From contig VFZU01000006.1 in assembly GCA_016870995.1 (NCBI GenBank), positions 1 to 64,000 of the forward strand: a stretch of DNA of 64,000 bases. Reading direction: 5' to 3'. A program made the translations under genes and the position numbers. The number at the start of each line of letters is the position of its first letter. Positions within the stretch are counted from its first letter, which is position 1. Shown one piece after another: positions 1 through 64,000 of the stretch. Origin of the DNA: Acidobacteriota bacterium. GTDB taxonomy: Bacteria > Acidobacteriota > Terriglobia > Bryobacterales > Bryobacteraceae. Under the pieces are notes generated by a model. It searched no databases. It saw nothing but the letters and a program-made list of their open reading frames with translations, and had not been told where the DNA came from.

Positions 1-110
1 CTTGTAAGTCCTTTTTTTCTATAAGTTGGAGAGGTTACCCAAGAAACCGCGCGATGAGGCACGTGCAGATCGGATGATGTTTTAGACCATTTTGGAAAAG
101 GATTATCAAT

Positions 111-536
111 ATGGGACAAAGAGGAACCATATCAGACGCAGCTCTTCGATTTGAGCAGGGCCTTGCGAAGGAAAAGCCGAGGCCACCAGCGAACATGAGC
201 AAGGAATCCAAGCGCGAATGGGAGAGAATCACAACCTTACTCGAAACCCGTGGGCTTTTGGATCGGCTCGACGAAGCGGGGCTTCATGATTATTTGACCT
301 GCTGGGAGCGACTCCGCGAGTGCGAGGCGCTATTGACCCGCGAGGGCTTGGTTGCAACAGCAGAAAGAGGCACCGTGAAGCACCCGGCGGCGACGTTGGC
401 ATCGCAATACAGGGCGTCTCTGCTGGCATGGTCGAAGGAGTTGGGCTTGACGTTGGCTTCTCGCTTGCGGATGCAGGTTGAGAGGAACCTGAGTCCGGAG
501 GCGAGGGCGCATGACCCTTACGGGCTGCTCGACTGA
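111..536 (+). CDS. Phage terminase small subunit, P27 family
   Basis: This 141-residue protein matches the P27 family of terminase small subunits, which recognise phage DNA and load it onto the large subunit for packaging. Visible features are a Pro-rich start (KPRPPANM), then a helical region that begins SKREWERI and contains a leucine-rich stretch before ERLRECEALL. The length is usual for the family. An AAGGA Shine-Dalgarno lies 8 to 9 nt before the ATG. No large terminase, portal or capsid gene is present, so the gene belongs either to a prophage continuing to the left or to a phage satellite that carries only a small terminase. Family call is from sequence pattern recognition. Confidence 0.8.
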   Translation: MGQRGTISDAALRFEQGLAKEKPRPPANMSKESKREWERITTLLETRGLLDRLDEAGLHDYLTCWERLRECEALLTREGLVATAERGTVKHPAATLASQYRASLLAWSKELGLTLASRLRMQVERNLSPEARAHDPYGLLD

Positions 537-590
537 TGGCTTGGCGTTTGACAGCGGCGGGGCCGTGGCGTTATCGTCTTAGGCGAGAGG

Positions 591-612
591 CGGCAGGACG
601 GCAATCCTGCCG
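591..612 (+). terminator. Hairpin after terminase small subunit
   Basis: CGGCAGGA and TCCTGCCG form an uninterrupted 8-bp stem around a 6-nt loop (CGGCAA), 55 nt after the terminase stop. No clear T-run follows, so this may be a transcript-end stabiliser rather than a classical intrinsic terminator. Confidence 0.45.
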
Positions 613-669
613 TCTCTCTAAACCACACCGAGGATACAACTCGACATGGCCTCCACCAAGTGTCCCTTA

Positions 670-816
670 TCACACACCCGCCCGTCTCGATTTGAAACGG
701 GCAACCCAAGCCTCAACATCTTCTTTGCTCAGCACTGCTGGCAGAAGCAAGCCATCAAAATCAGCGAATAGAAATCCGTCTTTTTGCACAACCGGGCGTT
801 TCTTTTTGGAATCCAT
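670..816 (-). CDS. Possible small hypothetical protein of the integrated element
   Basis: A 48-residue frame on the minus strand has protein-like composition, unlike the plus-strand frame over it: it begins MDSKKKRPVV, continues through KDGFLFADFDGLLLPA and ends in an acidic/aromatic helix (SKEDVEAWVARF). The frame is open further upstream, so a longer start at 897 (75 residues) is possible. No Shine-Dalgarno is visible at either start. I do not recognise a family. It would be transcribed against the terminase and integrase. Treat as tentative. Confidence 0.35.
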   Translation of the reverse strand: MDSKKKRPVVQKDGFLFADFDGLLLPAVLSKEDVEAWVARFKSRRAGV

Positions 817-925
817 GCCCGTATTGCTGCAAGTAGCTTGCCATTCCCAAAGTTTCCCCGTCCTGCTGCACAGCACCCACCGGGCGCGGCGGCACATAGC
901 AAACCGACATGAAAAGGAGAACATC

Positions 926-1171
926 ATGCAACACCCATTGAGCCATGCACTAAACAAGCTCGAAGCCGATCTTGCTAGCGAACACACATCACCCGAGGCG
1001 GAATTTATTCAGTGCGTCTTGAGCCTATACGACAGTGGCTTGCTCGACCCTGCAAGGGCTGAGCTTGCGCTACAAGATTGGCGCGACGAACTAGCCGCGA
1101 TGCAGCACTACACACACGCGGCGGCAAGGTGTCAGCCTGAAATGCTCTGCGCCGCATTGGAGGCCGCGTAA
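926..1171 (+). CDS. Small hypothetical protein preceding the integrase
   Basis: An 81-residue acidic, helical protein. The start at 926 is chosen because AAAAGGAG lies 5 to 6 nt upstream and because the open frame before it (from 536) is low-complexity noise. Its stop overlaps the integrase start as TAATG, which implies translational coupling and one transcript. Content includes EAEFIQCVLSLYDSG and a Trp-Arg-Asp segment (LQDWRDELAAM). Its position suggests an element-encoded accessory or excision-control protein, but no helix-turn-helix is obvious and no family is recognised. Confidence 0.65.
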   Translation: MQHPLSHALNKLEADLASEHTSPEAEFIQCVLSLYDSGLLDPARAELALQDWRDELAAMQHYTHAAARCQPEMLCAALEAA

Positions 1172-2319
1172 TGGCCGGGCAAATCATCAGGCGGGGTGAC
1201 CGGAAATGGTGCGTGCGCGTGTTCCTTGGCAACAACGAGCATGGGAAACGTGTCTACCAAAACCGCAGCGTTTCAGGCGCAAAGAAGGACGCCGAAAAGG
1301 TGCTAGCGGAGATGCTGCGAACCCGAAGCTTAGGCCCTTCGATTCTGCGAAATGAAAGGCTTCTAGTGGATGAGCTTCTAAACGATCTCATCCGCGAATA
1401 CACCATCAATGGCCGGGCGGTGGGCATACTCAAGATGAAAATCGAGAAGTACCTTCGCCCATCATTCGGGAAACTGCAAGCGTCAAAAATCAACACGGCG
1501 TCGATAGAAGGCTACGCTGATTCTCGTTTGATGAGCGGGGCAGCAGTGGCAACCGTTAACAGGGAACTTGGCTTGTTGCGTCGCGCCTTCTCTCTGGGCT
1601 ACCAGTGCGAACCCCGCAAGGTGGAGCGCATACCGAGAATCAAACTTTTCAAGGAGAACAACGTCCGCAAGGGCTTCTTTGAGCATGAGCATTACAAAGC
1701 GATGCTTCAGGCACTACCGGATCACCTGAAGGCAGTTCTAGTGATGGGCTACTGGACGGGCTTAAGGCGAGGCGAGATCACTTCTCTGAAATGGGAGCAG
1801 GTTGACCTGAGAAACGGTGTACTCCGGCTTGAAGCTGGCACAACCAAGAGCGGCGAAGGGCGTATTGTTCCACTTGCGCCGGATCTCTGGGAATGCCTGA
1901 AAATGCAGCGGGAAAGATCACGGCTTGAGTATCCCGAATGCGTTCAAGTTTTCCACTACCGGGGCAAGCCGTTTAAGGACTTCCGCGATGGATGGGACAC
2001 AGCGGCGGCGAAAGCTGGCCTTATCGACGAGAAGGGCAAGCCCAAACTGTTGTTTCATGATCTCCGCCGGAGCGCCGTTCGCAATCTGCTTCGTGGTGGC
2101 GTGCCTGAAAAAGTGGCGATGGCGATCAGCGGACACAAGACGAGAGCCGTATTCGACCGATACAACATTGTTGCTGAATCGGATCTTAGGACAGCAATCA
2201 CGCGATTGAGCGGCTACATTTCACAGCAAGAAGGTGAGGCCGAAAAAGGCAGTATTGGCACACAAAACCAAAATCCGCACACTATTCGCACATCGGAAGC
2301 AAGTGGGGTGATAAATTGA
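1171..2319 (+). CDS. int: Tyrosine-type site-specific integrase
   Basis: A 382-residue phage/island integrase that would recombine the element with its chromosomal attachment site. The N-terminal 60 residues look like an arm-type DNA-binding domain, followed by a core-binding domain (roughly 70-165). The catalytic domain carries the first Arg in TGLRRGEITSLKW, the beta-hairpin Lys in TTKSGEGRIVPL, the His-x-x-Arg box in LLFHDLRRSAVRN, a later His in ISGHKT, and the nucleophilic Tyr in VFDRYNI. All catalytic positions are present, so the enzyme is probably active. The gene points at, and stops 32 bp before, the 3' end of tRNA-Leu, the classic arrangement for integration into a tRNA gene. Confidence 0.93.
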   Translation: MAGQIIRRGDRKWCVRVFLGNNEHGKRVYQNRSVSGAKKDAEKVLAEMLRTRSLGPSILRNERLLVDELLNDLIREYTINGRAVGILKMKIEKYLRPSFGKLQASKINTASIEGYADSRLMSGAAVATVNRELGLLRRAFSLGYQCEPRKVERIPRIKLFKENNVRKGFFEHEHYKAMLQALPDHLKAVLVMGYWTGLRRGEITSLKWEQVDLRNGVLRLEAGTTKSGEGRIVPLAPDLWECLKMQRERSRLEYPECVQVFHYRGKPFKDFRDGWDTAAAKAGLIDEKGKPKLLFHDLRRSAVRNLLRGGVPEKVAMAISGHKTRAVFDRYNIVAESDLRTAITRLSGYISQQEGEAEKGSIGTQNQNPHTIRTSEASGVIN

Positions 2320-2351
2320 GCTTAAAGATAGCCCGTAAATTGTTGATTCTA

Positions 2352-2375
2352 TGGTGCGGACGAGAGGACTTGAAC
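2352..2375 (-). other. Inferred attachment site at the tRNA-Leu 3' end
   Basis: Integrases of this type usually recombine within the T-arm and acceptor part of a tRNA gene and leave a direct repeat of that segment at the far end of the element. The far end is outside the window, so the core sequence cannot be delimited. The call rests only on the integrase-tRNA geometry. Confidence 0.4.
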
Positions 2376-2438
2376 CTCCACGGGGTTGCCCCCGCTAGTA
2401 CCTGAAACTAGTGCGTCTGCCAATTCCGCCACGTCCGC
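2352..2438 (-). tRNA. tRNA-Leu (anticodon CAG)
   Basis: Read on the minus strand the gene starts GCGGACG and ends CGTCCGC-A-CCA, giving a perfect 7-bp acceptor stem, an A discriminator and an encoded CCA. The anticodon stem CTAGT/ACTAG encloses TTCAGGT, so the anticodon is CAG (leucine). A long variable arm (GCGGGGGCAACCCCGT region) is typical of tRNA-Leu, and the T loop contains TTCAAGT. Total length is 87 nt with CCA. Its 3' end faces the integrase. Confidence 0.95.
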
Positions 2439-2494
2439 AAAAAACCAGCAGTTCTTTTATGGTCCCAAAGCCGCATCGCTGTGTCAATTCCACA

Positions 2495-2961
2495 TCAGAA
2501 CTTCAGTTCCACGCGGATTCGATCCGGGCCCTGTTTGAGCAGCAGCACCCGCTCCTTCTCAAGCCACTTCAACTCACCGCCTTCACCGCGGCCCATATGC
2601 CGCACACGCACATGGGAATTTTCGAAAAGTACTTCCTGCTTGGTCTCAACAGGCTTGGCTAAAATAGCAGGCACAATCTGGACGTGCAGCGCCTTGCCTC
2701 TGATCGTCACAGGCCCATCCAGCCAGATCACTCTCCGCCCAGCCACCAACAAGAACTCCCCCGTGGGCCTTCCATAGATTGGCGCGAAGTTCAGCTCCTT
2801 CATTCCCTTCGGTACATCCATTTCGAACACTCTCACCGCAGCGTTTTCAAGCAACAATTTACCCGCCGCCCTCGCTTCTCGATCCGCGTCGATCCTCGCA
2901 CCCTCCCTCGGAAACATCTCGGGGCGCCGCTGCATCAACAGAAGCACGAGAAAAAGCGTCT

Positions 2962-2965
<4 letters not shown>
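2495..2965 (-). CDS. Secreted protein of unknown function
   Basis: A 156-residue protein with a short hydrophobic N-terminus (MKTLFLVLLLM) that may be a signal peptide. The rest reads as two similar beta-rich halves, each with an ENxxVRVxxM-like strand (ENAAVRVFEMDVP near 40 and ENSHVRVRHMGRG near 115). Such duplicated halves are seen in cupin-like secreted proteins, but no metal-binding histidine cluster is clear and I do not assign a family. The ATG overlaps the stop of the upstream deacetylase-like gene as ATGA, and a TACAAT box lies exactly 6 nt before it. Confidence 0.65.
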
Positions 2966-4854
<1,889 letters not shown>

Positions 4855-4860
4855 GAGCCC

Positions 4861-7800
4861 TTAAAACCGGAACCTCAGCGAAGCCTGCATCCGCCTCGGA
4901 GCCCGCGTCCCAGTCACCTCGCCAAAACGCGCATTCACTTGCGCGCCGTTTGCCTCAAAGCGAGCCGTGGTGTCTACCGCGTTGTACTGCGTGTGATTAA
5001 ACGCGTTGTACATCTCCCAGCGCAGCTGCAGGCTTTTCTTTTCGCTGAATAGCGGGATGTTCTTGAAGAAGCTAATATCCCAGTTGGTAGTCCCGGGCAA
5101 GCGGAAAACATCCTTCGGGGCATTGCCGAAATCTCCTCGAGCCGGCCGCGCGAACACCGTTGGATTAAAGAACCGCGAGAAGGTTCGATCTCCTTGGGCA
5201 AGCTGTGCCTTGCCTGTCACATTGATGCGATTGCCATCTCCGCCGCCGCTCAGGTCCACTGTGTCGACTGTCGAGAAGCCCACGCCCGAAGGGAAGCCAC
5301 TTGCAAATGTGGTGATGCCCGATACCTGCCAGTTGTCCAGAACCATCTTTCCCACTTTGTTCGGCACGAACTTGCTGCCCTTGGGCAGATCCCAAATGTA
5401 GTTCGTAACGAAAATGTGTGTCTGGTCGAAGCCCAGTTTGCCGTAGTTCCACACCCTCAAGTCGCGATACTGCGCGACACCATCACCATCAGAGTTCGCG
5501 TAACCCATTGCCTTCGAATACGTGTAGGCCATGCTGATCGAGAGACCCTGAGCAAAGCGACGATTCAACGTGACCTGGCCAGAGTTGTAATTCGACGTAG
5601 ACGAAAACTCGTTGTAGTTGATGTTGCCCCAGCCCGGGAAGGGTCGGAAGAAATTGTCGGGGAGGGGTGTCGCCGGATTCGAAGGATCGGCGTTGGCCGT
5701 AAGATAGCGCGCACCATATGGCACTGTGTTGATGTTGCGGCTCACCTGCAGGTGACGTCCCACATTGCCGACGTAGGTCACCTCCAGCACGGTCCCTCTG
5801 CCAATGTCGCGCTGCACGCCAAACGTGAAGTTGTACATGGCCGGAGTGACAGCCTTTCTCTCAAAAGTGGATGTGTTGTTGGGAAACAGCACACCCGTTG
5901 AACTCAGGAATGAAGAAAGAGTTCCGTAGTACACGATGGGCGTCTGCTGCGTAGGCGGGTTTTGCGAAAAGCCTCTCACTCCTGGTGCCACTGTGTTATG
6001 AAAGATGCCGAAGCCGGTGCGGATTGCCGTCTTGCCATCACCGAACGGATCGTAAGCAATACCGAAACGAGGCTCGTAAAGGACTGGTGCCTGCTCGCGG
6101 AACCCACGCGGATAAGCCGTATTGGTTGCCGACACCGCACCATTAAATGGATTCCCGCTTCCCGGAACAAACGCCCCGATGAACACGGCTGGCAGAATGT
6201 CGCCGTTGCGCGGATTCACCGCGCGCCGGCCCTGCGGGGTTGAAACCGGGGCGTAGAGTGTTGGAATCTGTGCTCTGTTAAAGAGGCTGAAATCCCAGGC
6301 TGCTGCTTGCTGCCGTGCATGATACCACTGGTTGAACCAGACAAACCGCATGCCAATGTCGAGCGTCAACTTGCGATTGACCTTCCAGCTATCCTGCACA
6401 AACCAGCCCATCGTTGTCTTGCGTCCTTCGTTGGAAGGCCGCGATTGCGATTCGCTGTAGTTCGCGAAATTGCCGAGTACCGCGTTGGAATACGCGTAGT
6501 TTGAATCGAAGGGATTGTTCACGTCACGGGCAAACGCGAAGCTGCCGCCGTAAGTGCCTTGCTCGCCCTCGTAGTTGCGCGTCCTTTCAATGGCGATGCC
6601 AGCCTTGAAGGTGTGCGCTCCTCGGGCATAGGTCGTGTTGTTGCTGAGGTTGAACGCGGTGTCCGCGCCACGCAAAGGAAAGCGCCCATCATAGGTGATC
6701 GCCGCCGCACTCGGTACGCCGCCGTAGCTGGCCTGCGGAATCACGCCCAACGGATTGTTGCCCGGAAAGTATTGCCCCAACGTGCTGAGCCCACGGTTGG
6801 ACCGCAACACCTTCTTCAGTTCTTCGTCGTTAAGCGGGGGGCCATCTTCAACGGAGTGCCGCGCGCCGAATGTGAACTCGTTCACAATGCGTGTTGACAG
6901 GATGCGTGCCCAGTTCATCACGATGCCGTCGTCGGTGAATGTGTACTTCTGTTTGATCAGGCCCCAATTCGATGAGCCAGCCGCTACTGCATAACCGATC
7001 GAATCGGCGAACCAGGTAGAGCCTCTGAAGTTCACCGAGTCCTTCGATGTCGGTTTGAGATCGATGCGGAACAGATGCTGGTTGCGCGGTTGTTCAAGCG
7101 CCTCCTGGAACTGGTAGTTGAAATTGCCACCCGTAATCGTGCGATTCAATTGATTGGGGAGCGGGAAGATGTTCAGCATGGCCCGGCCGTTGGCGCTGAG
7201 GCGGCTCGCTGGGATCGTGTTGTTCGGAAAGTTTGCGCCACCCTGTGGATCCCGAATCGGAATGATGCGATTTCCAAGGTCCACCGTTTGAGAGAAGTCC
7301 CCATTACGCTCAAGCGCCGTCGGTACAGTCACTTGCCTGACCGCTTGCGGATTCTTCACCCAGCTCTTCTCGAATGAATAGAAAAAGAAAGCTTTCTCTT
7401 TGAGCTTGCTGCCTAAGGGAATCGGCCCACCGAGAGTTCCTCCAATCGTGCTGTAACGATAGATCGGGCGCCTCACGCCATTCCGATTGTTGAAAAAGTC
7501 ATTCGCGTTCCAGCTCTCATGCCGCTTAAACCAGTACGCGGTGCCGTGATACTCACGCGAACCCGACTTCGTAACGATGTTGATCGAGCTCGCTCCATTG
7601 CGGCCATACTCAGCCTGGTAGTTGTTCATCAGCACTTTCACTTCGCCGATGGCGTCCATGTTGATCGGGCTTGAGAACGTGCCGGGGCTACCAAGATCAT
7701 TCCCTGTCACGCCATCCACCTGCAAGCTATTCCAGTTGCTGCGAGTCCCTTGAATGTTCGGCGATTGCGTGCCGAAACTGCCTCCCAAGAATTCCGTGTC

Positions 7801-8289
7801 GGTTTGCTGCGCCACACCGGGCAGGATCCTCAACATCGAAACCACATCGCGGCCACGAATCGAAACCTGCTCAAGCTGCCGCGCTCCGATCAGCGCCGAA
7901 TGCTCCGTCGAGCTGGTTTGTACCGTCACTGCCTGCGCTTCGATCGTCACAGATTCCGAGACAGCTCCGATCGTCAACTGCAAGCTGCCGACGCTGAGTC
8001 TTTCGGCTGCGCTCAACACGTTGCCCGTCTTCTTGAGCGGTTTGAAGCCGCTCACTTCCACTGAAACCGTATAGCTGCCGGGTTGTAACGCGGGAAACAC
8101 AAAGTCTCCCGTTTCGTTGGTTGTCGAGTTGCGCTCTTCGCCGGTGCGCTCGCTGATCAATTTCACCGCCGCGGCAGGAATCACATTGCCGCCTGAGTCC
8201 ACAACTGTTCCGGAGATCGAGCCCGAAATGGTCTGCGCAGTGATGACATTAACACTAAATAATGCGAGTAACAGTAGGATACGAAGCAT
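4861..8289 (-). CDS. TonB-dependent receptor, Oar-like, with N-terminal carboxypeptidase-regulatory domain
   Basis: An outer-membrane protein of 1142 residues, a class strongly expanded in Acidobacteriota. A signal peptide (MLRILLLLALFSVNVITAQ) precedes a carboxypeptidase-regulatory-like beta domain (SGTVVDSGGNVIPAA...GSYTVSVEVSGF), then a plug (RDVVSMLRILPGV, SGSREYHGTAYWFKRH) and a long barrel ending with the aromatic residues of a C-terminal beta signal (SLRFRF). The substrate is not predictable; receptors of this kind are thought to import large or oligomeric ligands with TonB-ExbBD energy. The start lies 35 bp inside the end of the AtuA C-terminal gene. TAAAAT at 8299-8304 lies 9 nt before the ATG. 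Confidence 0.92.
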   Translation of the reverse strand: MLRILLLLALFSVNVITAQTISGSISGTVVDSGGNVIPAAAVKLISERTGEERNSTTNETGDFVFPALQPGSYTVSVEVSGFKPLKKTGNVLSAAERLSVGSLQLTIGAVSESVTIEAQAVTVQTSSTEHSALIGARQLEQVSIRGRDVVSMLRILPGVAQQTDTEFLGGSFGTQSPNIQGTRSNWNSLQVDGVTGNDLGSPGTFSSPINMDAIGEVKVLMNNYQAEYGRNGASSINIVTKSGSREYHGTAYWFKRHESWNANDFFNNRNGVRRPIYRYSTIGGTLGGPIPLGSKLKEKAFFFYSFEKSWVKNPQAVRQVTVPTALERNGDFSQTVDLGNRIIPIRDPQGGANFPNNTIPASRLSANGRAMLNIFPLPNQLNRTITGGNFNYQFQEALEQPRNQHLFRIDLKPTSKDSVNFRGSTWFADSIGYAVAAGSSNWGLIKQKYTFTDDGIVMNWARILSTRIVNEFTFGARHSVEDGPPLNDEELKKVLRSNRGLSTLGQYFPGNNPLGVIPQASYGGVPSAAAITYDGRFPLRGADTAFNLSNNTTYARGAHTFKAGIAIERTRNYEGEQGTYGGSFAFARDVNNPFDSNYAYSNAVLGNFANYSESQSRPSNEGRKTTMGWFVQDSWKVNRKLTLDIGMRFVWFNQWYHARQQAAAWDFSLFNRAQIPTLYAPVSTPQGRRAVNPRNGDILPAVFIGAFVPGSGNPFNGAVSATNTAYPRGFREQAPVLYEPRFGIAYDPFGDGKTAIRTGFGIFHNTVAPGVRGFSQNPPTQQTPIVYYGTLSSFLSSTGVLFPNNTSTFERKAVTPAMYNFTFGVQRDIGRGTVLEVTYVGNVGRHLQVSRNINTVPYGARYLTANADPSNPATPLPDNFFRPFPGWGNINYNEFSSTSNYNSGQVTLNRRFAQGLSISMAYTYSKAMGYANSDGDGVAQYRDLRVWNYGKLGFDQTHIFVTNYIWDLPKGSKFVPNKVGKMVLDNWQVSGITTFASGFPSGVGFSTVDTVDLSGGGDGNRINVTGKAQLAQGDRTFSRFFNPTVFARPARGDFGNAPKDVFRLPGTTNWDISFFKNIPLFSEKKSLQLRWEMYNAFNHTQYNAVDTTARFEANGAQVNARFGEVTGTRAPRRMQASLRFRF

Positions 8290-8626
8290 GCTGCAGGAAT
8301 TTTATCTCAGATTCCTGCAGTTCGATCCGCAAACTAAGCACCCCACCACCGAAAAGTTTCCCCTGGGCATCAGACAACAAGCTTAAAGTGCCACCGCCCA
8401 TCAACGCATCGCGGCAAACAAAGTTCAGCGCACCCAGGTTCGGCAGTTCAAATCGCTCCACATCCCCTTCGATTCGATCCGCGAAATGTGCCTTGACTCG
8501 TGCTGCCGTCACTTCCCTCAGCAGCACTGCATAGGCCTCCGCTTGGTAAGCGATCACTCCAATGTTGACCAGGTTGCCTTTGTCTCCAGACCTCGCGTGC
8601 GCGATTTGTCCCAACTTGACAATCAT
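8255..8626 (-). CDS. AtuA-like ferredoxin-fold protein (C-terminal domain as a separate gene)
   Basis: A 123-residue protein beginning VKLGQIAHARSGDKGN, the hallmark of the AtuA C-terminal ferredoxin-fold domain. In many bacteria this domain is fused to the larger AtuA domain; here it is a separate gene overlapping its partner by 4 nt (ATGA). AtuA proteins accompany acyl-CoA carboxylases in acyclic terpene and related branched-chain degradation, but their biochemical role is not established. The C-terminal 11 or so residues overlap the start of the downstream receptor gene and may be dispensable. Confidence 0.85.
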   Translation of the reverse strand: MIVKLGQIAHARSGDKGNLVNIGVIAYQAEAYAVLLREVTAARVKAHFADRIEGDVERFELPNLGALNFVCRDALMGGGTLSLLSDAQGKLFGGGVLSLRIELQESEIKFLQHASYPTVTRII

Positions 8627-9891
8627 TCGATCACCTCAACTCGCAGCTCTAACGCTTCACGCGGCAGTAACGCGGGCCAGTATGCAACCACCTCGTGAAC
8701 CTTGGGTCTGCCTTCGCCATACCCGGTTGCCCCCGGCGGCCCGTTCAAGACCAGTGGAATCATCTCCCGCGTCCATCGCTCCACAGGAGATTTATCCCGC
8801 GCACGCACGGCCATGCGCAGCATCGCCGACTGTGTGTCTCCAAACACTTCCGTCGCAGTGCGTTCAAACAACAAGCCAAGATCTCGGCAGCGCTCTTCGA
8901 CGATTGCCGAGGCGCGCCGGCACTTTTCGTCCGCTCCTGGGCCCCCATAGACAAGCGTGCCTGCGGCCTTCCAGCCCCAGTGATACGAGATGCTCGCCTT
9001 CAACATCTCAGGTCTTAGCCGACCCTTGGCACCCGTTACTCTAACTCGATCCGAGCCATCCATGCGCAGATGAACGCTCCTGAAATCGGCGACCACATCT
9101 GGCGTGTAATAAGTCCCAGGATCCCCAACTTCATAAACCAACTGCTCCTTCACAGAACCCAGCGTCACCTTGCCGCCGCTGCCCACATGCTTTGTGATGA
9201 CGCAGGTGCCATCAGCTTCGGCCTCGACAATCGGATAGCCTACCCGCGAAAGGTTCGGAATCGTCTCCCAATCCTCAAGGCAATTGCCACCGGTGCACTG
9301 CGCCCCGCATTCGACGATGTGCCCTGCGACAATCCCCGCCGCCAGCAGATCCCAATCCGTCTCGCTCCAGCCGAATTCGAAAACCATCGGTGCCAACACC
9401 AGCGCGGCATCCGCGCACCGGCCCGTTACAACGACATCGGGCTTTGCCTTCAAAGCCTCCACGATTCCGAAAGCGCCGGTATAAATGTTCGCGCTCAACA
9501 CTTGCTCGATCACGGTTTCAAGCAACTCCCCCGTATCCAGATTGCGCAATGCAAAGTCACGCACCCGGCCGAGGATGTCATCTCCCAAAACGACAGCCAC
9601 TCTCAAGGAAGGGCAACGCCGCCGGATCTCTGCGGCGCACGCCAGCGGATTCACACCACCGGCGTTGGCGATCACCTTCACACCTTTGCCCGCAACGCGC
9701 TCCACCAGGGCAGGGAAGTCCCGCGCGTAACCAAAAGCGGGGTTCTCCTTCTTCTGCTTCTGCAGAATCGACATGGTCACTTCAGCCAGATAGTCGAGCA
9801 CCAGATAATCGAGTGGGCCATCTTCAACGAGCCGAACCGGGGCTTCGAAAGAATCTCCCCAGAAGCCTTGCCCGCAACCAATTCGGATCAT
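8623..9891 (-). CDS. AtuA-family protein (acyclic terpene utilisation, DUF1446)
   Basis: A 422-residue cytoplasmic protein with the family's N-terminal IRIGCGQGFWGDS and DYLVLDYLAEVTMS motifs and the internal GGVNPLACA and VVTGRCADAALVLAP segments. It is the middle gene of a three-gene operon: the carboxyltransferase subunit ends at 9888 (ATGA overlap with this start) and the AtuA C-terminal domain follows with another 4-nt overlap. Known operons of this type degrade citronellol/geraniol, leucine-like acids or related acyl-CoAs. The actual substrate here is not visible from sequence. Confidence 0.88.
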   Translation of the reverse strand: MIRIGCGQGFWGDSFEAPVRLVEDGPLDYLVLDYLAEVTMSILQKQKKENPAFGYARDFPALVERVAGKGVKVIANAGGVNPLACAAEIRRRCPSLRVAVVLGDDILGRVRDFALRNLDTGELLETVIEQVLSANIYTGAFGIVEALKAKPDVVVTGRCADAALVLAPMVFEFGWSETDWDLLAAGIVAGHIVECGAQCTGGNCLEDWETIPNLSRVGYPIVEAEADGTCVITKHVGSGGKVTLGSVKEQLVYEVGDPGTYYTPDVVADFRSVHLRMDGSDRVRVTGAKGRLRPEMLKASISYHWGWKAAGTLVYGGPGADEKCRRASAIVEERCRDLGLLFERTATEVFGDTQSAMLRMAVRARDKSPVERWTREMIPLVLNGPPGATGYGEGRPKVHEVVAYWPALLPREALELRVEVIE

Positions 9892-11390
9892 CGCGCACAG
9901 ACCTCAAACAGGAAGGCGAGCGTCTCCCGCGTCTTGGCGGGATCGATGATTGCATCCACATGTCCTCGGGCCGCCGCATAGCGCGCATCCAGCCATCGTT
10001 CGTAGTCCGCTCTGGTTTGGGCGATCTGGCCTGCCATTTCTGGCCCAGGCTTCGCGCTATGAATGGCCTGCACGGCCGAGTCGCCTTCCATCACTCCAAT
10101 CCTTGCCGTCGGCCATGCCAGTGCAAAGTCTGGGTCGAAGCCCTGGCCCGCCATCGCGTAATAGCCGGCACCCGAGGAGTGATTCAGCGTCAACGCAATC
10201 TTCGGCACAGTGGCGCAACTCATCGCTTCCACCATCTCCGCGCCTGCCCGAATGATGCCGCTCTCTTCGGCCGCCTTCCCCACCATAAAGCCGGAGACGT
10301 CCTGCAGATACAGCAAAGGCAATCGATGCCGTTCGCAAACATCCACAAAATAAGCTGCCTTGCGAGCTGACTCCGTGTAGATGATCCCGCCGATCCGTGG
10401 CCCTGAGGCTGTTTTCAGAAAGCCCCGTCGGTTCGCTACAACACCAATCGGTCGGCCCCCCAGCCGGGCTCGTGCGCAGATCATTTCTGGCCCGTATTCG
10501 GGCTGATGCTCTTCGATCGATTCTGTATCGAGCAACGCACTCAGCACCGCATTCGTGTCGTAAGGCTGACGGTGGTCGTCGGGCAGTGTGTCGTATAAAT
10601 TCAATCCTTGAGTCACTTCGCCAATCTCTCGTCGCAACCCGATTTCGCGCAGCCGCGCTCGCAACATACCGATGCACTCCTCATCGTTGCGCGCCATCTG
10701 GTGCGCCACCCCACTCACTTTCGTGTGCATGGCCGCCCCGCCCAACTCCTCGGCGCCGGACGTCTCACCCGTCGCGCCCTTCACAAGGTTCGGCCCACCC
10801 AGGCCCATGAAACTCGTCCCTTCCACCATGATGATCAAGTCGCTCAAGGCTGGCAGATAAGCTCCCCCCGCAATGCACATGCCCATCACCGCCGCCAGTT
10901 GTGGCACCTTCAATTCGCGCCGCATCTTCGAGCAATAGTGAAAGATTCTAGCCGCCCCATACTGCCCGGGAAAAATTGCATCCTGCAGTGGCAGATTCAC
11001 TCCGGCGCTATCCACCAGATACACGATCGGGATTCTTTGCCGCATCGCAATTTCCTGCGCCCGCAGAATCTTTGCAATCGTCTCCGGCCACCAAGCTCCT
11101 GCCTTCACGGTCGCGTCGTTGGCGACGATGACGCAAGGCCGCCCTTCCACCAATCCCACAACACAAACCACCCCGGCCCCCGGCGCTTGCCCCTCGTACC
11201 GGTCGTGGGCCACCAGCAGCCCGGTCTCGAAAGAAAAACTGCCAGCATCCAGCAAGAGCGCCACACGTTCTCTTGCGGTCAATTTACCCTGCGCGTGCTG
11301 CTTCGCAATCTTGCTAGCCCCGCCGCCGAGCCGCAACAGCTCTTCCAGCGATCGCAATTCCTCAAGCAAAGCCCGCATTCGATTCGGCAT
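9888..11390 (-). CDS. Acyl-CoA carboxylase beta subunit (carboxyltransferase)
   Basis: A 500-residue biotin-dependent carboxyltransferase of the MccB/AtuC/PccB type, which moves carboxylate from carboxybiotin to an acyl-CoA. The first crotonase-like half contains AHGKLTARERV-type text (QGKLTARERVALLLDAGSF) and the oxyanion-forming MGMCIAGGAYLPALSD; the second half has SGAGYYAMAGQGFDPD and MEGDSAVQAI. The GAYLPALSD signature resembles methylcrotonyl/geranyl-CoA enzymes. No biotin carboxylase or biotin carrier gene lies nearby, so its alpha subunit must be encoded elsewhere. First gene of the AtuA operon; a TATAGT box on its strand lies 12 nt before the ATG. Confidence 0.93.
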   Translation of the reverse strand: MPNRMRALLEELRSLEELLRLGGGASKIAKQHAQGKLTARERVALLLDAGSFSFETGLLVAHDRYEGQAPGAGVVCVVGLVEGRPCVIVANDATVKAGAWWPETIAKILRAQEIAMRQRIPIVYLVDSAGVNLPLQDAIFPGQYGAARIFHYCSKMRRELKVPQLAAVMGMCIAGGAYLPALSDLIIMVEGTSFMGLGGPNLVKGATGETSGAEELGGAAMHTKVSGVAHQMARNDEECIGMLRARLREIGLRREIGEVTQGLNLYDTLPDDHRQPYDTNAVLSALLDTESIEEHQPEYGPEMICARARLGGRPIGVVANRRGFLKTASGPRIGGIIYTESARKAAYFVDVCERHRLPLLYLQDVSGFMVGKAAEESGIIRAGAEMVEAMSCATVPKIALTLNHSSGAGYYAMAGQGFDPDFALAWPTARIGVMEGDSAVQAIHSAKPGPEMAGQIAQTRADYERWLDARYAAARGHVDAIIDPAKTRETLAFLFEVCAR

Positions 11391-11410
11391 AACGCTGATC
11401 TAACTATAAG

Positions 11411-13306
11411 ATGAGAAGACCCATGGCAATCTTCGACGAGAAGACCGCACGCGTCCTCGCCACCATTCTTGCCTTCGCCGCTTCCCTCTATGTACTCTGG
11501 GGCCTCCGCGAACTGTTCTTCCTATTGCTGATCTCGATCTTCTTTGCCTACACGGTTGAACCCATCATCAACTACATCAACCGCAACACGCCCCCGTTCA
11601 TCTCGCGCCGCAAAGCGATCTTCGTCACCTACATTGCGATCTTCATTGGCATCGTCTTCGGGCTTACCATCCTCAGCCAAGTCATCGCCGACCAGGCAGC
11701 AGATCTGATCAAACAACTCCCGAACCTGGACCAAGACCCCTCGAGCGCGATTCGCCTCCCTCTGCCCGCCCGTCTGGAACCCTTCCGGGATCAGATCATG
11801 ACCCACGGTCTTGAGTTTGCCCGCTCCACGGCAAACACCTTGGTCTCCAACCTTGGCAGCGTCGGCTTCCTGCTACTTGCGCCGATTTTCGCGCTGTACT
11901 ACCACATAGAAGGTCCTCGATATCGCGCTTGGCTCATCCGCGCGGCCTCCCGGTGGGACTCGCAAATTGCCCTCACTGCACTTCTCGATGACCTCCGCAA
12001 TCTGCTCAGCAACTACATCCGTGCGCTCTTCATTCAAAGCATTTCGGTTTTTGTCGGTTACGGCGCCTACTACGAACTCGCACAAGTTCCATATCCGATC
12101 TTGCTTGCCAGTCTGGCCGCCGCCCTTGAAGTCATCCCAGCCCTCGGATGGATCAGCGCCGCCTTGCTCAGCCTTCTGGTGGTTGCCTTCTCCGGCTACA
12201 CCAATCTCTTCTGGCTCTTCATCTTCTATCTGGTCTTTCGCATCTTCCAGGATTACGTGATCACTCCGCTCGTCATGAAGAAGGGCGTACAGCTTTCTCC
12301 GATTCTCGTCCTGACCGGCGTCATCGCCGGTGAGATGCTGGGCGGCGTACGCGGTATGTTCCTGAGCATTCCAACGCTCGCCGCCGCGCGAGTGTTTTAC
12401 CGGCATTGGGCCAAACGTTCTGCATTGCTGCTCTGTATCGCCGCCTCTTTGAACGCGCATTCCATCAGTGTGTCAACCAGTACGGCAACCCTCAACGGAA
12501 AGGCCCTTCGTGTTGAACTTCGAATCCCAAAATACGAAGCCGAGCACACAACTCCTGCGGCAATCGCTGGCGCGATCCGGTTCGATAAGGCGAACCTCGC
12601 TCAATCTGATTGCCAGTCAGTCGGACAGGAGCTCGTTTGCCGGATCGAGTATCAGTTTGCAGCCTTACCGGGCGAACTCATCGAAGCCAACGTCACGCTT
12701 GCCCGCGTCACCGTACCCAACCACGTTCACATCATGCGTTTCCTCCGCGGTGCCACTGCGCGCCAGGCAGTGTTTGATCGCACTTTCGAAAACGAACGCA
12801 TCGACCTCCACGAAGTTGGCAAAGCCGAGCTCTGGTCCCGCGCCGCTCGCATGGGGTTTACGCAGCTTCTCTATCAACCGATCTTGATTCTGTTGCTGCT
12901 CGTCGTCTCCCGTCCAGTGCCCTACATCGCCGCTGCCGCCGCTTCCTTCTTCGTGATCTTGCCAGATACTTTCTACGCGATTCCCGGCTTCTTCGAACTC
13001 GCCACAGCAGTTTCTCTCTCCTATCTGGCGCTTGAGTACCTCTGGTTCCCCAATGCCTCCGGCAAGTGGCTGCTACTGGCTGCGATAGGCGCCCTCGAAG
13101 GCGCAGGACTCGCCATTCTCGCCCGCCCCACCGGTCCAGGTGCCGTTGCCTTTGGCACCGGTCATCTCGCGGCTTGTCTGCTGGTGAGCCTTTTGGGGGT
13201 ATATTTTTCGCGGAACATTCCAGACGCCTGGATGCGTAGAATCATGTGGGCCCTCGCAGGGCTAGGAGCGATTTGGACAATATGGGTATTCGTCAAACGA
13301 TTTTGA
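11411..13306 (+). CDS. AI-2E-family exporter fused to a degenerate HupE/UreJ_2-like membrane domain
   Basis: A 631-residue membrane protein. Residues 1 to about 335 are a complete AI-2E/PerM-family transporter with the typical paired N-terminal helices, a soluble insert and the conserved PxLG-type region (ALEVIPALGWISA) and FQDYVITPLVMKK. Directly after it comes what looks like a signal peptide (SALLLCIAASLNAHS), a roughly 120-residue beta domain (ISVSTSTATLNGKALRVEL) and five to six more helices. That layout is the one of HupE/UreJ_2 proteins, but the histidine-rich metal motifs of that family are missing. No stop or frameshift separates the two halves. A second ATG at 11423 with GAGAAG upstream may be the real start. 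Confidence 0.8.
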   Translation: MRRPMAIFDEKTARVLATILAFAASLYVLWGLRELFFLLLISIFFAYTVEPIINYINRNTPPFISRRKAIFVTYIAIFIGIVFGLTILSQVIADQAADLIKQLPNLDQDPSSAIRLPLPARLEPFRDQIMTHGLEFARSTANTLVSNLGSVGFLLLAPIFALYYHIEGPRYRAWLIRAASRWDSQIALTALLDDLRNLLSNYIRALFIQSISVFVGYGAYYELAQVPYPILLASLAAALEVIPALGWISAALLSLLVVAFSGYTNLFWLFIFYLVFRIFQDYVITPLVMKKGVQLSPILVLTGVIAGEMLGGVRGMFLSIPTLAAARVFYRHWAKRSALLLCIAASLNAHSISVSTSTATLNGKALRVELRIPKYEAEHTTPAAIAGAIRFDKANLAQSDCQSVGQELVCRIEYQFAALPGELIEANVTLARVTVPNHVHIMRFLRGATARQAVFDRTFENERIDLHEVGKAELWSRAARMGFTQLLYQPILILLLLVVSRPVPYIAAAAASFFVILPDTFYAIPGFFELATAVSLSYLALEYLWFPNASGKWLLLAAIGALEGAGLAILARPTGPGAVAFGTGHLAACLLVSLLGVYFSRNIPDAWMRRIMWALAGLGAIWTIWVFVKRF

Positions 13307-14610
13307 TTTTTGGGCTTGCCGCCGCAACCTTTGCGCAGGACCTCACCACCAAAGCCGACGAGTTTGTCGGCGCTTACGCAAAACTAGGCAAGTTCTCGGG
13401 CACGGTTCTCATTGCCAAAGAAGGTAAGATCGTCTTTGAGAAAGCCTACGGTATGGCGAATTACGAATGGTCGATCCCGAATACGGTCGATACAAAATTC
13501 CGCCTCGGCAGCATCAGCAAGCAGTTTGGCGCAGCCGCCATTCTCAAGCTGGAAGAGATGGGAAAGCTCAAAACCACCGATAAAGCTTGCGATTACCTCC
13601 CCGCATGTCCGGAGCAGTGGAAGCCGATCACGATCCATCAACTTGCCACCCATACCTCTGGCGTCCCCAATTTCACGAATTTTCCAGACTACGCAAAGAT
13701 CAAGTACCGCCCTTCTCGTTACGAGGAACAAGTCAAATTAGTCTGGGAGAAGCCGATGGATTTCGATCCAGGCACCAAATTTCAGTACTCCAACACCGGC
13801 TACGTCATTTTGGGCCAGATCATCGAGAAGGCCAGCGGCCAACCCTGGGAGCGATTTCTCGCCGAGCAAATTTTTGTACCAGCCGGGATGACGAACACGC
13901 TTGCCGATTCCAATACTGCGCTGGTACCAAAACGCGCGGCTGGCTACAGAGCCGCCGGCGGAATGCCTGTCAACGCCGAGTACATCGACATGCGGATCCC
14001 GAACGTCGCGGGCGCCTTGATCTCAACCATAGAAGACCTCTACAAATGGGATCGTGCTCTGGCCAGTGGAAAACTCCTGGGCGAAGCCGCCATGAAGAAG
14101 ATGTTCATACCGGAAAAGAACAACTACGCCTATGGGTGGGTCCTCACCGACCAACAGGGCAAAGCTTTCCAGGGCCACGGCGGCGGCATCGAGGGTTTTA
14201 CCACTCAGATCCAGAGATTGCCCAGTGAACAAGCTCTGCTCGTAGTCTTGTCGAACTTCGAAGATGGTCAAACTGGTCCAGTGAGCCGTGGACTCGCTCA
14301 AATCCTGAATGGCGGCAATCCGGAAATTCCGAAGGAACGCCAGGAGATCCAAATCGATTCCGCCGCCTTGGATGAGTACGTTGGCACATACCAACTCGCC
14401 CCTTCGTTCGCCTTGGTCGTCACCAAAGAAGGCAACCAACTCATCACCCAGGCCACCGGTCAGGGCAAGATCCCGATTTTCGCGGAGTCGAAAGACACCT
14501 TCTTCCCCAAGGCCATGCCGGCGACGCTTGTCTTCACAAGAGAAAACGGCAAGGTCACCGGCCTGATCCTCAAGCAGGGTGGCCGCGAGATGAAGGCGCC
14601 TCGCCTCTAA
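13282..14610 (+). CDS. Secreted serine hydrolase, beta-lactamase class C family
   Basis: A 442-residue exported protein of the penicillin-binding-protein/class C fold; members are D,D-peptidases, esterases or D-amino-acid peptidases. It has a signal peptide (ILIFGLAAATFAQ), the nucleophile motif Ser-x-x-Lys in RLGSISKQFGAA, the Tyr-x-Asn-type motif in FQYSNTGYVILGQ, and HGGGIEG in place of the Lys-Thr-Gly box. A C-terminal beta domain (ALDEYVGTYQL onward) resembles DUF3471-type caps. The start at 13282 has AGGAG about 12 nt upstream and yields a proper signal peptide; it overlaps the exporter gene by 25 bp. Substrate unknown. Confidence 0.9.
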   Translation: MGIRQTILIFGLAAATFAQDLTTKADEFVGAYAKLGKFSGTVLIAKEGKIVFEKAYGMANYEWSIPNTVDTKFRLGSISKQFGAAAILKLEEMGKLKTTDKACDYLPACPEQWKPITIHQLATHTSGVPNFTNFPDYAKIKYRPSRYEEQVKLVWEKPMDFDPGTKFQYSNTGYVILGQIIEKASGQPWERFLAEQIFVPAGMTNTLADSNTALVPKRAAGYRAAGGMPVNAEYIDMRIPNVAGALISTIEDLYKWDRALASGKLLGEAAMKKMFIPEKNNYAYGWVLTDQQGKAFQGHGGGIEGFTTQIQRLPSEQALLVVLSNFEDGQTGPVSRGLAQILNGGNPEIPKERQEIQIDSAALDEYVGTYQLAPSFALVVTKEGNQLITQATGQGKIPIFAESKDTFFPKAMPATLVFTRENGKVTGLILKQGGREMKAPRL

Positions 14611-15332
14611 AAGTTCACGATCTTTGAGAAGCTGACGGGGTCGAGGCTCGCACCGCCGACCAAAGCCCCATCGATCTCTTCTTGCGCCATGAGTGCCGTA
14701 ACGTTGTCGGGCTTAACGGAACCACCGTAGAGGATCCGCATATCCGCGCCAGCCATCTTGCGGATCACCCGGTGGGCATCAGCCGCCATTTCAGGCGTCG
14801 CTGTTTTGCCCGTGCCAATCGCCCATACGGGTTCATAGGCGATCACAATCTGTGCCTTCTCTTCAGCCGACAAGCCAGCAATGCCGCCTGCGTACTGCTT
14901 TTCAAGTACGGCCTCGGTTTCCCCCGCCTCACGCTCAGCCAGCAACTCACCAACGCAGACAATCACCTTGAGCCCGGCCTCAATCGCAGCCTTCGTGCGC
15001 TTCAAAACCGTCTCGTCAGTTTCACCAAAATACTGCCGCCGCTCCGAGTGGCCCACAATCACCCATTCGCAACCCAGCGTCTTCAACATCGGCCCTGAGA
15101 TTTCACCCGTAAACGCACCCTCTTTGGCCCAATACAGATTTTGCCCACCGATCGCTACATTCGATCCCGCAGCAGCATCAATGGCTGCTGGAAGGTCCAC
15201 AAACGGTGCGCAGACCGCGATCTCGCAATGCTTCGCATCCTTCACCAGCGGCAAAAAGTTCTCAAAGAAAGTCTTCGTCTCGGCCGGTGTCTTGTACATC
15301 TTCCAGTTCGCGGCCATCAATGGGGTTCGCAT
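14607..15332 (-). CDS. tpiA: Triosephosphate isomerase
   Basis: A 241-residue glycolytic enzyme interconverting dihydroxyacetone phosphate and glyceraldehyde 3-phosphate. All catalytic elements are present: the N-terminal AANWKM lysine, the electrophilic His in VIVGHSERR, the base Glu in AYEPVWAIGTG, and the phosphate-binding YGGSV and LVGGASL loops. Length is slightly short of the usual 250 but the barrel is complete. Its stop overlaps the convergent hydrolase gene by 4 nt. A TAAACT box 7 nt before the ATG overlaps the stop codon of the upstream phosphodiesterase gene, so tpiA can have its own leaderless transcript. Confidence 0.97.
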   Translation of the reverse strand: MRTPLMAANWKMYKTPAETKTFFENFLPLVKDAKHCEIAVCAPFVDLPAAIDAAAGSNVAIGGQNLYWAKEGAFTGEISGPMLKTLGCEWVIVGHSERRQYFGETDETVLKRTKAAIEAGLKVIVCVGELLAEREAGETEAVLEKQYAGGIAGLSAEEKAQIVIAYEPVWAIGTGKTATPEMAADAHRVIRKMAGADMRILYGGSVKPDNVTALMAQEEIDGALVGGASLDPVSFSKIVNF

Positions 15333-15339
15333 CTCTTTC

Positions 15340-15345
15340 AGTTTA
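15340..15345 (-). promoter_or_regulatory. -10 box for tpiA
   Basis: TAAACT on the minus strand, 7 nt before the ATG at 15332. Its first three bases are the TAA stop of the upstream gene. Confidence 0.45.
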
Positions 15346-16518
15346 CCGTTCGAGCTTCACACCCAAGATCGCAGCCAGTCTTCCCGCCACACTTTCCATC
15401 GGTACCGCGGGAGTGACGCCCTTCTTCACGCCCGGCCCCCACATCACCATCGCTGCTCGGTAGTCGCTCAAACCCGGCCACCAGCCATGGTTCCCCTTCT
15501 CGTAAGGCGGTACATACAATTCAGCTCCCGGCTTCATCGCGAATCCCTCGTTTCGCTTGGGCTCAAACGCCGCCACAACATCGGCTCCCGGTTCAAACTT
15601 GCGGACCTCATCGATCGGCACCTCACGGCCCAGTAGTCCCGTGTCGCGCCACTTCGCCGCTACAGCAGCATCGCGCGTAGTCAATAACCCACCAAGCATC
15701 CCCATCTGCATCCCTTTCGCGAATACAGACAGATTCAGATCGCGGTCGACGCGTTCAAAGCCGTGATCCCCCAGCACCACGATCAATGCATTCTTCGGCG
15801 CCGCTTTCACAATCTCTCCGATGTAACCATCGGTCACTTCGAGAGTATGATTCGCTTCCTTCTCAAACGGCCCAGCTTCATGCGCCACTGCATCTAGGTC
15901 GACGAAGTGCAGCAGGATCAGATCGGGCTTCGCCTGTTTCAGAAGATAAACGCAAGCCACCTTGCGGGTCCGGTCGTCGACCCATTCCTGTCGAAAACTC
16001 GGGTCCAATTTCTCGATGTTCTCCACCAGCCCCGGCGTGGCCTTCTCAAAGACCGAGATGTAATCCATGCTCCCGCCATTTCGCCCCCGAAAGTATTCCG
16101 GCAGATTGAAATCGATATCAGCGTTAACAGTCACAGGCCACGTAATCGCCGCACTCTTGAGCCCTGCCTTCCGCGTTGCATGCCACAGTGTCTTCACCTT
16201 CAACATGTCCGCCATCCAGTAATAGTCGCCGCTCTCCTCCTTCGGCCTGCGGTTACTTAGAATCCCATGCTCCCTGGGAGCCACACCCGTAATCAGGGTC
16301 GTGTGCGAAGGCCATGTCACCGTCGGCACGGTGCCGATCAGGCCTCCCACGAATTCACCTTCCCGCATCAGCCTGCGCAACACAGGAATCTTCAGGCCCA
16401 GCTTGTCGGCATCTCGCAAATACCGGTGGTCCAATCCATCCACCGAGATCACCACGACAGGCCGCTTCTGTCCAGCCAGAGTCATCCCCAAAAGCATCAA
16501 AAGGCAAATGGCGCGCAT
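15343..16518 (-). CDS. Secreted alkaline-phosphatase-superfamily phosphodiesterase (type I PDE / nucleotide pyrophosphatase)
   Basis: A 391-residue exported hydrolase. After a signal peptide (MRAICLLMLLGMTLAGQ) comes the first metal Asp in VVVISVDGLDHRYL and the catalytic Thr in TVPTVTWPSHTTLITG, then GILSNR, the Asp/His pair in LLHFVDLDAVAHEAG and VVLGDHGFERVD, and the C-terminal metal His in GNHGWWPG. These match the ecto-nucleotide pyrophosphatase/phosphodiesterase family, which uses two zinc ions. The frame is open 26 codons further upstream, but only the start at 16518 gives a signal peptide; AGGA lies 4 nt before it. Divergent from the chlorite-dismutase-family gene. Confidence 0.9.
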   Translation of the reverse strand: MRAICLLMLLGMTLAGQKRPVVVISVDGLDHRYLRDADKLGLKIPVLRRLMREGEFVGGLIGTVPTVTWPSHTTLITGVAPREHGILSNRRPKEESGDYYWMADMLKVKTLWHATRKAGLKSAAITWPVTVNADIDFNLPEYFRGRNGGSMDYISVFEKATPGLVENIEKLDPSFRQEWVDDRTRKVACVYLLKQAKPDLILLHFVDLDAVAHEAGPFEKEANHTLEVTDGYIGEIVKAAPKNALIVVLGDHGFERVDRDLNLSVFAKGMQMGMLGGLLTTRDAAVAAKWRDTGLLGREVPIDEVRKFEPGADVVAAFEPKRNEGFAMKPGAELYVPPYEKGNHGWWPGLSDYRAAMVMWGPGVKKGVTPAVPMESVAGRLAAILGVKLER

Positions 16519-16570
16519 AAATCCTATTCTCCGCCGTAACTGTTTCTCTTTGATGAGCGAATAGCAACTG

Positions 16571-17122
16571 ATGCCTGTCAATTCTCGCCTCGTCACTTTT
16601 CATGCCGGTGATTCCGGTTTCTGGCGGATCATCTCAAACAAGCCATACGTCGGTGCGGCCTGGCCAGAAGCAAAGCGTCTGGAGGTTTCGATGGGTGAAC
16701 CTCCCAATCAAAAGTCGATCTGGCAACTCACGGGGGTTACCAGCAACGAACGCTACGTCTCGCGCATCGAGAAAAATACTCTTTCCGCCAAGCAAGCTCC
16801 ACTGGGCAGACCCACTGCGGATCGCGCCGCGTTGATTCCGATTCGCAAGACAGCCGCATGGTGGGCCATGACTCAGGACGAACGGCTTGCCATCTTCGCC
16901 GAAAGCCACAACGCAATCGGTCTCAAATTCCTCCCGGCCATCGCCCGCCGCCTCCACCACTGTCGCGATCTCGATACGCACCAGCCCTTCGACTTTCTCA
17001 CCTGGTTCGATTATTCCGCTGCCGACGAAAACGCGTTTGAAGACCTCGTGAGCGCACTTCGTCAAACTCCGGAGTGGAAATTCGTAGACTGGGAAATTGA
17101 CATTCGTCTGCGGCGTGAATGA
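16571..17122 (+). CDS. Chlorite-dismutase-family protein
   Basis: A 183-residue protein of the chlorite dismutase/coproheme decarboxylase superfamily, short form. The diagnostic C-terminal half runs through AWWAMTQDERLAIFAESH, LKFLPAIARRLHHCRDL, FDFLTWFDYS and WKFVDWEIDIRL, with the His-His of the RRLHHC segment where the proximal haem ligand is expected. Most short members have no proven chlorite activity; some bind haem, others are of unknown function, so the reaction is left open. The gene overlaps the following GrpB gene by 4 nt (ATGA), implying a two-gene operon. Confidence 0.85.
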   Translation: MPVNSRLVTFHAGDSGFWRIISNKPYVGAAWPEAKRLEVSMGEPPNQKSIWQLTGVTSNERYVSRIEKNTLSAKQAPLGRPTADRAALIPIRKTAAWWAMTQDERLAIFAESHNAIGLKFLPAIARRLHHCRDLDTHQPFDFLTWFDYSAADENAFEDLVSALRQTPEWKFVDWEIDIRLRRE

Positions 17123-17652
17123 GCATCCAAGTCTTAGCCTACGATCCAGCATGGCCCGAAGCCTATGAAAAGCTTCGCGGCGTCCTCTGGCCCGTCGTCT
17201 CGCACTTTGCGGTCAGCATCGAACACGTGGGCAGCACTTCCGTGCCAAGGCTAGCCGCCAAACCGGTGATCGACATCGACATCGTGATCCCGGACTACGC
17301 CTCGCTACCGCAGGCGATCAATGCCCTTGCCTCCCTCGGCTACACCCACCATGGGGACCAAGGCATCCCCGGCCGCGAGGTCTTTAAGCGCGTCGAATCT
17401 CCACGCACCCACCACCTCTACGTCTGCCCTCAAGACTCCATCCCCCTGCGCAACCACCTCGTTCTACGCGACTACCTACGCTCCAACACTGAAGCGCGTG
17501 ACACCTACGCCCGCCTAAAGATCGACCTTGCGCAAAAGCACTTCAATGACATGGACAGCTATATCCGAGGCAAGACAGACTTCATCCTTGCAATCCTCGG
17601 CCATCAAGGATTTGACTCAAACACGCTGGACTCGATTCGCCGGTCGCAGTGA
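17119..17652 (+). CDS. GrpB-family protein (nucleotidyltransferase fold)
   Basis: A 177-residue member of the GrpB/UPF0157 family. The signature VSIEHVGSTSVPRLAAKPVIDIDIVI carries the Gly-Ser and Asp-x-Asp of a nucleotidyltransferase-like active site, followed by RTHHLYVCP and LRDYLRSN typical of the family. Distant relatives include domains attached to dephospho-CoA kinase. The cellular role is not known. Translation is coupled to the preceding chlorite-dismutase-family gene by ATGA. Confidence 0.88.
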   Translation: MSIQVLAYDPAWPEAYEKLRGVLWPVVSHFAVSIEHVGSTSVPRLAAKPVIDIDIVIPDYASLPQAINALASLGYTHHGDQGIPGREVFKRVESPRTHHLYVCPQDSIPLRNHLVLRDYLRSNTEARDTYARLKIDLAQKHFNDMDSYIRGKTDFILAILGHQGFDSNTLDSIRRSQ

Positions 17653-17704
17653 CGCCTCGTTGCATTGGGTCTCAGGGCGCAGCGAGCATCCCGCAGTCGA
17701 TCCG

Positions 17705-18952
17705 CTAAGCCGTTGCTTCTTCTGCCTTCTCTTCAATCGGCTCCAGATCTCCCGTTGGCAGATCTACACCTTCCCAGCGCGCCACCGCTGCAGTAGCCAG
17801 GCAGTTACCCAACAGGTTCACTGAAGTCCGCGCCATGTCCATGATCGTATCGACGCCCAGCAGCAGCGCAACCCCTTCCAACGGGAGGCCGAAGCTGCCC
17901 AGCGTCCCGCTCAACACCACCATTGACGCCCGTGGCACCGCCGCCACACCCTTCGACGTCAACATCAGCGTGAGCATCATCACCAGTTGCTGCCCCAGAG
18001 GCATATCCACACCCGCCGCCTGAGCCACAAAGATACTTGCCATGCTCAAATAAAGAGTCGTTCCATCGAGGTTGAAGCTATACCCGGTCGGCAACACAAA
18101 GCTCACAATATGTTTCGGCACCCCAAAACGCTCCATGTTCTCCAGCGCCTGTGGCAGCGCCGCTTCGCTTGAGGCCGTTGAGAACGCCAGAATGTAGGGA
18201 TCCTTCACTGCCTGGATGAAACGCCGCAGCGGGATCTTGAAGATCACCACTACAGCCCCCAACACAACCACTACGAAGATCGCCAGCGACACAAACAAAG
18301 TCGCAATCAACTGCCCTAGGTTGAATAACACACCGATCCCTTTGGATCCGATAGTCACCGCCATGGCCGCACCAACGCCAAACGGTGCAAAGTACATCAC
18401 ATACTTGGTGTATTCGAACATGATCTCTGACAGGCTCTTGCACCAAGTCACTACGCTCTCGGCCTTCTTGCCAATGGAAATGCAAGCCGTACCGAAGATG
18501 AACGCGAACACTACGATCTGCAGGACCTCGCCCTTGGACATTGCCTCAATGATAGATACAGGGAAGGTGTGCTCGAGCATCCCGGAGAGCGTAACGCTCG
18601 ACTGCGCAAGCTTCGCCTTCTCTGCTGGCAAGTTCACACCGATGCCGGGCTTCACCAGATTCACGGCCGCCAATCCAAGGAACAAAGCGATCGTCGTCAC
18701 CACCTCGAAGTAGATGATCGCCTTCGCGCCAATCCTCCCCATCGCCTTCGCGCTTCCCGTTCCCGCGATCCCGTACACTAGCGTCGCAAATACCAGCGGC
18801 GCAATGATGCTCTTGATCAAATTCAGAAACACTTTCGACACCGGCGCCAGCTCTTTGGCGAAATCAGGTGCCACCATGCCCAGCCCAATGCCAGCCGCCA
18901 TCGCGATAAAGATCCAGGAAGTCAGGGATATTTTTTTCAACGTTCGCCCCAT
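17705..18952 (-). CDS. Dicarboxylate/amino acid:cation symporter (GltP/DctA family)
   Basis: A 415-residue inner-membrane transporter of the DAACS family, importing glutamate, aspartate or C4-dicarboxylates with protons or sodium. The serine-rich hairpin motif is FSTASSEAALPQ, the cation/substrate motif is GYSFNLDGTTLYLS, and the last helix carries GVDTIMDMARTSVNLLGN with the Asp, Arg and Asn used for substrate binding (the Arg favours acidic amino acids or dicarboxylates). It is the last gene of the xseB-ispA-tlyA-nadK run; its start overlaps the end of nadK by 16 nt. Convergent with the GrpB gene. Confidence 0.93.
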   Translation of the reverse strand: MGRTLKKISLTSWIFIAMAAGIGLGMVAPDFAKELAPVSKVFLNLIKSIIAPLVFATLVYGIAGTGSAKAMGRIGAKAIIYFEVVTTIALFLGLAAVNLVKPGIGVNLPAEKAKLAQSSVTLSGMLEHTFPVSIIEAMSKGEVLQIVVFAFIFGTACISIGKKAESVVTWCKSLSEIMFEYTKYVMYFAPFGVGAAMAVTIGSKGIGVLFNLGQLIATLFVSLAIFVVVVLGAVVVIFKIPLRRFIQAVKDPYILAFSTASSEAALPQALENMERFGVPKHIVSFVLPTGYSFNLDGTTLYLSMASIFVAQAAGVDMPLGQQLVMMLTLMLTSKGVAAVPRASMVVLSGTLGSFGLPLEGVALLLGVDTIMDMARTSVNLLGNCLATAAVARWEGVDLPTGDLEPIEEKAEEATA

Positions 18953-19812
18953 TTCAATTTTTCTCTGAGTACATCGAAGAACAACATTCGCGGCGGCCTT
19001 ACCAGCCGGATTTCATTGTCACTCAGGGCGCAATGCACTTCATCGCCCTCAAGCAATGTCTCGCCCACCTGCCCGTCGATCGTCAAATACGCGTCATGAT
19101 CGCTGGCCCGGTTCACTAACCGGATCACGCTTGCACCCGGAACAATCACGGGCCGGTGCGTCAGCATGTGAGGACAAATCGGAGTGATGCTCAGTGCATC
19201 CACATTGGGGAAAATAATCGGCCCACCCGCGCTCAGCGAGTAAGCTGTCGATCCCGTCGGTGTTGACACAATCAATCCATCCGCTTTGTAGTTCGAGACA
19301 AAGTGGGAGTCAACATGGACGGCCACATCGATAATCCGCGCGAGCGACGCTTTCGTAATCACCGCATCGTTCAACGCCTCGTACGAGCATACACGATGTC
19401 CGCCACGTTGGATTTCACATCGCAGCATCCTCCGCTTGCCGACGCGAAATTCACCACTCAAACATTTTTCAAGCTCGGGGTACAACTCATCTAAAGTGAT
19501 CGAAGTGAGAAATCCGAGCCCACCTAAATTCACCGCCAGCAGCGGAATATCCTGGCCACCAATCGCCCGCGCCGCGCTCAACAAAGTTCCATCCCCGCCC
19601 AGCACCACTACCAACTGCGTATCCACCGGCACGCGCTCCCGCGGCACCCATTCCTTCAAATTGCCGTAGCGCGCAGTCTCCTCGTCCACGCGGGCGCTGA
19701 TCCCTCGCTCCGCAAGCCAGTCCACCAATCCGGGCACAATGCTCTGTCCTCGAGTCACATTGGGCTTCGAGATGATTCCCACGCTTCGGATTTCAATTCG
19801 CTCTTCGGGCAT
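18937..19812 (-). CDS. nadK: NAD kinase
   Basis: A 291-residue enzyme phosphorylating NAD to NADP. The GGDGT loop is in VVVLGGDGTLLSAAR, followed by NLGGLGFLT, the NE/D-type binding segment EALNDAVITK, and the glycine-rich TPTGSTAYSLSAGGP. Length matches bacterial NadK/PpnK. It overlaps tlyA upstream by 20 nt and the symporter gene downstream by 16 nt, so all are read from one message. The tlyA-nadK neighbourhood is conserved in many bacteria. Confidence 0.96.
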   Translation of the reverse strand: MPEERIEIRSVGIISKPNVTRGQSIVPGLVDWLAERGISARVDEETARYGNLKEWVPRERVPVDTQLVVVLGGDGTLLSAARAIGGQDIPLLAVNLGGLGFLTSITLDELYPELEKCLSGEFRVGKRRMLRCEIQRGGHRVCSYEALNDAVITKASLARIIDVAVHVDSHFVSNYKADGLIVSTPTGSTAYSLSAGGPIIFPNVDALSITPICPHMLTHRPVIVPGASVIRLVNRASDHDAYLTIDGQVGETLLEGDEVHCALSDNEIRLVRPPRMLFFDVLREKLKWGER

Positions 19813-20521
19813 GTATCAGAAACTCTCGATTCCCTTTGCCGCCCAGGATCGGGCTGTCTATGATCCGTGTTTGGTAACCCAACTCACGTAAGGCAGATTC
19901 TACCTTGTCACAAGCCGCCTGGTGCAACGATTCTTCGCGCACGATTCCGCCCTTGCCCACATCACCCCGCCCCACTTCAAACTGTGGCTTGATCAGAATC
20001 ACCATTTCGCTCTCACCCGCGAGTAGGGCAGGGAATCGGTCGAGCAGCAATGTGACGCTGATAAAGCTCACATCGCACACCAGCAATCGCGCCGGTTCTC
20101 CGATCACTGCGGGCTCAATCATTCTCGCGTTCTGATGCTCGTGCAACACTACGCGCGGATCTGTTTTCAGCCTCCAGGCGATCTGTGTGGCCCCGACATC
20201 CACGCAATGCACACGCGTCGCCCCATGCTGCAACAGGCAATCGGTAAAGCCCCCCGTCGACGTCCCGATATCGATACAAATCGCACCAGTCACATCGATA
20301 CCAAATTCTTGCAGCGCCGCTTCCAGCTTCAGCCCACCCCGGCTCACGTAACGCAACTGCTCAAGCAACTCCACGCCGGCATCGCCGGCCACTTGCTGCC
20401 CAGCCTTATCTACCTTCTGGCCGTTCACCATTACCTGCCCAGCCAAAATGAGAGCTTTCGCCTTTTCGCGCGACTCCACCAACCCTCGTTCGACCAGCAA
20501 TTGATCGAGCCGCGTCTTCAA
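19793..20521 (-). CDS. tlyA: TlyA-family rRNA 2'-O-methyltransferase
   Basis: A 242-residue protein with an N-terminal S4 RNA-binding domain (TRLDQLLVERGLVESREKA) followed by an FtsJ-like methyltransferase domain. The SAM site is CIDIGTSTGGFTDCLLQ and later ones are CVDVGATQ and CDVSFISVT; the catalytic Lys-Pro region is LIKPQFEVG. Characterised homologues methylate 16S and 23S rRNA and set capreomycin sensitivity; annotation as haemolysin is historical. It overlaps ispA upstream by 4 nt and nadK downstream by 20 nt. Confidence 0.95.
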   Translation of the reverse strand: MKTRLDQLLVERGLVESREKAKALILAGQVMVNGQKVDKAGQQVAGDAGVELLEQLRYVSRGGLKLEAALQEFGIDVTGAICIDIGTSTGGFTDCLLQHGATRVHCVDVGATQIAWRLKTDPRVVLHEHQNARMIEPAVIGEPARLLVCDVSFISVTLLLDRFPALLAGESEMVILIKPQFEVGRGDVGKGGIVREESLHQAACDKVESALRELGYQTRIIDSPILGGKGNREFLIHARRAN

Positions 20522-21402
20522 GACTTCCGGTCCACAATCAAGTCGGCGATTTCGCGCAACCGTGTCCCATGGTTCCCAAATCGCTCGAGCGCGGCATGCG
20601 CCTTTTGCCGCTCTTCCTCGGCCATACGTTTCGATTCCGCCAGGCCATATACCGCCGGGAAGGTAATCTTCTGCTGCGCCAGATCTTTGCCCGCCGTCTT
20701 GCCCAGCGCCGCACTCGATTCTTCCATGTCGAGAATGTCATCGACGATTTGAAACGCAAGCCCTGCATGCTCGCCATATGCAGTCAAAGCCTGCATCTCG
20801 GCTGCCGAAGCTCCTGCATAAATTCCGCCCATGCGCACGCTCGCCCGCAACAAAGCTCCGGTCTTGGCGCGGTGAATCTTCTCGAGCAACTCCGCCGTCG
20901 GCGTCATTCGCTCGCCTTCGATGTCATGCACCTGCCCGCCGATCATCCCGCCAACGGTGCCGCTGGCTGAGGCCAGCTCAAGAACGAGTCGGCTCCTCTG
21001 CTCGGCTCCAATTTCACTCAGCTCGCTCAGTACTTGAAACGCCAGCGTCAACAAGGAGTCTCCCGCCAGAATTGCCATCGCCTCGCCAAATACCTTGTGA
21101 TTCGTCGCCATTCCACGTCGCAGGTCATCATTATCGAGCGCCGGCAAATCGTCATGAATCAGCGAATACGTGTGAATCATTTCGAGCGTCGCCGCCGCGT
21201 CTTCGATTCCTGGTGCATCGGGATGCACAACATCAGATGCCGCCATGCAAAGGATCGGGCGAATGCGCTTTCCCCCTGCAAAAAGGCTGTATCGCATCGC
21301 CCGGTGAATGGTCTCGGGTTCGACGCTCTCCGCCGGAACCCACCGTTGCAGCGCCTGATCCACAACTTCAATACGCGCTGCCAGATATTCTTTCAATGTC
21401 AT
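20518..21402 (-). CDS. ispA: Polyprenyl (farnesyl/geranylgeranyl) diphosphate synthase
   Basis: A 294-residue all-helical prenyltransferase that condenses isopentenyl diphosphate with allylic diphosphates for isoprenoid synthesis. The first aspartate-rich motif is DDLPALDNDD with the DDxxxxD spacing of bacterial FPP synthases, and the second is VDDILDM. The substrate-binding GGKRIRP and GQVHDIEGE segments are present. Product chain length (C15 or C20) cannot be fixed from sequence alone. ATGA overlaps link it to xseB upstream and tlyA downstream. In many bacteria dxs lies between ispA and tlyA; it is absent here. Confidence 0.94.
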   Translation of the reverse strand: MTLKEYLAARIEVVDQALQRWVPAESVEPETIHRAMRYSLFAGGKRIRPILCMAASDVVHPDAPGIEDAAATLEMIHTYSLIHDDLPALDNDDLRRGMATNHKVFGEAMAILAGDSLLTLAFQVLSELSEIGAEQRSRLVLELASASGTVGGMIGGQVHDIEGERMTPTAELLEKIHRAKTGALLRASVRMGGIYAGASAAEMQALTAYGEHAGLAFQIVDDILDMEESSAALGKTAGKDLAQQKITFPAVYGLAESKRMAEEERQKAHAALERFGNHGTRLREIADLIVDRKS

Positions 21403-21638
21403 TTGCCGAATGGCTCCGCCTCGACCTTGCCGCCCCTTTTGGTCAAAATCTCAATGCGCGTTTCCGCCTCATCGATCCGCTTCTTGGCCGATTCGCTTAA
21501 AGCCACGCCCTTCTCGAACAGCGCGATCGATTCCTCGAGTCCCATCTGGTCTTTCTCAAGCTGCGCCACAATCCGTTGCAACTCATCCAACTCTTGTTCG
21601 AGGGTCTTCGATTCTGGCGCTTCAGGCTTAGTGTCCAT
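21399..21638 (-). CDS. xseB: Exodeoxyribonuclease VII small subunit
   Basis: A 79-residue acidic helical protein with the family core LEQELDELQRIVAQLEKDQ and LEESIALFEKGVALSE. It partners XseA to degrade single-stranded DNA ends into oligonucleotides. The gene sits at its usual place in front of ispA (4-nt overlap), but xseA is not adjacent; a LarA-like gene is immediately upstream and overlaps this start by 11 nt. Confidence 0.94.
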   Translation of the reverse strand: MDTKPEAPESKTLEQELDELQRIVAQLEKDQMGLEESIALFEKGVALSESAKKRIDEAETRIEILTKRGGKVEAEPFGK

Positions 21639-22902
21639 CCCCGCCCCCCAGCGTCGTCATGTTGCCTGCAGCATCGACCGGGAAGTCATAAGGCCCGCCC
21701 ACAATCGACAGATTTGGATTTGCTTCGATCTCGGACAAAAGGTTCTCGCTCATCTCAAGATCCGTCAAATGCAGAGTCGTCTTGATCCGGGCGATCGTCA
21801 CCTTCGACAAGTCATGCTTGCCTACGGTTGGCAGAAAGCGTTCGATGCATTCCCGGTCGGTGTCGAAATGCACCGGTACCCGGATCGCGGCCGGTGAAGA
21901 TGCCGTCAACGAATTGATCTGCGTCGGGGCCCAATCGATCTGCGGCAGAATCCGTTTGTTGATCACGTCCGCCATACCCATCCCCACTGCGCTGCCATAG
22001 GTGTTCGGCGTCAGATCTCGCACAAACACGCGATGAATCTTCGGCGGTCCTTGCCAGCAGTTGTATTCGCCATTCACGCCGCGGTTTACCACTTTGGTGT
22101 CCATCCCGGCACCAGAAATGTCCTTGCCGATCTGATCCAGAATCAGGATGTCCAATTCCTTCACCGGGACATGCCCCTGCCAGCTCTTGGCCAGTGCCAG
22201 CAGCTTCTCTTCCTGGTCTTCCATCGTCTCAACAGGCACTGCGGTCAGTTGAGCCGTCGTGTGGTTGGCGTCCTCAAGAATCGCCAGCCCGCCCAGAATC
22301 TTCCCGCTCTTTAAAACCTGCCGACCCACAGACCGAATCATCGCCCCCAACCCAATGTTGTAGGCGAACGTGTGATAGTACTGCGCCCCGGCGAACTTCC
22401 CCAGTCCGATCGCCATCATCTTATAGAGGCCGCTCTCGATCGGTCCTTCAAAATCGGTGTGCCACTTCACGCGACCCACCAGCATCACGCCATCGCTCTC
22501 AAATGCGCTCTTGTCGAGGTAAGCGGTAATTCCTGCCGGCGTTACTCCCAGCGACACGACTTCAAGCTGGCTCACGATCGGGCATCCCATCGTCTCTTCA
22601 GTGATCTTGTACTTGCCCAGGACCATTGCCTGCCCTTCGGGCGAAGCTGCGCCATGGCTACCCATTGCGGGGAACAGGTAGGGATTCATCCCCACCGCTT
22701 TCCAGTAATCCACCACTGCGCGCACAATCGTCGCAATGTTGGCAATCCCGCGGCTGCCCACGCCAATGGCTACCCTTGAGCCAGGCTTCAATTTGGATGC
22801 AAAGTCCGCCCTCCGCAATTCTGCGGCAATCGTGGCGGGAATGTCCTTTACTGCTCTGTCAGGAAACTGTTGGTGGACGCGAAGCATCCTCGGTAAGGCC
22901 AT
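21628..22902 (-). CDS. LarA-like protein (lactate racemase N-terminal domain, DUF2088)
   Basis: A 424-residue protein of the lactate-racemase-related DUF2088 family. Visible blocks are SRVAIGVGSRGIANIATIVR, YLFPAMGSHGAASPEGQ, and the central VGRVKWHTDFEGPIESG plus YKMMAIGLGKFAGAQ. True LarA uses a nickel-pincer cofactor with specific histidines and a lysine; whether these are present cannot be decided here, and many family members probably act on other hydroxy acids. It precedes xseB with an 11-nt overlap. A CATAAT box exactly 6 nt before the ATG suggests a leaderless start. Confidence 0.8.
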   Translation of the reverse strand: MALPRMLRVHQQFPDRAVKDIPATIAAELRRADFASKLKPGSRVAIGVGSRGIANIATIVRAVVDYWKAVGMNPYLFPAMGSHGAASPEGQAMVLGKYKITEETMGCPIVSQLEVVSLGVTPAGITAYLDKSAFESDGVMLVGRVKWHTDFEGPIESGLYKMMAIGLGKFAGAQYYHTFAYNIGLGAMIRSVGRQVLKSGKILGGLAILEDANHTTAQLTAVPVETMEDQEEKLLALAKSWQGHVPVKELDILILDQIGKDISGAGMDTKVVNRGVNGEYNCWQGPPKIHRVFVRDLTPNTYGSAVGMGMADVINKRILPQIDWAPTQINSLTASSPAAIRVPVHFDTDRECIERFLPTVGKHDLSKVTIARIKTTLHLTDLEMSENLLSEIEANPNLSIVGGPYDFPVDAAGNMTTLGGGDGH

Positions 22903-22908
22903 TCAGCC

Positions 22909-22914
22909 ATTATG
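22909..22914 (-). promoter_or_regulatory. -10 box for the LarA-like gene
   Basis: CATAAT on the minus strand, 6 nt before ATG 22902, overlapping the end of the upstream gene. It differs from TAnnnT only in its first base. Confidence 0.4.
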
Positions 22915-23557
22915 ATTCAAACCCGTCCGACATGTCCTCACCCCACTCACGTTCCAACATCCGGGAGTACTCGCCAGAGGCATACAGAGCGAAGTCGAAT
23001 TGCGTAGCCTTAATCTCTCCAAAGCTCCACAACAATTGCCGGCAGGCGAACAACTGATCGGCATACCGATAGTAGTGACGCACGAATTCGTCTGTAATCG
23101 TGTGCCGCTGCGGCACCTCGTGGAAAATTGCATTCAGACCCAGGGCACGCGAAAAGATGCTCTTGTAGTCCGCAACGCCCCAATTCTTCAACTTTTCACG
23201 AATATTCCGCGGAGGATCATCCGTTAGGATCGCCGCAAAGGACTGATAGCAAAATCCATTCCGCTTCAATTCCTCATCCCGGTCCACCACTTCCATGCAC
23301 TGCTCGATCCAACGCAGCAAATCCTTGCCCACATAAAACAGCATCCGGATCTCGTAAAATCGTCCGTCCAAAAGCTTCCGGTCGAGTTCTTCCCGCGTCA
23401 TTTCGCCGCTGGGTAGCAAACCTTGCAGCATCAGGCTCGCTCGCGAGCTTTCCACCAGTTTGTCCGGCCCCGCCGCTTCTGCAAAAGGATGCAGAATCAG
23501 CGGTGGTAGCTTCCAGGTTTTCGTCGTAAGGTTCATGTCGGCAGTTCTGATGGGCAT
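22910..23557 (-). CDS. Protein of an unrecognised family (paralogue of 49460-50077)
   Basis: A 215-residue soluble protein without a signal peptide or known motif. The centre reads DLLRWIEQCMEV followed 20 residues later by FAAILTDDPP, then RALGLNAIFHEVP, DEFVRHYYRYADQLF. The same ordered pattern (WI-x-QC, F-x-x-x-L-x-x-D, GL-x-x-x-F-x-x-x-P, F-x-x-x-Y) occurs in the protein at 49460-50077, so both belong to one family I cannot name. ATG 23536 is an alternative start; neither has a Shine-Dalgarno. It ends just before the LarA-like gene. Confidence 0.7.
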   Translation of the reverse strand: MPIRTADMNLTTKTWKLPPLILHPFAEAAGPDKLVESSRASLMLQGLLPSGEMTREELDRKLLDGRFYEIRMLFYVGKDLLRWIEQCMEVVDRDEELKRNGFCYQSFAAILTDDPPRNIREKLKNWGVADYKSIFSRALGLNAIFHEVPQRHTITDEFVRHYYRYADQLFACRQLLWSFGEIKATQFDFALYASGEYSRMLEREWGEDMSDGFES

Positions 23558-23592
23558 GATGGGCTGTGTGCGGCTCTTCTCTAGCTAATCGG

Positions 23593-23606
23593 CGGGCAAG
23601 CGCCCG
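23593..23606 (-). terminator. Weak hairpin after the M28 peptidase gene
   Basis: CGGGC-AAGC-GCCCG forms a 5-bp GC stem with a 4-nt loop downstream of the peptidase stop on the minus strand. No T-run follows. Confidence 0.3.
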
Positions 23607-23647
23607 GACCTTAACGATTTTCTTCGCACGCCATCATACCGTCCAGA

Positions 23648-25453
23648 TTACTTTCTCGCTTCCAGTACTACTCTAAAAGTAAGGGTCTTGCCCAAGCGTT
23701 TTACCTTAACTTCCACCGTGTCTCCTACGCCTTTTGACCTAAGCACATACGTGTAGTCTTGTAGATTCTCTACTTTTTTCCCGTCAAATTCCACCAGAAG
23801 ATCACCTCCTCGGAGTCCACCCTTTTCTGCAGGGCTGCCCGCGCGGACATCGGCCAGCTTCACTCCTCCGGGAACTTCCGCAAAGTCAGGCACGCTTCCG
23901 AAGTACGGCCCGTACCCGCCTCCGCCTCCGCTTGGTCCACCTGGTGTGGCCGCTGGAGCCTGCCGCTGGTACATCGGCCGTGGCCCGTCGCCTGACAATT
24001 CCGCAATGGTCGCCGCCACCACTCGAATCAGCGAAGCATACGCCCTAAGCTCAATCTTGTCCCAGGTGTCTGAAGGCTTGTGATAATCCGAATGCAATCC
24101 GCTGAAGAAGAACAGTGCCGGGATCGATTTCGCAGCAAAGGAGGTATGATCACTACCACCGATGCTCAGGTTCTCGCTGAAGTCCGGCTTCAAATCGGCT
24201 TGTCTCCGCACCACCTCCTCAAGAATCCCCTTGAAGGTAGTCCCGGTTCCAACCCCAGCCACATAAAACTTGCCGCCCTGCATCCGCCCCACCATATCCA
24301 TGTTGATCATTGCCGCACACTTCTCAAGAGCGAACGGCATCTTGCCCGCGAGATTTCCCGAGCCTAGGAGCCCGATTTCCTCACCAGAGAATGCCACGAA
24401 CAAAATTCCTCTTTTCTGTTTCGGCAAAGAAGAAAAATACCTGGCCAACTCCATCACAGCCGCCGTACCGCTAGCATTATCGTCCGCCCCAGGATGAAGC
24501 TTCGGCACCTCACTCGGTGCCATCGAAAACTGCCGTCCGTATCCAAGGTGGTCATAATGTCCGCCCACCACAATGTACTCGTCCGTCACGCCCGGCAAAT
24601 AACCGGCCACGTTAAAGGTCGGCCGCATCACACGCTCGACGTTCACTCGCAACGCAGCCTTCATCGTTGGCGGAAAGCGAAAGCTCTGAGGCTGCAACAT
24701 ACGGTCGATCGCCTTCACAATTCCCTTCACGTCATGGTTCGTTTCTGCAAACCACTTCTCGGCCACTTGCCATTTGACCTGAACCACAACAATTCCCGCG
24801 TCCATGGCCCCACTCTGGCCCCCGAACGTGTCCAGTTTCTCGGCATCTTCCGGATAAATGACGCCATTGTTCAGTACGATCAACCCGACAGCGCCATGTA
24901 GTTTTGCATTCACCGCCTTGTTCTCGAGGTTCGCGTGCTGCGTACGGTTCTTTCCGTCAAACACACTCTTCTCATCGAGGTCCTGCGGCTCGTTGCGCAA
25001 CACCACAACTACCTTGCCCTTAGCATCGAGCCCGGCGTAATCGTCGTAGTGATGCTCGCTCGATGTAATGCCGTATCCCGCAAACACCATCTCTCCGCTT
25101 ACATTGCCACTGGCAGAATTCACCCTTGGCATAAAGTTCTTGGCCACTGTCAGAGCCTGGCTCCCCACACTCATCTCATTCCGCTTACCCAGCTTGATAT
25201 CCGTGCTCACCACAAACTTCTGCAGGTAGCTCAGCTTGCCGTTTCCTTCAACGAAAGGCGCCTTCAAGCCGGCTCTCTGATATTCCTTTGCGATCCATCG
25301 AGCCGCCTGATCCAGCTCAGGTGTCCCCGTCATCCGCCCCTTATACTTCTCACTGGATAGCACCTTGACGTCTTCGAGCATTCGCTTGCCATCAATGGCA
25401 TCTGGCAGCTTGGCGCCATAGGCCAGCGTGGCAACCAACAATAAACGCCACAT
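23648..25453 (-). CDS. Secreted M28 aminopeptidase with PA and PDZ domains
   Basis: A 601-residue exported zinc peptidase. A signal peptide (MWRLLLVATLAYG) is followed by a protease-associated domain around 110-250 (GEMVFAGYGITS onward), the M28 catalytic domain with metal ligands in VVGGHYDHLGYG, HPGADDNASGTAA, FVAFSGEEIGLLGS, INMDMVGR and GGSDHTSF, a Gly/Pro-rich linker, and a C-terminal PDZ domain (VRAGSPAEKGGLRGGDLL). This layout is common for acidobacterial and bacteroidal exported aminopeptidases. Its ATG follows directly on the TAG of the DsbA-like gene, so the two are co-translated. Confidence 0.93.
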   Translation of the reverse strand: MWRLLLVATLAYGAKLPDAIDGKRMLEDVKVLSSEKYKGRMTGTPELDQAARWIAKEYQRAGLKAPFVEGNGKLSYLQKFVVSTDIKLGKRNEMSVGSQALTVAKNFMPRVNSASGNVSGEMVFAGYGITSSEHHYDDYAGLDAKGKVVVVLRNEPQDLDEKSVFDGKNRTQHANLENKAVNAKLHGAVGLIVLNNGVIYPEDAEKLDTFGGQSGAMDAGIVVVQVKWQVAEKWFAETNHDVKGIVKAIDRMLQPQSFRFPPTMKAALRVNVERVMRPTFNVAGYLPGVTDEYIVVGGHYDHLGYGRQFSMAPSEVPKLHPGADDNASGTAAVMELARYFSSLPKQKRGILFVAFSGEEIGLLGSGNLAGKMPFALEKCAAMINMDMVGRMQGGKFYVAGVGTGTTFKGILEEVVRRQADLKPDFSENLSIGGSDHTSFAAKSIPALFFFSGLHSDYHKPSDTWDKIELRAYASLIRVVAATIAELSGDGPRPMYQRQAPAATPGGPSGGGGGYGPYFGSVPDFAEVPGGVKLADVRAGSPAEKGGLRGGDLLVEFDGKKVENLQDYTYVLRSKGVGDTVEVKVKRLGKTLTFRVVLEARK

Positions 25454-26401
25454 CTACTTCACCCCCGGCGTGGCCAGGCTCACCGAGCAACACGCGGTGT
25501 CTCCGGCGTTCTTTGCCGTTGCTTGGTACTTCACTTCGACATCGGTGATCTTCTTCAATTGATCCCAGCTCACACTGCCCGCCAGCTTGCGGCCATTGAC
25601 ATAAATGGTGGGCGTCGAATTCAACCCAAGAGCCTTGCCTTGCTCGATGTCTTTTTCGACATCCGCCGCCGTTTCCTTGTTGTCGAAGCACCGCATCAGC
25701 TGCAATGCATCCATCCCGTTCGCCGGTGCCCACGCCATTAGTTTCCCACGAAACGTCTCCGCTCCCAGGCCTTCCTGGTTGTCGAACACCCAATCGTGAT
25801 ACTTCCAATAGTTCTCCTCGCCCTGCAGCAGCGCACACCTTCCCGCAATCGAAGCCGTCTTCGCCCAGGGATGGATCTGCTCCAGCGGGAAGTCATGCAC
25901 GAACAGACGTACCTCCTTCGGGTAAGTTTTGATCAGGTTCGCCCGTAACGCCCGCGCTTGCTCGCGGCAATAGGGGCACTGGTAATCGGTATACACACTC
26001 AACACAACAGGAGCACCCAAAGTCCCCAGCGATGGCGCGCCCACATTCCGGATCAGTGCATTCTCTTTCGTAAATGGATTGCCGGTGAGGTCCATCACAT
26101 CGCCCTTGATCACGGTCTTGCCGTCCCCACTGACAAAGTACTTCTGCTCGGCGAATCGCTCCCCGAGCGATGCCTTTACGGTAATCTCTTCAAACCCCGG
26201 CAATAAAGCAGCGGGCTGACGATCTTTCACTTCAAAAGCGATCTCGGGCGTCCACAAATTCAGGTGCCGCAAGAACTCTTCCAGCTTCTTCACATCTAGC
26301 TTCGGCGCCGCAACCACCTCGGCCTTTTTCGCCTTCTTCTTCACGCCCTGCGCCCCAAGCGTCATTGAGAGCGAAAGCAGGCAAAACATAAAAATACGCA
26401 T
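25454..26401 (-). CDS. DsbA-like thioredoxin-fold protein, exported
   Basis: A 315-residue secreted protein. After a signal peptide (MRIFMFCLLSLSMTLGAQ) and a Lys-rich linker there is an N-terminal region of about 90 residues, then a thioredoxin/DsbA fold with the redox motif in YTDYQCPYCREQARA (Cys-Pro-Tyr-Cys) and the cis-Pro strand STPTIYVNGRKLAG. It probably forms or isomerises disulphides in exported proteins, perhaps including its neighbours. The stop abuts the M28 gene start. A TAAACT box lies exactly 6 nt before the ATG and overlaps the stop of the preceding gene. Confidence 0.9.
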   Translation of the reverse strand: MRIFMFCLLSLSMTLGAQGVKKKAKKAEVVAAPKLDVKKLEEFLRHLNLWTPEIAFEVKDRQPAALLPGFEEITVKASLGERFAEQKYFVSGDGKTVIKGDVMDLTGNPFTKENALIRNVGAPSLGTLGAPVVLSVYTDYQCPYCREQARALRANLIKTYPKEVRLFVHDFPLEQIHPWAKTASIAGRCALLQGEENYWKYHDWVFDNQEGLGAETFRGKLMAWAPANGMDALQLMRCFDNKETAADVEKDIEQGKALGLNSTPTIYVNGRKLAGSVSWDQLKKITDVEVKYQATAKNAGDTACCSVSLATPGVK

Positions 26402-26407
26402 GCCTTC

Positions 26408-26413
26408 AGTTTA
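26408..26413 (-). promoter_or_regulatory. -10 box for the DsbA-like gene
   Basis: TAAACT on the minus strand, exactly 6 nt before ATG 26401. It starts with the TAA stop codon of the upstream gene. Confidence 0.55.
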
Positions 26414-27070
26414 AGGCCGTTGCAGCATCTTCACCATTACCTCGTCTCGCTTGCGCCGCAATTCTCCTGCCGGCTCCTTCGAGCCAAGCCTCTGCCTCAC
26501 CAATTCTTCTTTCTCAATGGCCACCTGATACGCTCCCAAGGCTTCTGCGCTCCGCCCAGCCTCCACCAGTAATTCGGCCTTCAGCGACAAATCCAACACA
26601 TCTTCCTCATGTCCTTCGAGCCATCCATCCACCAGGCGCAGTGCCCCCTCCACATCTCCCCTTCGCCGCACTTCATACAGCTTCCAATTCCACTCTCGCC
26701 GAAACGCCGCCTCATCCGGCGCCTCGGGCCGCGCCATCACTTGCAGACGGCATACTTTGGACGATCCAGATCCAGATGCAACTCTCACCTGATACAACCC
26801 AGCCGTCATACCCGTCGTGTCCGTGCCTTCCACGATCCACTCCCCACGCCTCCCTTCGCCAGCCGCAACCACACGCCACGGCCACTCCTTCAGCTTGCCC
26901 TGTTCATCGAGCACCTCGGCCCGCAGCGGTTCGTCCGTCGGCGCAAATCCTTCCACCACCACCGGCATGCCCGGCCACACCACCGCCCTTTGCACTCCGT
27001 TCACCGAAGCATAAACATCGCCGCCCCACAGCGGCATCGAAATCAGTAACAAGCTCAAAAATGTCTTCAT
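26411..27070 (-). CDS. Secreted protein of unknown function
   Basis: A 219-residue exported protein. The start at 27070 is chosen because GAGGAGG lies 5 nt upstream and because it begins with a clean signal peptide (MKTFLSLLLISMPLWGGD). An Ig-like beta domain (about 20-120; GMPVVVEGFAPTDEPL, GLYQVRVASG) is followed by a charged helical C-terminus with a tetratricopeptide-like stretch (LKAELLVEAGRSAEALGAYQ). It is separated by 10 nt from the metalloprotease gene upstream, so it belongs to the same transcription unit. No family is recognised. Confidence 0.75.
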   Translation of the reverse strand: MKTFLSLLLISMPLWGGDVYASVNGVQRAVVWPGMPVVVEGFAPTDEPLRAEVLDEQGKLKEWPWRVVAAGEGRRGEWIVEGTDTTGMTAGLYQVRVASGSGSSKVCRLQVMARPEAPDEAAFRREWNWKLYEVRRRGDVEGALRLVDGWLEGHEEDVLDLSLKAELLVEAGRSAEALGAYQVAIEKEELVRQRLGSKEPAGELRRKRDEVMVKMLQRP

Positions 27071-27080
27071 CGCGTCCTCC

Positions 27081-28538
27081 TCAACGTTTCGCTCCGTAGC
27101 GGTCATTCACACACACCCGGCTGCTGCAATTGCCATGTGTCGCTGCCCCATGCCTCGATTGCGGCGTCCGCGTCTCTTCATTCACGCCGCTACCTTCCTT
27201 CCTCCTGCACAAAGTCCCGCCCCTCGATTGATCCGCGAAGAAGTAGTAGGCATCCTGCCTGTCCTTCTGCTCATAGGCCTTGGCAAACTCGTACCGCATT
27301 AAACAGTCCTCCTGGCCGCTATGCTGGCCTCCCGGCGCACCTACAATCAGGTCGCTCATCTTGTAGCCTTCTTCCGTCGTCACAGCCCAATCAAACCAGC
27401 TCCCCTTCCCGGCATCGCGGAAGCGCAGTTCCATCTCCTCACCAAAAGCCTGCGACAGTTCCACACCCGACTCGTTGTATAGCCGGTACAGATTGTCCGT
27501 CCCCTGATTCCGAAACACGTACTTCCCACTTGGAGTTCGCTTCAGATGCATGCTGATCTTGTAATCCCGATCGCCGTGGTGCGGCACACTCACCGTGTGC
27601 ATCAATTCATGCGCCACTAGCTTGTCGAAATATGGAACCGCCCCCACACTCGCCCCGCTCCCTGGCGTCGTCGAGATCCCAATCAGGTCCACTGTCATCC
27701 GAGTCCCGACCACATCCCCGTATTTCCTTGACCACGCGAGCGCACTATCCTTCACCTGATCTGTCTCCACAATCACCACGCCATGCTGATCCACCACGTG
27801 CGCTCCATCCCGGTAGTTCAGATTCACCACATGCGGCTCGGGGAATATCTGCAACTCCTCTTCCGTCAACTCGTGGTGCACCATCAACCCCGTTTCACGT
27901 GCAAACAAATCAATCCCCGCTTTCGTCTTCCCGCCCACATCGTCGCGGACAAACAAGTCCTTCCGTTCTGTATTCGTCCGCAGGTGTTTGCCGCTTCCAA
28001 AGAAACCCCGATACTCTTCAAACACGGTCAAGCCATCCCCGGGCCGTCCATCCCCTAACGGCAACTCATCGCTATCTTCAGCATCCGCTCCCTTCTCACC
28101 CGAGGCATCTCTCCATGCATCGGCCACCTTTGAGCTCGCGGGCCGCTTTGGCAGTCGAACCACGCCCTCACCCCGGTACACTCCGGTTACCACACGCCCA
28201 TCTTCGAGTGTCGCGGTCACGCGAACATTCGCCCATCCGCCAAAATCAAACGACGAAACACTCACTGCGCCTTCGGTCATCCCAGCTTCTTCTCGCTCTG
28301 CCGTCAAACCCCGGTTCAGGATCCGCCATCCGGCATTTCTCGCCGCTTCAAACTGCAGGTCATTCGGCGTCGGTTTCACTTGCGCGGCGGGCAGCGGAAA
28401 GTTCATTGCCACACCCGGCTCGCGTGAAGACTCAAGCGTAAAGGTCATCTTGCGAGCCTTCACCTTCAGTGCCCCGCCACCCTTGGCCGTCAACTTCGCC
28501 TTCACCCCAATAAGGTTCCCTGCCATCGATTCGCTCAT
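27081..28538 (-). CDS. Metzincin-like zinc metalloprotease, downstream part of a split gene
   Basis: A 485-residue protein with a metzincin zinc site, HELMHTVSVPHHGD: the three histidines and the Glu follow the HExxHxxxxxH spacing, with Ser where most metzincins have Gly. Upstream parts include SREPGVAMNFP, SSFDFGGWANVRVTATLEDG and DGLTVFEEYRGF, blocks seen in large unnamed secreted proteins. There is no signal peptide. The frame is the same as that of the preceding gene and only one TAG separates them, so this is probably the second half of one exported precursor. A GGAAGGG sequence 3 nt before ATG 28538 could still allow separate initiation. Confidence 0.7.
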   Translation of the reverse strand: MSESMAGNLIGVKAKLTAKGGGALKVKARKMTFTLESSREPGVAMNFPLPAAQVKPTPNDLQFEAARNAGWRILNRGLTAEREEAGMTEGAVSVSSFDFGGWANVRVTATLEDGRVVTGVYRGEGVVRLPKRPASSKVADAWRDASGEKGADAEDSDELPLGDGRPGDGLTVFEEYRGFFGSGKHLRTNTERKDLFVRDDVGGKTKAGIDLFARETGLMVHHELTEEELQIFPEPHVVNLNYRDGAHVVDQHGVVIVETDQVKDSALAWSRKYGDVVGTRMTVDLIGISTTPGSGASVGAVPYFDKLVAHELMHTVSVPHHGDRDYKISMHLKRTPSGKYVFRNQGTDNLYRLYNESGVELSQAFGEEMELRFRDAGKGSWFDWAVTTEEGYKMSDLIVGAPGGQHSGQEDCLMRYEFAKAYEQKDRQDAYYFFADQSRGGTLCRRKEGSGVNEETRTPQSRHGAATHGNCSSRVCVNDRYGAKR

Positions 28539-28553
28539 CGTCCCTTCCGCGAT

Positions 28554-29234
28554 CTACCGCGGATAGCTCGCCTCCGGCTCCATCGTCAACTCCACTTCGT
28601 CGAGCACCTTCGCCGTCAAATCCCAACTCACTCTCCACACCACTTCAGCGGCTGGGATCATCCCGTTCAGGGTCGCATTCCGGTAAATCACCGTCGTACT
28701 CCCAATCAGATTCAGACCCTGCACCGGCGGAGCCACGGCGAACTCCTCCATCGCCGGAATCACGGGATCCGTTCGTTCGTAACTCGTCGTCACACGCCCC
28801 TGGCAATCCTTCACTTCAGCCTTTGTGGCAATGTTCAGATCCGATGCGAAAAAGTAAAAGCGGTCTTGCGAGTCAAAAGTAAGGAAAAACTTCCTTGCTT
28901 TCCCAGAGGTGTCCTTCGCCAGATCAGCAGATCCCTTCAGCGTATTCGTCACGCCGCATCCGATCTGCACCACAGTCGTGTCGTTGATCTCGCCTGGCCC
29001 GGCCACCGTCCCTTCCCAGGCTTCAGCCCTCGGGTCATAGCGATTCAGCAGCACCTGCATCCGCGCTGACCGCTTGTAGTCGTAGTTTTCCGTCATCCCA
29101 CCCATGGATGCCGAACATCGCTGAGTCAACTCTACCGTCACCGTGCCTTGCCACTGTTCCACTTGCCGGAACCGCGCCGGCTGACTCCACACCGGCAATC
29201 CCACAACCAAAAGGCACCAAACCGTCTTCCTCAT
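28554..29234 (-). CDS. Secreted beta-rich protein, N-terminal part of the split metalloprotease gene
   Basis: A 226-residue exported protein. GGAGG lies 5 nt before ATG 29234, which opens a signal peptide (MRKTVWCLLVVGLPVWS). The remainder is beta-rich (QWQGTVTVELTQ, EVVWRVSWDLTAKVLDEVEL). It ends at TAG 28554-28556; reading through that codon continues in frame into the metzincin gene. A TGG-to-TAG change would explain the interruption, because an aromatic residue followed by a gap and AGN-x-I fits the flow of similar secreted proteins. Either a nonsense mutation, a sequencing error or two genuine genes. Confidence 0.7.
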   Translation of the reverse strand: MRKTVWCLLVVGLPVWSQPARFRQVEQWQGTVTVELTQRCSASMGGMTENYDYKRSARMQVLLNRYDPRAEAWEGTVAGPGEINDTTVVQIGCGVTNTLKGSADLAKDTSGKARKFFLTFDSQDRFYFFASDLNIATKAEVKDCQGRVTTSYERTDPVIPAMEEFAVAPPVQGLNLIGSTTVIYRNATLNGMIPAAEVVWRVSWDLTAKVLDEVELTMEPEASYPR

Positions 29235-29376
29235 GCCATCCTCCACGTCACTACGCGAGGAATCTGGCTCAAACTGGCTCAGTAATTCTGCTTTTCTTCG
29301 TACGAAGGCATCCGCAGCGCATCCGAATCCGGCATTCTTACTACCCCAGCAGAAGCATTCGCGGTCTGCGGCGCTT

Positions 29377-29757
29377 CTAAGTCGTGACCTTCATTTCGCC
29401 ATACAGAAATTCTTCGCGTTGGATTTGGCCGTTCTCCACGGTATAGACTGCGACTTCGTGCATTTGGATCCGATTGCCACTAGCCCGCTGAGTCCAATCG
29501 AATTCGATCATCATCGAGAATCGTTCCGGGCTCACAAACGGGCCGGTGACTTTGGCGCTATGTACTTCGTTGTCGGTGAACCAGCCAACATTCTTGGCTC
29601 GTACGGCCTCTTTGCCTTTCATCTCGCGGCCCATGCCGAGAAAATCCATTGCCTCGACACTCACAATGTCCTCGGCGTAAAACCGATCTACTGCGTCGAG
29701 AAATCGACCTTCCCTGCACAATGCGACAAACTCATTGGCCAAGTCTTGTGTCGTCAC
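29377..29757 (-). CDS. SnoaL/NTF2-fold protein
   Basis: A 126-residue protein of the SnoaL-like group, a small alpha+beta cone used by isomerases, dehydratases and ligand-binding proteins. Typical elements are FVALCREGRFLDAVDRFYAEDIVSVEAM and the C-terminal strands (EVAVYTVENGQIQREEFLYG). GTG at 29757 is the start because AGGAGG lies 6 nt upstream; upstream residues in frame belong to the previous gene's shadow. It follows the altronate-dehydratase-family gene after 10 bp, implying one operon. No catalytic role can be assigned. Confidence 0.8.
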   Translation of the reverse strand: MTTQDLANEFVALCREGRFLDAVDRFYAEDIVSVEAMDFLGMGREMKGKEAVRAKNVGWFTDNEVHSAKVTGPFVSPERFSMMIEFDWTQRASGNRIQMHEVAVYTVENGQIQREEFLYGEMKVTT

Positions 29758-29767
29758 CCCAATCCTC

Positions 29768-31306
29768 CTATAGCACTGGCCCGATCCGCCAAGGCACAAA
29801 CTCCTTATGCCCCAGTACCTCTGCCTTCGTCTTCTCACCCGAAGCCACACGCAGGCACAAGTCAAAGATTTCTTGACCTACCTGTTCCACGCTCGCTTCA
29901 CCATCCACAATCCGTCCCGCATTGACGTCCATGTTGTCCACCATCCTGCGATAGGTGTTCGAGTTGGTCGCAATCTTCATCACGGGCACATTCGGGAATC
30001 CAATCGCGCTACCGCGCCCGGTCGTGAATGCAATCAGGTTACATCCGCCTGCCGCTAGTCCTGTGAGCGATACCGGGTCGTATCCCGGCGTGTTCATAAA
30101 CACAAACCCCGGCGAGGTGACGGGCTCGGCATAATCGATCGCATCCATCATCGGGCTGGTTCCTGCCTTGGCTGACGCACCCAGGCTCTTCTCGAGAATG
30201 TTCGACAAGCCACCCTCTTTGTTTCCAGGGCTCGGGTTGTCATCAAAGCTCCCGCCGAACTGCCGCAGGTACTTCTTATAGCCATCAATGAAGCCCAAAA
30301 ACTTCTCTGCCACTTCGCGATTCCGAGCCCGCTTCACCAGCAAATGTTCGGCACCGAAACACTCAGTGGTTTCAGCAAGAACGGCGGACGCGCCAATGGC
30401 TGCCAGCATGTCGCTGCAAACGCCCAGCGCCGGGTTCGCCGAGATGCCGCTAAAGCTATCGCTACCGCCGCAATTCAAACCCAGCCTGAGATGCGATGCA
30501 GGCACCGTGACACGCTTCTGCTCGGTCATCTCCTCCATGAACTCTTGAATCCGTCGCCGAGCCGCATCCACCGTGCCGCGCGTCCCGCCGCTGGTCTGCA
30601 ACGTCAACCCATGCAGGCGTTTCGATCGCGGAGCATTCGGCCCCAGATAGTGATCGATCTGGTTCACCTCACACCCGAGCCCGATAATCAATGCTGCTCC
30701 GATGTTCGGATGATTCAGCACGCCAGCGAGCGTCCGCTTCAGCTGATCCGTATCCGGTCCAATCGCATGCCCGCAGCCTTCGCCATGGGGGAACGCCACC
30801 ACGCCATCCACGTTCGGCAAAATGTCCGAAGCTCCAAAGCTCTCCGCGATCCAGTCCACCGTGTAAGCCGCACAATTCGAGGCCGCCACTACAGCCACAT
30901 AGTTTCTCGTTCCCACGCGACCGTCTTCCCGCATGTACCCTTCAAAAGTTGGCAACACTGAAGGCAGCGCCGGATAGGGAACCTCTACGCTCGGAAACTC
31001 AAATCCCAACTCATGATCTTCAAAGGCCAGGTTATGTACGTGTACGTGCCGGCCGGCTTCGATCGCCACACGCGTTTTGCCGATCGTTTGTCCATACCTT
31101 CTTACGGCTTCGCCGGCACCAATCGCAACGAGGGAGATCTTATGCCCTGCCGGCACAGCGTCCACCACCGCCACCGTTTTGCCGGCAACGACAATCGACC
31201 CTCCCGGACTCAATGGGACTCTTGCAATAGCGACGTTGTCCGTCTCATGCAGGCGAATCGCGGAGTTCTCCGCAGTCGGTAATTTAGCGATATCGAGTAA
31301 ACCCAT
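29768..31306 (-). CDS. uxaA: UxaA-family hydro-lyase (altronate/galactarate dehydratase type)
   Basis: A 512-residue sugar-acid dehydratase with an N-terminal SAF domain (about 15-90; DNVAIARVPLSPGGSI, DAVPAGHKISL) and a C-terminal UxaA domain. Motifs include GRVGTRNYVAVV, FPHGEGCGHAIGPD, IIGLGCEVNQID, LNCGGSDSFSGISANPALG and TTGRGSAIGFPNVPVMKIATN. Family enzymes use Fe(II) to convert altronate (or galactarate) to a 2-keto-3-deoxy acid; the exact substrate is inferred only to family level. The ATG at 31306 is 13 nt from a perfect TATAAT on its strand, part of a bidirectional promoter shared with the GT39 gene. Confidence 0.9.
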   Translation of the reverse strand: MGLLDIAKLPTAENSAIRLHETDNVAIARVPLSPGGSIVVAGKTVAVVDAVPAGHKISLVAIGAGEAVRRYGQTIGKTRVAIEAGRHVHVHNLAFEDHELGFEFPSVEVPYPALPSVLPTFEGYMREDGRVGTRNYVAVVAASNCAAYTVDWIAESFGASDILPNVDGVVAFPHGEGCGHAIGPDTDQLKRTLAGVLNHPNIGAALIIGLGCEVNQIDHYLGPNAPRSKRLHGLTLQTSGGTRGTVDAARRRIQEFMEEMTEQKRVTVPASHLRLGLNCGGSDSFSGISANPALGVCSDMLAAIGASAVLAETTECFGAEHLLVKRARNREVAEKFLGFIDGYKKYLRQFGGSFDDNPSPGNKEGGLSNILEKSLGASAKAGTSPMMDAIDYAEPVTSPGFVFMNTPGYDPVSLTGLAAGGCNLIAFTTGRGSAIGFPNVPVMKIATNSNTYRRMVDNMDVNAGRIVDGEASVEQVGQEIFDLCLRVASGEKTKAEVLGHKEFVPWRIGPVL

Positions 31307-31319
31307 GGTGGAATCACCG

Positions 31320-31327
31320 ATTATACT
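31320..31327. promoter_or_regulatory. Bidirectional -10 element between uxaA and the GT39 gene
   Basis: ATTATACT reads TATACT on the plus strand (31322-31327, 6 nt before GTG 31334) and TATAAT on the minus strand (31325-31320, 13 nt before ATG 31306). The intergenic space is only 27 bp, so both genes must start from this element or from within each other. Confidence 0.55.
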
Positions 31328-31333
31328 TGAGGA

Positions 31334-32644
31334 GTGTCCAAGCAACGCCTCTTGCTACTGGCCGCGCTTGCGATCCCTTACCTGTTCCTCCTCTCAGCAA
31401 GCGGCCTGCTCGGCCCCGATGAGCCGCGCTACGCCGCTATCGGCCACCAGATGGCAAGCTCAGGCGATTGGATCACGCCCACCCTTTGGGGCAAGCCGTG
31501 GTTTGAGAAGCCACCACTTCTCTACTGGCTCATCGCATCCTTCGACAAGCTCGGTTTCGATCCTGATCTCGCCGCACGTCTCCCCGTCTGCTTGCTTGGC
31601 CTCGGACTTCTTCTCGCCATGCCAACCTTCGAATCCGCGCTGGTTCTAGGGACATCCATTGGCTGGCTGGCCCTCTCTCAAGTCGCCGTCACCGACATTC
31701 CGCTCAGCGTTTGCTTTCACGCTTTTCTATTCCTGATGCTGCGTCAGCGGCCCTGGCTTGCCGGCATCGCCCTTGGCCTTGCGATTCTCGCCAAGGGCTT
31801 GGTTCCCCTCGCGTTGGCTATTCCCATCCTGTGGCTCTACCGTACGGAATGGCGTCACTGGCTTGCTGCCACACTCACCGCAACACCCTGGTATCTCGCC
31901 TGCTACTTAGCGAACGGGCAGACCTTCATCGACGAATTCATCATCCGTCATCACATCCAGCGCTTCTTCTCCCCAGAACTCCAGCACGTACAACCCTTCT
32001 GGTTCTACATCCCAGTTCTGCTCGGCCTCCTCATGCCATGGGCTCCCGCGCTGCCCGCGATCCGCATCGAAGACGAACATAAGCCCCACCTCTTCACAAT
32101 CCTTTGGGGCCTGCTCTTCCTGAGCATTTCAAAAAACAAACTCCCCGCCTACATCCTTCCCCTCGTTCCTTCGATTGCGATTCTTATCGCCCCCACGTTG
32201 CGTCGTTGGCATTACGCTGCAGCCGCTGCCATCTCTGTCTCATTGCCCGCCGTCACCCCCTGGGTCCCCGCTGCCATTGAAGACGGCCTCAGTAAATCGA
32301 ACTTTGGATCCACCGCTTGGCTTTGGCTCCTCGCCGCTCCCATCGCGGCCTATGCCGCCTACCGCTGGCGCAGCCTGGCCCTGATCACGATCTGTCTGTT
32401 GAGTGTCTTCGCCCTGAAGATCAATCTTTACCCCAGCTTGGCCACACAAGTTTCTGCGAAGTACAGCCGGCTCACCTGCCTGCCAGAAGGGGGTTCGAGA
32501 GGCCTCCGCTATGGCCTCTCCTATTACCTGAATCGAGAAGTCGATTACTGCCTAGAGCCGCAGGAAAATGTTCCGCTTCTCGAGCGCCCGAATGAAGAGC
32601 CACGTCAGCAGGAAGTAGACGGCGGTAACAAAGCAAACCCATAA
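31334..32644 (+). CDS. Glycosyltransferase family 39 (ArnT/PMT-like) membrane protein
   Basis: A 436-residue integral membrane glycosyltransferase of the GT-C fold. The catalytic acidic motif of the first loop is GPDEPRYAAIGHQM, followed by GKPWFEKPPLLYWL, typical of ArnT-like enzymes that move sugars from polyprenyl phosphates to lipids or proteins. About ten hydrophobic helices are visible, and LSISKNKLPAYILPLVP resembles the conserved Lys-Pro-x-YxLP segment. GTG 31334 lacks a usable ribosome site (the GAGG runs into it) and fits a leaderless start. The 3' end overlaps the convergent acyltransferase-like gene by 93 bp. Confidence 0.88.
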   Translation: MSKQRLLLLAALAIPYLFLLSASGLLGPDEPRYAAIGHQMASSGDWITPTLWGKPWFEKPPLLYWLIASFDKLGFDPDLAARLPVCLLGLGLLLAMPTFESALVLGTSIGWLALSQVAVTDIPLSVCFHAFLFLMLRQRPWLAGIALGLAILAKGLVPLALAIPILWLYRTEWRHWLAATLTATPWYLACYLANGQTFIDEFIIRHHIQRFFSPELQHVQPFWFYIPVLLGLLMPWAPALPAIRIEDEHKPHLFTILWGLLFLSISKNKLPAYILPLVPSIAILIAPTLRRWHYAAAAAISVSLPAVTPWVPAAIEDGLSKSNFGSTAWLWLLAAPIAAYAAYRWRSLALITICLLSVFALKINLYPSLATQVSAKYSRLTCLPEGGSRGLRYGLSYYLNREVDYCLEPQENVPLLERPNEEPRQQEVDGGNKANP

Positions 32645-33610
32645 CAGCGTCGAATCCTTCGGCGCGAACTTTTGGATCGCATCGCCAACCATCCCGTGAA
32701 TCAGATACCCCGCCAGCGCATTCGTCCCGAATGTCCCAAACACACTGAAAGACCACTTCGGCGTCCGCACATCGCATAGCCACAGAAACAAGCCGTAAAC
32801 GAGCAACGAGAATCCAGCCGAGAATGTTTGATACGACAAACTCCCCGCACGCTGTGTCATCGTCCACATATCAACGGGGTGCCATGGTGGCCAAAACGGC
32901 GGCGCTTCCATCCCATGCACGCATGAGATCAGATACCCGATCATGCTCAATACCGCTCCCCATCGCAACACCACAGGCAGCGCATCCAGTGCGCCATACT
33001 TCTTAACTGCGTCATAAGCCAGCGCGCCAGCCAGTGTCGGCAACGCCCAGCTGATAAAGCCCAATGGGCCACCGTCGATCACTTTCACTCGCATCAGGAA
33101 CTCAAACCAGAAAGCCTGGCTCAGCCACAAGTGCAGCAATCCGCTGGCAACTCCAAACAGAATCAAATCTCTGCTCCGCCGCCGCAAGACGGGCAAGATC
33201 CAAAGCCCAGTCACGCCAATGTGTGTCAGTGCCTGAAACGGGCTACGCAGAAAGCTCTTCTCGATAAACCCCCACAGCCCAAGTTCCGTCAAGCTGGTCC
33301 ACGTCTTGTAGTTGCCATCCAGCCCATAAAACATTACGCCCAGCAGCACCAAACCGAGACACCGCCACACCATCGCCGCCGTCGTTGCGCCCTTCAGAAC
33401 CCCAAGTCGCATCGCAAACCCAACCGCAAAAAAGAAATGCGGCATGATCGTGTCGGCATAGCTGTTGTAGGTGTTGTGGTGCTTGAATACATCGTGCACT
33501 TCGCGAAACCCGCCTATGAAATTGACGAGAAACATTCCAGCGACGGTATACCCGCGGAACTGATCGAGGGAGAGAATTCTTGACGCGCGGTCAATCGCAG
33601 CAGTCTTCAT
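32552..33610 (-). CDS. HGSNAT/NagX-like membrane acyltransferase
   Basis: A 352-residue protein with about ten transmembrane helices, similar to heparan-alpha-glucosaminide acetyltransferase-like bacterial proteins (DUF5009/COG4299). The N-terminus has the diagnostic RILSLDQFRGYTVAGMFLVN, followed by HADT-type text (YADTIMPHFFFAVGFAMRL). Bacterial members are thought to acetylate sugars across the membrane, but activity is unproven. It is followed in the same direction upstream by DUF481 with a 4-nt overlap, and its 3' end overlaps the convergent GT39 gene. Confidence 0.83.
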   Translation of the reverse strand: MKTAAIDRASRILSLDQFRGYTVAGMFLVNFIGGFREVHDVFKHHNTYNSYADTIMPHFFFAVGFAMRLGVLKGATTAAMVWRCLGLVLLGVMFYGLDGNYKTWTSLTELGLWGFIEKSFLRSPFQALTHIGVTGLWILPVLRRRSRDLILFGVASGLLHLWLSQAFWFEFLMRVKVIDGGPLGFISWALPTLAGALAYDAVKKYGALDALPVVLRWGAVLSMIGYLISCVHGMEAPPFWPPWHPVDMWTMTQRAGSLSYQTFSAGFSLLVYGLFLWLCDVRTPKWSFSVFGTFGTNALAGYLIHGMVGDAIQKFAPKDSTLLWVCFVTAVYFLLTWLFIRALEKRNIFLRL

Positions 33611-34650
33611 CGGTTAAACACCAGCCTTACCCCCGTCGTAATCACAAGGTCGTTTGTCTTCCTGCCTGGCAGCGGATTCGAGAGATAGCGGTTGCTCGCC
33701 GTCACCTGGTAGCTCAACCACTTTTTGATCGCCGCCGCAAACGCGACATCGGTATTCAAACGGTAATTCCCCGAGGAAGTCACATTGTTATAAAACACGA
33801 TCTTCTCGCTAAATGTGAACACTCCGGCGAACTTGTGCGACAACTCATTACCCATCAGTACTTCCCCAGAATTTCGCTTCAGACCGCTTGCAAAGAATTC
33901 TCGGTTCAAAGATCCACCGCCAAACAGGTCCCACATCGTGTTCTTGTTCTTGATCCAGTGGTAGCCAAGACCACCTGCCGGAACAAACCGCAGATCCAGT
34001 CTCTGGAATTCATCGAATTCAAGGTCTGTCGATCCGAACGTATACATCTTAGGCGTAATGTTCAGGTCATATTTCAAGCCGCCTCGAATCGAATTCGCCG
34101 CCAGTACCGACAGCCCGTTATTCGTATTCTTCGAGTACAGCGATAAGAAGTAAGCGTTAATCGAATCGCGCGTGGTCGTCCGCAAGACCCTTGCCGACGA
34201 GTTGATCGTATTCGTCTGCGCGTTGCCTCGTGCTTGGGCATATCCAAGATCGACTGCCCCAGTCCAGAGATCCACGAGCCGCGGATTCTTCATCCGCTCA
34301 ATCTCCTTGGCATATGCTTCCTGGTCCGCCTTGCTGCGAAAGAGCGTTACGTCAGCTTCCTTGGCCGCGATCACGCCAGTCGTCTCGCTTGCAACCTCTA
34401 CTTTGCCTTCGCCCAGTTTCAGCCGCCCCATCAGGTTTTGCCCGTCCTTCAACGAAACACTCAGGGCATCTGCGGTCTCAATGCTCTGAATCGCATCCCG
34501 CTTGATCTTCAAGTCCCCCGCATACTCCGTCTTCAGCGTGAGTTCTTTGTCGTCCAGTCGAGTCACCGTCCCCGTCAACCGGTCCCCGTTCTTCAACTTC
34601 ACTTCATCGGCAAAGCAACTTAATGCAAGAGCTGGCGAAAGAAGATACAC
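33607..34650 (-). CDS. DUF481 outer-membrane protein (YdiY-like) with an N-terminal SH3-like region
   Basis: A 347-residue exported protein. After a short signal peptide (VYLLSPALALSCFADE) two small beta repeats resemble DEVKLKNGDRLTGTV and SVSLKDGQNLMGRL (about 20-120). The C-terminal 210 residues form a predicted beta-barrel of the DUF481 family, ending in LVITTGVRLVFNR with a terminal aromatic/Arg strand. Function of DUF481 is unknown. GTG 34650 has no Shine-Dalgarno; GATAAT lies 5 nt before it. Translation of the HGSNAT-like gene is coupled by ATGA. Confidence 0.87.
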   Translation of the reverse strand: MYLLSPALALSCFADEVKLKNGDRLTGTVTRLDDKELTLKTEYAGDLKIKRDAIQSIETADALSVSLKDGQNLMGRLKLGEGKVEVASETTGVIAAKEADVTLFRSKADQEAYAKEIERMKNPRLVDLWTGAVDLGYAQARGNAQTNTINSSARVLRTTTRDSINAYFLSLYSKNTNNGLSVLAANSIRGGLKYDLNITPKMYTFGSTDLEFDEFQRLDLRFVPAGGLGYHWIKNKNTMWDLFGGGSLNREFFASGLKRNSGEVLMGNELSHKFAGVFTFSEKIVFYNNVTSSGNYRLNTDVAFAAAIKKWLSYQVTASNRYLSNPLPGRKTNDLVITTGVRLVFNR

Positions 34651-34655
34651 ACTCT

Positions 34656-34661
34656 ATTATC
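34656..34661 (-). promoter_or_regulatory. -10 box for the DUF481 gene
   Basis: GATAAT on the minus strand, preceded by TGT, lies 5 nt before GTG 34650. It matches the A2/T6 positions of a -10 element. Confidence 0.35.
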
Positions 34662-34699
34662 ACAGCATCGCTCTTGGTGTCCAATCGCTTCCCGCGTGA

Positions 34700-34705
34700 T
34701 ACCAT
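34700..34705 (+). promoter_or_regulatory. -10 box for a leaderless CTG start of the POT transporter
   Basis: TACCAT, preceded by TGA, lies exactly 6 nt before CTG 34712. No Shine-Dalgarno follows. Confidence 0.45.
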
Positions 34706-34711
34706 CGCGAT

Positions 34712-36040
34712 CTGACCTCAAGCAACAACACATTCGGTCACCCTCGCGGCCTCTCCTACTTGGCCTTCACAGAAGCCTGGGAGCGCTTCTCCTTCTACGG
34801 CATGACAGCTCTCTTGATGCTCTTCATGGTCAACCACCTGCTCCTGCCTCCGAACACGCAATCGATCTTTGGCTTCGAGGTTTTCCGTAACTCGCTCGAA
34901 TCGATCACTGGCCCCCTGTCGACGCAGGCCCTCGCCTCCCGCATCTTCGGCCTCTACGGCGGCCTCGTCTACTTCACGCCGGTGCTTGGCAGTCTCATCG
35001 CCGACCGCGCTCTGGGCCACCGCAACGCCGTCATCCTCGGCGCAATCCTGATGAGCGCCGGCCACCTGGCAATGGCCTTTGAGTACTCATTTCTGATCGC
35101 ACTCCTGCTTCTTGTACTCGGTTCTGGTTTTCTCAAGGGCAACATCACTGCCCAAGTCGGTGCCCTTTATCCTGAAGCCGATATCGTTCGCCGTGCCAAG
35201 GGCTTCACCATATTCAGTGCTTCGATCAACCTTGGCGCCTTCACTGGCTCATTCTCCTGTGGCCTCGTCGCTAAGTACTACGGTTGGCACACTGCCTTCA
35301 CCCTGGCCGGCATCTTCATGCTCTGCGGCCTCGCGACTTACCTGAGCGGCTACCACCACCTCCCCGCAAAGATCAAACTCCACACAACTGCAGCAAAGCT
35401 CAGCGCCAGCGACTACCAGTCCCTTCTCAACATCGCAGCCATCCTTGCCATCTCCATCTTCCACACCCTCTGCTACTTCCAATCCCTCAACGCCTTTCCC
35501 ATCTGGCTCCAGCAACACGCCGATCTCAACATCCAGGGCTTCGCCATCCCCATCCCTTGGTTCTTATCCGCCGAAACGCTCTCCTCCATTACCGCCGCCC
35601 CAGTCCTTCTGGCTCTCTGGCGTTGGCAGGCGAACCACGGCGGGGCGCCCACAGACTTTCAGAAATTCCGCACAGCCGCGCTCATGGCTTCAGGCAGCTA
35701 CGCAATGCTGGCCGCCGTCAACTACTTCTACGGCGCAACCCGCGTCCCCGCCATCTGGCCCTTCCTCTTTGCCGTTGGCATGGGCTACTCGTACGTCTAC
35801 AACTGGCCCACTGTTCTCGCCCTTGTCTCGCGCATCGCCCCAGCCAGCGTCAACTCCACCCTCATGGGCATCGCCTTCCTCACTCTCTTCCTCTCCAGCA
35901 ACATCATCGGTTGGCTTGCCGGTTTCTACGAGCACATGTCTCCCCCGGCCTTCTGGCTCCTGCATGCCGCTATCGGCCTCACCGGCTCCGCCGTCGTCGC
36001 CACTTTCGGCAAAGCCATTCAATCTCGACTCGCAGAATAG
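34712..36040 (+). CDS. POT/PTR-family peptide:proton symporter
   Basis: A 442-residue membrane transporter importing di- and tripeptides with protons. Family marks are the first-helix ExxERFxFYG in AFTEAWERFSFYGMTALL and the later GNITAQVGALYP. Most predictors would start at TTG 34760, but the frame is open upstream and reads FGHPRGLSYLAFTEAWERF, where GHPRGL is a conserved N-terminal block of bacterial POT proteins. The only start-like codon that keeps it is CTG 34712, exactly 6 nt after a TACCAT box. Several C-terminal helices are present; length is near the family minimum. An ATG start may have mutated to CTG. Confidence 0.88.
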   Translation: MTSSNNTFGHPRGLSYLAFTEAWERFSFYGMTALLMLFMVNHLLLPPNTQSIFGFEVFRNSLESITGPLSTQALASRIFGLYGGLVYFTPVLGSLIADRALGHRNAVILGAILMSAGHLAMAFEYSFLIALLLLVLGSGFLKGNITAQVGALYPEADIVRRAKGFTIFSASINLGAFTGSFSCGLVAKYYGWHTAFTLAGIFMLCGLATYLSGYHHLPAKIKLHTTAAKLSASDYQSLLNIAAILAISIFHTLCYFQSLNAFPIWLQQHADLNIQGFAIPIPWFLSAETLSSITAAPVLLALWRWQANHGGAPTDFQKFRTAALMASGSYAMLAAVNYFYGATRVPAIWPFLFAVGMGYSYVYNWPTVLALVSRIAPASVNSTLMGIAFLTLFLSSNIIGWLAGFYEHMSPPAFWLLHAAIGLTGSAVVATFGKAIQSRLAE

Positions 36041-36046
36041 TTTTGC

Positions 36047-36052
36047 TACCTT
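36047..36052 (+). promoter_or_regulatory. -10 box for the methyltransferase gene
   Basis: TACCTT lies 7 nt before ATG 36060; the spacer (TTGCTTT) contains no ribosome site. Confidence 0.4.
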
Positions 36053-36059
36053 TTGCTTT

Positions 36060-36899
36060 ATGTCGGCCTACCTCCTCGGCCAATCCATCGACGAGCAAGA
36101 GCGCCTCATGATGCAGGCTCGCATCCTCCGTCCATACACGGAATCGTTCTTTCGCCAGGCCGACCTCAATCACGGCATGAGCGTGCTCGATGTTGGGTCC
36201 GGCGTCGGCGACGTGGCTCTGCTGGCCGCAGACATCGTCGGCAGTCGTGGTCGCGTCCTTGGCCTCGATCGCGACGACGTCAGCCTGGAGCACGCCCAGC
36301 GCCGCGTCATCGAACAAGGCTGCTCCTCGTGGGTCTCTTTTCAAACCACCCCACTCGACTCCTTTGAGACAGACCAGCAATTCGACGCCATCGTCGGACG
36401 CTACGTGATGCTCTACCAACCCGACCCCGCTGCCACACTCCGTCACTTCACTCGCTTTCTCAAGCCCGGCGGCATTGTCGTCTTCCACGAAGTCGATTTC
36501 ACCTGCCCCGTCCTCACTTCACCCAAGTGCGATTTCGTCGATCAGGTTCTTTGGCTCGTTCCCGAGGTTTTCCGTCGCGCCAATATCCCTCCAGACTTCG
36601 GCCGCTACCTGCCCCAATTATTTCTGGATTCCAATCTCCCCTGGCCCCACCTCGCCGCAGAGATCCCCGTCGGCTGTGGCCCTGGCTCGCCACTCCATTC
36701 CTGGATCGCCAGCACCGTGCAAACCATCGCGCCCCGCCTCTCAAGCCTCGGCATTGAAATCCCCCAAGGCGTAATGATCGATGACACCTTGGCTTCGAAA
36801 CTCGAAGCCGCCTGCGTCGAAGCTCGTAGCCTGCTCACCGCATCAATTCAATACGGGGCCTGGGCCCGCAAGCCAGCCAGTCTCAAAGCCACCTCATAA
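36060..36899 (+). CDS. SAM-dependent class I methyltransferase
   Basis: A 279-residue methyltransferase. The SAM-binding motif is SVLDVGSGVGDVALLAADIVG, with the acidic residue after strand 2 in RVLGLDRDDVSLEHA and the post-II motif FDAIVGRYVMLYQPDP, then FLKPGGIVVFHEVDF. The substrate is not evident; relatives include ubiquinone/menaquinone-type and small-molecule methyltransferases. ATG 36060 is 20 nt after the POT transporter stop. The frame is open far upstream, but that part is out of frame with and antisense in character to the transporter. The 3' end overlaps the convergent hydrolase gene by 52 bp. Confidence 0.87.
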   Translation: MSAYLLGQSIDEQERLMMQARILRPYTESFFRQADLNHGMSVLDVGSGVGDVALLAADIVGSRGRVLGLDRDDVSLEHAQRRVIEQGCSSWVSFQTTPLDSFETDQQFDAIVGRYVMLYQPDPAATLRHFTRFLKPGGIVVFHEVDFTCPVLTSPKCDFVDQVLWLVPEVFRRANIPPDFGRYLPQLFLDSNLPWPHLAAEIPVGCGPGSPLHSWIASTVQTIAPRLSSLGIEIPQGVMIDDTLASKLEAACVEARSLLTASIQYGAWARKPASLKATS

Positions 36900-37624
36900 T
36901 CCGCGCTCTCCTGAATATCTTTGTGCCCAACACCCGGCACCACAACCATCTCGACCACCCCTGGCTGAAAGCTCCTGGCCAGCGCCTCCGTGTGGGCTCT
37001 CCCGATCATCTGATCCCGCTCCGCCGCAATCAAAAGAGTCTTCGCCCGCACCTTTGGCGCATACCGGATCGACTCATACTTGTCCTCGAGCAGTAACCCA
37101 ACAGGCACAAACGAGAACCGTTCCTGAGCAACCCTCAAGACGCTGTCAAACGGCGTCACCAGCACCAACCCCGCCACCTTCTTCTCGCTCGCCAGTCTTA
37201 CCGCAATTCCACTTCCCAGGCTCCGTCCGATCACCATCACTTCCTCATGCTGGCCAGCCACCAAGTCATAGAGCTGCGACGCATCCGATACCAACCCCGC
37301 TTCGCTCGGCGATCCCGCACTTCCGCCATAGCCGCGATAGTGCATCAGATACAAAGCATCGCCGGCGAAAATCCGTCCCAATAAGGGAGCACTCCACCGC
37401 ACATCCTCCGCGTTACCACCAAAGTAAATTACTCCGCGCTTCGCAGCCCCACCCACCACACTCACCCGAATCGGCCCCACCTCGCTTTCGAGCGAAATCC
37501 CTTTTCCATCCCACTCCCCCATAGGCAAATAGAGCAACTTCCGCTGAAACGCAAACAACCCGACACACAACAGCACATAGGCAAACACCAGTGCTCCCGC
37601 CAGGAACTTCAACTGCAACACCAT
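36848..37624 (-). CDS. Membrane-anchored alpha/beta hydrolase (BEM46/YfhR-like)
   Basis: A 258-residue serine hydrolase with an N-terminal membrane anchor (LKFLAGALVFAYVLLCVGLFAF). The oxyanion region is VIYFGGNAEDVRW, the nucleophile elbow is VMVIGRSLGSGIAV, the acid lies in TLLIAAERDQMIG and the catalytic His in VVPGVGHKDI. These match the BEM46/FAM108-like group, whose substrates are unknown. Two GTG codons precede ATG 37624; the ATG lies 7 nt after TAGATT (37632-37637) and has no Shine-Dalgarno, so it is taken as the start. Convergent overlap with the methyltransferase gene. Confidence 0.86.
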   Translation of the reverse strand: MVLQLKFLAGALVFAYVLLCVGLFAFQRKLLYLPMGEWDGKGISLESEVGPIRVSVVGGAAKRGVIYFGGNAEDVRWSAPLLGRIFAGDALYLMHYRGYGGSAGSPSEAGLVSDASQLYDLVAGQHEEVMVIGRSLGSGIAVRLASEKKVAGLVLVTPFDSVLRVAQERFSFVPVGLLLEDKYESIRYAPKVRAKTLLIAAERDQMIGRAHTEALARSFQPGVVEMVVVPGVGHKDIQESADYEVALRLAGLRAQAPY

Positions 37625-37803
37625 CACCACAAATCTACAATCAATTCACCCTCATCCCTCAAAGTTTCTCCGGCAAGAATTACCGGCTCAACCTCAGAGC
37701 CCTCTGTTTCTCAACTCCACCTTTCTCTTGACGCGCCACCCGCAACCACCACAGCAGCCTCTCATAAACTTGTCGCCTTTATTCTTCCATCAGTAAATCT
37801 TGC

Positions 37804-37809
37804 TATACT
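37804..37809 (+). promoter_or_regulatory. -10 box for metH
   Basis: TATACT lies 5 nt before ATG 37815 and 8 nt before ATG 37818. No Shine-Dalgarno separates them, so the message is probably leaderless. The 180 bp upstream hold no recognisable SAM or cobalamin riboswitch. Confidence 0.5.
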
Positions 37810-37814
37810 GATTG

Positions 37815-40800
37815 ATGATGAAATTGACCTCTGCTGAACGCCGCCAAGCTCTCCAGGAAGCCCTCCAATCCCGCATCCTAATCATCGACGGAGCTATGGG
37901 CACCATGCTTCAGCAACGCAACCCAACCATCGAAGATTGGGGCGGCCCCGCCTTCGAAAATTGCCCCGAAAACCTTCTCTACACGCGCCCGGATTGGATC
38001 CGCGACATTCACCGTGAGTATTACCAGGCCGGTGCCGATATCGTCGAAACCGACAGCTTCGGCGGCCATACCGTCACTCTTGCCGAGTTCGGCCTCGAAC
38101 ACAAAATCCACGAAATCAACGCGATGGCCGCTCAGATCGCCCGTGAAGCCGCCTCAGAATTCGAAGCCAAAGACGGCCTCCCTCGTTTCGTTGCCGGTTC
38201 CATTGGTCCCACCACCAAAGCCATTACGGTCACCGGCGGGATCACCTTCGACGCCCTTCGCGACGGCTACTACAAACAGTCTAAGGGGTTGATTGACGGC
38301 GGTGCCGACATCCTCCTCATCGAGACTGCTCAAGACACTCGCAACATCAAAGCCGCCCTGCTCGGCATCAATCAACTCGGCCGCGAGCTTGGTTACATTA
38401 TTCCCGTCATGGTCTCCGGCACCATCGAAAACACTGGCACGATGCTTGCCGGCCAGGACGCTGAAGCCCTTTACGCATCCCTCTCGCATGCCAACATCCT
38501 CTCGATCGGTCTCAACTGCGCCACCGGTCCCGAGTTCATGACCGACCACATCCGCAGCCTGCACGAGATGAGCCACCATCACATCTCCTGCTACCCCAAC
38601 GCCGGTGTTCCCAACGAAGAACTCAAGTACGACGAAACCCCAGAGTCCCTTGCTGCCCAGCTCGAAAAGTTCATGCAGCAAGGCTGGCTCAACATCGTCG
38701 GCGGCTGCTGCGGCACCACGCCAGACCACATCCACTCCATTGCCTGCATCGCGAAGAACCACAAGCCTCGCCCCAGGAAATCGCCAAATCACCGCGCTTA
38801 CTTCTCAGGCATTGAACTGGTCGAAGCTGACGAAACCAATCGCCCCCTCCTTGTCGGCGAGCGCACCAACGTCATCGGCTCCCGCCTGTTCAAGAACCTC
38901 ATCAACGAAGAGAAATGGGAAGAAGCCACCGAGATCGCCCGCCGGCAGGTCCGCACGGGCGCTCATGTCGTCGACGTCTGTCTTCAGACCTCAGAGCGCG
39001 ACGAGCTCAAAGACATCCCGCCTTTCTACGAAAAGCTGATTCGTAAGATCAAAGCCCCCATCATGATCGATACGACGGACCCCAAAGCCGTTGAACTGTC
39101 CCTTTCCTACAGCCAGGGCAAGGCGATCATCAATTCGATCAACCTCGAAGATGGCGAAGAGAAGTTCGAGCTCATCTGCCCTCTCATTCGCAACTACGGT
39201 GCTGCTGTTGTCGTGGGCACCATCGACGAAGATCCCGTCCAGGCCCAGGCCTTCACCCGTGAGCGCAAGCTCGCCATCGCCCAGCGCAGTGTTGAAATTC
39301 TCACTTCGAAATACGGCCTTCAACCGGAAGACCTGATCATCGATCCTCTTGTATTCCCCTGTGCCACTGGCGACGAAAACTACATTGGCGGCGCTGTGGA
39401 AACCATCGAAGCTCTTCGCCTGATCAAAGCGAATATCCCCTACGTCAAGACCACCCTCGGCATCTCGAACATTAGCTTCGGCCTACCGGCCAATGCGCGT
39501 GAAGTCGTCAATAGCGTATTCCTCTACTACTGCACCAAGGCCGGCCTCGATCTGGCCATCGTCAATACCGAAAAGCTTGAGCGCTTCGCCTCCATCCCGG
39601 CCGAAGAACGCCAGCTCGCCGAGAATCTCCTGTTCAACTCTCCGGTCAACGGTGAGCCCGCCGATTGGCGCGAACAATCCAAAGAGCAAAAAGCCGCCCT
39701 CAACAAACACCACATCGACGCCATCGCCGCTCACTTCCGCACAGCCACAAAGAAAGAAAAAGTCTCCGCCGCCGAACTGCCTCTCGACGAACGTCTCGCC
39801 AACTACATCATCCAGGGCACCAAAGACGGCCTTGTCGAAGATCTCGACCTCAAGCGTGCCGAGGGCGCAGCTCCGCTCGAAATCATCAACGGCCCTCTCA
39901 TGAAAGGCATGGATGAAGTCGGTCGTCTGTTTAACAACAACGAACTCATCGTCGCCGAAGTCCTCCAGTCAGCCGAGGCCATGAAGGCTGGCGTCAGCCA
40001 CCTCCAGCAGTTCATGGAGAAATCCGACACTTCGTCCAAGGGCAAGCTCCTGCTCGCCACCGTCAAAGGCGACGTCCACGACATCGGTAAGAACCTCGTC
40101 GAGATCATCCTTTCCAACAACGGCTTCGATGTCGTCAACCTCGGCATCAAGGTCCATCCCGAAGAGCTCATCAAGGGCTTCAAAGAGCATCAGCCCGACG
40201 CGATCGGCCTTTCCGGCCTGCTCGTCAAGTCGGCCCAGCAAATGGTCATTACGGGCAACGACCTCAAGGATGCAGGTGTCGACGTCCCCTTGCTTGTTGG
40301 TGGCGCGGCGCTCAGTGACAAATACACCCGCACAAAAATCGCCCCCGCCTACGGCGCGCTGACCCTTTACGCGAAAGATGCCATGACCGGCCTCAAGCTC
40401 ATGCAGGATCTCGTCGATCCCGACGCTCGCAAGGTCCTCGAATCTACCGATTTTTCGAAGGCTACCGACACCGTGGTCGCTGAACCCATGGGCAACCCGG
40501 AACTCGCCCAGTCCACTACCCGCAGCACTAAGGTCCGCATGAACGTCCCTCCTCGCCCGGCCCCCTATTGGGACCGTAAGGTTCGCGCCGTTCCCCAGCT
40601 CAAGGAAGTCTGGGAGTACATCAACCCCTTCATGCTCTACGGCAAGAACCTTGGCTACAAAGGCAACTTCGAAGCCAACCTCGCCGCGCGCGAAGCCAAG
40701 GCCATGGACATGTTCCACAAGGTTGAAGAAGTCAAGGCCTGGGCCGCCGACTTCCTCAAGCCCAAGGCCGTCTGGCAATTCTTCGAGACCGAGCGCGAAG

Positions 40801-41351
40801 GCAACTCGATTCATCTTTTCCATCAGGCTGAATCGAAGCCCGTTCATACTTACAACTTCCTTCGTCAACCTAAAGAGAACGGCCTCTGCCTGAGCGACTA
40901 CGTGATGCCAGGCAGAGATGCTCTCTGCATTTTCGCTGTCACCGCTGGAGCTGAATTCCGCGAAAAGGCCGAGCAGGCCAAGCAGGCTGGCGACTATTTC
41001 AAGTCCGTCGCCCTTCTTGCTCTCGCCACCGAGACGGCTGAAGCCACGGCAGAATGGCTTCATCGCCGCATCCGCGAAGACTGGGGCTTTGCTGACCCAA
41101 CTGACATGACCATGCAGCAGCGCTGGACCAGTCGTTACCAAGGCAAACGCTACAGCTTCGGCTACGGTGCCTGCCCCAACATGGAAGACCAGGTCGCCCT
41201 CTTCGAGCTCATCAACCCGCGTGAAATCGGCATCGAGATCACCGAAGGCTACATGATGGAGCCGGAAGCCAGCGTCAGCGCTCTAGTCTTCCACCACCCC
41301 GACGCAGCCTACTTCACCGCTGCCTCGGCCGAAGACCTGCCAGAGTCCTAA
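37815..41351 (+). CDS. metH: Cobalamin-dependent methionine synthase
   Basis: A full-length enzyme of 1178 residues that transfers methyl from methyltetrahydrofolate to homocysteine via methylcobalamin. Domains in order: homocysteine-binding barrel with the zinc cysteines in LNCATG and [12 protein letters not shown] (1-320); pterin-binding domain beginning [16 protein letters not shown] (about 350-620); B12 cap (640-740); cobalamin domain with the lower-ligand His in [11 protein letters not shown], plus GLSGLLVKS and VGGAALS; activation domain with [10 protein letters not shown] and [13 protein letters not shown]. All are intact. TTG 37812 and ATG 37818 are alternative starts. It stands alone without metF. 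Confidence 0.97.
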
Positions 41352-41370
41352 GCTCAAGGCCGCTGTACTC

Positions 41371-41402
41371 CAGCCATACCAAACGATCAAATGCAGCCAT
41401 AC
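41371..41402 (+). repeat. Direct repeat before the vapB start
   Basis: CAGCCATAC occurs at 41371-41379 and again at 41394-41402, 23 bp apart (about two helical turns), upstream of the antitoxin gene. It may be an operator for autoregulation by VapBC. Confidence 0.35.
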
Positions 41403-41424
41403 GTGTTGTGCTAAAACGGAAGAC

Positions 41425-41640
41425 ATGAAGAAGACCTTCAACGTCGACGCCGATCTTCTTAAGAAGGCACGTCAGGCCTGCGGTGCTGATACCGATACAG
41501 ACACGCTGCGCCTTGGCCTCGAATCACTGATCCGCAGAAATGCCTATGAGCAACTCAGAAAATTCCGCGGATCACAGCTGATGAAATCTGCTCCACCGCG
41601 GCGCCACGAAGCACCCGTGCGAAAGCGAAAGGCTGCTTAA
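41425..41640 (+). CDS. vapB: VapB-type antitoxin
   Basis: A 71-residue protein with the ribbon-helix-helix style N-terminus of type II antitoxins (MKKTFNVDADLLKKARQACG, DTLRLGLESLIRR) and a basic, disordered tail expected to wrap the toxin. GGAAG lies 2 to 3 nt before the ATG and TAAAAC lies 7 nt before it. Its stop overlaps the toxin start as TAATG. The pair lies between metH and a decarboxylase gene, and such modules are often mobile. Confidence 0.88.
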   Translation: MKKTFNVDADLLKKARQACGADTDTDTLRLGLESLIRRNAYEQLRKFRGSQLMKSAPPRRHEAPVRKRKAA

Positions 41641-42026
41641 TGGTACTGGTGGACACTTCCGTTTGGATCCACTTCTTCTACAACAAAGCTCCTGCTGCCG
41701 CCGAAATGGACCACCTGCTCGCGTCAGAACTAGTTGTCTCTCATGACTTGATTTATGGCGAACTCATGATCGGTGAGACAGGCGGCGGCCGTTCGAAATT
41801 TCTTACTTATATCGATTCTCTTCCCAAGGCAACCTCGCTTCCTCACGATGAAGTAGTGAAATTCGTTCGTGATCACTCGCTTCAACCCCAGGGCGCCGGC
41901 TGGATCGATATTCACTTGTTGGTCTCCGCCGTCACCAATCGCATGCAATTCTGGACCGTCGACCCTCGCCTCCAAGCCCTCGCGCAACACTTCAAAGTCG
42001 CCTACACCTTCCCCTCTCAACACTAG
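41640..42026 (+). CDS. vapC: VapC-type PIN-domain toxin ribonuclease
   Basis: A 128-residue PIN-domain nuclease. Acidic residues expected to hold Mg are visible in MVLVDTSVWIHFF (Asp5), LIYGELMIGE (Glu), GAGWIDIHLLVSA (Asp) and FWTVDPRLQALA (Asp). Family members cleave tRNA or rRNA when the antitoxin is degraded. Translation is coupled to vapB by a 1-nt overlap. All catalytic positions appear intact, so the system is probably functional. Confidence 0.92.
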   Translation: MVLVDTSVWIHFFYNKAPAAAEMDHLLASELVVSHDLIYGELMIGETGGGRSKFLTYIDSLPKATSLPHDEVVKFVRDHSLQPQGAGWIDIHLLVSAVTNRMQFWTVDPRLQALAQHFKVAYTFPSQH

Positions 42027-42088
42027 TAGGAAAGCCAAGCTTCATTTGGAGTGGCCTCCCCGGCCCCACACCCGTTCACAATAAGAAA

Positions 42089-43405
42089 ATGCCCCTCCAC
42101 CCTCGCCTGCTCGCTGCCATCGACACCTACGAGCGCGATCGCGATACCCGCCGTGTCTTCCCCACGCCAGACACGCTGCACCAACTCAACGCCCTTCCTC
42201 AGCATCTCCCCACCAACCCAACAGACCTCACCACCATTCTCGACACCCTCGCCACAACCATCGCCCCCGCCACCGTCCTCACCACCTCCGGTCGCTACTT
42301 CGGCTTCGTCACCGGCGGCTCCTTGCCGGCCGCCACCGCCGCTAACATCCTCGCCACCACATGGGATCAGAACGCTGCTCTCAGCCTCATGTCCCCCGCC
42401 GCAACCCATCTCGAAACCATCGCCCTCAACTGGATCGCTCAACTCCTCCACATCCCCACCACCGCCGTCGGTACGTTCGTCACCGGCGCCACGATGGCAA
42501 ACTTCACTGGCATGGCTGCCGCCCGCCACAAGCTCCTCAATGACAAGGGCTACGACGCCGAACTCGATGGCCTTTTCAACGCCCCCGCCTTCCCTGTCAT
42601 TGTCGGCGATGAAGTTCACGCCACCGTTTACAAAGCCCTCTCCATGCTCGGCCTTGGCCGCAATCGCGTCATCAAAGTCCCTACCAACTCCCAGGGCGCA
42701 ATGGACCCCGCGCAATTTCCGACCCTCAACGAACCCGCCCTCGTTTGCCTTCAGGCCGGCAACGTCAACACCGGCGCGCTCGACTCCCCACAACTCATCG
42801 ACGTCGCCAAACAGTCCAACTCCTGGGTCCACGTCGACGGTGCCTTCGGCCTCTGGTCACCGCAAGCGAAATACACTCACGCCGATTCCTGGGCCACCGA
42901 CGGCCACAAATGGCTGAACGTCCCCTACGATTCCGGCATCGCTTACGTAAAAAACGCGGCCGACCTCACCGGCGCGCTCGCCGTCACGGCCAGCTATCTC
43001 AACTCCGCTGGTGCCATCGAGCCCATGCAAAAATCCCCCGATTCCTCACGCCGCGCCCGCGGCATCGACGCCTGGGCCGCATTGCTTTCTCTCGGTGCAC
43101 AAGGCGTCAGAGAGATGATCGAAACCTGCTGCCATCACGCCCGCGCCTTCGCCACCGAGCTCAACAAAAACGGCGTCCACATTCTCAATGAGGTCAACCT
43201 CAACCAGGTCCTCGCGGCCCTCGATACAGACGACAAGACGACCCAGTGGATCGAAGCCATTCAGCAGGAAGGCACCTGCTGGACCGGTTCTACAATTTGG
43301 CGCGGCCGCAAAGCCATGCGTATCAGCGTCTCTAGCCACGCCACCACCCAAAAAGACGTGGAGCGCAGCATTGCTTCAATGCTGCGCTCCATTCCATCAA
43401 GCTAA
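42089..43405 (+). CDS. PLP-dependent decarboxylase (group II, aromatic-amino-acid/glutamate decarboxylase family)
   Basis: A 438-residue fold-type I PLP enzyme. GTFVTGATMANFTGMAAARHK forms the cofactor phosphate site, VHVDGAFGLW carries the Asp that binds the pyridine nitrogen, and the Schiff-base Lys is in SWATDGHKWLNVPYDSG. YFGFVTGGSLPAA near residue 70 and the family's substrate loop fit group II decarboxylases. Substrate is unclear; aromatic amino acids, glutamate or related compounds are possible. CACAAT lies exactly 6 nt before ATG 42089 (variant -10 box), and AAGAAA could act as a weak ribosome site. Confidence 0.86.
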   Translation: MPLHPRLLAAIDTYERDRDTRRVFPTPDTLHQLNALPQHLPTNPTDLTTILDTLATTIAPATVLTTSGRYFGFVTGGSLPAATAANILATTWDQNAALSLMSPAATHLETIALNWIAQLLHIPTTAVGTFVTGATMANFTGMAAARHKLLNDKGYDAELDGLFNAPAFPVIVGDEVHATVYKALSMLGLGRNRVIKVPTNSQGAMDPAQFPTLNEPALVCLQAGNVNTGALDSPQLIDVAKQSNSWVHVDGAFGLWSPQAKYTHADSWATDGHKWLNVPYDSGIAYVKNAADLTGALAVTASYLNSAGAIEPMQKSPDSSRRARGIDAWAALLSLGAQGVREMIETCCHHARAFATELNKNGVHILNEVNLNQVLAALDTDDKTTQWIEAIQQEGTCWTGSTIWRGRKAMRISVSSHATTQKDVERSIASMLRSIPSS

Positions 43406-44200
43406 CTAGCGCGCCATTGCCGGTTCAAGCTGCCGCTCCACCGACAACACACCCTTTTGCCGCAAGCCCGTCAGCGCCAGGCCATATCGGCCACGTACGC
43501 CCGTCTTCTCGAAGATATGCTTCAGGTGGATCTTTACCGTACCGGGTCGAATGCCCAGCTCACGCGCAATCTCACGGTTCTTCAATCCATGCTCCACCAG
43601 TTCCATCACCTGCTGCTCACGCGGCGTAAGCTCAGAGCGCGGATGACGGTCTTCTCGTGGCTGTTCACGGAAAACACTATCTTCCATCCAGTTCTTACCC
43701 TGCACCACCGTCCGCAAGCAGTTCATCATGTTTGATGGTGAGGTCGACTTCCGCAGAATCCCCTTCGCCCCCGCTTGCAAAAACCGCAGCGCTTCCGCCT
43801 CAGTCATCGACACACCCCAAACCACTGCTCGGGGCATCGGTCGCGTCTGACTCGCAATCGGAGCACCAGCCGGCCCTTGGCCAAACCGGGAAGAAAGCCG
43901 CTCCAGATCCTGCTCCGCCAATCGTAAATCCTGAATCCAGTCCATCACGGCCTGCATACCCAGCGCCTTGTCGATCAGCACCACATCCGGACGCTGTCTT
44001 CGTGAAATTTCCCGGCACAGCGCCAGGTTTTCGCAAACTCCGGTGACGCGGAGATCGCTCGTCGACATCAAAACCGCCCGTACTCCTTCGACGGTCAGCG
44101 GTTGGCTTTCGCACAACAGCACCGTCGCCGGCGCAACGGCCTGTGGCGGCATCATGCCATTCAGGGAGGTGGTCATTTCCATCAAATTACTTTCGTTCAC
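43406..44200 (-). CDS. LuxR/NarL-type regulator with an unusual receiver-like domain
   Basis: A 264-residue DNA-binding protein. The C-terminus (about 190-250) is a clear LuxR helix-turn-helix: LTPREQQVMELVEHGLKNREIA and GTVKIHLKHIFEKTG. The N-terminal part resembles a receiver (TVLLCESQPLTVEGV, DVVLIDKALGM with an Asp, ALRFLQAGAKGILRKST) but has a Gln/Pro/Arg-rich insertion of some 30 residues after the putative phosphorylation Asp. No histidine kinase is adjacent. It is transcribed divergently from the CpaE-like gene across 271 bp. GTG 44200 is the start; a downstream ATG (MEMTTSL) is possible. Confidence 0.85.
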   Translation of the reverse strand: MNESNLMEMTTSLNGMMPPQAVAPATVLLCESQPLTVEGVRAVLMSTSDLRVTGVCENLALCREISRRQRPDVVLIDKALGMQAVMDWIQDLRLAEQDLERLSSRFGQGPAGAPIASQTRPMPRAVVWGVSMTEAEALRFLQAGAKGILRKSTSPSNMMNCLRTVVQGKNWMEDSVFREQPREDRHPRSELTPREQQVMELVEHGLKNREIARELGIRPGTVKIHLKHIFEKTGVRGRYGLALTGLRQKGVLSVERQLEPAMAR

Positions 44201-44471
44201 GGTGGAATAAGCCTTTCAGAAACCCCTGCTAGCTTCATCGTTTTCTCAGTGCTAGCTTGGCTTCGGTCTCGGGTCTAGCCTCTCCCTCTTTTTAGGGGAA
44301 TAGCTCGACTCGGAAATGCTTATCGACTCGCCCCACCATCGTTTTAGTAAATCTTCGAGCTTTTTTTTCTCTAAGGTTTTTCAGTACTTCAGACGATAGC
44401 CAACCACGGGGGAGAGTCCGTTACCAGCCAACCGGCTTTAAACCGGATTCATCTCTTTTGGAATCAATGCG
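44201..44471. promoter_or_regulatory. Divergent regulatory region between the LuxR-type and CpaE-like genes
   Basis: A 271-bp AT-richer gap. It contains a T8 run at 44361-44368, a short hairpin ACGG-GGGAGAGT-CCGT (44406-44421), a repeat of AGCCAACC at 44398 and 44426, and a dyad GGCTTTAAACC (44434-44444). I see no known riboswitch consensus, but the repeats suggest protein-binding sites or a structured leader. Confidence 0.4.
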
Positions 44472-45692
44472 ATGAGCAAATCAGACATATTTCAAAGCGC
44501 CAACAGCTGGAAATACCTCGTTATCTGCCCCTCCCAGGGCATCACCAAAGAAATCCAGCAGTCTCTTGGTGGCAAGCTCAACAATGCCGAGATCCTCGAG
44601 ATCCCCGTTTATCCCCCGTCTGCCGGGCTTCTCGAAGTTCTCACGGTACAGAATCCTGACGTCTGCTTGGCCGATGTCGTCAGTGATCGCGAACGTGGTC
44701 TGACGCTCATCAAAGAACTCACGGGCAGGCAACCCAAGATGCCCGTCATTGCGGTCATCCCCAAACATGAGACGGATCTTATCCTCAGCTGCCTTCGAGC
44801 CGGAGCATCCGAATTCCTATTCCACCCGCTCGAGGCGGAGCAAATTGAAGAAGTACTCGGCCGCCTCGTTGCAAAGAACCCTCTGGTCAAAGGCACTGGC
44901 AAAGCCGGACGTGTCATTGCCATCGTTCCTGCCAAAGGCGCTTGCGGCGCATCCACTGTTGCAAGCGGGCTCACCTTCAACTGGAAAAAGAAATCGGGCA
45001 AGATCCTCCTCGCCGATCTCGATCCGCTTACCGGCACCATCAGCTTTCTGCTCAAACTCAAGAGCCAGTACAGCTTCATGGATGTCCTCACTCTCACCCA
45101 GAATCTCGATTCAGACCTCTGGCGCAACCTCATCGCCAACTCGCATGGCGCAGATGTCCTACTCTCCCCTGAGGGCTCTGTGGAAGGCATTCATGACATC
45201 ATGGACGCCGCAGCCATCGTCGATTATGCCCGTTGGAATTACGACACCACTATCGTCGATACTTGTAGCCCCTATGGCCCATGGAATATTTCAATCCTGC
45301 GCCATGCCAACGAGATCCTCCTCGTCTCGACAAACGAGCTCCCCTCGCTCCAGGCTACCCAGCGCACTCTCAACTATCTCGAACAAAACCGCATCGACCG
45401 TGGCAAGGTCAAACTTATCGTCAATCGCTACAACCGCGACGTCGGCCTCAGCAAAGAAGTCATCGAGACTGCCATCCGGTGTGAAGTCTTCCAGGTCCTC
45501 CCCAGCGACTTCGAAGGCGTGCAGCGAGCCATGATCGAGGGCAAACCCTCTCCAACAGGATCCCCCTTCGGCAAAGGCCTCGCGCAACTCGCAGAACAGC
45601 TCGGTGGCGCGAATACCGATACAGCCAAGCACGTCAAATCCAGTTCTTCCTGGGGCGGCCTGCTCAATCTCTTCTCGCGAACCTCCAGCTAA
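44472..45692 (+). CDS. CpaE/TadZ-like MinD-family ATPase with receiver-like N-terminus
   Basis: A 406-residue protein. Residues 1 to 130 form a response-regulator-like domain (LEVLTVQNPDVCLADVVSDRE, LRAGASEFLFHPLEAEQI); residues 145 to 380 are a ParA/MinD ATPase with the deviant Walker A in AIVPAKGACGASTVASGL and Asp in LLADLDPLTGTIS. The layout is that of CpaE/TadZ, which positions Tad/Flp pilus machinery at the pole. No other tad/cpa genes are in the window, so it is an orphan here. The stop codon TAA is shared with the -10 box of the next gene. Confidence 0.86.
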   Translation: MSKSDIFQSANSWKYLVICPSQGITKEIQQSLGGKLNNAEILEIPVYPPSAGLLEVLTVQNPDVCLADVVSDRERGLTLIKELTGRQPKMPVIAVIPKHETDLILSCLRAGASEFLFHPLEAEQIEEVLGRLVAKNPLVKGTGKAGRVIAIVPAKGACGASTVASGLTFNWKKKSGKILLADLDPLTGTISFLLKLKSQYSFMDVLTLTQNLDSDLWRNLIANSHGADVLLSPEGSVEGIHDIMDAAAIVDYARWNYDTTIVDTCSPYGPWNISILRHANEILLVSTNELPSLQATQRTLNYLEQNRIDRGKVKLIVNRYNRDVGLSKEVIETAIRCEVFQVLPSDFEGVQRAMIEGKPSPTGSPFGKGLAQLAEQLGGANTDTAKHVKSSSSWGGLLNLFSRTSS

Positions 45693-45695
45693 ACT
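45690..45695 (+). promoter_or_regulatory. -10 box for a leaderless TTG start at 45702
   Basis: TAAACT lies exactly 6 nt before TTG 45702 with a T-rich spacer (GGTTTT) and no ribosome site. It begins with the TAA stop of the CpaE-like gene. Confidence 0.55.
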
Positions 45696-45701
45696 GGTTT
45701 T

Positions 45702-46676
45702 TTGCCCGATCTCGATCCACACTCCGCCGCCGCCTACCTGGCTGAGCAACTGAATCTAGATATCAATTCCATTTCTGTGGTCGAACTTCCAGGCGGCGTA
45801 TCCAACCTGGTGTTCCGTGCTACCCTCCCTGGTCAGCCAGACCTCATCCTCAAGCAATCCCTCGCCAAGCTCCGCGTCAAAGAAGACTGGTTCTCTGATC
45901 GCGCGCGCATCTTTCACGAAATCGATGCTCTCAAGCTCTTGGGCCCTCGGCCGGACCTTCCCGAAATTCTCTTCGAAGACCGTGAAAACTACCTCTTCGC
46001 GATGTCCGCTGCGCACCCCGAGGCGCCCACCTGGAAGCAACAGCTCCTCAACGGCGAGACCCATCCAACCCTGGCCGCCCAGGCCGCCAATCTTCAGTCC
46101 ACTTTCTTCAAGCTCCAAACCGATTCCTTCCGTGGCCTTGACCTCTTCGATCAGCTGCGTCTCGATCCCTACTACCGCTTCACCGCCAATAGGCATCCTG
46201 ACCTTCTCAAGCATTTCAACCGAGCCATTGAACAATCTCGCACCCAGATCCGCGCCCTCACCCATGGCGACTGGTCCCCGAAAAACTTTCTCATCAACCC
46301 CGGTCCTCAGCTCTTCTCCATCGACTACGAAGTGATCCACCTTGGCGACCCCAGCTTCGACGTCGCTTTTCTCCTCAATCACTTTCTCCTCAAGTCGTGG
46401 CGTCGCGCCCGCAGCCGCGCCCAATACGCCGGCCTCGCCCTCGAATACTGGCAAACCCTCAAACAACTCCTCTCTGATCACACCTGGCTCGAACCCGCAA
46501 CGCTCACCCACCTGGGTTGCCTCCATCTCGCCCGCATCGACGGCAAGAGCCCCGTCGAGTATCTGACCCCCATTCAACAAATCCAGGCGCGCCGTTTTGC
46601 CCGCGACCTCATCCAGAACACCCCCAATCACATCCACGAAGTTTTCGAAATGCAAGCAGAGGCTTTCCATGAGTAA
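45702..46676 (+). CDS. Phosphotransferase of the APH/choline-kinase fold
   Basis: A 324-residue small-molecule kinase. The N-lobe has VVELPGGVSNLVFRATLPG and the ATP Lys in LILKQSLAKL; the catalytic loop is ALTHGDWSPKNFLIN, with the metal Asp in LFSIDYEVIHLGDPSFDVA. The family covers aminoglycoside, choline, methylthioribose and homoserine kinases; the HGDWSPKN loop does not settle the substrate. It overlaps the following enolase homologue by 8 nt, so the two proteins are made together and may act in one pathway. TTG start has no Shine-Dalgarno. Confidence 0.87.
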   Translation: MPDLDPHSAAAYLAEQLNLDINSISVVELPGGVSNLVFRATLPGQPDLILKQSLAKLRVKEDWFSDRARIFHEIDALKLLGPRPDLPEILFEDRENYLFAMSAAHPEAPTWKQQLLNGETHPTLAAQAANLQSTFFKLQTDSFRGLDLFDQLRLDPYYRFTANRHPDLLKHFNRAIEQSRTQIRALTHGDWSPKNFLINPGPQLFSIDYEVIHLGDPSFDVAFLLNHFLLKSWRRARSRAQYAGLALEYWQTLKQLLSDHTWLEPATLTHLGCLHLARIDGKSPVEYLTPIQQIQARRFARDLIQNTPNHIHEVFEMQAEAFHE

Positions 46677-47964
46677 CCACACCATCCAATCGATCCGCGC
46701 CTTCGAGATCCTCGATAGCCGCGGCCGACCCACCATCGAGGCCCACGTCCAACTCCAAAACGGCCTCATCGCTTCGGCCCAGGTCCCCTCCGGTGCCTCC
46801 ACCGGCCTCAGCGAGGCTCATGAGCTCAGAGATCAAGACCCCACAAGATACGCGGGCCTTGGCGTCCAGCATGCTGTCCACAACATCAACTCTGAAATCC
46901 ATCGCACGCTCCAGGGTCATTCCATCGAAGACCAGGCCAAGCTCGATCAAGCCCTGATTCAACTCGACGCAACTCCCAACAAATCCCGCCTCGGCGCCAA
47001 CGCAATCCTTGCTGTTTCCTGTGCTGCCGCTCGTGCCGCCGCCCAGCTCAAAGGCCAACCTCTGTGGCAACACCTCGCCGCCCACCGCCAGCCCATTCTC
47101 CCTCTCCCCATGGTCAACATCCTTTCCGGTGGCCTCCACGCCGCCAAGGCCATGGAGTTCCAGGATTTCCTTGCCATTCCGCATGCCGCCACCAGCTTCA
47201 AACAAGCCATGGAGTGGATCACGGCCATCCATCGGGAAGCCAAAGTAATTCTGGAACAACAAGGCGCTTACTTCACCGGCGTCGCCGATGAAGGCGGTTG
47301 GGGTCCTAAGCTCGCAACCAACGAAGCCGCACTCGAAGTCCTCACCCGCGCCATCGAACAAGCCCGTCTCATCCCCGACGATCAGGTCACCATCGCCATC
47401 GATGTCGCCTCAAGCCACTTTCATCAAAACGGCCAGTACCACCTCTACAGTGAATCCCGCACACTCGCCCCGCACGAATTCATCGACCTGCTCGAAACCA
47501 TGTGCAACAAGTACCCTGTCGTCTCCATCGAAGATGGTCTCGATCAATCCGCTTGGCCCGACTGGCCTTCACTCACCGCACGCCTTGGTGCAAAGGCCCA
47601 AATCATCGGCGATGATTTCCTCACCACCAACCCCACCCGCCTTCGCCAGGCCATACAAACCAAATCTGCCAACGCAGTACTCGTCAAGATGAATCAAATT
47701 GGCACCCTCACCGAAACCTTCGAAGTCATCGACACGGCCACTGCAGCCGATTGGCGCGCTGTGATCTCTGCTCGCAGCGGCGAAACAGAAGATCCCTTCC
47801 TGGCCGATCTCGCCATTGCCTCAGGCATGGCTCAACTCAAAGTCGGTTCCATCACCCGGTCGGAACGCTTAGCAAAATACAATCGCTTGCTCGTACTCGA
47901 ACAATCCAGCGATATTCCCCACTGGTCCACAGCCCAGAGGTTTCTTCCTAATCGAGTACGTTGA
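46669..47964 (+). CDS. Enolase homologue with altered active site
   Basis: A 431-residue enolase-family protein aligned end to end with bacterial enolase. Metal ligands (VASSH-preceding Asp in IAIDVASS, Glu in SIEDGLDQ, Asp in IIGDDFLTTN) and the two lysines (K340 in VLVKMNQIG; Lys in LKVGSITRSERL) are kept, as is the loop His in SGGLHA (157). However, the catalytic-loop motif SHRSGETED of true enolases reads SARSGETED (Ala368), and the Glu of QEFM is Asp166 (FQDFLAIP). Both positions contact the phosphoryl/carboxyl substrate, so activity on 2-phosphoglycerate is doubtful. ATG 46669 is preceded by AGAGG and overlaps the kinase stop. Confidence 0.85.
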   Translation: MSNHTIQSIRAFEILDSRGRPTIEAHVQLQNGLIASAQVPSGASTGLSEAHELRDQDPTRYAGLGVQHAVHNINSEIHRTLQGHSIEDQAKLDQALIQLDATPNKSRLGANAILAVSCAAARAAAQLKGQPLWQHLAAHRQPILPLPMVNILSGGLHAAKAMEFQDFLAIPHAATSFKQAMEWITAIHREAKVILEQQGAYFTGVADEGGWGPKLATNEAALEVLTRAIEQARLIPDDQVTIAIDVASSHFHQNGQYHLYSESRTLAPHEFIDLLETMCNKYPVVSIEDGLDQSAWPDWPSLTARLGAKAQIIGDDFLTTNPTRLRQAIQTKSANAVLVKMNQIGTLTETFEVIDTATAADWRAVISARSGETEDPFLADLAIASGMAQLKVGSITRSERLAKYNRLLVLEQSSDIPHWSTAQRFLPNRVR

Positions 47965-48409
47965 TCCAGCCCCGGCACTTTGGCGAACCGCACGCGCACC
48001 TTACCTTCTCCTGGTGCTTCCCGAAGTGATAATCGATCAACAACTCCTCACCCTTCTGGATGTCTCTCACTGAGTAATACAGAATGTGCTTATGGATGAG
48101 TCGCGACTCCAGATTCGGGTCGCAGCAATGATTTACAAATTCCGCGCCACTGCCCCCAACTGCCCCGTCCAAATACCAGTAAGGGTCAAGCGTAAACAGG
48201 CAATGAATCTCATTCGATTCCGCCCGCCTCTTGCCTTCCTTACGGTTTACCTTCTCGCCGGTATACTCCACAACCTTCCGGCCCTTGGGAATAAACTCCA
48301 AGGCAAAAACCCCCCAGCGATGAATCTTGCTGGGCTTTACCTCAAGTTGAAAATTGCAATGCTCTTTTTTGAGTTGGGGGCAGGCAATGCCCCCTTTTTT
48401 AGCCTTCAT
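47948..48409 (-). CDS. SET-domain protein (putative lysine methyltransferase)
   Basis: A 153-residue protein made almost only of a SET domain. It shows the N-terminal IHRWGVFALEFIPKGRKVVEYTGE, the pseudoknot motif FVNHCCDPNLESRL (N-H-x-x-x-P-N) and KGEELLIDYHFG (ELxxDY), followed by a post-SET-like CACGSPKCRGWI with three cysteines. These bind SAM and zinc in eukaryotic-type protein lysine methyltransferases; bacterial targets are unknown. ATG 48409 is 8 nt after the stop of a small membrane protein gene; the longer upstream frame is antisense noise against that gene. Its 3' end overlaps the convergent enolase gene by 17 bp. Confidence 0.88.
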   Translation of the reverse strand: MKAKKGGIACPQLKKEHCNFQLEVKPSKIHRWGVFALEFIPKGRKVVEYTGEKVNRKEGKRRAESNEIHCLFTLDPYWYLDGAVGGSGAEFVNHCCDPNLESRLIHKHILYYSVRDIQKGEELLIDYHFGKHQEKVRCACGSPKCRGWINVLD

Positions 48410-48417
48410 CCGGTGCT

Positions 48418-48537
48418 TTAAAAGTCGTCTTCGTTGCTGCCGCCAGACTTCTTGCCTTTGCGTCGCATCACGATGACGGCCACGCAGAGTACAGCGAGTA
48501 CACCGGCTACGACTCGAACTGTCATTTCTGAATCCAT
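48418..48537 (-). CDS. Small single-pass membrane protein (39 residues)
   Basis: A 39-codon gene with an excellent AAGGAGG 7 nt before ATG 48537. The peptide starts MDSEMTVRVVAG, continues through one hydrophobic helix (VLAVLCVAVIVM) and ends in a basic RRKGKK stretch and an acidic SNEDDF tail. The positive-inside rule places the C-terminus in the cytoplasm. It lies 8 nt upstream of the SET-domain gene on the same strand, so both are probably co-expressed. I recognise no family. Confidence 0.72.
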   Translation of the reverse strand: MDSEMTVRVVAGVLAVLCVAVIVMRRKGKKSGGSNEDDF

Positions 48538-48618
48538 ACAATTCCTCCTTACGAGTTGAAACGAGCTATTAGGCTACTAAATCAATGCCCTCGTGGCAAC
48601 ATATCACACGTCAAGTTT

Positions 48619-49386
48619 TCATTCCTTCATGCATGCCTTGACATCCTTGCAACGCGAGTAGTCCAGCAGCTCCACAGTCTGAAACTCCACCGGCTGACTT
48701 TCCGATTGCAAACCGATATATCCGCTGTCCAGTTTCGTGCCGTCCACCTTGTACTTCGGGTCAAACCCGAGCGCTACTCCACCGCCCACCGTCGACTGCT
48801 CGTATTCCAGCACTAGTTCCCCATTCACCCAATGCCTCACCCGCCCATGCCCCAACACTTCCAGCTCCACCTTCACCCACTCATCATTCCCATACACCTT
48901 CGACGACGAGTTCAAGCAGTGCGGCTTCACAATCACGCCCTTCTGAAAGATCTCTGTCCCTGGCGTACACACGTTCATGGTTGTCCTGCCCCCGGCGAGA
49001 AACTGCGCCTCCACAGACACAGGCCAGTTCTGATCCTTCAAAATCGACTCCGGCGCCTGCGAGTGAAACATCACACCGCTGTTCAACTTTGCGTATGACG
49101 GTCCACCCTTCATCTGTTCTCCCACAAACCGGTACTCAAGCTTCAACCGGAACTGCGACAGTTTGCGCCGGTAAAACAAATGCCCAAACCGTTCTCCAAA
49201 CTCCGGGTACCGGTCATAAGATACCGCCAGCACACCATCCTTCACTCGAAAAGTTTCGCCAAAGTTATCTCCCACATCGTGATGGGCCAGCTTCACCACC
49301 CACCCATCCAGATCCTTGCCGTTAAAGATCTTTTCCCAGGGCTCCTGGCCAAAAAACATCATCAAAAACAAAACTTGCATTCCCAT
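48619..49386 (-). CDS. DUF1080 (3-keto-disaccharide hydrolase) protein, exported
   Basis: A 255-residue secreted protein with a concanavalin-like fold typical of DUF1080. The diagnostic N-terminus is EKIFNGKDLDGWVV, with later SGVMFHSQAP, PVSVEAQFLAG, VRHWVNGELVLEYEQ and GYIGLQSESQPVEFQTVEL. Family members hydrolyse 3-keto-glycosides made by GMC or Gfo/Idh oxidation, and a Gfo/Idh/MocA enzyme with a sugar isomerase lies 2 kb downstream. A short hydrophobic N-terminus (MQVLFLMMFFG) serves as signal. TAGGAC lies 6 nt before the ATG, a near match to the leaderless -10 pattern. Confidence 0.87.
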   Translation of the reverse strand: MGMQVLFLMMFFGQEPWEKIFNGKDLDGWVVKLAHHDVGDNFGETFRVKDGVLAVSYDRYPEFGERFGHLFYRRKLSQFRLKLEYRFVGEQMKGGPSYAKLNSGVMFHSQAPESILKDQNWPVSVEAQFLAGGRTTMNVCTPGTEIFQKGVIVKPHCLNSSSKVYGNDEWVKVELEVLGHGRVRHWVNGELVLEYEQSTVGGGVALGFDPKYKVDGTKLDSGYIGLQSESQPVEFQTVELLDYSRCKDVKACMKE

Positions 49387-49402
49387 TGGTACGTCCTATA
49401 AT
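49375..49402 (+). promoter_or_regulatory. Promoter for the 49460-50077 gene
   Basis: TTGCAT (49375-49380) and a perfect TATAAT (49397-49402) are 16 bp apart. Transcription would start near 49409 and leave a leader of about 50 nt. The -35 lies inside the start of the divergent DUF1080 gene. Confidence 0.55.
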
Positions 49403-49459
49403 TGCAGAAATCCTCTTTTGAGGCCGATACGTTCAACTAGAAGTCTGAGCGAGGTTCTT

Positions 49460-50077
49460 ATGGACATTCTTGGCGAACGCAAATTCGTTGAAATTCCCGG
49501 CGACCGCACGCACGAACTACCCCCGTTGCTAGTACGCTCCACCCCCGTCAAGCGCCTGGACAAAATGATGCACATGGCCGAAGACATCATCTCCTCTGAG
49601 GATGTCCTCACCACCATGCCTGTGCTCGATCCCAAACTGGAGCTCGAATTCGAGCGCCGCCGCATGGATCTGGCACTCAATTTAGTCGACCAGTATCAGA
49701 CCTTCATGCACACCTGGGCTTGGGGTGATTCCATCTTGGAGTGGATCCGCCAGTGCGAGACCACCTTCGAGGCCCGGCCCGATCTCCGGCCTCTCCTCAA
49801 GGCCGACGTCTGGCCCCACGCCGGACGCAAGAGCTTCGTCGTCCTTCTCGAAGACAAGCACGTGCCTTCAACGGACAACATCAATCTCGAAGGTGCCGTC
49901 GGTCTCCGTCTCACCTTCCGCCAGCCCCCGCCCATCAGTTGCTTCAGTGACCAGTTCCTGTTCTACCTCAACGGGTCTCTGGCGCAGAACGCCTTCCATA
50001 CCTGGGCTTCGATGACGCACGACCCGGTAAGCGACCTCCCTCCGGAGCGCTTCCACTTCGACGTCCTCACCATGTAA
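49460..50077 (+). CDS. Protein of an unrecognised family (paralogue of 22910-23557)
   Basis: A 205-residue soluble protein without signal peptide. An N-terminal region with ELPPLLVRSTPVKRL is followed by helices, then ILEWIRQCETTF, KSFVVLLEDKHVP, GAVGLRLTFRQPP and DQFLFYLNGSLAQNAF. The same ordered motifs occur in the protein at 22910-23557, and the pair defines a family I cannot name. AGCGAGG lies 5 nt before ATG 49460; the frame is open further upstream, but that would run into the promoter. It converges with the NTF2-fold gene, with 3 bp between stops. Confidence 0.75.
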   Translation: MDILGERKFVEIPGDRTHELPPLLVRSTPVKRLDKMMHMAEDIISSEDVLTTMPVLDPKLELEFERRRMDLALNLVDQYQTFMHTWAWGDSILEWIRQCETTFEARPDLRPLLKADVWPHAGRKSFVVLLEDKHVPSTDNINLEGAVGLRLTFRQPPPISCFSDQFLFYLNGSLAQNAFHTWASMTHDPVSDLPPERFHFDVLTM

Positions 50078-50080
50078 TTG

Positions 50081-50524
50081 CTACTGGTAGGATTCCCAAC
50101 GCCCGCACATTCCGCCCACGATCTTCCATTGCTTGCCAATGCGTTTCCAGGTATGCGTGATCTTGATGCGCATTGGTGTCGCTTGTCCCCCGCGTTCTAA
50201 CGTCTGCTCCACTCCGTAGTGCACCACCACCAATCCCTCATACTGAGCCGCCCCCTGATATTTCAACTGATAGTTCACCTTCAATTTCCCATCCCGCACG
50301 TCCTCCACCATCTTGCCCACCGCCCCCTTCCCCGCCGGTTCCATCAGAGCGCAAGGCCATCCCCGAAACCCCTCATCCCAAAGCTCCAGATACTTCGTCA
50401 CATCCCCAGCCTTCAAATACTTCCAGTAATTCTCTTCCTGCGCCCAAACCGCAGCCTCATCCTTTCCCATCTCCGCCCCGCCAGCGTTTACAACCAGCCA
50501 CGCTAAAACCAGCAATTTCTTCAT
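50081..50524 (-). CDS. Exported SnoaL/NTF2-fold protein (DUF4440-like)
   Basis: A 147-residue protein with signal peptide (MKKLLVLAWLVVNAGGAE) and an NTF2-like cone. Typical strands include VWAQEENYWKYLKAGDVTKYLELWDEGF and the terminal HTWKRIGKQWKIVGGM. It resembles DUF4440/ketosteroid-isomerase-like exported proteins of unknown function. TACAAT lies exactly 6 nt before the ATG, and no ribosome site is present. Confidence 0.82.
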   Translation of the reverse strand: MKKLLVLAWLVVNAGGAEMGKDEAAVWAQEENYWKYLKAGDVTKYLELWDEGFRGWPCALMEPAGKGAVGKMVEDVRDGKLKVNYQLKYQGAAQYEGLVVVHYGVEQTLERGGQATPMRIKITHTWKRIGKQWKIVGGMCGRWESYQ

Positions 50525-50530
50525 CCGGCA

Positions 50531-50536
50531 ATTGTA
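50531..50536 (-). promoter_or_regulatory. -10 box for the NTF2-fold gene
   Basis: TACAAT on the minus strand, exactly 6 nt before ATG 50524. Confidence 0.55.
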
Positions 50537-50579
50537 CCTTCAAGCTCGGCTGCAACCTCCCCTGGTCAGTCTGCTTGCA

Positions 50580-50585
50580 TAAAAT
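50580..50585 (+). promoter_or_regulatory. -10 box for the Uma2 gene
   Basis: TAAAAT on the plus strand, exactly 6 nt (ACAGTC) before ATG 50592. No ribosome site. Confidence 0.55.
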
Positions 50586-50591
50586 ACAGTC

Positions 50592-51197
50592 ATGAACGCC
50601 GCATCGGCTCAATCGTTGCCGAAAGTCGATTTCAAAACCTATCTCGAAATCGAAGCCAGCGCTTCCAACCGCCACGAGTATTGGAACGGTTTGGTCTACG
50701 CTAAGGCAGCGGGAACCTTCAATCACTCGGTCATTTGCATTTCAGCAGCGGCTACCTTTCTTCGCCGGATCAACTCCAAATCCTGCTTCGTAAGTAATTC
50801 GGACCTCAAGATCGAAACCCCATCCTCCAGAGCTGCGTTCTATCCAGATCTTTCCGTGCACTGCAATCAGTTGCCGTCCGGCACCTCTGTCACGGCCAAA
50901 TCTCCAACGCTCATCCTTGAAGTCCTTTCCCCTTCAACGAGAAGCTACGACCTCACCACCAAGCGCAAAGAGTACTTCCACATCCCCACCCTCCGCCACT
51001 ACCTCACTATCGATTCTGAGTCCATCGAAGCCCGCCTCTACTCTCGCGACTCCAAGCAGACTTGGCCCAAAGATCCACAGATCTTCACCGATCCCAAGTC
51101 CCTCATCCCCCTCCAAGCCCTCCGCATCAAGGTCAAACTGAAAGACCTCTACGCCCAAACCGGCCTCCTCGCTATGCCCCCTCTCTTGATACGCTAA
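50592..51197 (+). CDS. Uma2-family PD-(D/E)xK endonuclease-like protein (DUF820)
   Basis: A 201-residue protein of the Uma2 family, restriction-endonuclease-like and abundant in cyanobacteria and some other phyla. It has the conserved HEYWNGLVYAKAAGT start, the nuclease core YPDLSVHC, and LILEVLSPSTRSYDLTTKRKEYF, in which Glu and Lys belong to the PD-(D/E)xK site. Cellular function is unknown. The stop overlaps the next start as TAATG, placing it first in a four-gene run with a sugar oxidoreductase, a sugar isomerase and a DUF3052-like gene. Confidence 0.9.
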   Translation: MNAASAQSLPKVDFKTYLEIEASASNRHEYWNGLVYAKAAGTFNHSVICISAAATFLRRINSKSCFVSNSDLKIETPSSRAAFYPDLSVHCNQLPSGTSVTAKSPTLILEVLSPSTRSYDLTTKRKEYFHIPTLRHYLTIDSESIEARLYSRDSKQTWPKDPQIFTDPKSLIPLQALRIKVKLKDLYAQTGLLAMPPLLIR

Positions 51198-52210
51198 TGG
51201 GTTCTATGCAACTCGCCATTGTTGGCCTCGGATTCATGGGTGCCACCCACGTCAAGGCCGCCCTTACCATCCCTAATCTCAAGCTCGCCGTCGTCTCCCG
51301 CGACCCTGAAAAGCTCAAAGGCGACCTCTCCAAAGTCTCCGGCAATCTCGCCACCACCGAGGCCCAGCTCGACTTCTCCTCCATCAAAACCTTCACCACC
51401 TTCGACGAACTCCTCGCCGACTCGACCATTGACGCCGTCGATCTCTGCCTCCCCACCGCCCTCCACGAACCCTTCGCCACCAAAGCCCTCGCAGCCGGTA
51501 AACACGTTCTCGTCGAAAAGCCCATGGGCCTCGACCGCGCCGCCTGCGACCGCATGATCGAAGCCGCCACCAAAGCGAACCGCATTCTCATGGCCGCCCA
51601 GGTTCTCCGCTTCTTCCCCGCCTACGACTCGCTCAAACACTTCCTGTCTGAATCGGGCGCAATCCGCACCGCCACCTTTCGCCGCCGCTGTGCCGCCCCC
51701 GGCTGGGGACCCTGGCTCAAGGACAAATCCCAATCCGGCGGCGGTGTCTTCGACCTGCTGATCCACGACATCGACATGGCCCTCTACCTCTTCGGCGCAC
51801 CGCACTCCGTCTCCGCCACCGGCCACGAAGACCTCCCCAACCAAATCGACGTCTTAAACGCCAACCTCAACTACGACGGCTTCACCGTCAACATCGCCGG
51901 CGGCTGGCACCACGGCGCCTTCCCCTTCTCGATGGAATTCACCCTCGTTGCCGAAAACGGCACCATCGACTTCCACTCCGCCCAACCCAACCCCACTCTC
52001 TACCAGGCCAACCAGCCCGCCAAAGAACTCACGCCCGATCCACCCAGCGACGCCTACCGCGAAGAGATCGCCTACTTCGTCGATTGCGCCCGCGACAACC
52101 GCCCACCAAAACGCTGCACGCCCCTCAGTTCAGCCCAGGCCGTCTCGCTCGCGCACCTCTTACTTGAATCCCGATCCAAACAAGGACAAACCCTCTCATG
52201 CCAACTCTAA
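51197..52210 (+). CDS. Gfo/Idh/MocA-family oxidoreductase
   Basis: A 337-residue NAD(P)-dependent sugar oxidoreductase. The Rossmann motif is LAIVGLGFMGATHVKAALT, and the family signature EKPMGLDRAACDRMI carries the conserved Glu-Lys-Pro. The C-terminal domain has GGGVFDLLIHDIDMAL with the catalytic-type Asp-x-x-x-His. Such enzymes oxidise sugars at C3 or other hydroxyls; with DUF1080 and the TIM-barrel isomerase nearby, a 3-keto-sugar route is plausible. The start overlaps the Uma2 stop; ATG 51206 is an alternative. It overlaps the next gene by 13 nt. Confidence 0.92.
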   Translation: MGSMQLAIVGLGFMGATHVKAALTIPNLKLAVVSRDPEKLKGDLSKVSGNLATTEAQLDFSSIKTFTTFDELLADSTIDAVDLCLPTALHEPFATKALAAGKHVLVEKPMGLDRAACDRMIEAATKANRILMAAQVLRFFPAYDSLKHFLSESGAIRTATFRRRCAAPGWGPWLKDKSQSGGGVFDLLIHDIDMALYLFGAPHSVSATGHEDLPNQIDVLNANLNYDGFTVNIAGGWHHGAFPFSMEFTLVAENGTIDFHSAQPNPTLYQANQPAKELTPDPPSDAYREEIAYFVDCARDNRPPKRCTPLSSAQAVSLAHLLLESRSKQGQTLSCQL

Positions 52211-53034
52211 AACCACTCGAACTCGGCTGCATCTTCTGGGCTCAAAACAACAAGCCCGCCGCCGAGCAACTCAGCGCACTCAAAGCCCTCGGCCTCAACT
52301 GTGCCCAGCTCGGCTGCTCCGGTGAATTCCAGTTCGAAGGCAAAGCCGCCGAATGGAAAGCCGCCTGCGAATCCGAAAACTTCACTCTCCTCGCCGTCGT
52401 CGCCGCCTATGATGGCGAAGACTACGCCGACATCCCCACCGTCGAGCGCACCGTCGGCTTCATCCCCCCTGCCACCCGTGAGGCGCGCGAAGCCCGCACC
52501 CTCGCCCTCTCCGACTTCGGCAAGGAAGTCGGCATCCCCGTCTTCGCCTGCCACGTCGGCTTCGTTCCCCACGACAAGTCCAACGCGAACTACATCGCCG
52601 TCCAGGCCATGGTCCGTCGCATCTGCGACCGCTGCGCCACCAACGGTCAATACTTCCATCTCGAAACCGGCCAGGAACCTGCCGAAGTCCTCCTCGACTT
52701 CCTCACCGACACCGGCAAGGCAAACCTCGCCATCAACTTCGACCCCGCCAACATGATCCTCTACGGCACCTCCGACCCCGTCGACGCCATGGAGATCCTC
52801 AAAGGCCACATCCGCTCCGTCCACGTCAAAGACGGCGACTGGCCCACCGCCCCCGGCCAGCTCGGCACGGAAAAGCCGCTCGGGCAGGGAAGCGTCGGCA
52901 TGCCCCGTTACATCGCCAAGCTCAAGGAAATTGGCTACACCGGCCCGCTCGTCATCGAGCGCGAAGGCACCACCCCCGAGATCTGGACCGAGAACATCAA
53001 AGGCGCCATCGCCCTCCTCAACTCTCTTGTCTGA
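52198..53034 (+). CDS. Sugar phosphate isomerase/epimerase-like TIM-barrel protein
   Basis: A 278-residue xylose-isomerase-like barrel. Recognisable blocks are LNCAQLGCSG, VFACHVGFVPHD, YFHLETGQEPAEVLLDF (metal Glu), LAINFDPANMILYGTSDPVD (Asp), IRSVHVKDGDW (His, Asp) and PLVIEREG (Glu), the divalent-metal site of this family. It probably isomerises or epimerises a keto-sugar formed by the adjacent dehydrogenase. The start lies inside the dehydrogenase gene, and the end overlaps the DUF3052-like gene by 8 nt. Confidence 0.9.
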   Translation: MPTLKPLELGCIFWAQNNKPAAEQLSALKALGLNCAQLGCSGEFQFEGKAAEWKAACESENFTLLAVVAAYDGEDYADIPTVERTVGFIPPATREAREARTLALSDFGKEVGIPVFACHVGFVPHDKSNANYIAVQAMVRRICDRCATNGQYFHLETGQEPAEVLLDFLTDTGKANLAINFDPANMILYGTSDPVDAMEILKGHIRSVHVKDGDWPTAPGQLGTEKPLGQGSVGMPRYIAKLKEIGYTGPLVIEREGTTPEIWTENIKGAIALLNSLV

Positions 53035-53401
53035 GCTCCTTCATAATCTCGGCGTCAAGCCCGAATCCCGCGTCTCGCTACTCGGGATTCGGGACGCCGA
53101 ATTCCTTCGCGCAATTCTCCCCAACGTCACCAATCCCTCCCAGCACCGCGCCACAAAAGACTCAGACCTCATCATCCTCGGCGTCGAAGCCGAAGGCCAA
53201 CTCAAACGCCTCGAACCCCTCAAGAAATACCTCACCCCCAACGGTGCCATCTGGATCGTCTACCCGAAGGGCCAATCCCACATCACACAAGCCCAGGTCT
53301 TCGCCGCCATCAAATCCGCCGGCCTCACCGACAACAAAGTCTGCAGCTTCTCCGAAACCCACACCGCCCTCCGCGCCTGCATCCCCGTCTTACAGCGCTA
53401 G
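53027..53401 (+). CDS. DUF3052-like small protein, complete copy
   Basis: A 124-residue protein similar to DUF3052 proteins, a Rossmann-like half without a clear active site. It starts with TTG 53027 (SELLHNLGVKPESRVSLLG), overlapping the isomerase by 8 nt, and runs through DSDLIILGVEAEGQLKRLEPL, GAIWIVYPKGQSHI and the end TALRACIPVLQR. The last 121 bp recur almost unchanged 1625 bp downstream in a truncated copy. Function unknown; last gene of the sugar operon. Confidence 0.75.
   Translation: MSELLHNLGVKPESRVSLLGIRDAEFLRAILPNVTNPSQHRATKDSDLIILGVEAEGQLKRLEPLKKYLTPNGAIWIVYPKGQSHITQAQVFAAIKSAGLTDNKVCSFSETHTALRACIPVLQR
53270..53390 (+). repeat. Direct repeat, left copy (121 bp)
   Basis: Identical to 54895-55015 except for one base (A at 53287, G at 54912). 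Similarity drops sharply to roughly 85% in the 90 bp before it. It lies within the 3' part of the DUF3052-like gene. Confidence 0.85.
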
Positions 53402-53485
53402 ATTCTTGCCACGAGCTCGGAATTGGATGGAGTCGAAGCTTGCGAAAGCTTTAAAGTAAAACTCTATGTTTCATTTTTTTTTACA

Positions 53486-53515
53486 TTGACAAAAAAAATG
53501 ATCCTAAAGTAACCT
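53486..53515 (+). promoter_or_regulatory. Possible promoter of the inserted segment
   Basis: A consensus TTGACA (53486-53491) is followed after 18 bp by TAACCT (53510-53515) in a very AT-rich stretch. Transcription would start near 53522 and reach the hydrophobic-tail gene. Confidence 0.45.
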
Positions 53516-53536
53516 TCCAACAGAACTAGACGTAAC

Positions 53537-54340
53537 CTGATTAAAAGCTCATTTTCCATAATTCCTGCGGCAATCGCTGGTAACGGTTTTCTTGCCGCCG
53601 CCCAATCCTCAGGCATCTCCCTTTACTCACAGTTCTTGAATCTCCCCGAATTTGCTTCTTTTTCGCGAATTTCAACAGCCTTAACCTCAGGAGTGCTTGT
53701 TTCCGGGGCGAGCATCTTAGAGTCGGTCGCGGCCCGAAGGCTGAATCGCGTACACCTGATGAGTCTCATGCCGATTGCTGCTGTATCGATTAACCACTTA
53801 AGCGAGGCCAAAATTCCTGAGAGTTTGGCTAGGAGTTCCGATTTGTGGAGTCGAATCGCAGCAGAGGACAAGGAATTCAAGTTCGCAAGAGTAACTTATC
53901 CAGGACTATTGGCGAACCACGGTATTGCCTCACAAGACGAAACGGTGAAGAAAGTGATCGCGTCAACCCGTGAGTTCCGAAACAGCAGTGCAATTAGGAG
54001 TAAAGTCACAACAGGGCTTCGTCAGTCGTTCGAAAATCTGATCCGGATGCTCACTTTTCAGCTTCCGAAACTCGTCCCAGCGTCCACGAACTCAATTCGA
54101 GGCGCCTTTCCAGCCCAATTGATACAAAGCCAATCCTCGTCTACCGATCAACTTGTTCAAGAATCAAACAATTTGATTAACGCTGGCGGTGTCATTGGCG
54201 GTGCAGCGACTGTTGTAGGTGCATTTGCGCCAACTGGTTCAACCGCCGCCGCGGCTGCCGTTGCAGTTGCTGGGGCAGGCGGTCTTTTGGTTCTGGCCGG
54301 CCCTGTCGGTTTGGCGGTAGCATGGTGGTTGACCCATTAG
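53537..54340 (+). CDS. Unknown protein with a Gly/Ala-rich hydrophobic C-terminal hairpin
   Basis: A frame of up to 267 residues in AT-richer DNA. The start is uncertain: CTG 53537 gives IKSSFSIIPAAIAGNGF, and TTG 53636 is the next usual codon. The first part is mixed; the last 50 residues form two glycine- and alanine-rich hydrophobic stretches (NAGGVIGGAATVVGAF and AAAVAVAGAGGLLVLAGP) ending in AWWLTH, like a membrane-inserting hairpin. No family is recognised. It is directly followed by a small membrane protein gene. Base composition differs from both neighbours, indicating transfer. Confidence 0.6.
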   Translation: MIKSSFSIIPAAIAGNGFLAAAQSSGISLYSQFLNLPEFASFSRISTALTSGVLVSGASILESVAARRLNRVHLMSLMPIAAVSINHLSEAKIPESLARSSDLWSRIAAEDKEFKFARVTYPGLLANHGIASQDETVKKVIASTREFRNSSAIRSKVTTGLRQSFENLIRMLTFQLPKLVPASTNSIRGAFPAQLIQSQSSSTDQLVQESNNLINAGGVIGGAATVVGAFAPTGSTAAAAAVAVAGAGGLLVLAGPVGLAVAWWLTH

Positions 54341-54357
54341 CGAAGGGACTATGTTGC

Positions 54358-54666
54358 ATGGAAAAAATGGCTTTCATCAAGAAAACTGAGTTAGGAATAC
54401 ACTACCTTCTGCTTACTTGCGTTGCTTTGGTGGTTCTCCTAGGCGTTGCGCGGTCAGTTGATCTGATTATTGAACCAAGACAAATTCGCCCATTTCGTCA
54501 GGTGGCATTAGTGGGCTTTGGCCTCGCACTAGTCTTCATGGAGAATTTTTATTGGCGGAAATTCCGACCTTCAGAAGAAACACCTGTTTTTCGATTTGCC
54601 TTAGGCTCCCTGCGCTTGGCCCAATTCGTTTTCTTGGGTTTGTCGCCTGCTTACTTGAATTCCTAA
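54358..54666 (+). CDS. Small multi-pass membrane protein of the inserted segment
   Basis: A 102-residue protein with two clear transmembrane helices (HYLLLTCVALVVLLGV and VALVGFGLALVFMENFYW) and a third likely one near the end (LAQFVFLGLSP). ATG 54358 is preceded by AAGGGA 9 nt upstream. It begins 18 nt after the stop of the hydrophobic-hairpin protein. Small membrane partners next to pore-like proteins are often immunity factors, but nothing in the sequence proves this. Composition is AT-rich like its partner. Confidence 0.6.
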   Translation: MEKMAFIKKTELGIHYLLLTCVALVVLLGVARSVDLIIEPRQIRPFRQVALVGFGLALVFMENFYWRKFRPSEETPVFRFALGSLRLAQFVFLGLSPAYLNS

Positions 54667-54782
54667 CCATCGCTTTTGCGAATGAGTTGAAAGCAGATTG
54701 GGGCTGGAATCTCAATTCATGAATTGATTTGTTTTCGACCTCAACTCTTGCATTTTGCTGCTTCAACCTCCACGCCGTCAAA

Positions 54783-55031
54783 GTGCCAGACCATATCTCT
54801 CTCGGTGTCGAATCGGAAGGCCCTCTCAAACGCCTTGAACTCCTCAAGAAATACATCACCCCCTCGGGCGGCATCTGGATCGTCTACCCCAAAGGCCAAT
54901 CCCACATCACGCAAGCCCAGGTCTTCGCCGCCATCAAATCCGCCGGCCTCACCGACAACAAAGTCTGCAGCTTCTCCGAAACCCACACCGCCCTCCGCGC
55001 CTGCATCCCCGTCTCGCAACGAAAATTGTGA
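54783..55031 (+). pseudogene. Truncated second copy of the DUF3052-like gene
   Basis: The frame matches the second half of the complete copy (HISLGVESEGPLKRLEL, GGIWIVYPKGQSHI, TALRACIPVSQRKL) but lacks about 50 N-terminal residues, which are replaced by the foreign segment. No start codon with a ribosome site precedes the homologous part. It is best read as a 3' remnant of a tandem paralogue. Confidence 0.75.
54895..55015 (+). repeat. Direct repeat, right copy (121 bp)
   Basis: Partner of 53270-53390 with 120 of 121 identical bases. Recombination between the two would delete the 1.6-kb segment between them. Confidence 0.85.
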
Positions 55032-55079
55032 TAGCCTTTTTTGACCCGATTCACTCTGCTCTCTCACTTACCTAACCAG

Positions 55080-56567
55080 ATGAAAATCCCAAAATCGAAC
55101 CGCCGTCTGCGCATAGCAGCACTAGCCCTAACTTGTCTCTCACTTCCCGTCATGCCCGCCTGGAGCATCGACCTCGACAACGGCAACGCTCCCGTCCAGG
55201 TGGTCATCACTACCGCCGCCCCCATCATCTTTTCTGACATCTCTCCATCCGGCGCTGACGCAACCGTAGTCCTTCGCGCCACAACGCTAATCACCAACGC
55301 CTGGTTCGACGCCACTGCGCCCTACCATCCCACTGCCCTCGGCATCTACTCACGCCTCGGTCGCCGCCCCGTTCCAGAGCGCACCACACGCAACATCAAC
55401 ATCGCCAGCCTCTACGCCAGCTACCGCGTGCTCAACAGCATCCTTCCCAAGCGAGCCTCCGCTTGGCGCGCGATGCTCCAGGCCGAAGGTCTCAATCCCG
55501 ACGACAACTCTGAAGACATCTCCACCGCCGTCGGCCTCGGCAACAAAGCCGGCAAAGCCGTCGTCGCCTTCCGCGAACGCGACGGCATGAATCAGCTCGG
55601 CGACGAAGGCGGCGTCAAATACAACCGCCAGCCCTACGCCGACACAACGGGCTACCAACCCGTCAACTCCCCCACTGATCTGCGTGAACCCGGGCGTTGG
55701 CAACCTCGCATCACCTCAAACGGCAATGGCATCTACAAGGTCCAGCAGTTTGTCACGCCTCAGTACGCCAAGGTCCGGCCCTATTCTTACAACTCCCCTG
55801 CCAACTTCGAGGCGCCGCGACCGGACGCGAGCAACCCTCGCGGCCCCAAAGGCTTCAGCGCCTACAAGGCCCAAGTCGATGAGGTCTTACAAGCTTCCGC
55901 AAACCTGACCGACCGCCAAAAGCTCACTGTCGAACTCTTCAACAACAAGATCAACAGCCTCGGCTTCTCGGCCGTCTTCGCAGCCCTATCCCGCGGCCTC
56001 AGCATCATCGACTTCATCCATCTCGACTTCCTCACAAACATGGCTGCCTTCGATACCGGTATCGCCGTCTGGAAAGAGAAGGCCCGTTGGGACGCCGTTC
56101 GTCCCACCAGCGCCGTGCGCTACGTCTACGGCAATCGCCCGGTCACCGCCTGGGGCGGTCCAGGCAAAGGCACTGTCACCGATCTTCCGGCCGACCAATG
56201 GAAAGAGTACGTCGACGTGGCCGACCATCCTGAGTATCCTTCCGGCTCGGCCGCCTTCTGCGGAGCCCATGCCCAATCCGCACGCCGCTTCCTCGGCAAC
56301 GATGTCCTCAACTGGTCTGTCCCGATTCCCAAAGGTGGTTCTGTTGTCGAACCCGGCATCACTCCCGCCGCAGATCTCGTCCTCGGCCCCTGGGCCACCT
56401 GGACCGAATTCGAAGCCGATTGCGGCATCTCCCGGCTCTGGGGCGGCGTCCACTTCCGTCCCGCCATTGAGGAAGGCTATCCGCTTGGCCGCCTGATCGG
56501 CAACATCGCCTTTGAGTTCCTCAAGCAACACATCGACGGCAACGCTCCGCCTCTTCCTCTGCCCTAA
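55080..56567 (+). CDS. Vanadium-dependent haloperoxidase-like protein, exported
   Basis: A 495-residue secreted protein of the PAP2/vanadium haloperoxidase superfamily. A signal peptide (RIAALALTCLSLPVMPAWS) precedes a helical domain. The vanadate/phosphate site is visible as KARWDAVRPTSAV (Lys, Arg), HPEYPSGSAAFCGAHAQ (Ser-Gly and the acid-base His) and SRLWGGVHFRPAIEEG (Arg and His). Members oxidise halides with hydrogen peroxide, though some acidobacterial relatives are uncharacterised. ATG 55080 is chosen for the signal peptide. A remnant of a second copy follows the stop. Confidence 0.9.
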   Translation: MKIPKSNRRLRIAALALTCLSLPVMPAWSIDLDNGNAPVQVVITTAAPIIFSDISPSGADATVVLRATTLITNAWFDATAPYHPTALGIYSRLGRRPVPERTTRNINIASLYASYRVLNSILPKRASAWRAMLQAEGLNPDDNSEDISTAVGLGNKAGKAVVAFRERDGMNQLGDEGGVKYNRQPYADTTGYQPVNSPTDLREPGRWQPRITSNGNGIYKVQQFVTPQYAKVRPYSYNSPANFEAPRPDASNPRGPKGFSAYKAQVDEVLQASANLTDRQKLTVELFNNKINSLGFSAVFAALSRGLSIIDFIHLDFLTNMAAFDTGIAVWKEKARWDAVRPTSAVRYVYGNRPVTAWGGPGKGTVTDLPADQWKEYVDVADHPEYPSGSAAFCGAHAQSARRFLGNDVLNWSVPIPKGGSVVEPGITPAADLVLGPWATWTEFEADCGISRLWGGVHFRPAIEEGYPLGRLIGNIAFEFLKQHIDGNAPPLPLP

Positions 56568-56581
56568 TCCCCATCCGCGAC

Positions 56582-56605
56582 GGGGCAGCGCTTTCACGCT
56601 GCCCC
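56582..56605 (+). terminator. Hairpin after the haloperoxidase gene
   Basis: GGGGCAGCG and CGCTGCCCC make a perfect 9-bp stem with a 6-nt loop (CTTTCA), 14 nt after the stop. No U-tract follows, so it may stabilise the 3' end or work with another factor. Confidence 0.6.
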
Positions 56606-56608
56606 ACT

Positions 56609-56690
56609 GCAGACATCGCCCTCGGCCCCTGGGCCACCCGAGCCGAGTTCGAAACCGATAGCGGCATCTCCCGTCTCTGAGGCGATGCCG
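56609..56690 (+). pseudogene. Remnant of a second haloperoxidase gene
   Basis: About 80 bp resemble 56370-56451 of the intact gene with a shift of 239 bp. The translation reads ALGPWATRAEFETDSGISRL then stops, against VLGPWATWTEFEADCGISRL followed by Trp in the real protein; the Trp codon has become TGA. Nothing else of the copy survives. Confidence 0.7.
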
Positions 56691-56695
56691 AATTC

Positions 56696-57082
56696 CTAAA
56701 AGTCCTTCGCGTTCCTCGAACTCCCGGCCATCTCCTTCCGCAATTTCAGATAACCCTCAAACTTCACCTTCTGCTCGGCCGTCAGCACCTTTCGGATGTC
56801 GTCATCTTCATTCAATTGGATCTGCCGCAATTCCTGATGCAGCCTCTGGGTCACAACCTCCAGCTCGGCCATCAGCTTGCTGTCGTTGGCAATACGCGCC
56901 CGCCGCAATTTGCGCAACTCCTGATTCTGCTCCTGCCGTTTCGAGGCAAAGGGCTTTTGGTATCGAGCCTGGATCGTATCCACCTCTCTTGCCTGATCCA
57001 CGCTCAATCCAAGCGTCCCCTTCAACGATGCATCCGCCATCAGGCTCAGCGCCAAGGCAGCGCAAATCAAAATAGTTCTCAT
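56696..57082 (-). CDS. Spy/CpxP-like periplasmic protein
   Basis: A 128-residue exported helical protein. After a signal peptide (MRTILICAALALSLMADA) comes LGLSVDQAREVDTIQARYQKP and the LTAEQKVKFEGYLKLRKEM segment, the LTxxQ motif pattern of Spy/CpxP-type envelope chaperones and metal-stress proteins. Most of the chain is charged coiled helix. The start at 57082 has AGGAG 8 nt upstream. It is divergent from the TonB receptor gene. Specific role unproven. Confidence 0.8.
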   Translation of the reverse strand: MRTILICAALALSLMADASLKGTLGLSVDQAREVDTIQARYQKPFASKRQEQNQELRKLRRARIANDSKLMAELEVVTQRLHQELRQIQLNEDDDIRKVLTAEQKVKFEGYLKLRKEMAGSSRNAKDF

Positions 57083-57230
57083 TGCATTCACTCCTGCCCT
57101 AATTAGCACCATCCCTGTTGAAAACAAGTCATCCGATCCACTGCAAGTCGTTGTCAAAACGACAGGCTTCTTCCAGCCCAACTCCTGGACAGCCCAAATT
57201 TGATCCCGCACCAAAAATCGAATTCAAATC

Positions 57231-57260
57231 TTGACTGTAGGACCCAATTGGTCTTATATT
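57231..57260 (+). promoter_or_regulatory. Promoter of the TonB receptor operon
   Basis: TTGACT (57231-57236) and TATATT (57255-57260) are separated by 18 bp. Transcription would begin near 57267, leaving a leader of roughly 165 nt. Confidence 0.6.
57238..57256 (+). promoter_or_regulatory. Dyad operator between -35 and -10
   Basis: TAGGACCCAATTGGTCTTA is a 19-bp imperfect palindrome (GACC/GGTC core, TA/TA ends; 7 of 9 positions pair) filling the promoter spacer. A repressor bound here would block the polymerase. The regulator is unknown. Confidence 0.5.
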
Positions 57261-57312
57261 CATCAAGTAAGGTATTGCAAGTCATTTGCAATTATCCGAG
57301 CGCGATTAAAAA

Positions 57313-57357
57313 AGAGTTCCGTCGGTCGATCTTTGCCGGAGCAACCTTCGGAACTCT
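57313..57357 (+). promoter_or_regulatory. Long hairpin in the receptor leader
   Basis: AGAGTTCCG (57313-57321) pairs perfectly with CGGAACTCT (57349-57357). The 27-nt interior also has GCCGG/CCTTCGG-type complementarity. It could be a cis-regulatory RNA; no cobalamin-riboswitch consensus is visible. Confidence 0.4.
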
Positions 57358-57432
57358 CCCATCGCAAACCATCGAAATGGCTCGCGAACCCCTAGCATAG
57401 CGGGAGCGCGGCCCTGTCGCCAAGGAGTTCCC

Positions 57433-59646
57433 GTGCATTTGCTGATTCCGCTTGTCTTTCTCTGGTCTCTGGACCCAATCCTCGTCAAAACTCTCGACCC
57501 CCAGGGCAAACTCGTCCCCGCTGTTCAGGTCGAGGCCACCAACAACCAAACCCATCAAACCTTCACTTGTTCGTCTGATGCAACTGGCTCCTGTCGGCTC
57601 ACACTGCCCAATCCCGGCGCTTACACCATCACCGCCACCACTCCAGGCCTCACCTCTCGCTCGGCGCATCAGCTCGCCGACAACTCTCCCACCGTACTCA
57701 CGCTCAATCTCGAACCCTCCACACTCCGCTCTTCGATCACTGTCGTCAGTGGCTCGCGTCTCGAAGAACTTCAGGAAGAATCTCCCACCAAGGTCGAAGT
57801 CGTCACTCGTGCACAGATGCTCTCCACTGGCTACGAGCGCGTCTCCGACGTCCTGCAGGAAATGCCTGGTGTCCTCGTCCGTCGCGGCAACACCTCCACC
57901 GTCGGGGGCGAACAAGTCCAGGGCATCGACTCTCGCCAGGTTCTCGTTCTGCAAGACGGTCTGCCCGTCTTGGGCGCTCGCGGCGTCAAGTCCGGAGCCA
58001 TCAATCTCAGCCGCCAATCCTCGGGCCGTCTTTCTCGCGTTGAGGTCGCCAAGGGTTCCGGCTCCTCCAACTACGGCACCGACGCCGTGGGTGGTGTCAT
58101 CAACATGATCACTCGCGAAGCCTCTGCTCCCATCCAGGGTGGTGTCGTCTTCTCAGGTGGCTCTCTTGGTGCTTTCGATGGCCGCGCCGACCTCGGTAGC
58201 CGCCGTGGCAAGGGCACCTTCTTCCTCGACCTCGGCCAAAACCTTCTCGATTCCTACCGGCTCATCCCCACATCTCCGACCACCGTCGGCCCCAATGTCC
58301 GTCGCCAGGACATCCTCTTCAAATCCCGCTACCAACTCCTCCCCAACTTCTCCCTCGGCGCCACTGTCAACGCCTACCGAAATCGCGAGCAAGGCACCAA
58401 CCTCAGTGAAACCGGCATCGTCAACGGCCTCAGCAACGATTCCAATCAATCCTACGCACTCATCGCCGACTGGATCATCAACCCTTCCACCACCCTCCAG
58501 TCCCGCGCCTACGCAGCTCGCTATGACGAGAACAGCACCACCAGCCCACGTGCTGGCGGCCCCATTGCTCTCGCCAATCTCAACGAACGTCTCAACCGTC
58601 TCGACACAACCCTCAGCCGTCAAATCGGTTCCCATCACTTCTTCCAGGCCGGTGGCGAATGGGCGCAAACTCTCTACCGCGGAGCCAATCGTCTCGTCGG
58701 CGACAACGTAGGCCAACAGGTCACTGCCACCGACCTTTGGGTTCAAGACAAATGGACTCTCAATCGCCGACTCACCTTCACCACCGGCGGTCGCCTCACT
58801 AGCCACTCCATGTTCGGTCGTGCAGCCGTCCCCAAGGCTGGCCTCGTCTTCAAACTCAGCGATGCCTGGATCCTCCGCGGCTCCTTTGGCATGGGCTTCC
58901 GTGTGCCCGACCTCGGACAGCTCTACTTCCGCTTCGCCAATCCCGCCACCTTTTATCAGGTCATCGGAAACCCCAACCTCAATCCCGAACACAGCCAGAG
59001 TTTTCAGGCCGGCGCGCTCTATCGCCACTCACGCTTTCGCCTCGGTGTGGGCCTGTTCCGCAACAACGTTCGTGACCTCATTGAGAGCCGCCTCGTCGGG
59101 ACTCCGCGCACGCCTGCCGACATCAACACTTTACTCACCACCTACGGCATTCCCAGCTCCTTCAATTTGCTGTTGAGCCGCCAGACCTTCTTCTACTTCA
59201 ACCAGTCCCGCATCTTCACCCAGGGCGTAGAGCTCGACGGCGAATTCAATTTCTCCCGTCGCCTGCGCGCAAGCGGCGCCTACACCTACCTCAACGCCCT
59301 CGATCGCATCACAACTCTGGCGCTCCCGCAGCGCCACCGCCACCAGGGCCAGATGCGACTCGACTACGCCATCCCCAAATACGGCATCACCACCAACCTT
59401 CGGGGCTCCTTCTACAGCCACTGGCTGCTGAACTCCGTCGCCGGCACACGTGGCCTCCCATTTCAAATCTGGGACGCCTACATCGCCAAGTCCTGGCGTC
59501 AGGGCTTCCAGTCTTTCCTTGCTGTCGACAACCTCAACAACAGTCGTGACCGCAAGCTGCAACTTCCCACTCCAACCTTTGATCGGCCCGATATCGGTCG
59601 CACCTGGCGTCTCGGCCTCCGCTACCGCTTCGGCTCCGCTGAATAA
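57433..59646 (+). CDS. TonB-dependent receptor (BtuB/CirA-like)
   Basis: A 737-residue outer-membrane receptor. After the signal (LLIPLVFLWS) a carboxypeptidase-regulatory-like domain (VKTLDPQGKLVPAVQVEA...GAYTITAT) precedes the plug (VEVVTRAQMLSTGYERVSDVLQEM, DGLPVLGARG, RVEVAKGSGSSNYGTDAVGG) and a 22-strand-size barrel ending GLRYRFGSAE. GTG 57433 has AAGGAG 6 nt upstream. The next gene encodes a DUF4198 protein, an association known for metal uptake, so nickel, cobalt or copper is the likely cargo class. Confidence 0.92.
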   Translation: MHLLIPLVFLWSLDPILVKTLDPQGKLVPAVQVEATNNQTHQTFTCSSDATGSCRLTLPNPGAYTITATTPGLTSRSAHQLADNSPTVLTLNLEPSTLRSSITVVSGSRLEELQEESPTKVEVVTRAQMLSTGYERVSDVLQEMPGVLVRRGNTSTVGGEQVQGIDSRQVLVLQDGLPVLGARGVKSGAINLSRQSSGRLSRVEVAKGSGSSNYGTDAVGGVINMITREASAPIQGGVVFSGGSLGAFDGRADLGSRRGKGTFFLDLGQNLLDSYRLIPTSPTTVGPNVRRQDILFKSRYQLLPNFSLGATVNAYRNREQGTNLSETGIVNGLSNDSNQSYALIADWIINPSTTLQSRAYAARYDENSTTSPRAGGPIALANLNERLNRLDTTLSRQIGSHHFFQAGGEWAQTLYRGANRLVGDNVGQQVTATDLWVQDKWTLNRRLTFTTGGRLTSHSMFGRAAVPKAGLVFKLSDAWILRGSFGMGFRVPDLGQLYFRFANPATFYQVIGNPNLNPEHSQSFQAGALYRHSRFRLGVGLFRNNVRDLIESRLVGTPRTPADINTLLTTYGIPSSFNLLLSRQTFFYFNQSRIFTQGVELDGEFNFSRRLRASGAYTYLNALDRITTLALPQRHRHQGQMRLDYAIPKYGITTNLRGSFYSHWLLNSVAGTRGLPFQIWDAYIAKSWRQGFQSFLAVDNLNNSRDRKLQLPTPTFDRPDIGRTWRLGLRYRFGSAE

Positions 59647-59670
59647 CTTCCCAACTGAAAGGACTCATTC

Positions 59671-64000: not shown

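What the first reader, a model, noticed from the sequence alone, without database searches (positions are those of the whole stretch)
53402..55079. Foreign 1.6-kb cassette between a complete and a truncated copy of one gene, with a pore-like protein and a small membrane protein
AT-richer DNA with its own TTGACA promoter encodes a protein ending in a Gly/Ala-rich double hydrophobic hairpin, followed 18 nt later by a 102-residue, two- to three-helix membrane protein. It is bounded by 121-bp direct repeats with 120 identical bases, both from the DUF3052-like gene. The hairpin-plus-small-membrane-protein order resembles pore-forming bacteriocin and immunity pairs, but there is no sequence proof of that function. 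The repeats could excise the cassette.
Basis: partly seen in the sequence, partly recalled or inferred. Interest (0 to 1): 0.62.

Follow-up and report, generated by a model that had tools for sequence, protein, structure and literature searches.

The report
Twin foreign gene-pair cassettes flanked by fragments
Two related, otherwise unknown pairs of genes have been dropped into this bacterial chromosome 12 kb apart, each right behind a normal gene and in front of a beheaded, slightly different copy of that same gene, which suggests a repeated way of capturing foreign DNA; that the pair is a toxin and its antidote is possible but unproven.

Summary
At 53402-54760 lies AT-rich DNA (47.6% GC; the genome's 1.4-kb windows average 57.6%, sd 2.3). 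It is bounded by an intact gene X and a 5'-truncated diverged copy X' (228 nt at 91%, 120 of 121 at the 3' end). It holds two genes without database relatives: a helical protein with a Gly/Ala-rich hydrophobic C-terminus and a 102-residue three-helix membrane protein. The first gene lacks a usable ATG/GTG/TTG before its leader, and the claimed promoter has no -10 box.
New: a paralogous cassette (40% and 26% identity, 47.8% GC) lies 12 kb downstream, also between an intact gene (Y, sugar hydrolase) and a truncated Y'. The family occurs nowhere else searched. Both sit in a 15.1-kb region missing in a congener, where X is followed after 43 nt by the gene beyond the region. In 43% of the genome, all six near-identical nearby gene fragments are C-terminal and downstream. 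Differences concentrate at third codon positions, so fragments look like alleles from another lineage rather than decayed local copies.
Best reading: homology-anchored capture of foreign cassettes, resembling 'insertion with long target duplication'. Pore-former/immunity function is only a plausible guess. An assembly chimera is not excluded.

The parts
53036..53401 (+). Gene X (weakly DUF3052-like), complete; follows oxidoreductase and sugar-isomerase genes
   Evidence: Single-copy in all 7 genus-mates, in the same order oxidoreductase-isomerase-X; Pfam DUF3052 E=0.011 below cut-off
53270..53390 (+). Left direct repeat block, 121 nt, 3' end of X
   Evidence: 120/121 identical to 54894-55014
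53402..54760 (+). Foreign AT-rich cassette 1
   Evidence: 47.6% GC against genome windows 57.6% sd 2.3
53513..54340 (+). Cassette gene 1: 275-codon open frame, Tat-leader-like start (RTRRNLIK...AAAQS), helical, Gly/Ala-rich hydrophobic C-terminus; start codon unclear (TTG 53636, or ATG 53498 interrupted by TAA)
   Evidence: paralogue at C6:65492-66301, 40% identity; codon positions differ 0.49/0.40/0.68, so constrained as protein
54358..54666 (+). Cassette gene 2: 102-residue three-helix membrane protein
   Evidence: paralogue at C6:66307-66639, 26% identity, pairwise E=7e-4
54761..55031 (+). X': 5'-truncated, diverged copy of the 3' part of X with its own stop codon
   Evidence: 91% to X over 53163-53390; differences by codon position 3/5/11
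54894..55014 (+). Right direct repeat block, 121 nt
55080..56567 (+). Vanadium-haloperoxidase-like gene (VCPO_2nd, DUF6851), in the same lineage-specific region, absent from genus-mates
56568..56695 (+). Fragment of the haloperoxidase gene's 3' part, directly behind it
   Evidence: 56364-56445 vs 56603-56684, 84%; tblastn E=5e-7
53402..64000 (.). Part within the window of a 15.1-kb lineage-specific region (contig C6 about 53402-68503) holding both cassettes; no integrase, transposase, tRNA or Rfam RNA found
   Evidence: In congener G004, X (L022 1723-2120) is followed 43 nt later by sequence matching C6 68504-71448 at 83%

Best explanation
This is one of two paralogous, AT-rich, two-gene cassettes of an unknown family, captured horizontally into a variable chromosomal site behind gene X. 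Capture most likely used homology on one side only. Incoming DNA from a relative or mobile source that carried an allele of the host gene next to the cassette recombined with the resident gene, and the other end joined illegitimately inside it. That leaves an intact gene, the cassette, and a 5'-truncated second allele (X', Y'). Shown here: the twin cassettes, the intact-gene/cassette/truncated-allele order twice, foreign composition, absence in relatives, third-position bias of the allele differences. Inferred: the recombination route. The encoded pair most likely acts at the cell envelope as an exported, membrane-active protein with a small membrane partner; effector plus immunity protein is my first guess for this (about 0.35), not shown.
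For: A second cassette at C6:65291-66639 has the same gene order and matching GC (47.8%), and lies between intact Y (3-keto-disaccharide hydrolase) and truncated Y'. The family is found only twice, both in this architecture. Genus-mates have X once and no cassette; G004 has X joined after 43 nt to the sequence that lies beyond the 15.1-kb region here, and G002 has other genes there. Differences between intact genes and fragments pool to 19/23/85 at codon positions 1/2/3; a local copy decaying neutrally beside a conserved gene should give about 26/26/48% (my estimate; chi-square p=1e-4), and nonsynonymous changes are fewer than neutral in all five pairs. Mosaic identity (150 identical nt inside a pair differing by 8%) points to recombination between copies. 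Further cases with other cargo: U32 peptidase gene C9, esterase C35, TadC-like C6, PPDK C18.
Against: No allele of the same species without the cassette was available. The third-position bias is not significant for X alone (p=0.26). TadC' and PPDK' have spacers that are native-like or only 57 nt, so the six cases may not be one process. The fixed polarity (6 of 6 C-terminal and downstream) is not predicted by one-sided homology capture without added selection. The start of gene 1 in cassette 1 is not clear, so this copy may be dead. No toxin or immunity homology.
Confidence: 0.55

Rival explanations
1. Assembly chimera: the draft genome mixes two strains, one with the cassette behind X and one without. 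Contig ends carrying different alleles of X and Y were joined in series, making false truncated copies.
For: Draft in 215 contigs. Fragments behave like strain alleles, with mostly synonymous differences. Strain differences at an insertion are just where assemblers break.
Against: No runs of N at the junctions. Y' carries a 33-nt deletion and changes at residues conserved in all relatives, unlike a living allele. Joining errors should not prefer gene 3' ends, yet 6 of 6 cases do (p=0.016). Estimated contamination is 0.46%. Even so, the cassettes themselves would be real.
Confidence: 0.2
2. Ancient tandem duplication: X and Y were each duplicated in place, the second copies decayed, and AT-rich foreign DNA later inserted in or replaced the 5' part of the decaying copies.
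For: Some old tandem paralogues exist in the genome. Y' shows decay. X-specific changes exist too, so X' is not purely derived.
Against: Needs duplication plus insertion of the same orphan cassette at two loci. No genus-mate keeps a second X. Pooled codon-position pattern rejects local neutral decay (p=1e-4).
Confidence: 0.15
3. Site-specific integration at the 3' ends of protein genes: an element carries a replacement 3' end, restoring the gene and displacing the resident 3' end to its far side.
For: Predicts intact gene, element, 5'-truncated fragment, the 3' polarity and the allelic nature of the fragment.
Against: No integrase or recombinase in the region and no common core sequence found. 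Homology extends upstream of the identical block for 107 nt in X' and over 700 nt in Y', far longer than known attachment cores.
Confidence: 0.1
4. The two genes encode an envelope-maintenance or stress pair rather than an effector and its immunity protein.
For: Tat-like leader and membrane partner fit many envelope roles. The C-terminal hydrophobicity is weaker in the paralogue (peak 1.5 against 2.0). No toxin family match.
Against: Patchy, foreign distribution and fast divergence of both partners (40% and 26%) resemble conflict genes more than housekeeping genes.
Confidence: 0.35

Closest known systems
Insertion with long target duplication (Nobusato et al. 2000, restriction-modification genes; cited in PMC3031569)
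   Same: Small foreign gene pair flanked by long direct repeats of variable length taken from the target gene; no recombinase needed
   Different: The two copies are not identical but diverged, mosaic alleles; the cargo is an orphan pair, not restriction-modification; all cases here lie at gene 3' ends
Homology-facilitated illegitimate recombination in transformable bacteria (PMC3240628; model for type VI effector-immunity arrays in PMC5361080)
   Same: Homology on one side, illegitimate joining on the other, foreign genes trapped, displaced 3' remnants left behind
   Different: Not observed directly; here the displaced remnant belongs to an ordinary metabolic gene, not to the effector gene
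Pore-forming colicin-type bacteriocin with membrane immunity protein (from my own knowledge)
   Same: Hydrophobic C-terminal stretch in the first protein, small multi-helix membrane protein encoded next to it
   Different: No sequence match to any such family; Tat-like leader; Gly/Ala-rich rather than typical hairpin; function untested

Membership tests
Insertion with long target duplication | Insert flanked by long direct repeats derived from the target | tested here: met
   228 nt (X/X') and about 700 nt (Y/Y')
Insertion with long target duplication | Close relative with uninterrupted target and only one repeat copy | tested here: inconclusive
   Seven genus-mates have one X and no cassette, but the best empty site (G004) lacks the whole 15.1-kb region, not just the cassette
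Insertion with long target duplication | Repeat copies arise from one target, so start identical | tested here: not met
   Copies are diverged alleles with third-position bias and identical tracts
Homology-facilitated illegitimate recombination product | One junction homologous, the other without homology | tested here: inconclusive
   Cassette/X' junction shows no repeat of cassette DNA, but the donor sequence is unknown
Homology-facilitated illegitimate recombination product | Natural transformation or other uptake of linear DNA | not tested
   Competence genes were not searched
Pore-forming bacteriocin and immunity pair | Membership in a colicin, bacteriocin or immunity family | tested here: not met
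   No Pfam, NCBIfam, PHROGs, PADLOC or PDB sequence match above cut-off
Pore-forming bacteriocin and immunity pair | Hydrophobic hairpin at the C-terminus | tested here: inconclusive
   Hydropathy peaks at residues 221-239 and 245-263 of P0001, weaker in the paralogue; structure model unusable
Pore-forming bacteriocin and immunity pair | Toxicity relieved by the partner | not testable with these tools
   Needs expression tests
Integrase-driven genomic island | Integrase or other recombinase gene in the element | tested here: not met
   Pfam scan of the other main ORFs of the 15.1-kb region shows TonB receptor, kelch, beta-lactamase, GH10, haloperoxidase; no recombinase
Phage holin (small membrane protein) | Match to a holin family | tested here: not met
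   Phage_holin_2 E=0.017, 15.8 bits against cut-off 32

The most novel reading that the evidence does not exclude
A dedicated, so far undescribed mode of cassette mobility in this bacterial lineage: small foreign gene pairs travel with an allelic 3' end of an ordinary host gene and enter at that gene's 3' end, keeping the gene intact and leaving a beheaded second allele, with a new family of exported protein plus membrane partner as frequent cargo.
Probability: 0.15. Interest if true: 0.8.

Novelty: new variant of a known kind. Interest (0 to 1): 0.5.

Why it matters
Small gene pairs without recombinases are scattered through bacterial genomes and how they move is poorly known. Here the same orphan pair was caught twice with the same scar, an intact host gene in front and a beheaded allele behind, and the scar recurs with other cargo in the same genome. 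This makes the entry route testable by comparing strains. It also gives a simple search rule for finding foreign cassettes: an AT-rich gap between a gene and a downstream fragment of its own 3' end. If the pair proves to be an effector with its immunity protein, it is a new family.

Tried and rejected
Profile and sequence searches for both proteins in Pfam, NCBIfam, PHROGs and PADLOC, and of gene 1 in PDB, phages, plasmids, viral contigs and genome contigs, gave nothing credible; weak family-level profile hits (E 0.005-0.1) were read and rejected as shadow frames or low-complexity matches. AlphaFold of gene 1 failed (pLDDT 34). Gene 2 gave three helices at pLDDT 69 and no significant fold match. 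Sigma-70 promoter and terminator scans of cassette 1 found none. tRNA and Rfam searches of the region found none. Diversity-generating retroelement considered (3' repeat next to a gene) and dropped: no reverse transcriptase among the ORFs, and differences are at third codon positions rather than limited to adenines. Simple decayed local duplicate rejected on pooled codon-position counts, though not for X alone. The haloperoxidase fragment was misfiled as 'up' by my script because it touches the gene end; it is downstream.

Full report
Observation. The cassette, its low GC and the flanking repeats are as described. The repeat is not a clean one. X (53036-53401) and X' (54761-55031) match over 228 nt at 91%; the first 107 nt are clearly diverged and the last 121 nt differ at one base. 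GC is 47.6%, against a genome mean of 57.6% (sd 2.3) in 1.4-kb windows. GC3 of the two genes is 0.49 and 0.45 against 0.72-0.82 in neighbours.

The genes. Gene 1 is an open frame of 275 codons with a leader that looks like a twin-arginine signal (RTRRNLIK ... AAAQS; inference), a helical middle and a Gly/Ala-rich hydrophobic end (the helix assignment comes from a model of very low confidence). It has no ATG, GTG or TTG before position 53636; the ATG at 53498 runs into TAA after four codons. So the copy may be dead or use an unusual start. Gene 2 is a 102-residue protein with three predicted helices. The claimed TTGACA promoter has no -10 partner.

A twin cassette. Searching the window's own genome with gene 1 gave a second copy at contig C6:65291-66639, 12 kb downstream and just outside the window. 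It has the same gene order, 40% identity for gene 1, 26% for gene 2 and 47.8% GC. Codon positions of the gene 1 pair differ by 0.49, 0.40 and 0.68, so the frame is under protein-level constraint. Strikingly, this cassette also stands between a complete gene, Y (3-keto-disaccharide hydrolase), and a 5'-truncated copy, Y' (64501-65232 vs 66912-67610, 88% then 96%). No other member was found in 100 relatives, 395 other genomes of the phylum, 236 of the family or 256 of the order (overlapping sets), nor in genome or viral contigs, phages or plasmids.

The site. All seven genus-mates carry X once, in the order oxidoreductase-isomerase-X, without cassette. In G004, X is followed after 43 nt by sequence matching C6 68504-71448 at 83%. 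The 15.1 kb between, with both cassettes, is therefore lineage-specific. In G002 about 7 kb of other genes fill the same interval. The region holds TonB receptor, kelch, beta-lactamase, GH10 and haloperoxidase genes and no recombinase; the haloperoxidase gene is absent from genus-mates.

A wider pattern. I scanned 2.45 Mb (about 43%) of the genome for nearby same-strand gene fragments. All six with at least 80% amino-acid identity to an intact gene lie downstream of it and come from its C-terminus: X, Y, PPDK (L082), a U32 peptidase gene (L125), an esterase gene (L180) and a TadC-like gene (L065). A weaker seventh follows the haloperoxidase gene. None is N-terminal and upstream. The spacers differ: the orphan cassettes, lower-GC genes in L125 and L180 (53%), native-like genes in L065, 57 nt in L082. 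In L125 a further 117-nt direct repeat is nested inside the insert.

Where the fragments come from. Differences between intact genes and fragments fall at codon positions 1/2/3 as 19/23/85 over five pairs. A local copy decaying beside a conserved gene should give about 26/26/48% by my estimate; the observed pattern rejects that (p=1e-4), mainly through PPDK and TadC, not X alone. X' and Y' also keep states shared with relatives where X and Y have changed. So fragments look like alleles that evolved in another lineage and were later truncated. Long identical tracts inside diverged pairs (150 nt at 8% overall difference) point to recombination between copies.

Mechanism. The simplest reading is one-sided homologous recombination with incoming DNA, the other end joining illegitimately inside the resident gene. 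The product is intact gene, cassette, truncated second allele. This resembles insertion with long target duplication, proposed for restriction-modification genes (cited in PMC3031569), and homology-facilitated illegitimate recombination (PMC3240628; PMC5361080). The 3' polarity is not explained by the route itself; selection to keep promoter and gene together would do it, as would an unknown 3'-end-targeting enzyme. A strain chimera in the assembly could imitate the picture and cannot be excluded without reads, though decay in Y' and the fixed polarity speak against it.

Function. Effector plus immunity protein is a fair guess from anatomy, patchiness and fast divergence of both partners, but every family test failed. 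I give it about 0.35.

Noticed in passing
contig C6:65291-66639 (L003:13292-14640): Second, paralogous two-gene cassette between a complete and a truncated 3-keto-disaccharide hydrolase gene, 12 kb from the first.
   Followed up: yes
55080-56695: Vanadium-haloperoxidase-like gene absent from genus-mates and followed directly by a fragment of its own 3' part (84% over 82 nt).
   Followed up: partly
L125:10421-15562 (contig C9): U32 peptidase gene, then foreign-looking minus-strand genes including a pentapeptide-repeat protein, then a truncated 3' copy of the U32 gene; a further 117-nt direct repeat is nested inside.
   Followed up: partly
L082:628-3990 (contig C18): PPDK gene followed after 57 nt by a 94% identical copy of its last 437 nt and terminator hairpin.
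   Followed up: partly
L180:16800-18865 (contig C35): Esterase gene with a 955-nt spacer encoding a 263-residue membrane protein and fragments of the esterase 3' part beyond it.
   Followed up: partly
L018:1887-10040 (congener G002): In a congener the same interval behind X holds other genes, among them a pair that looks like a toxin-antitoxin system (DUF433/DUF5615-like from memory, not tested), so the site is variable across the genus.
   Followed up: no
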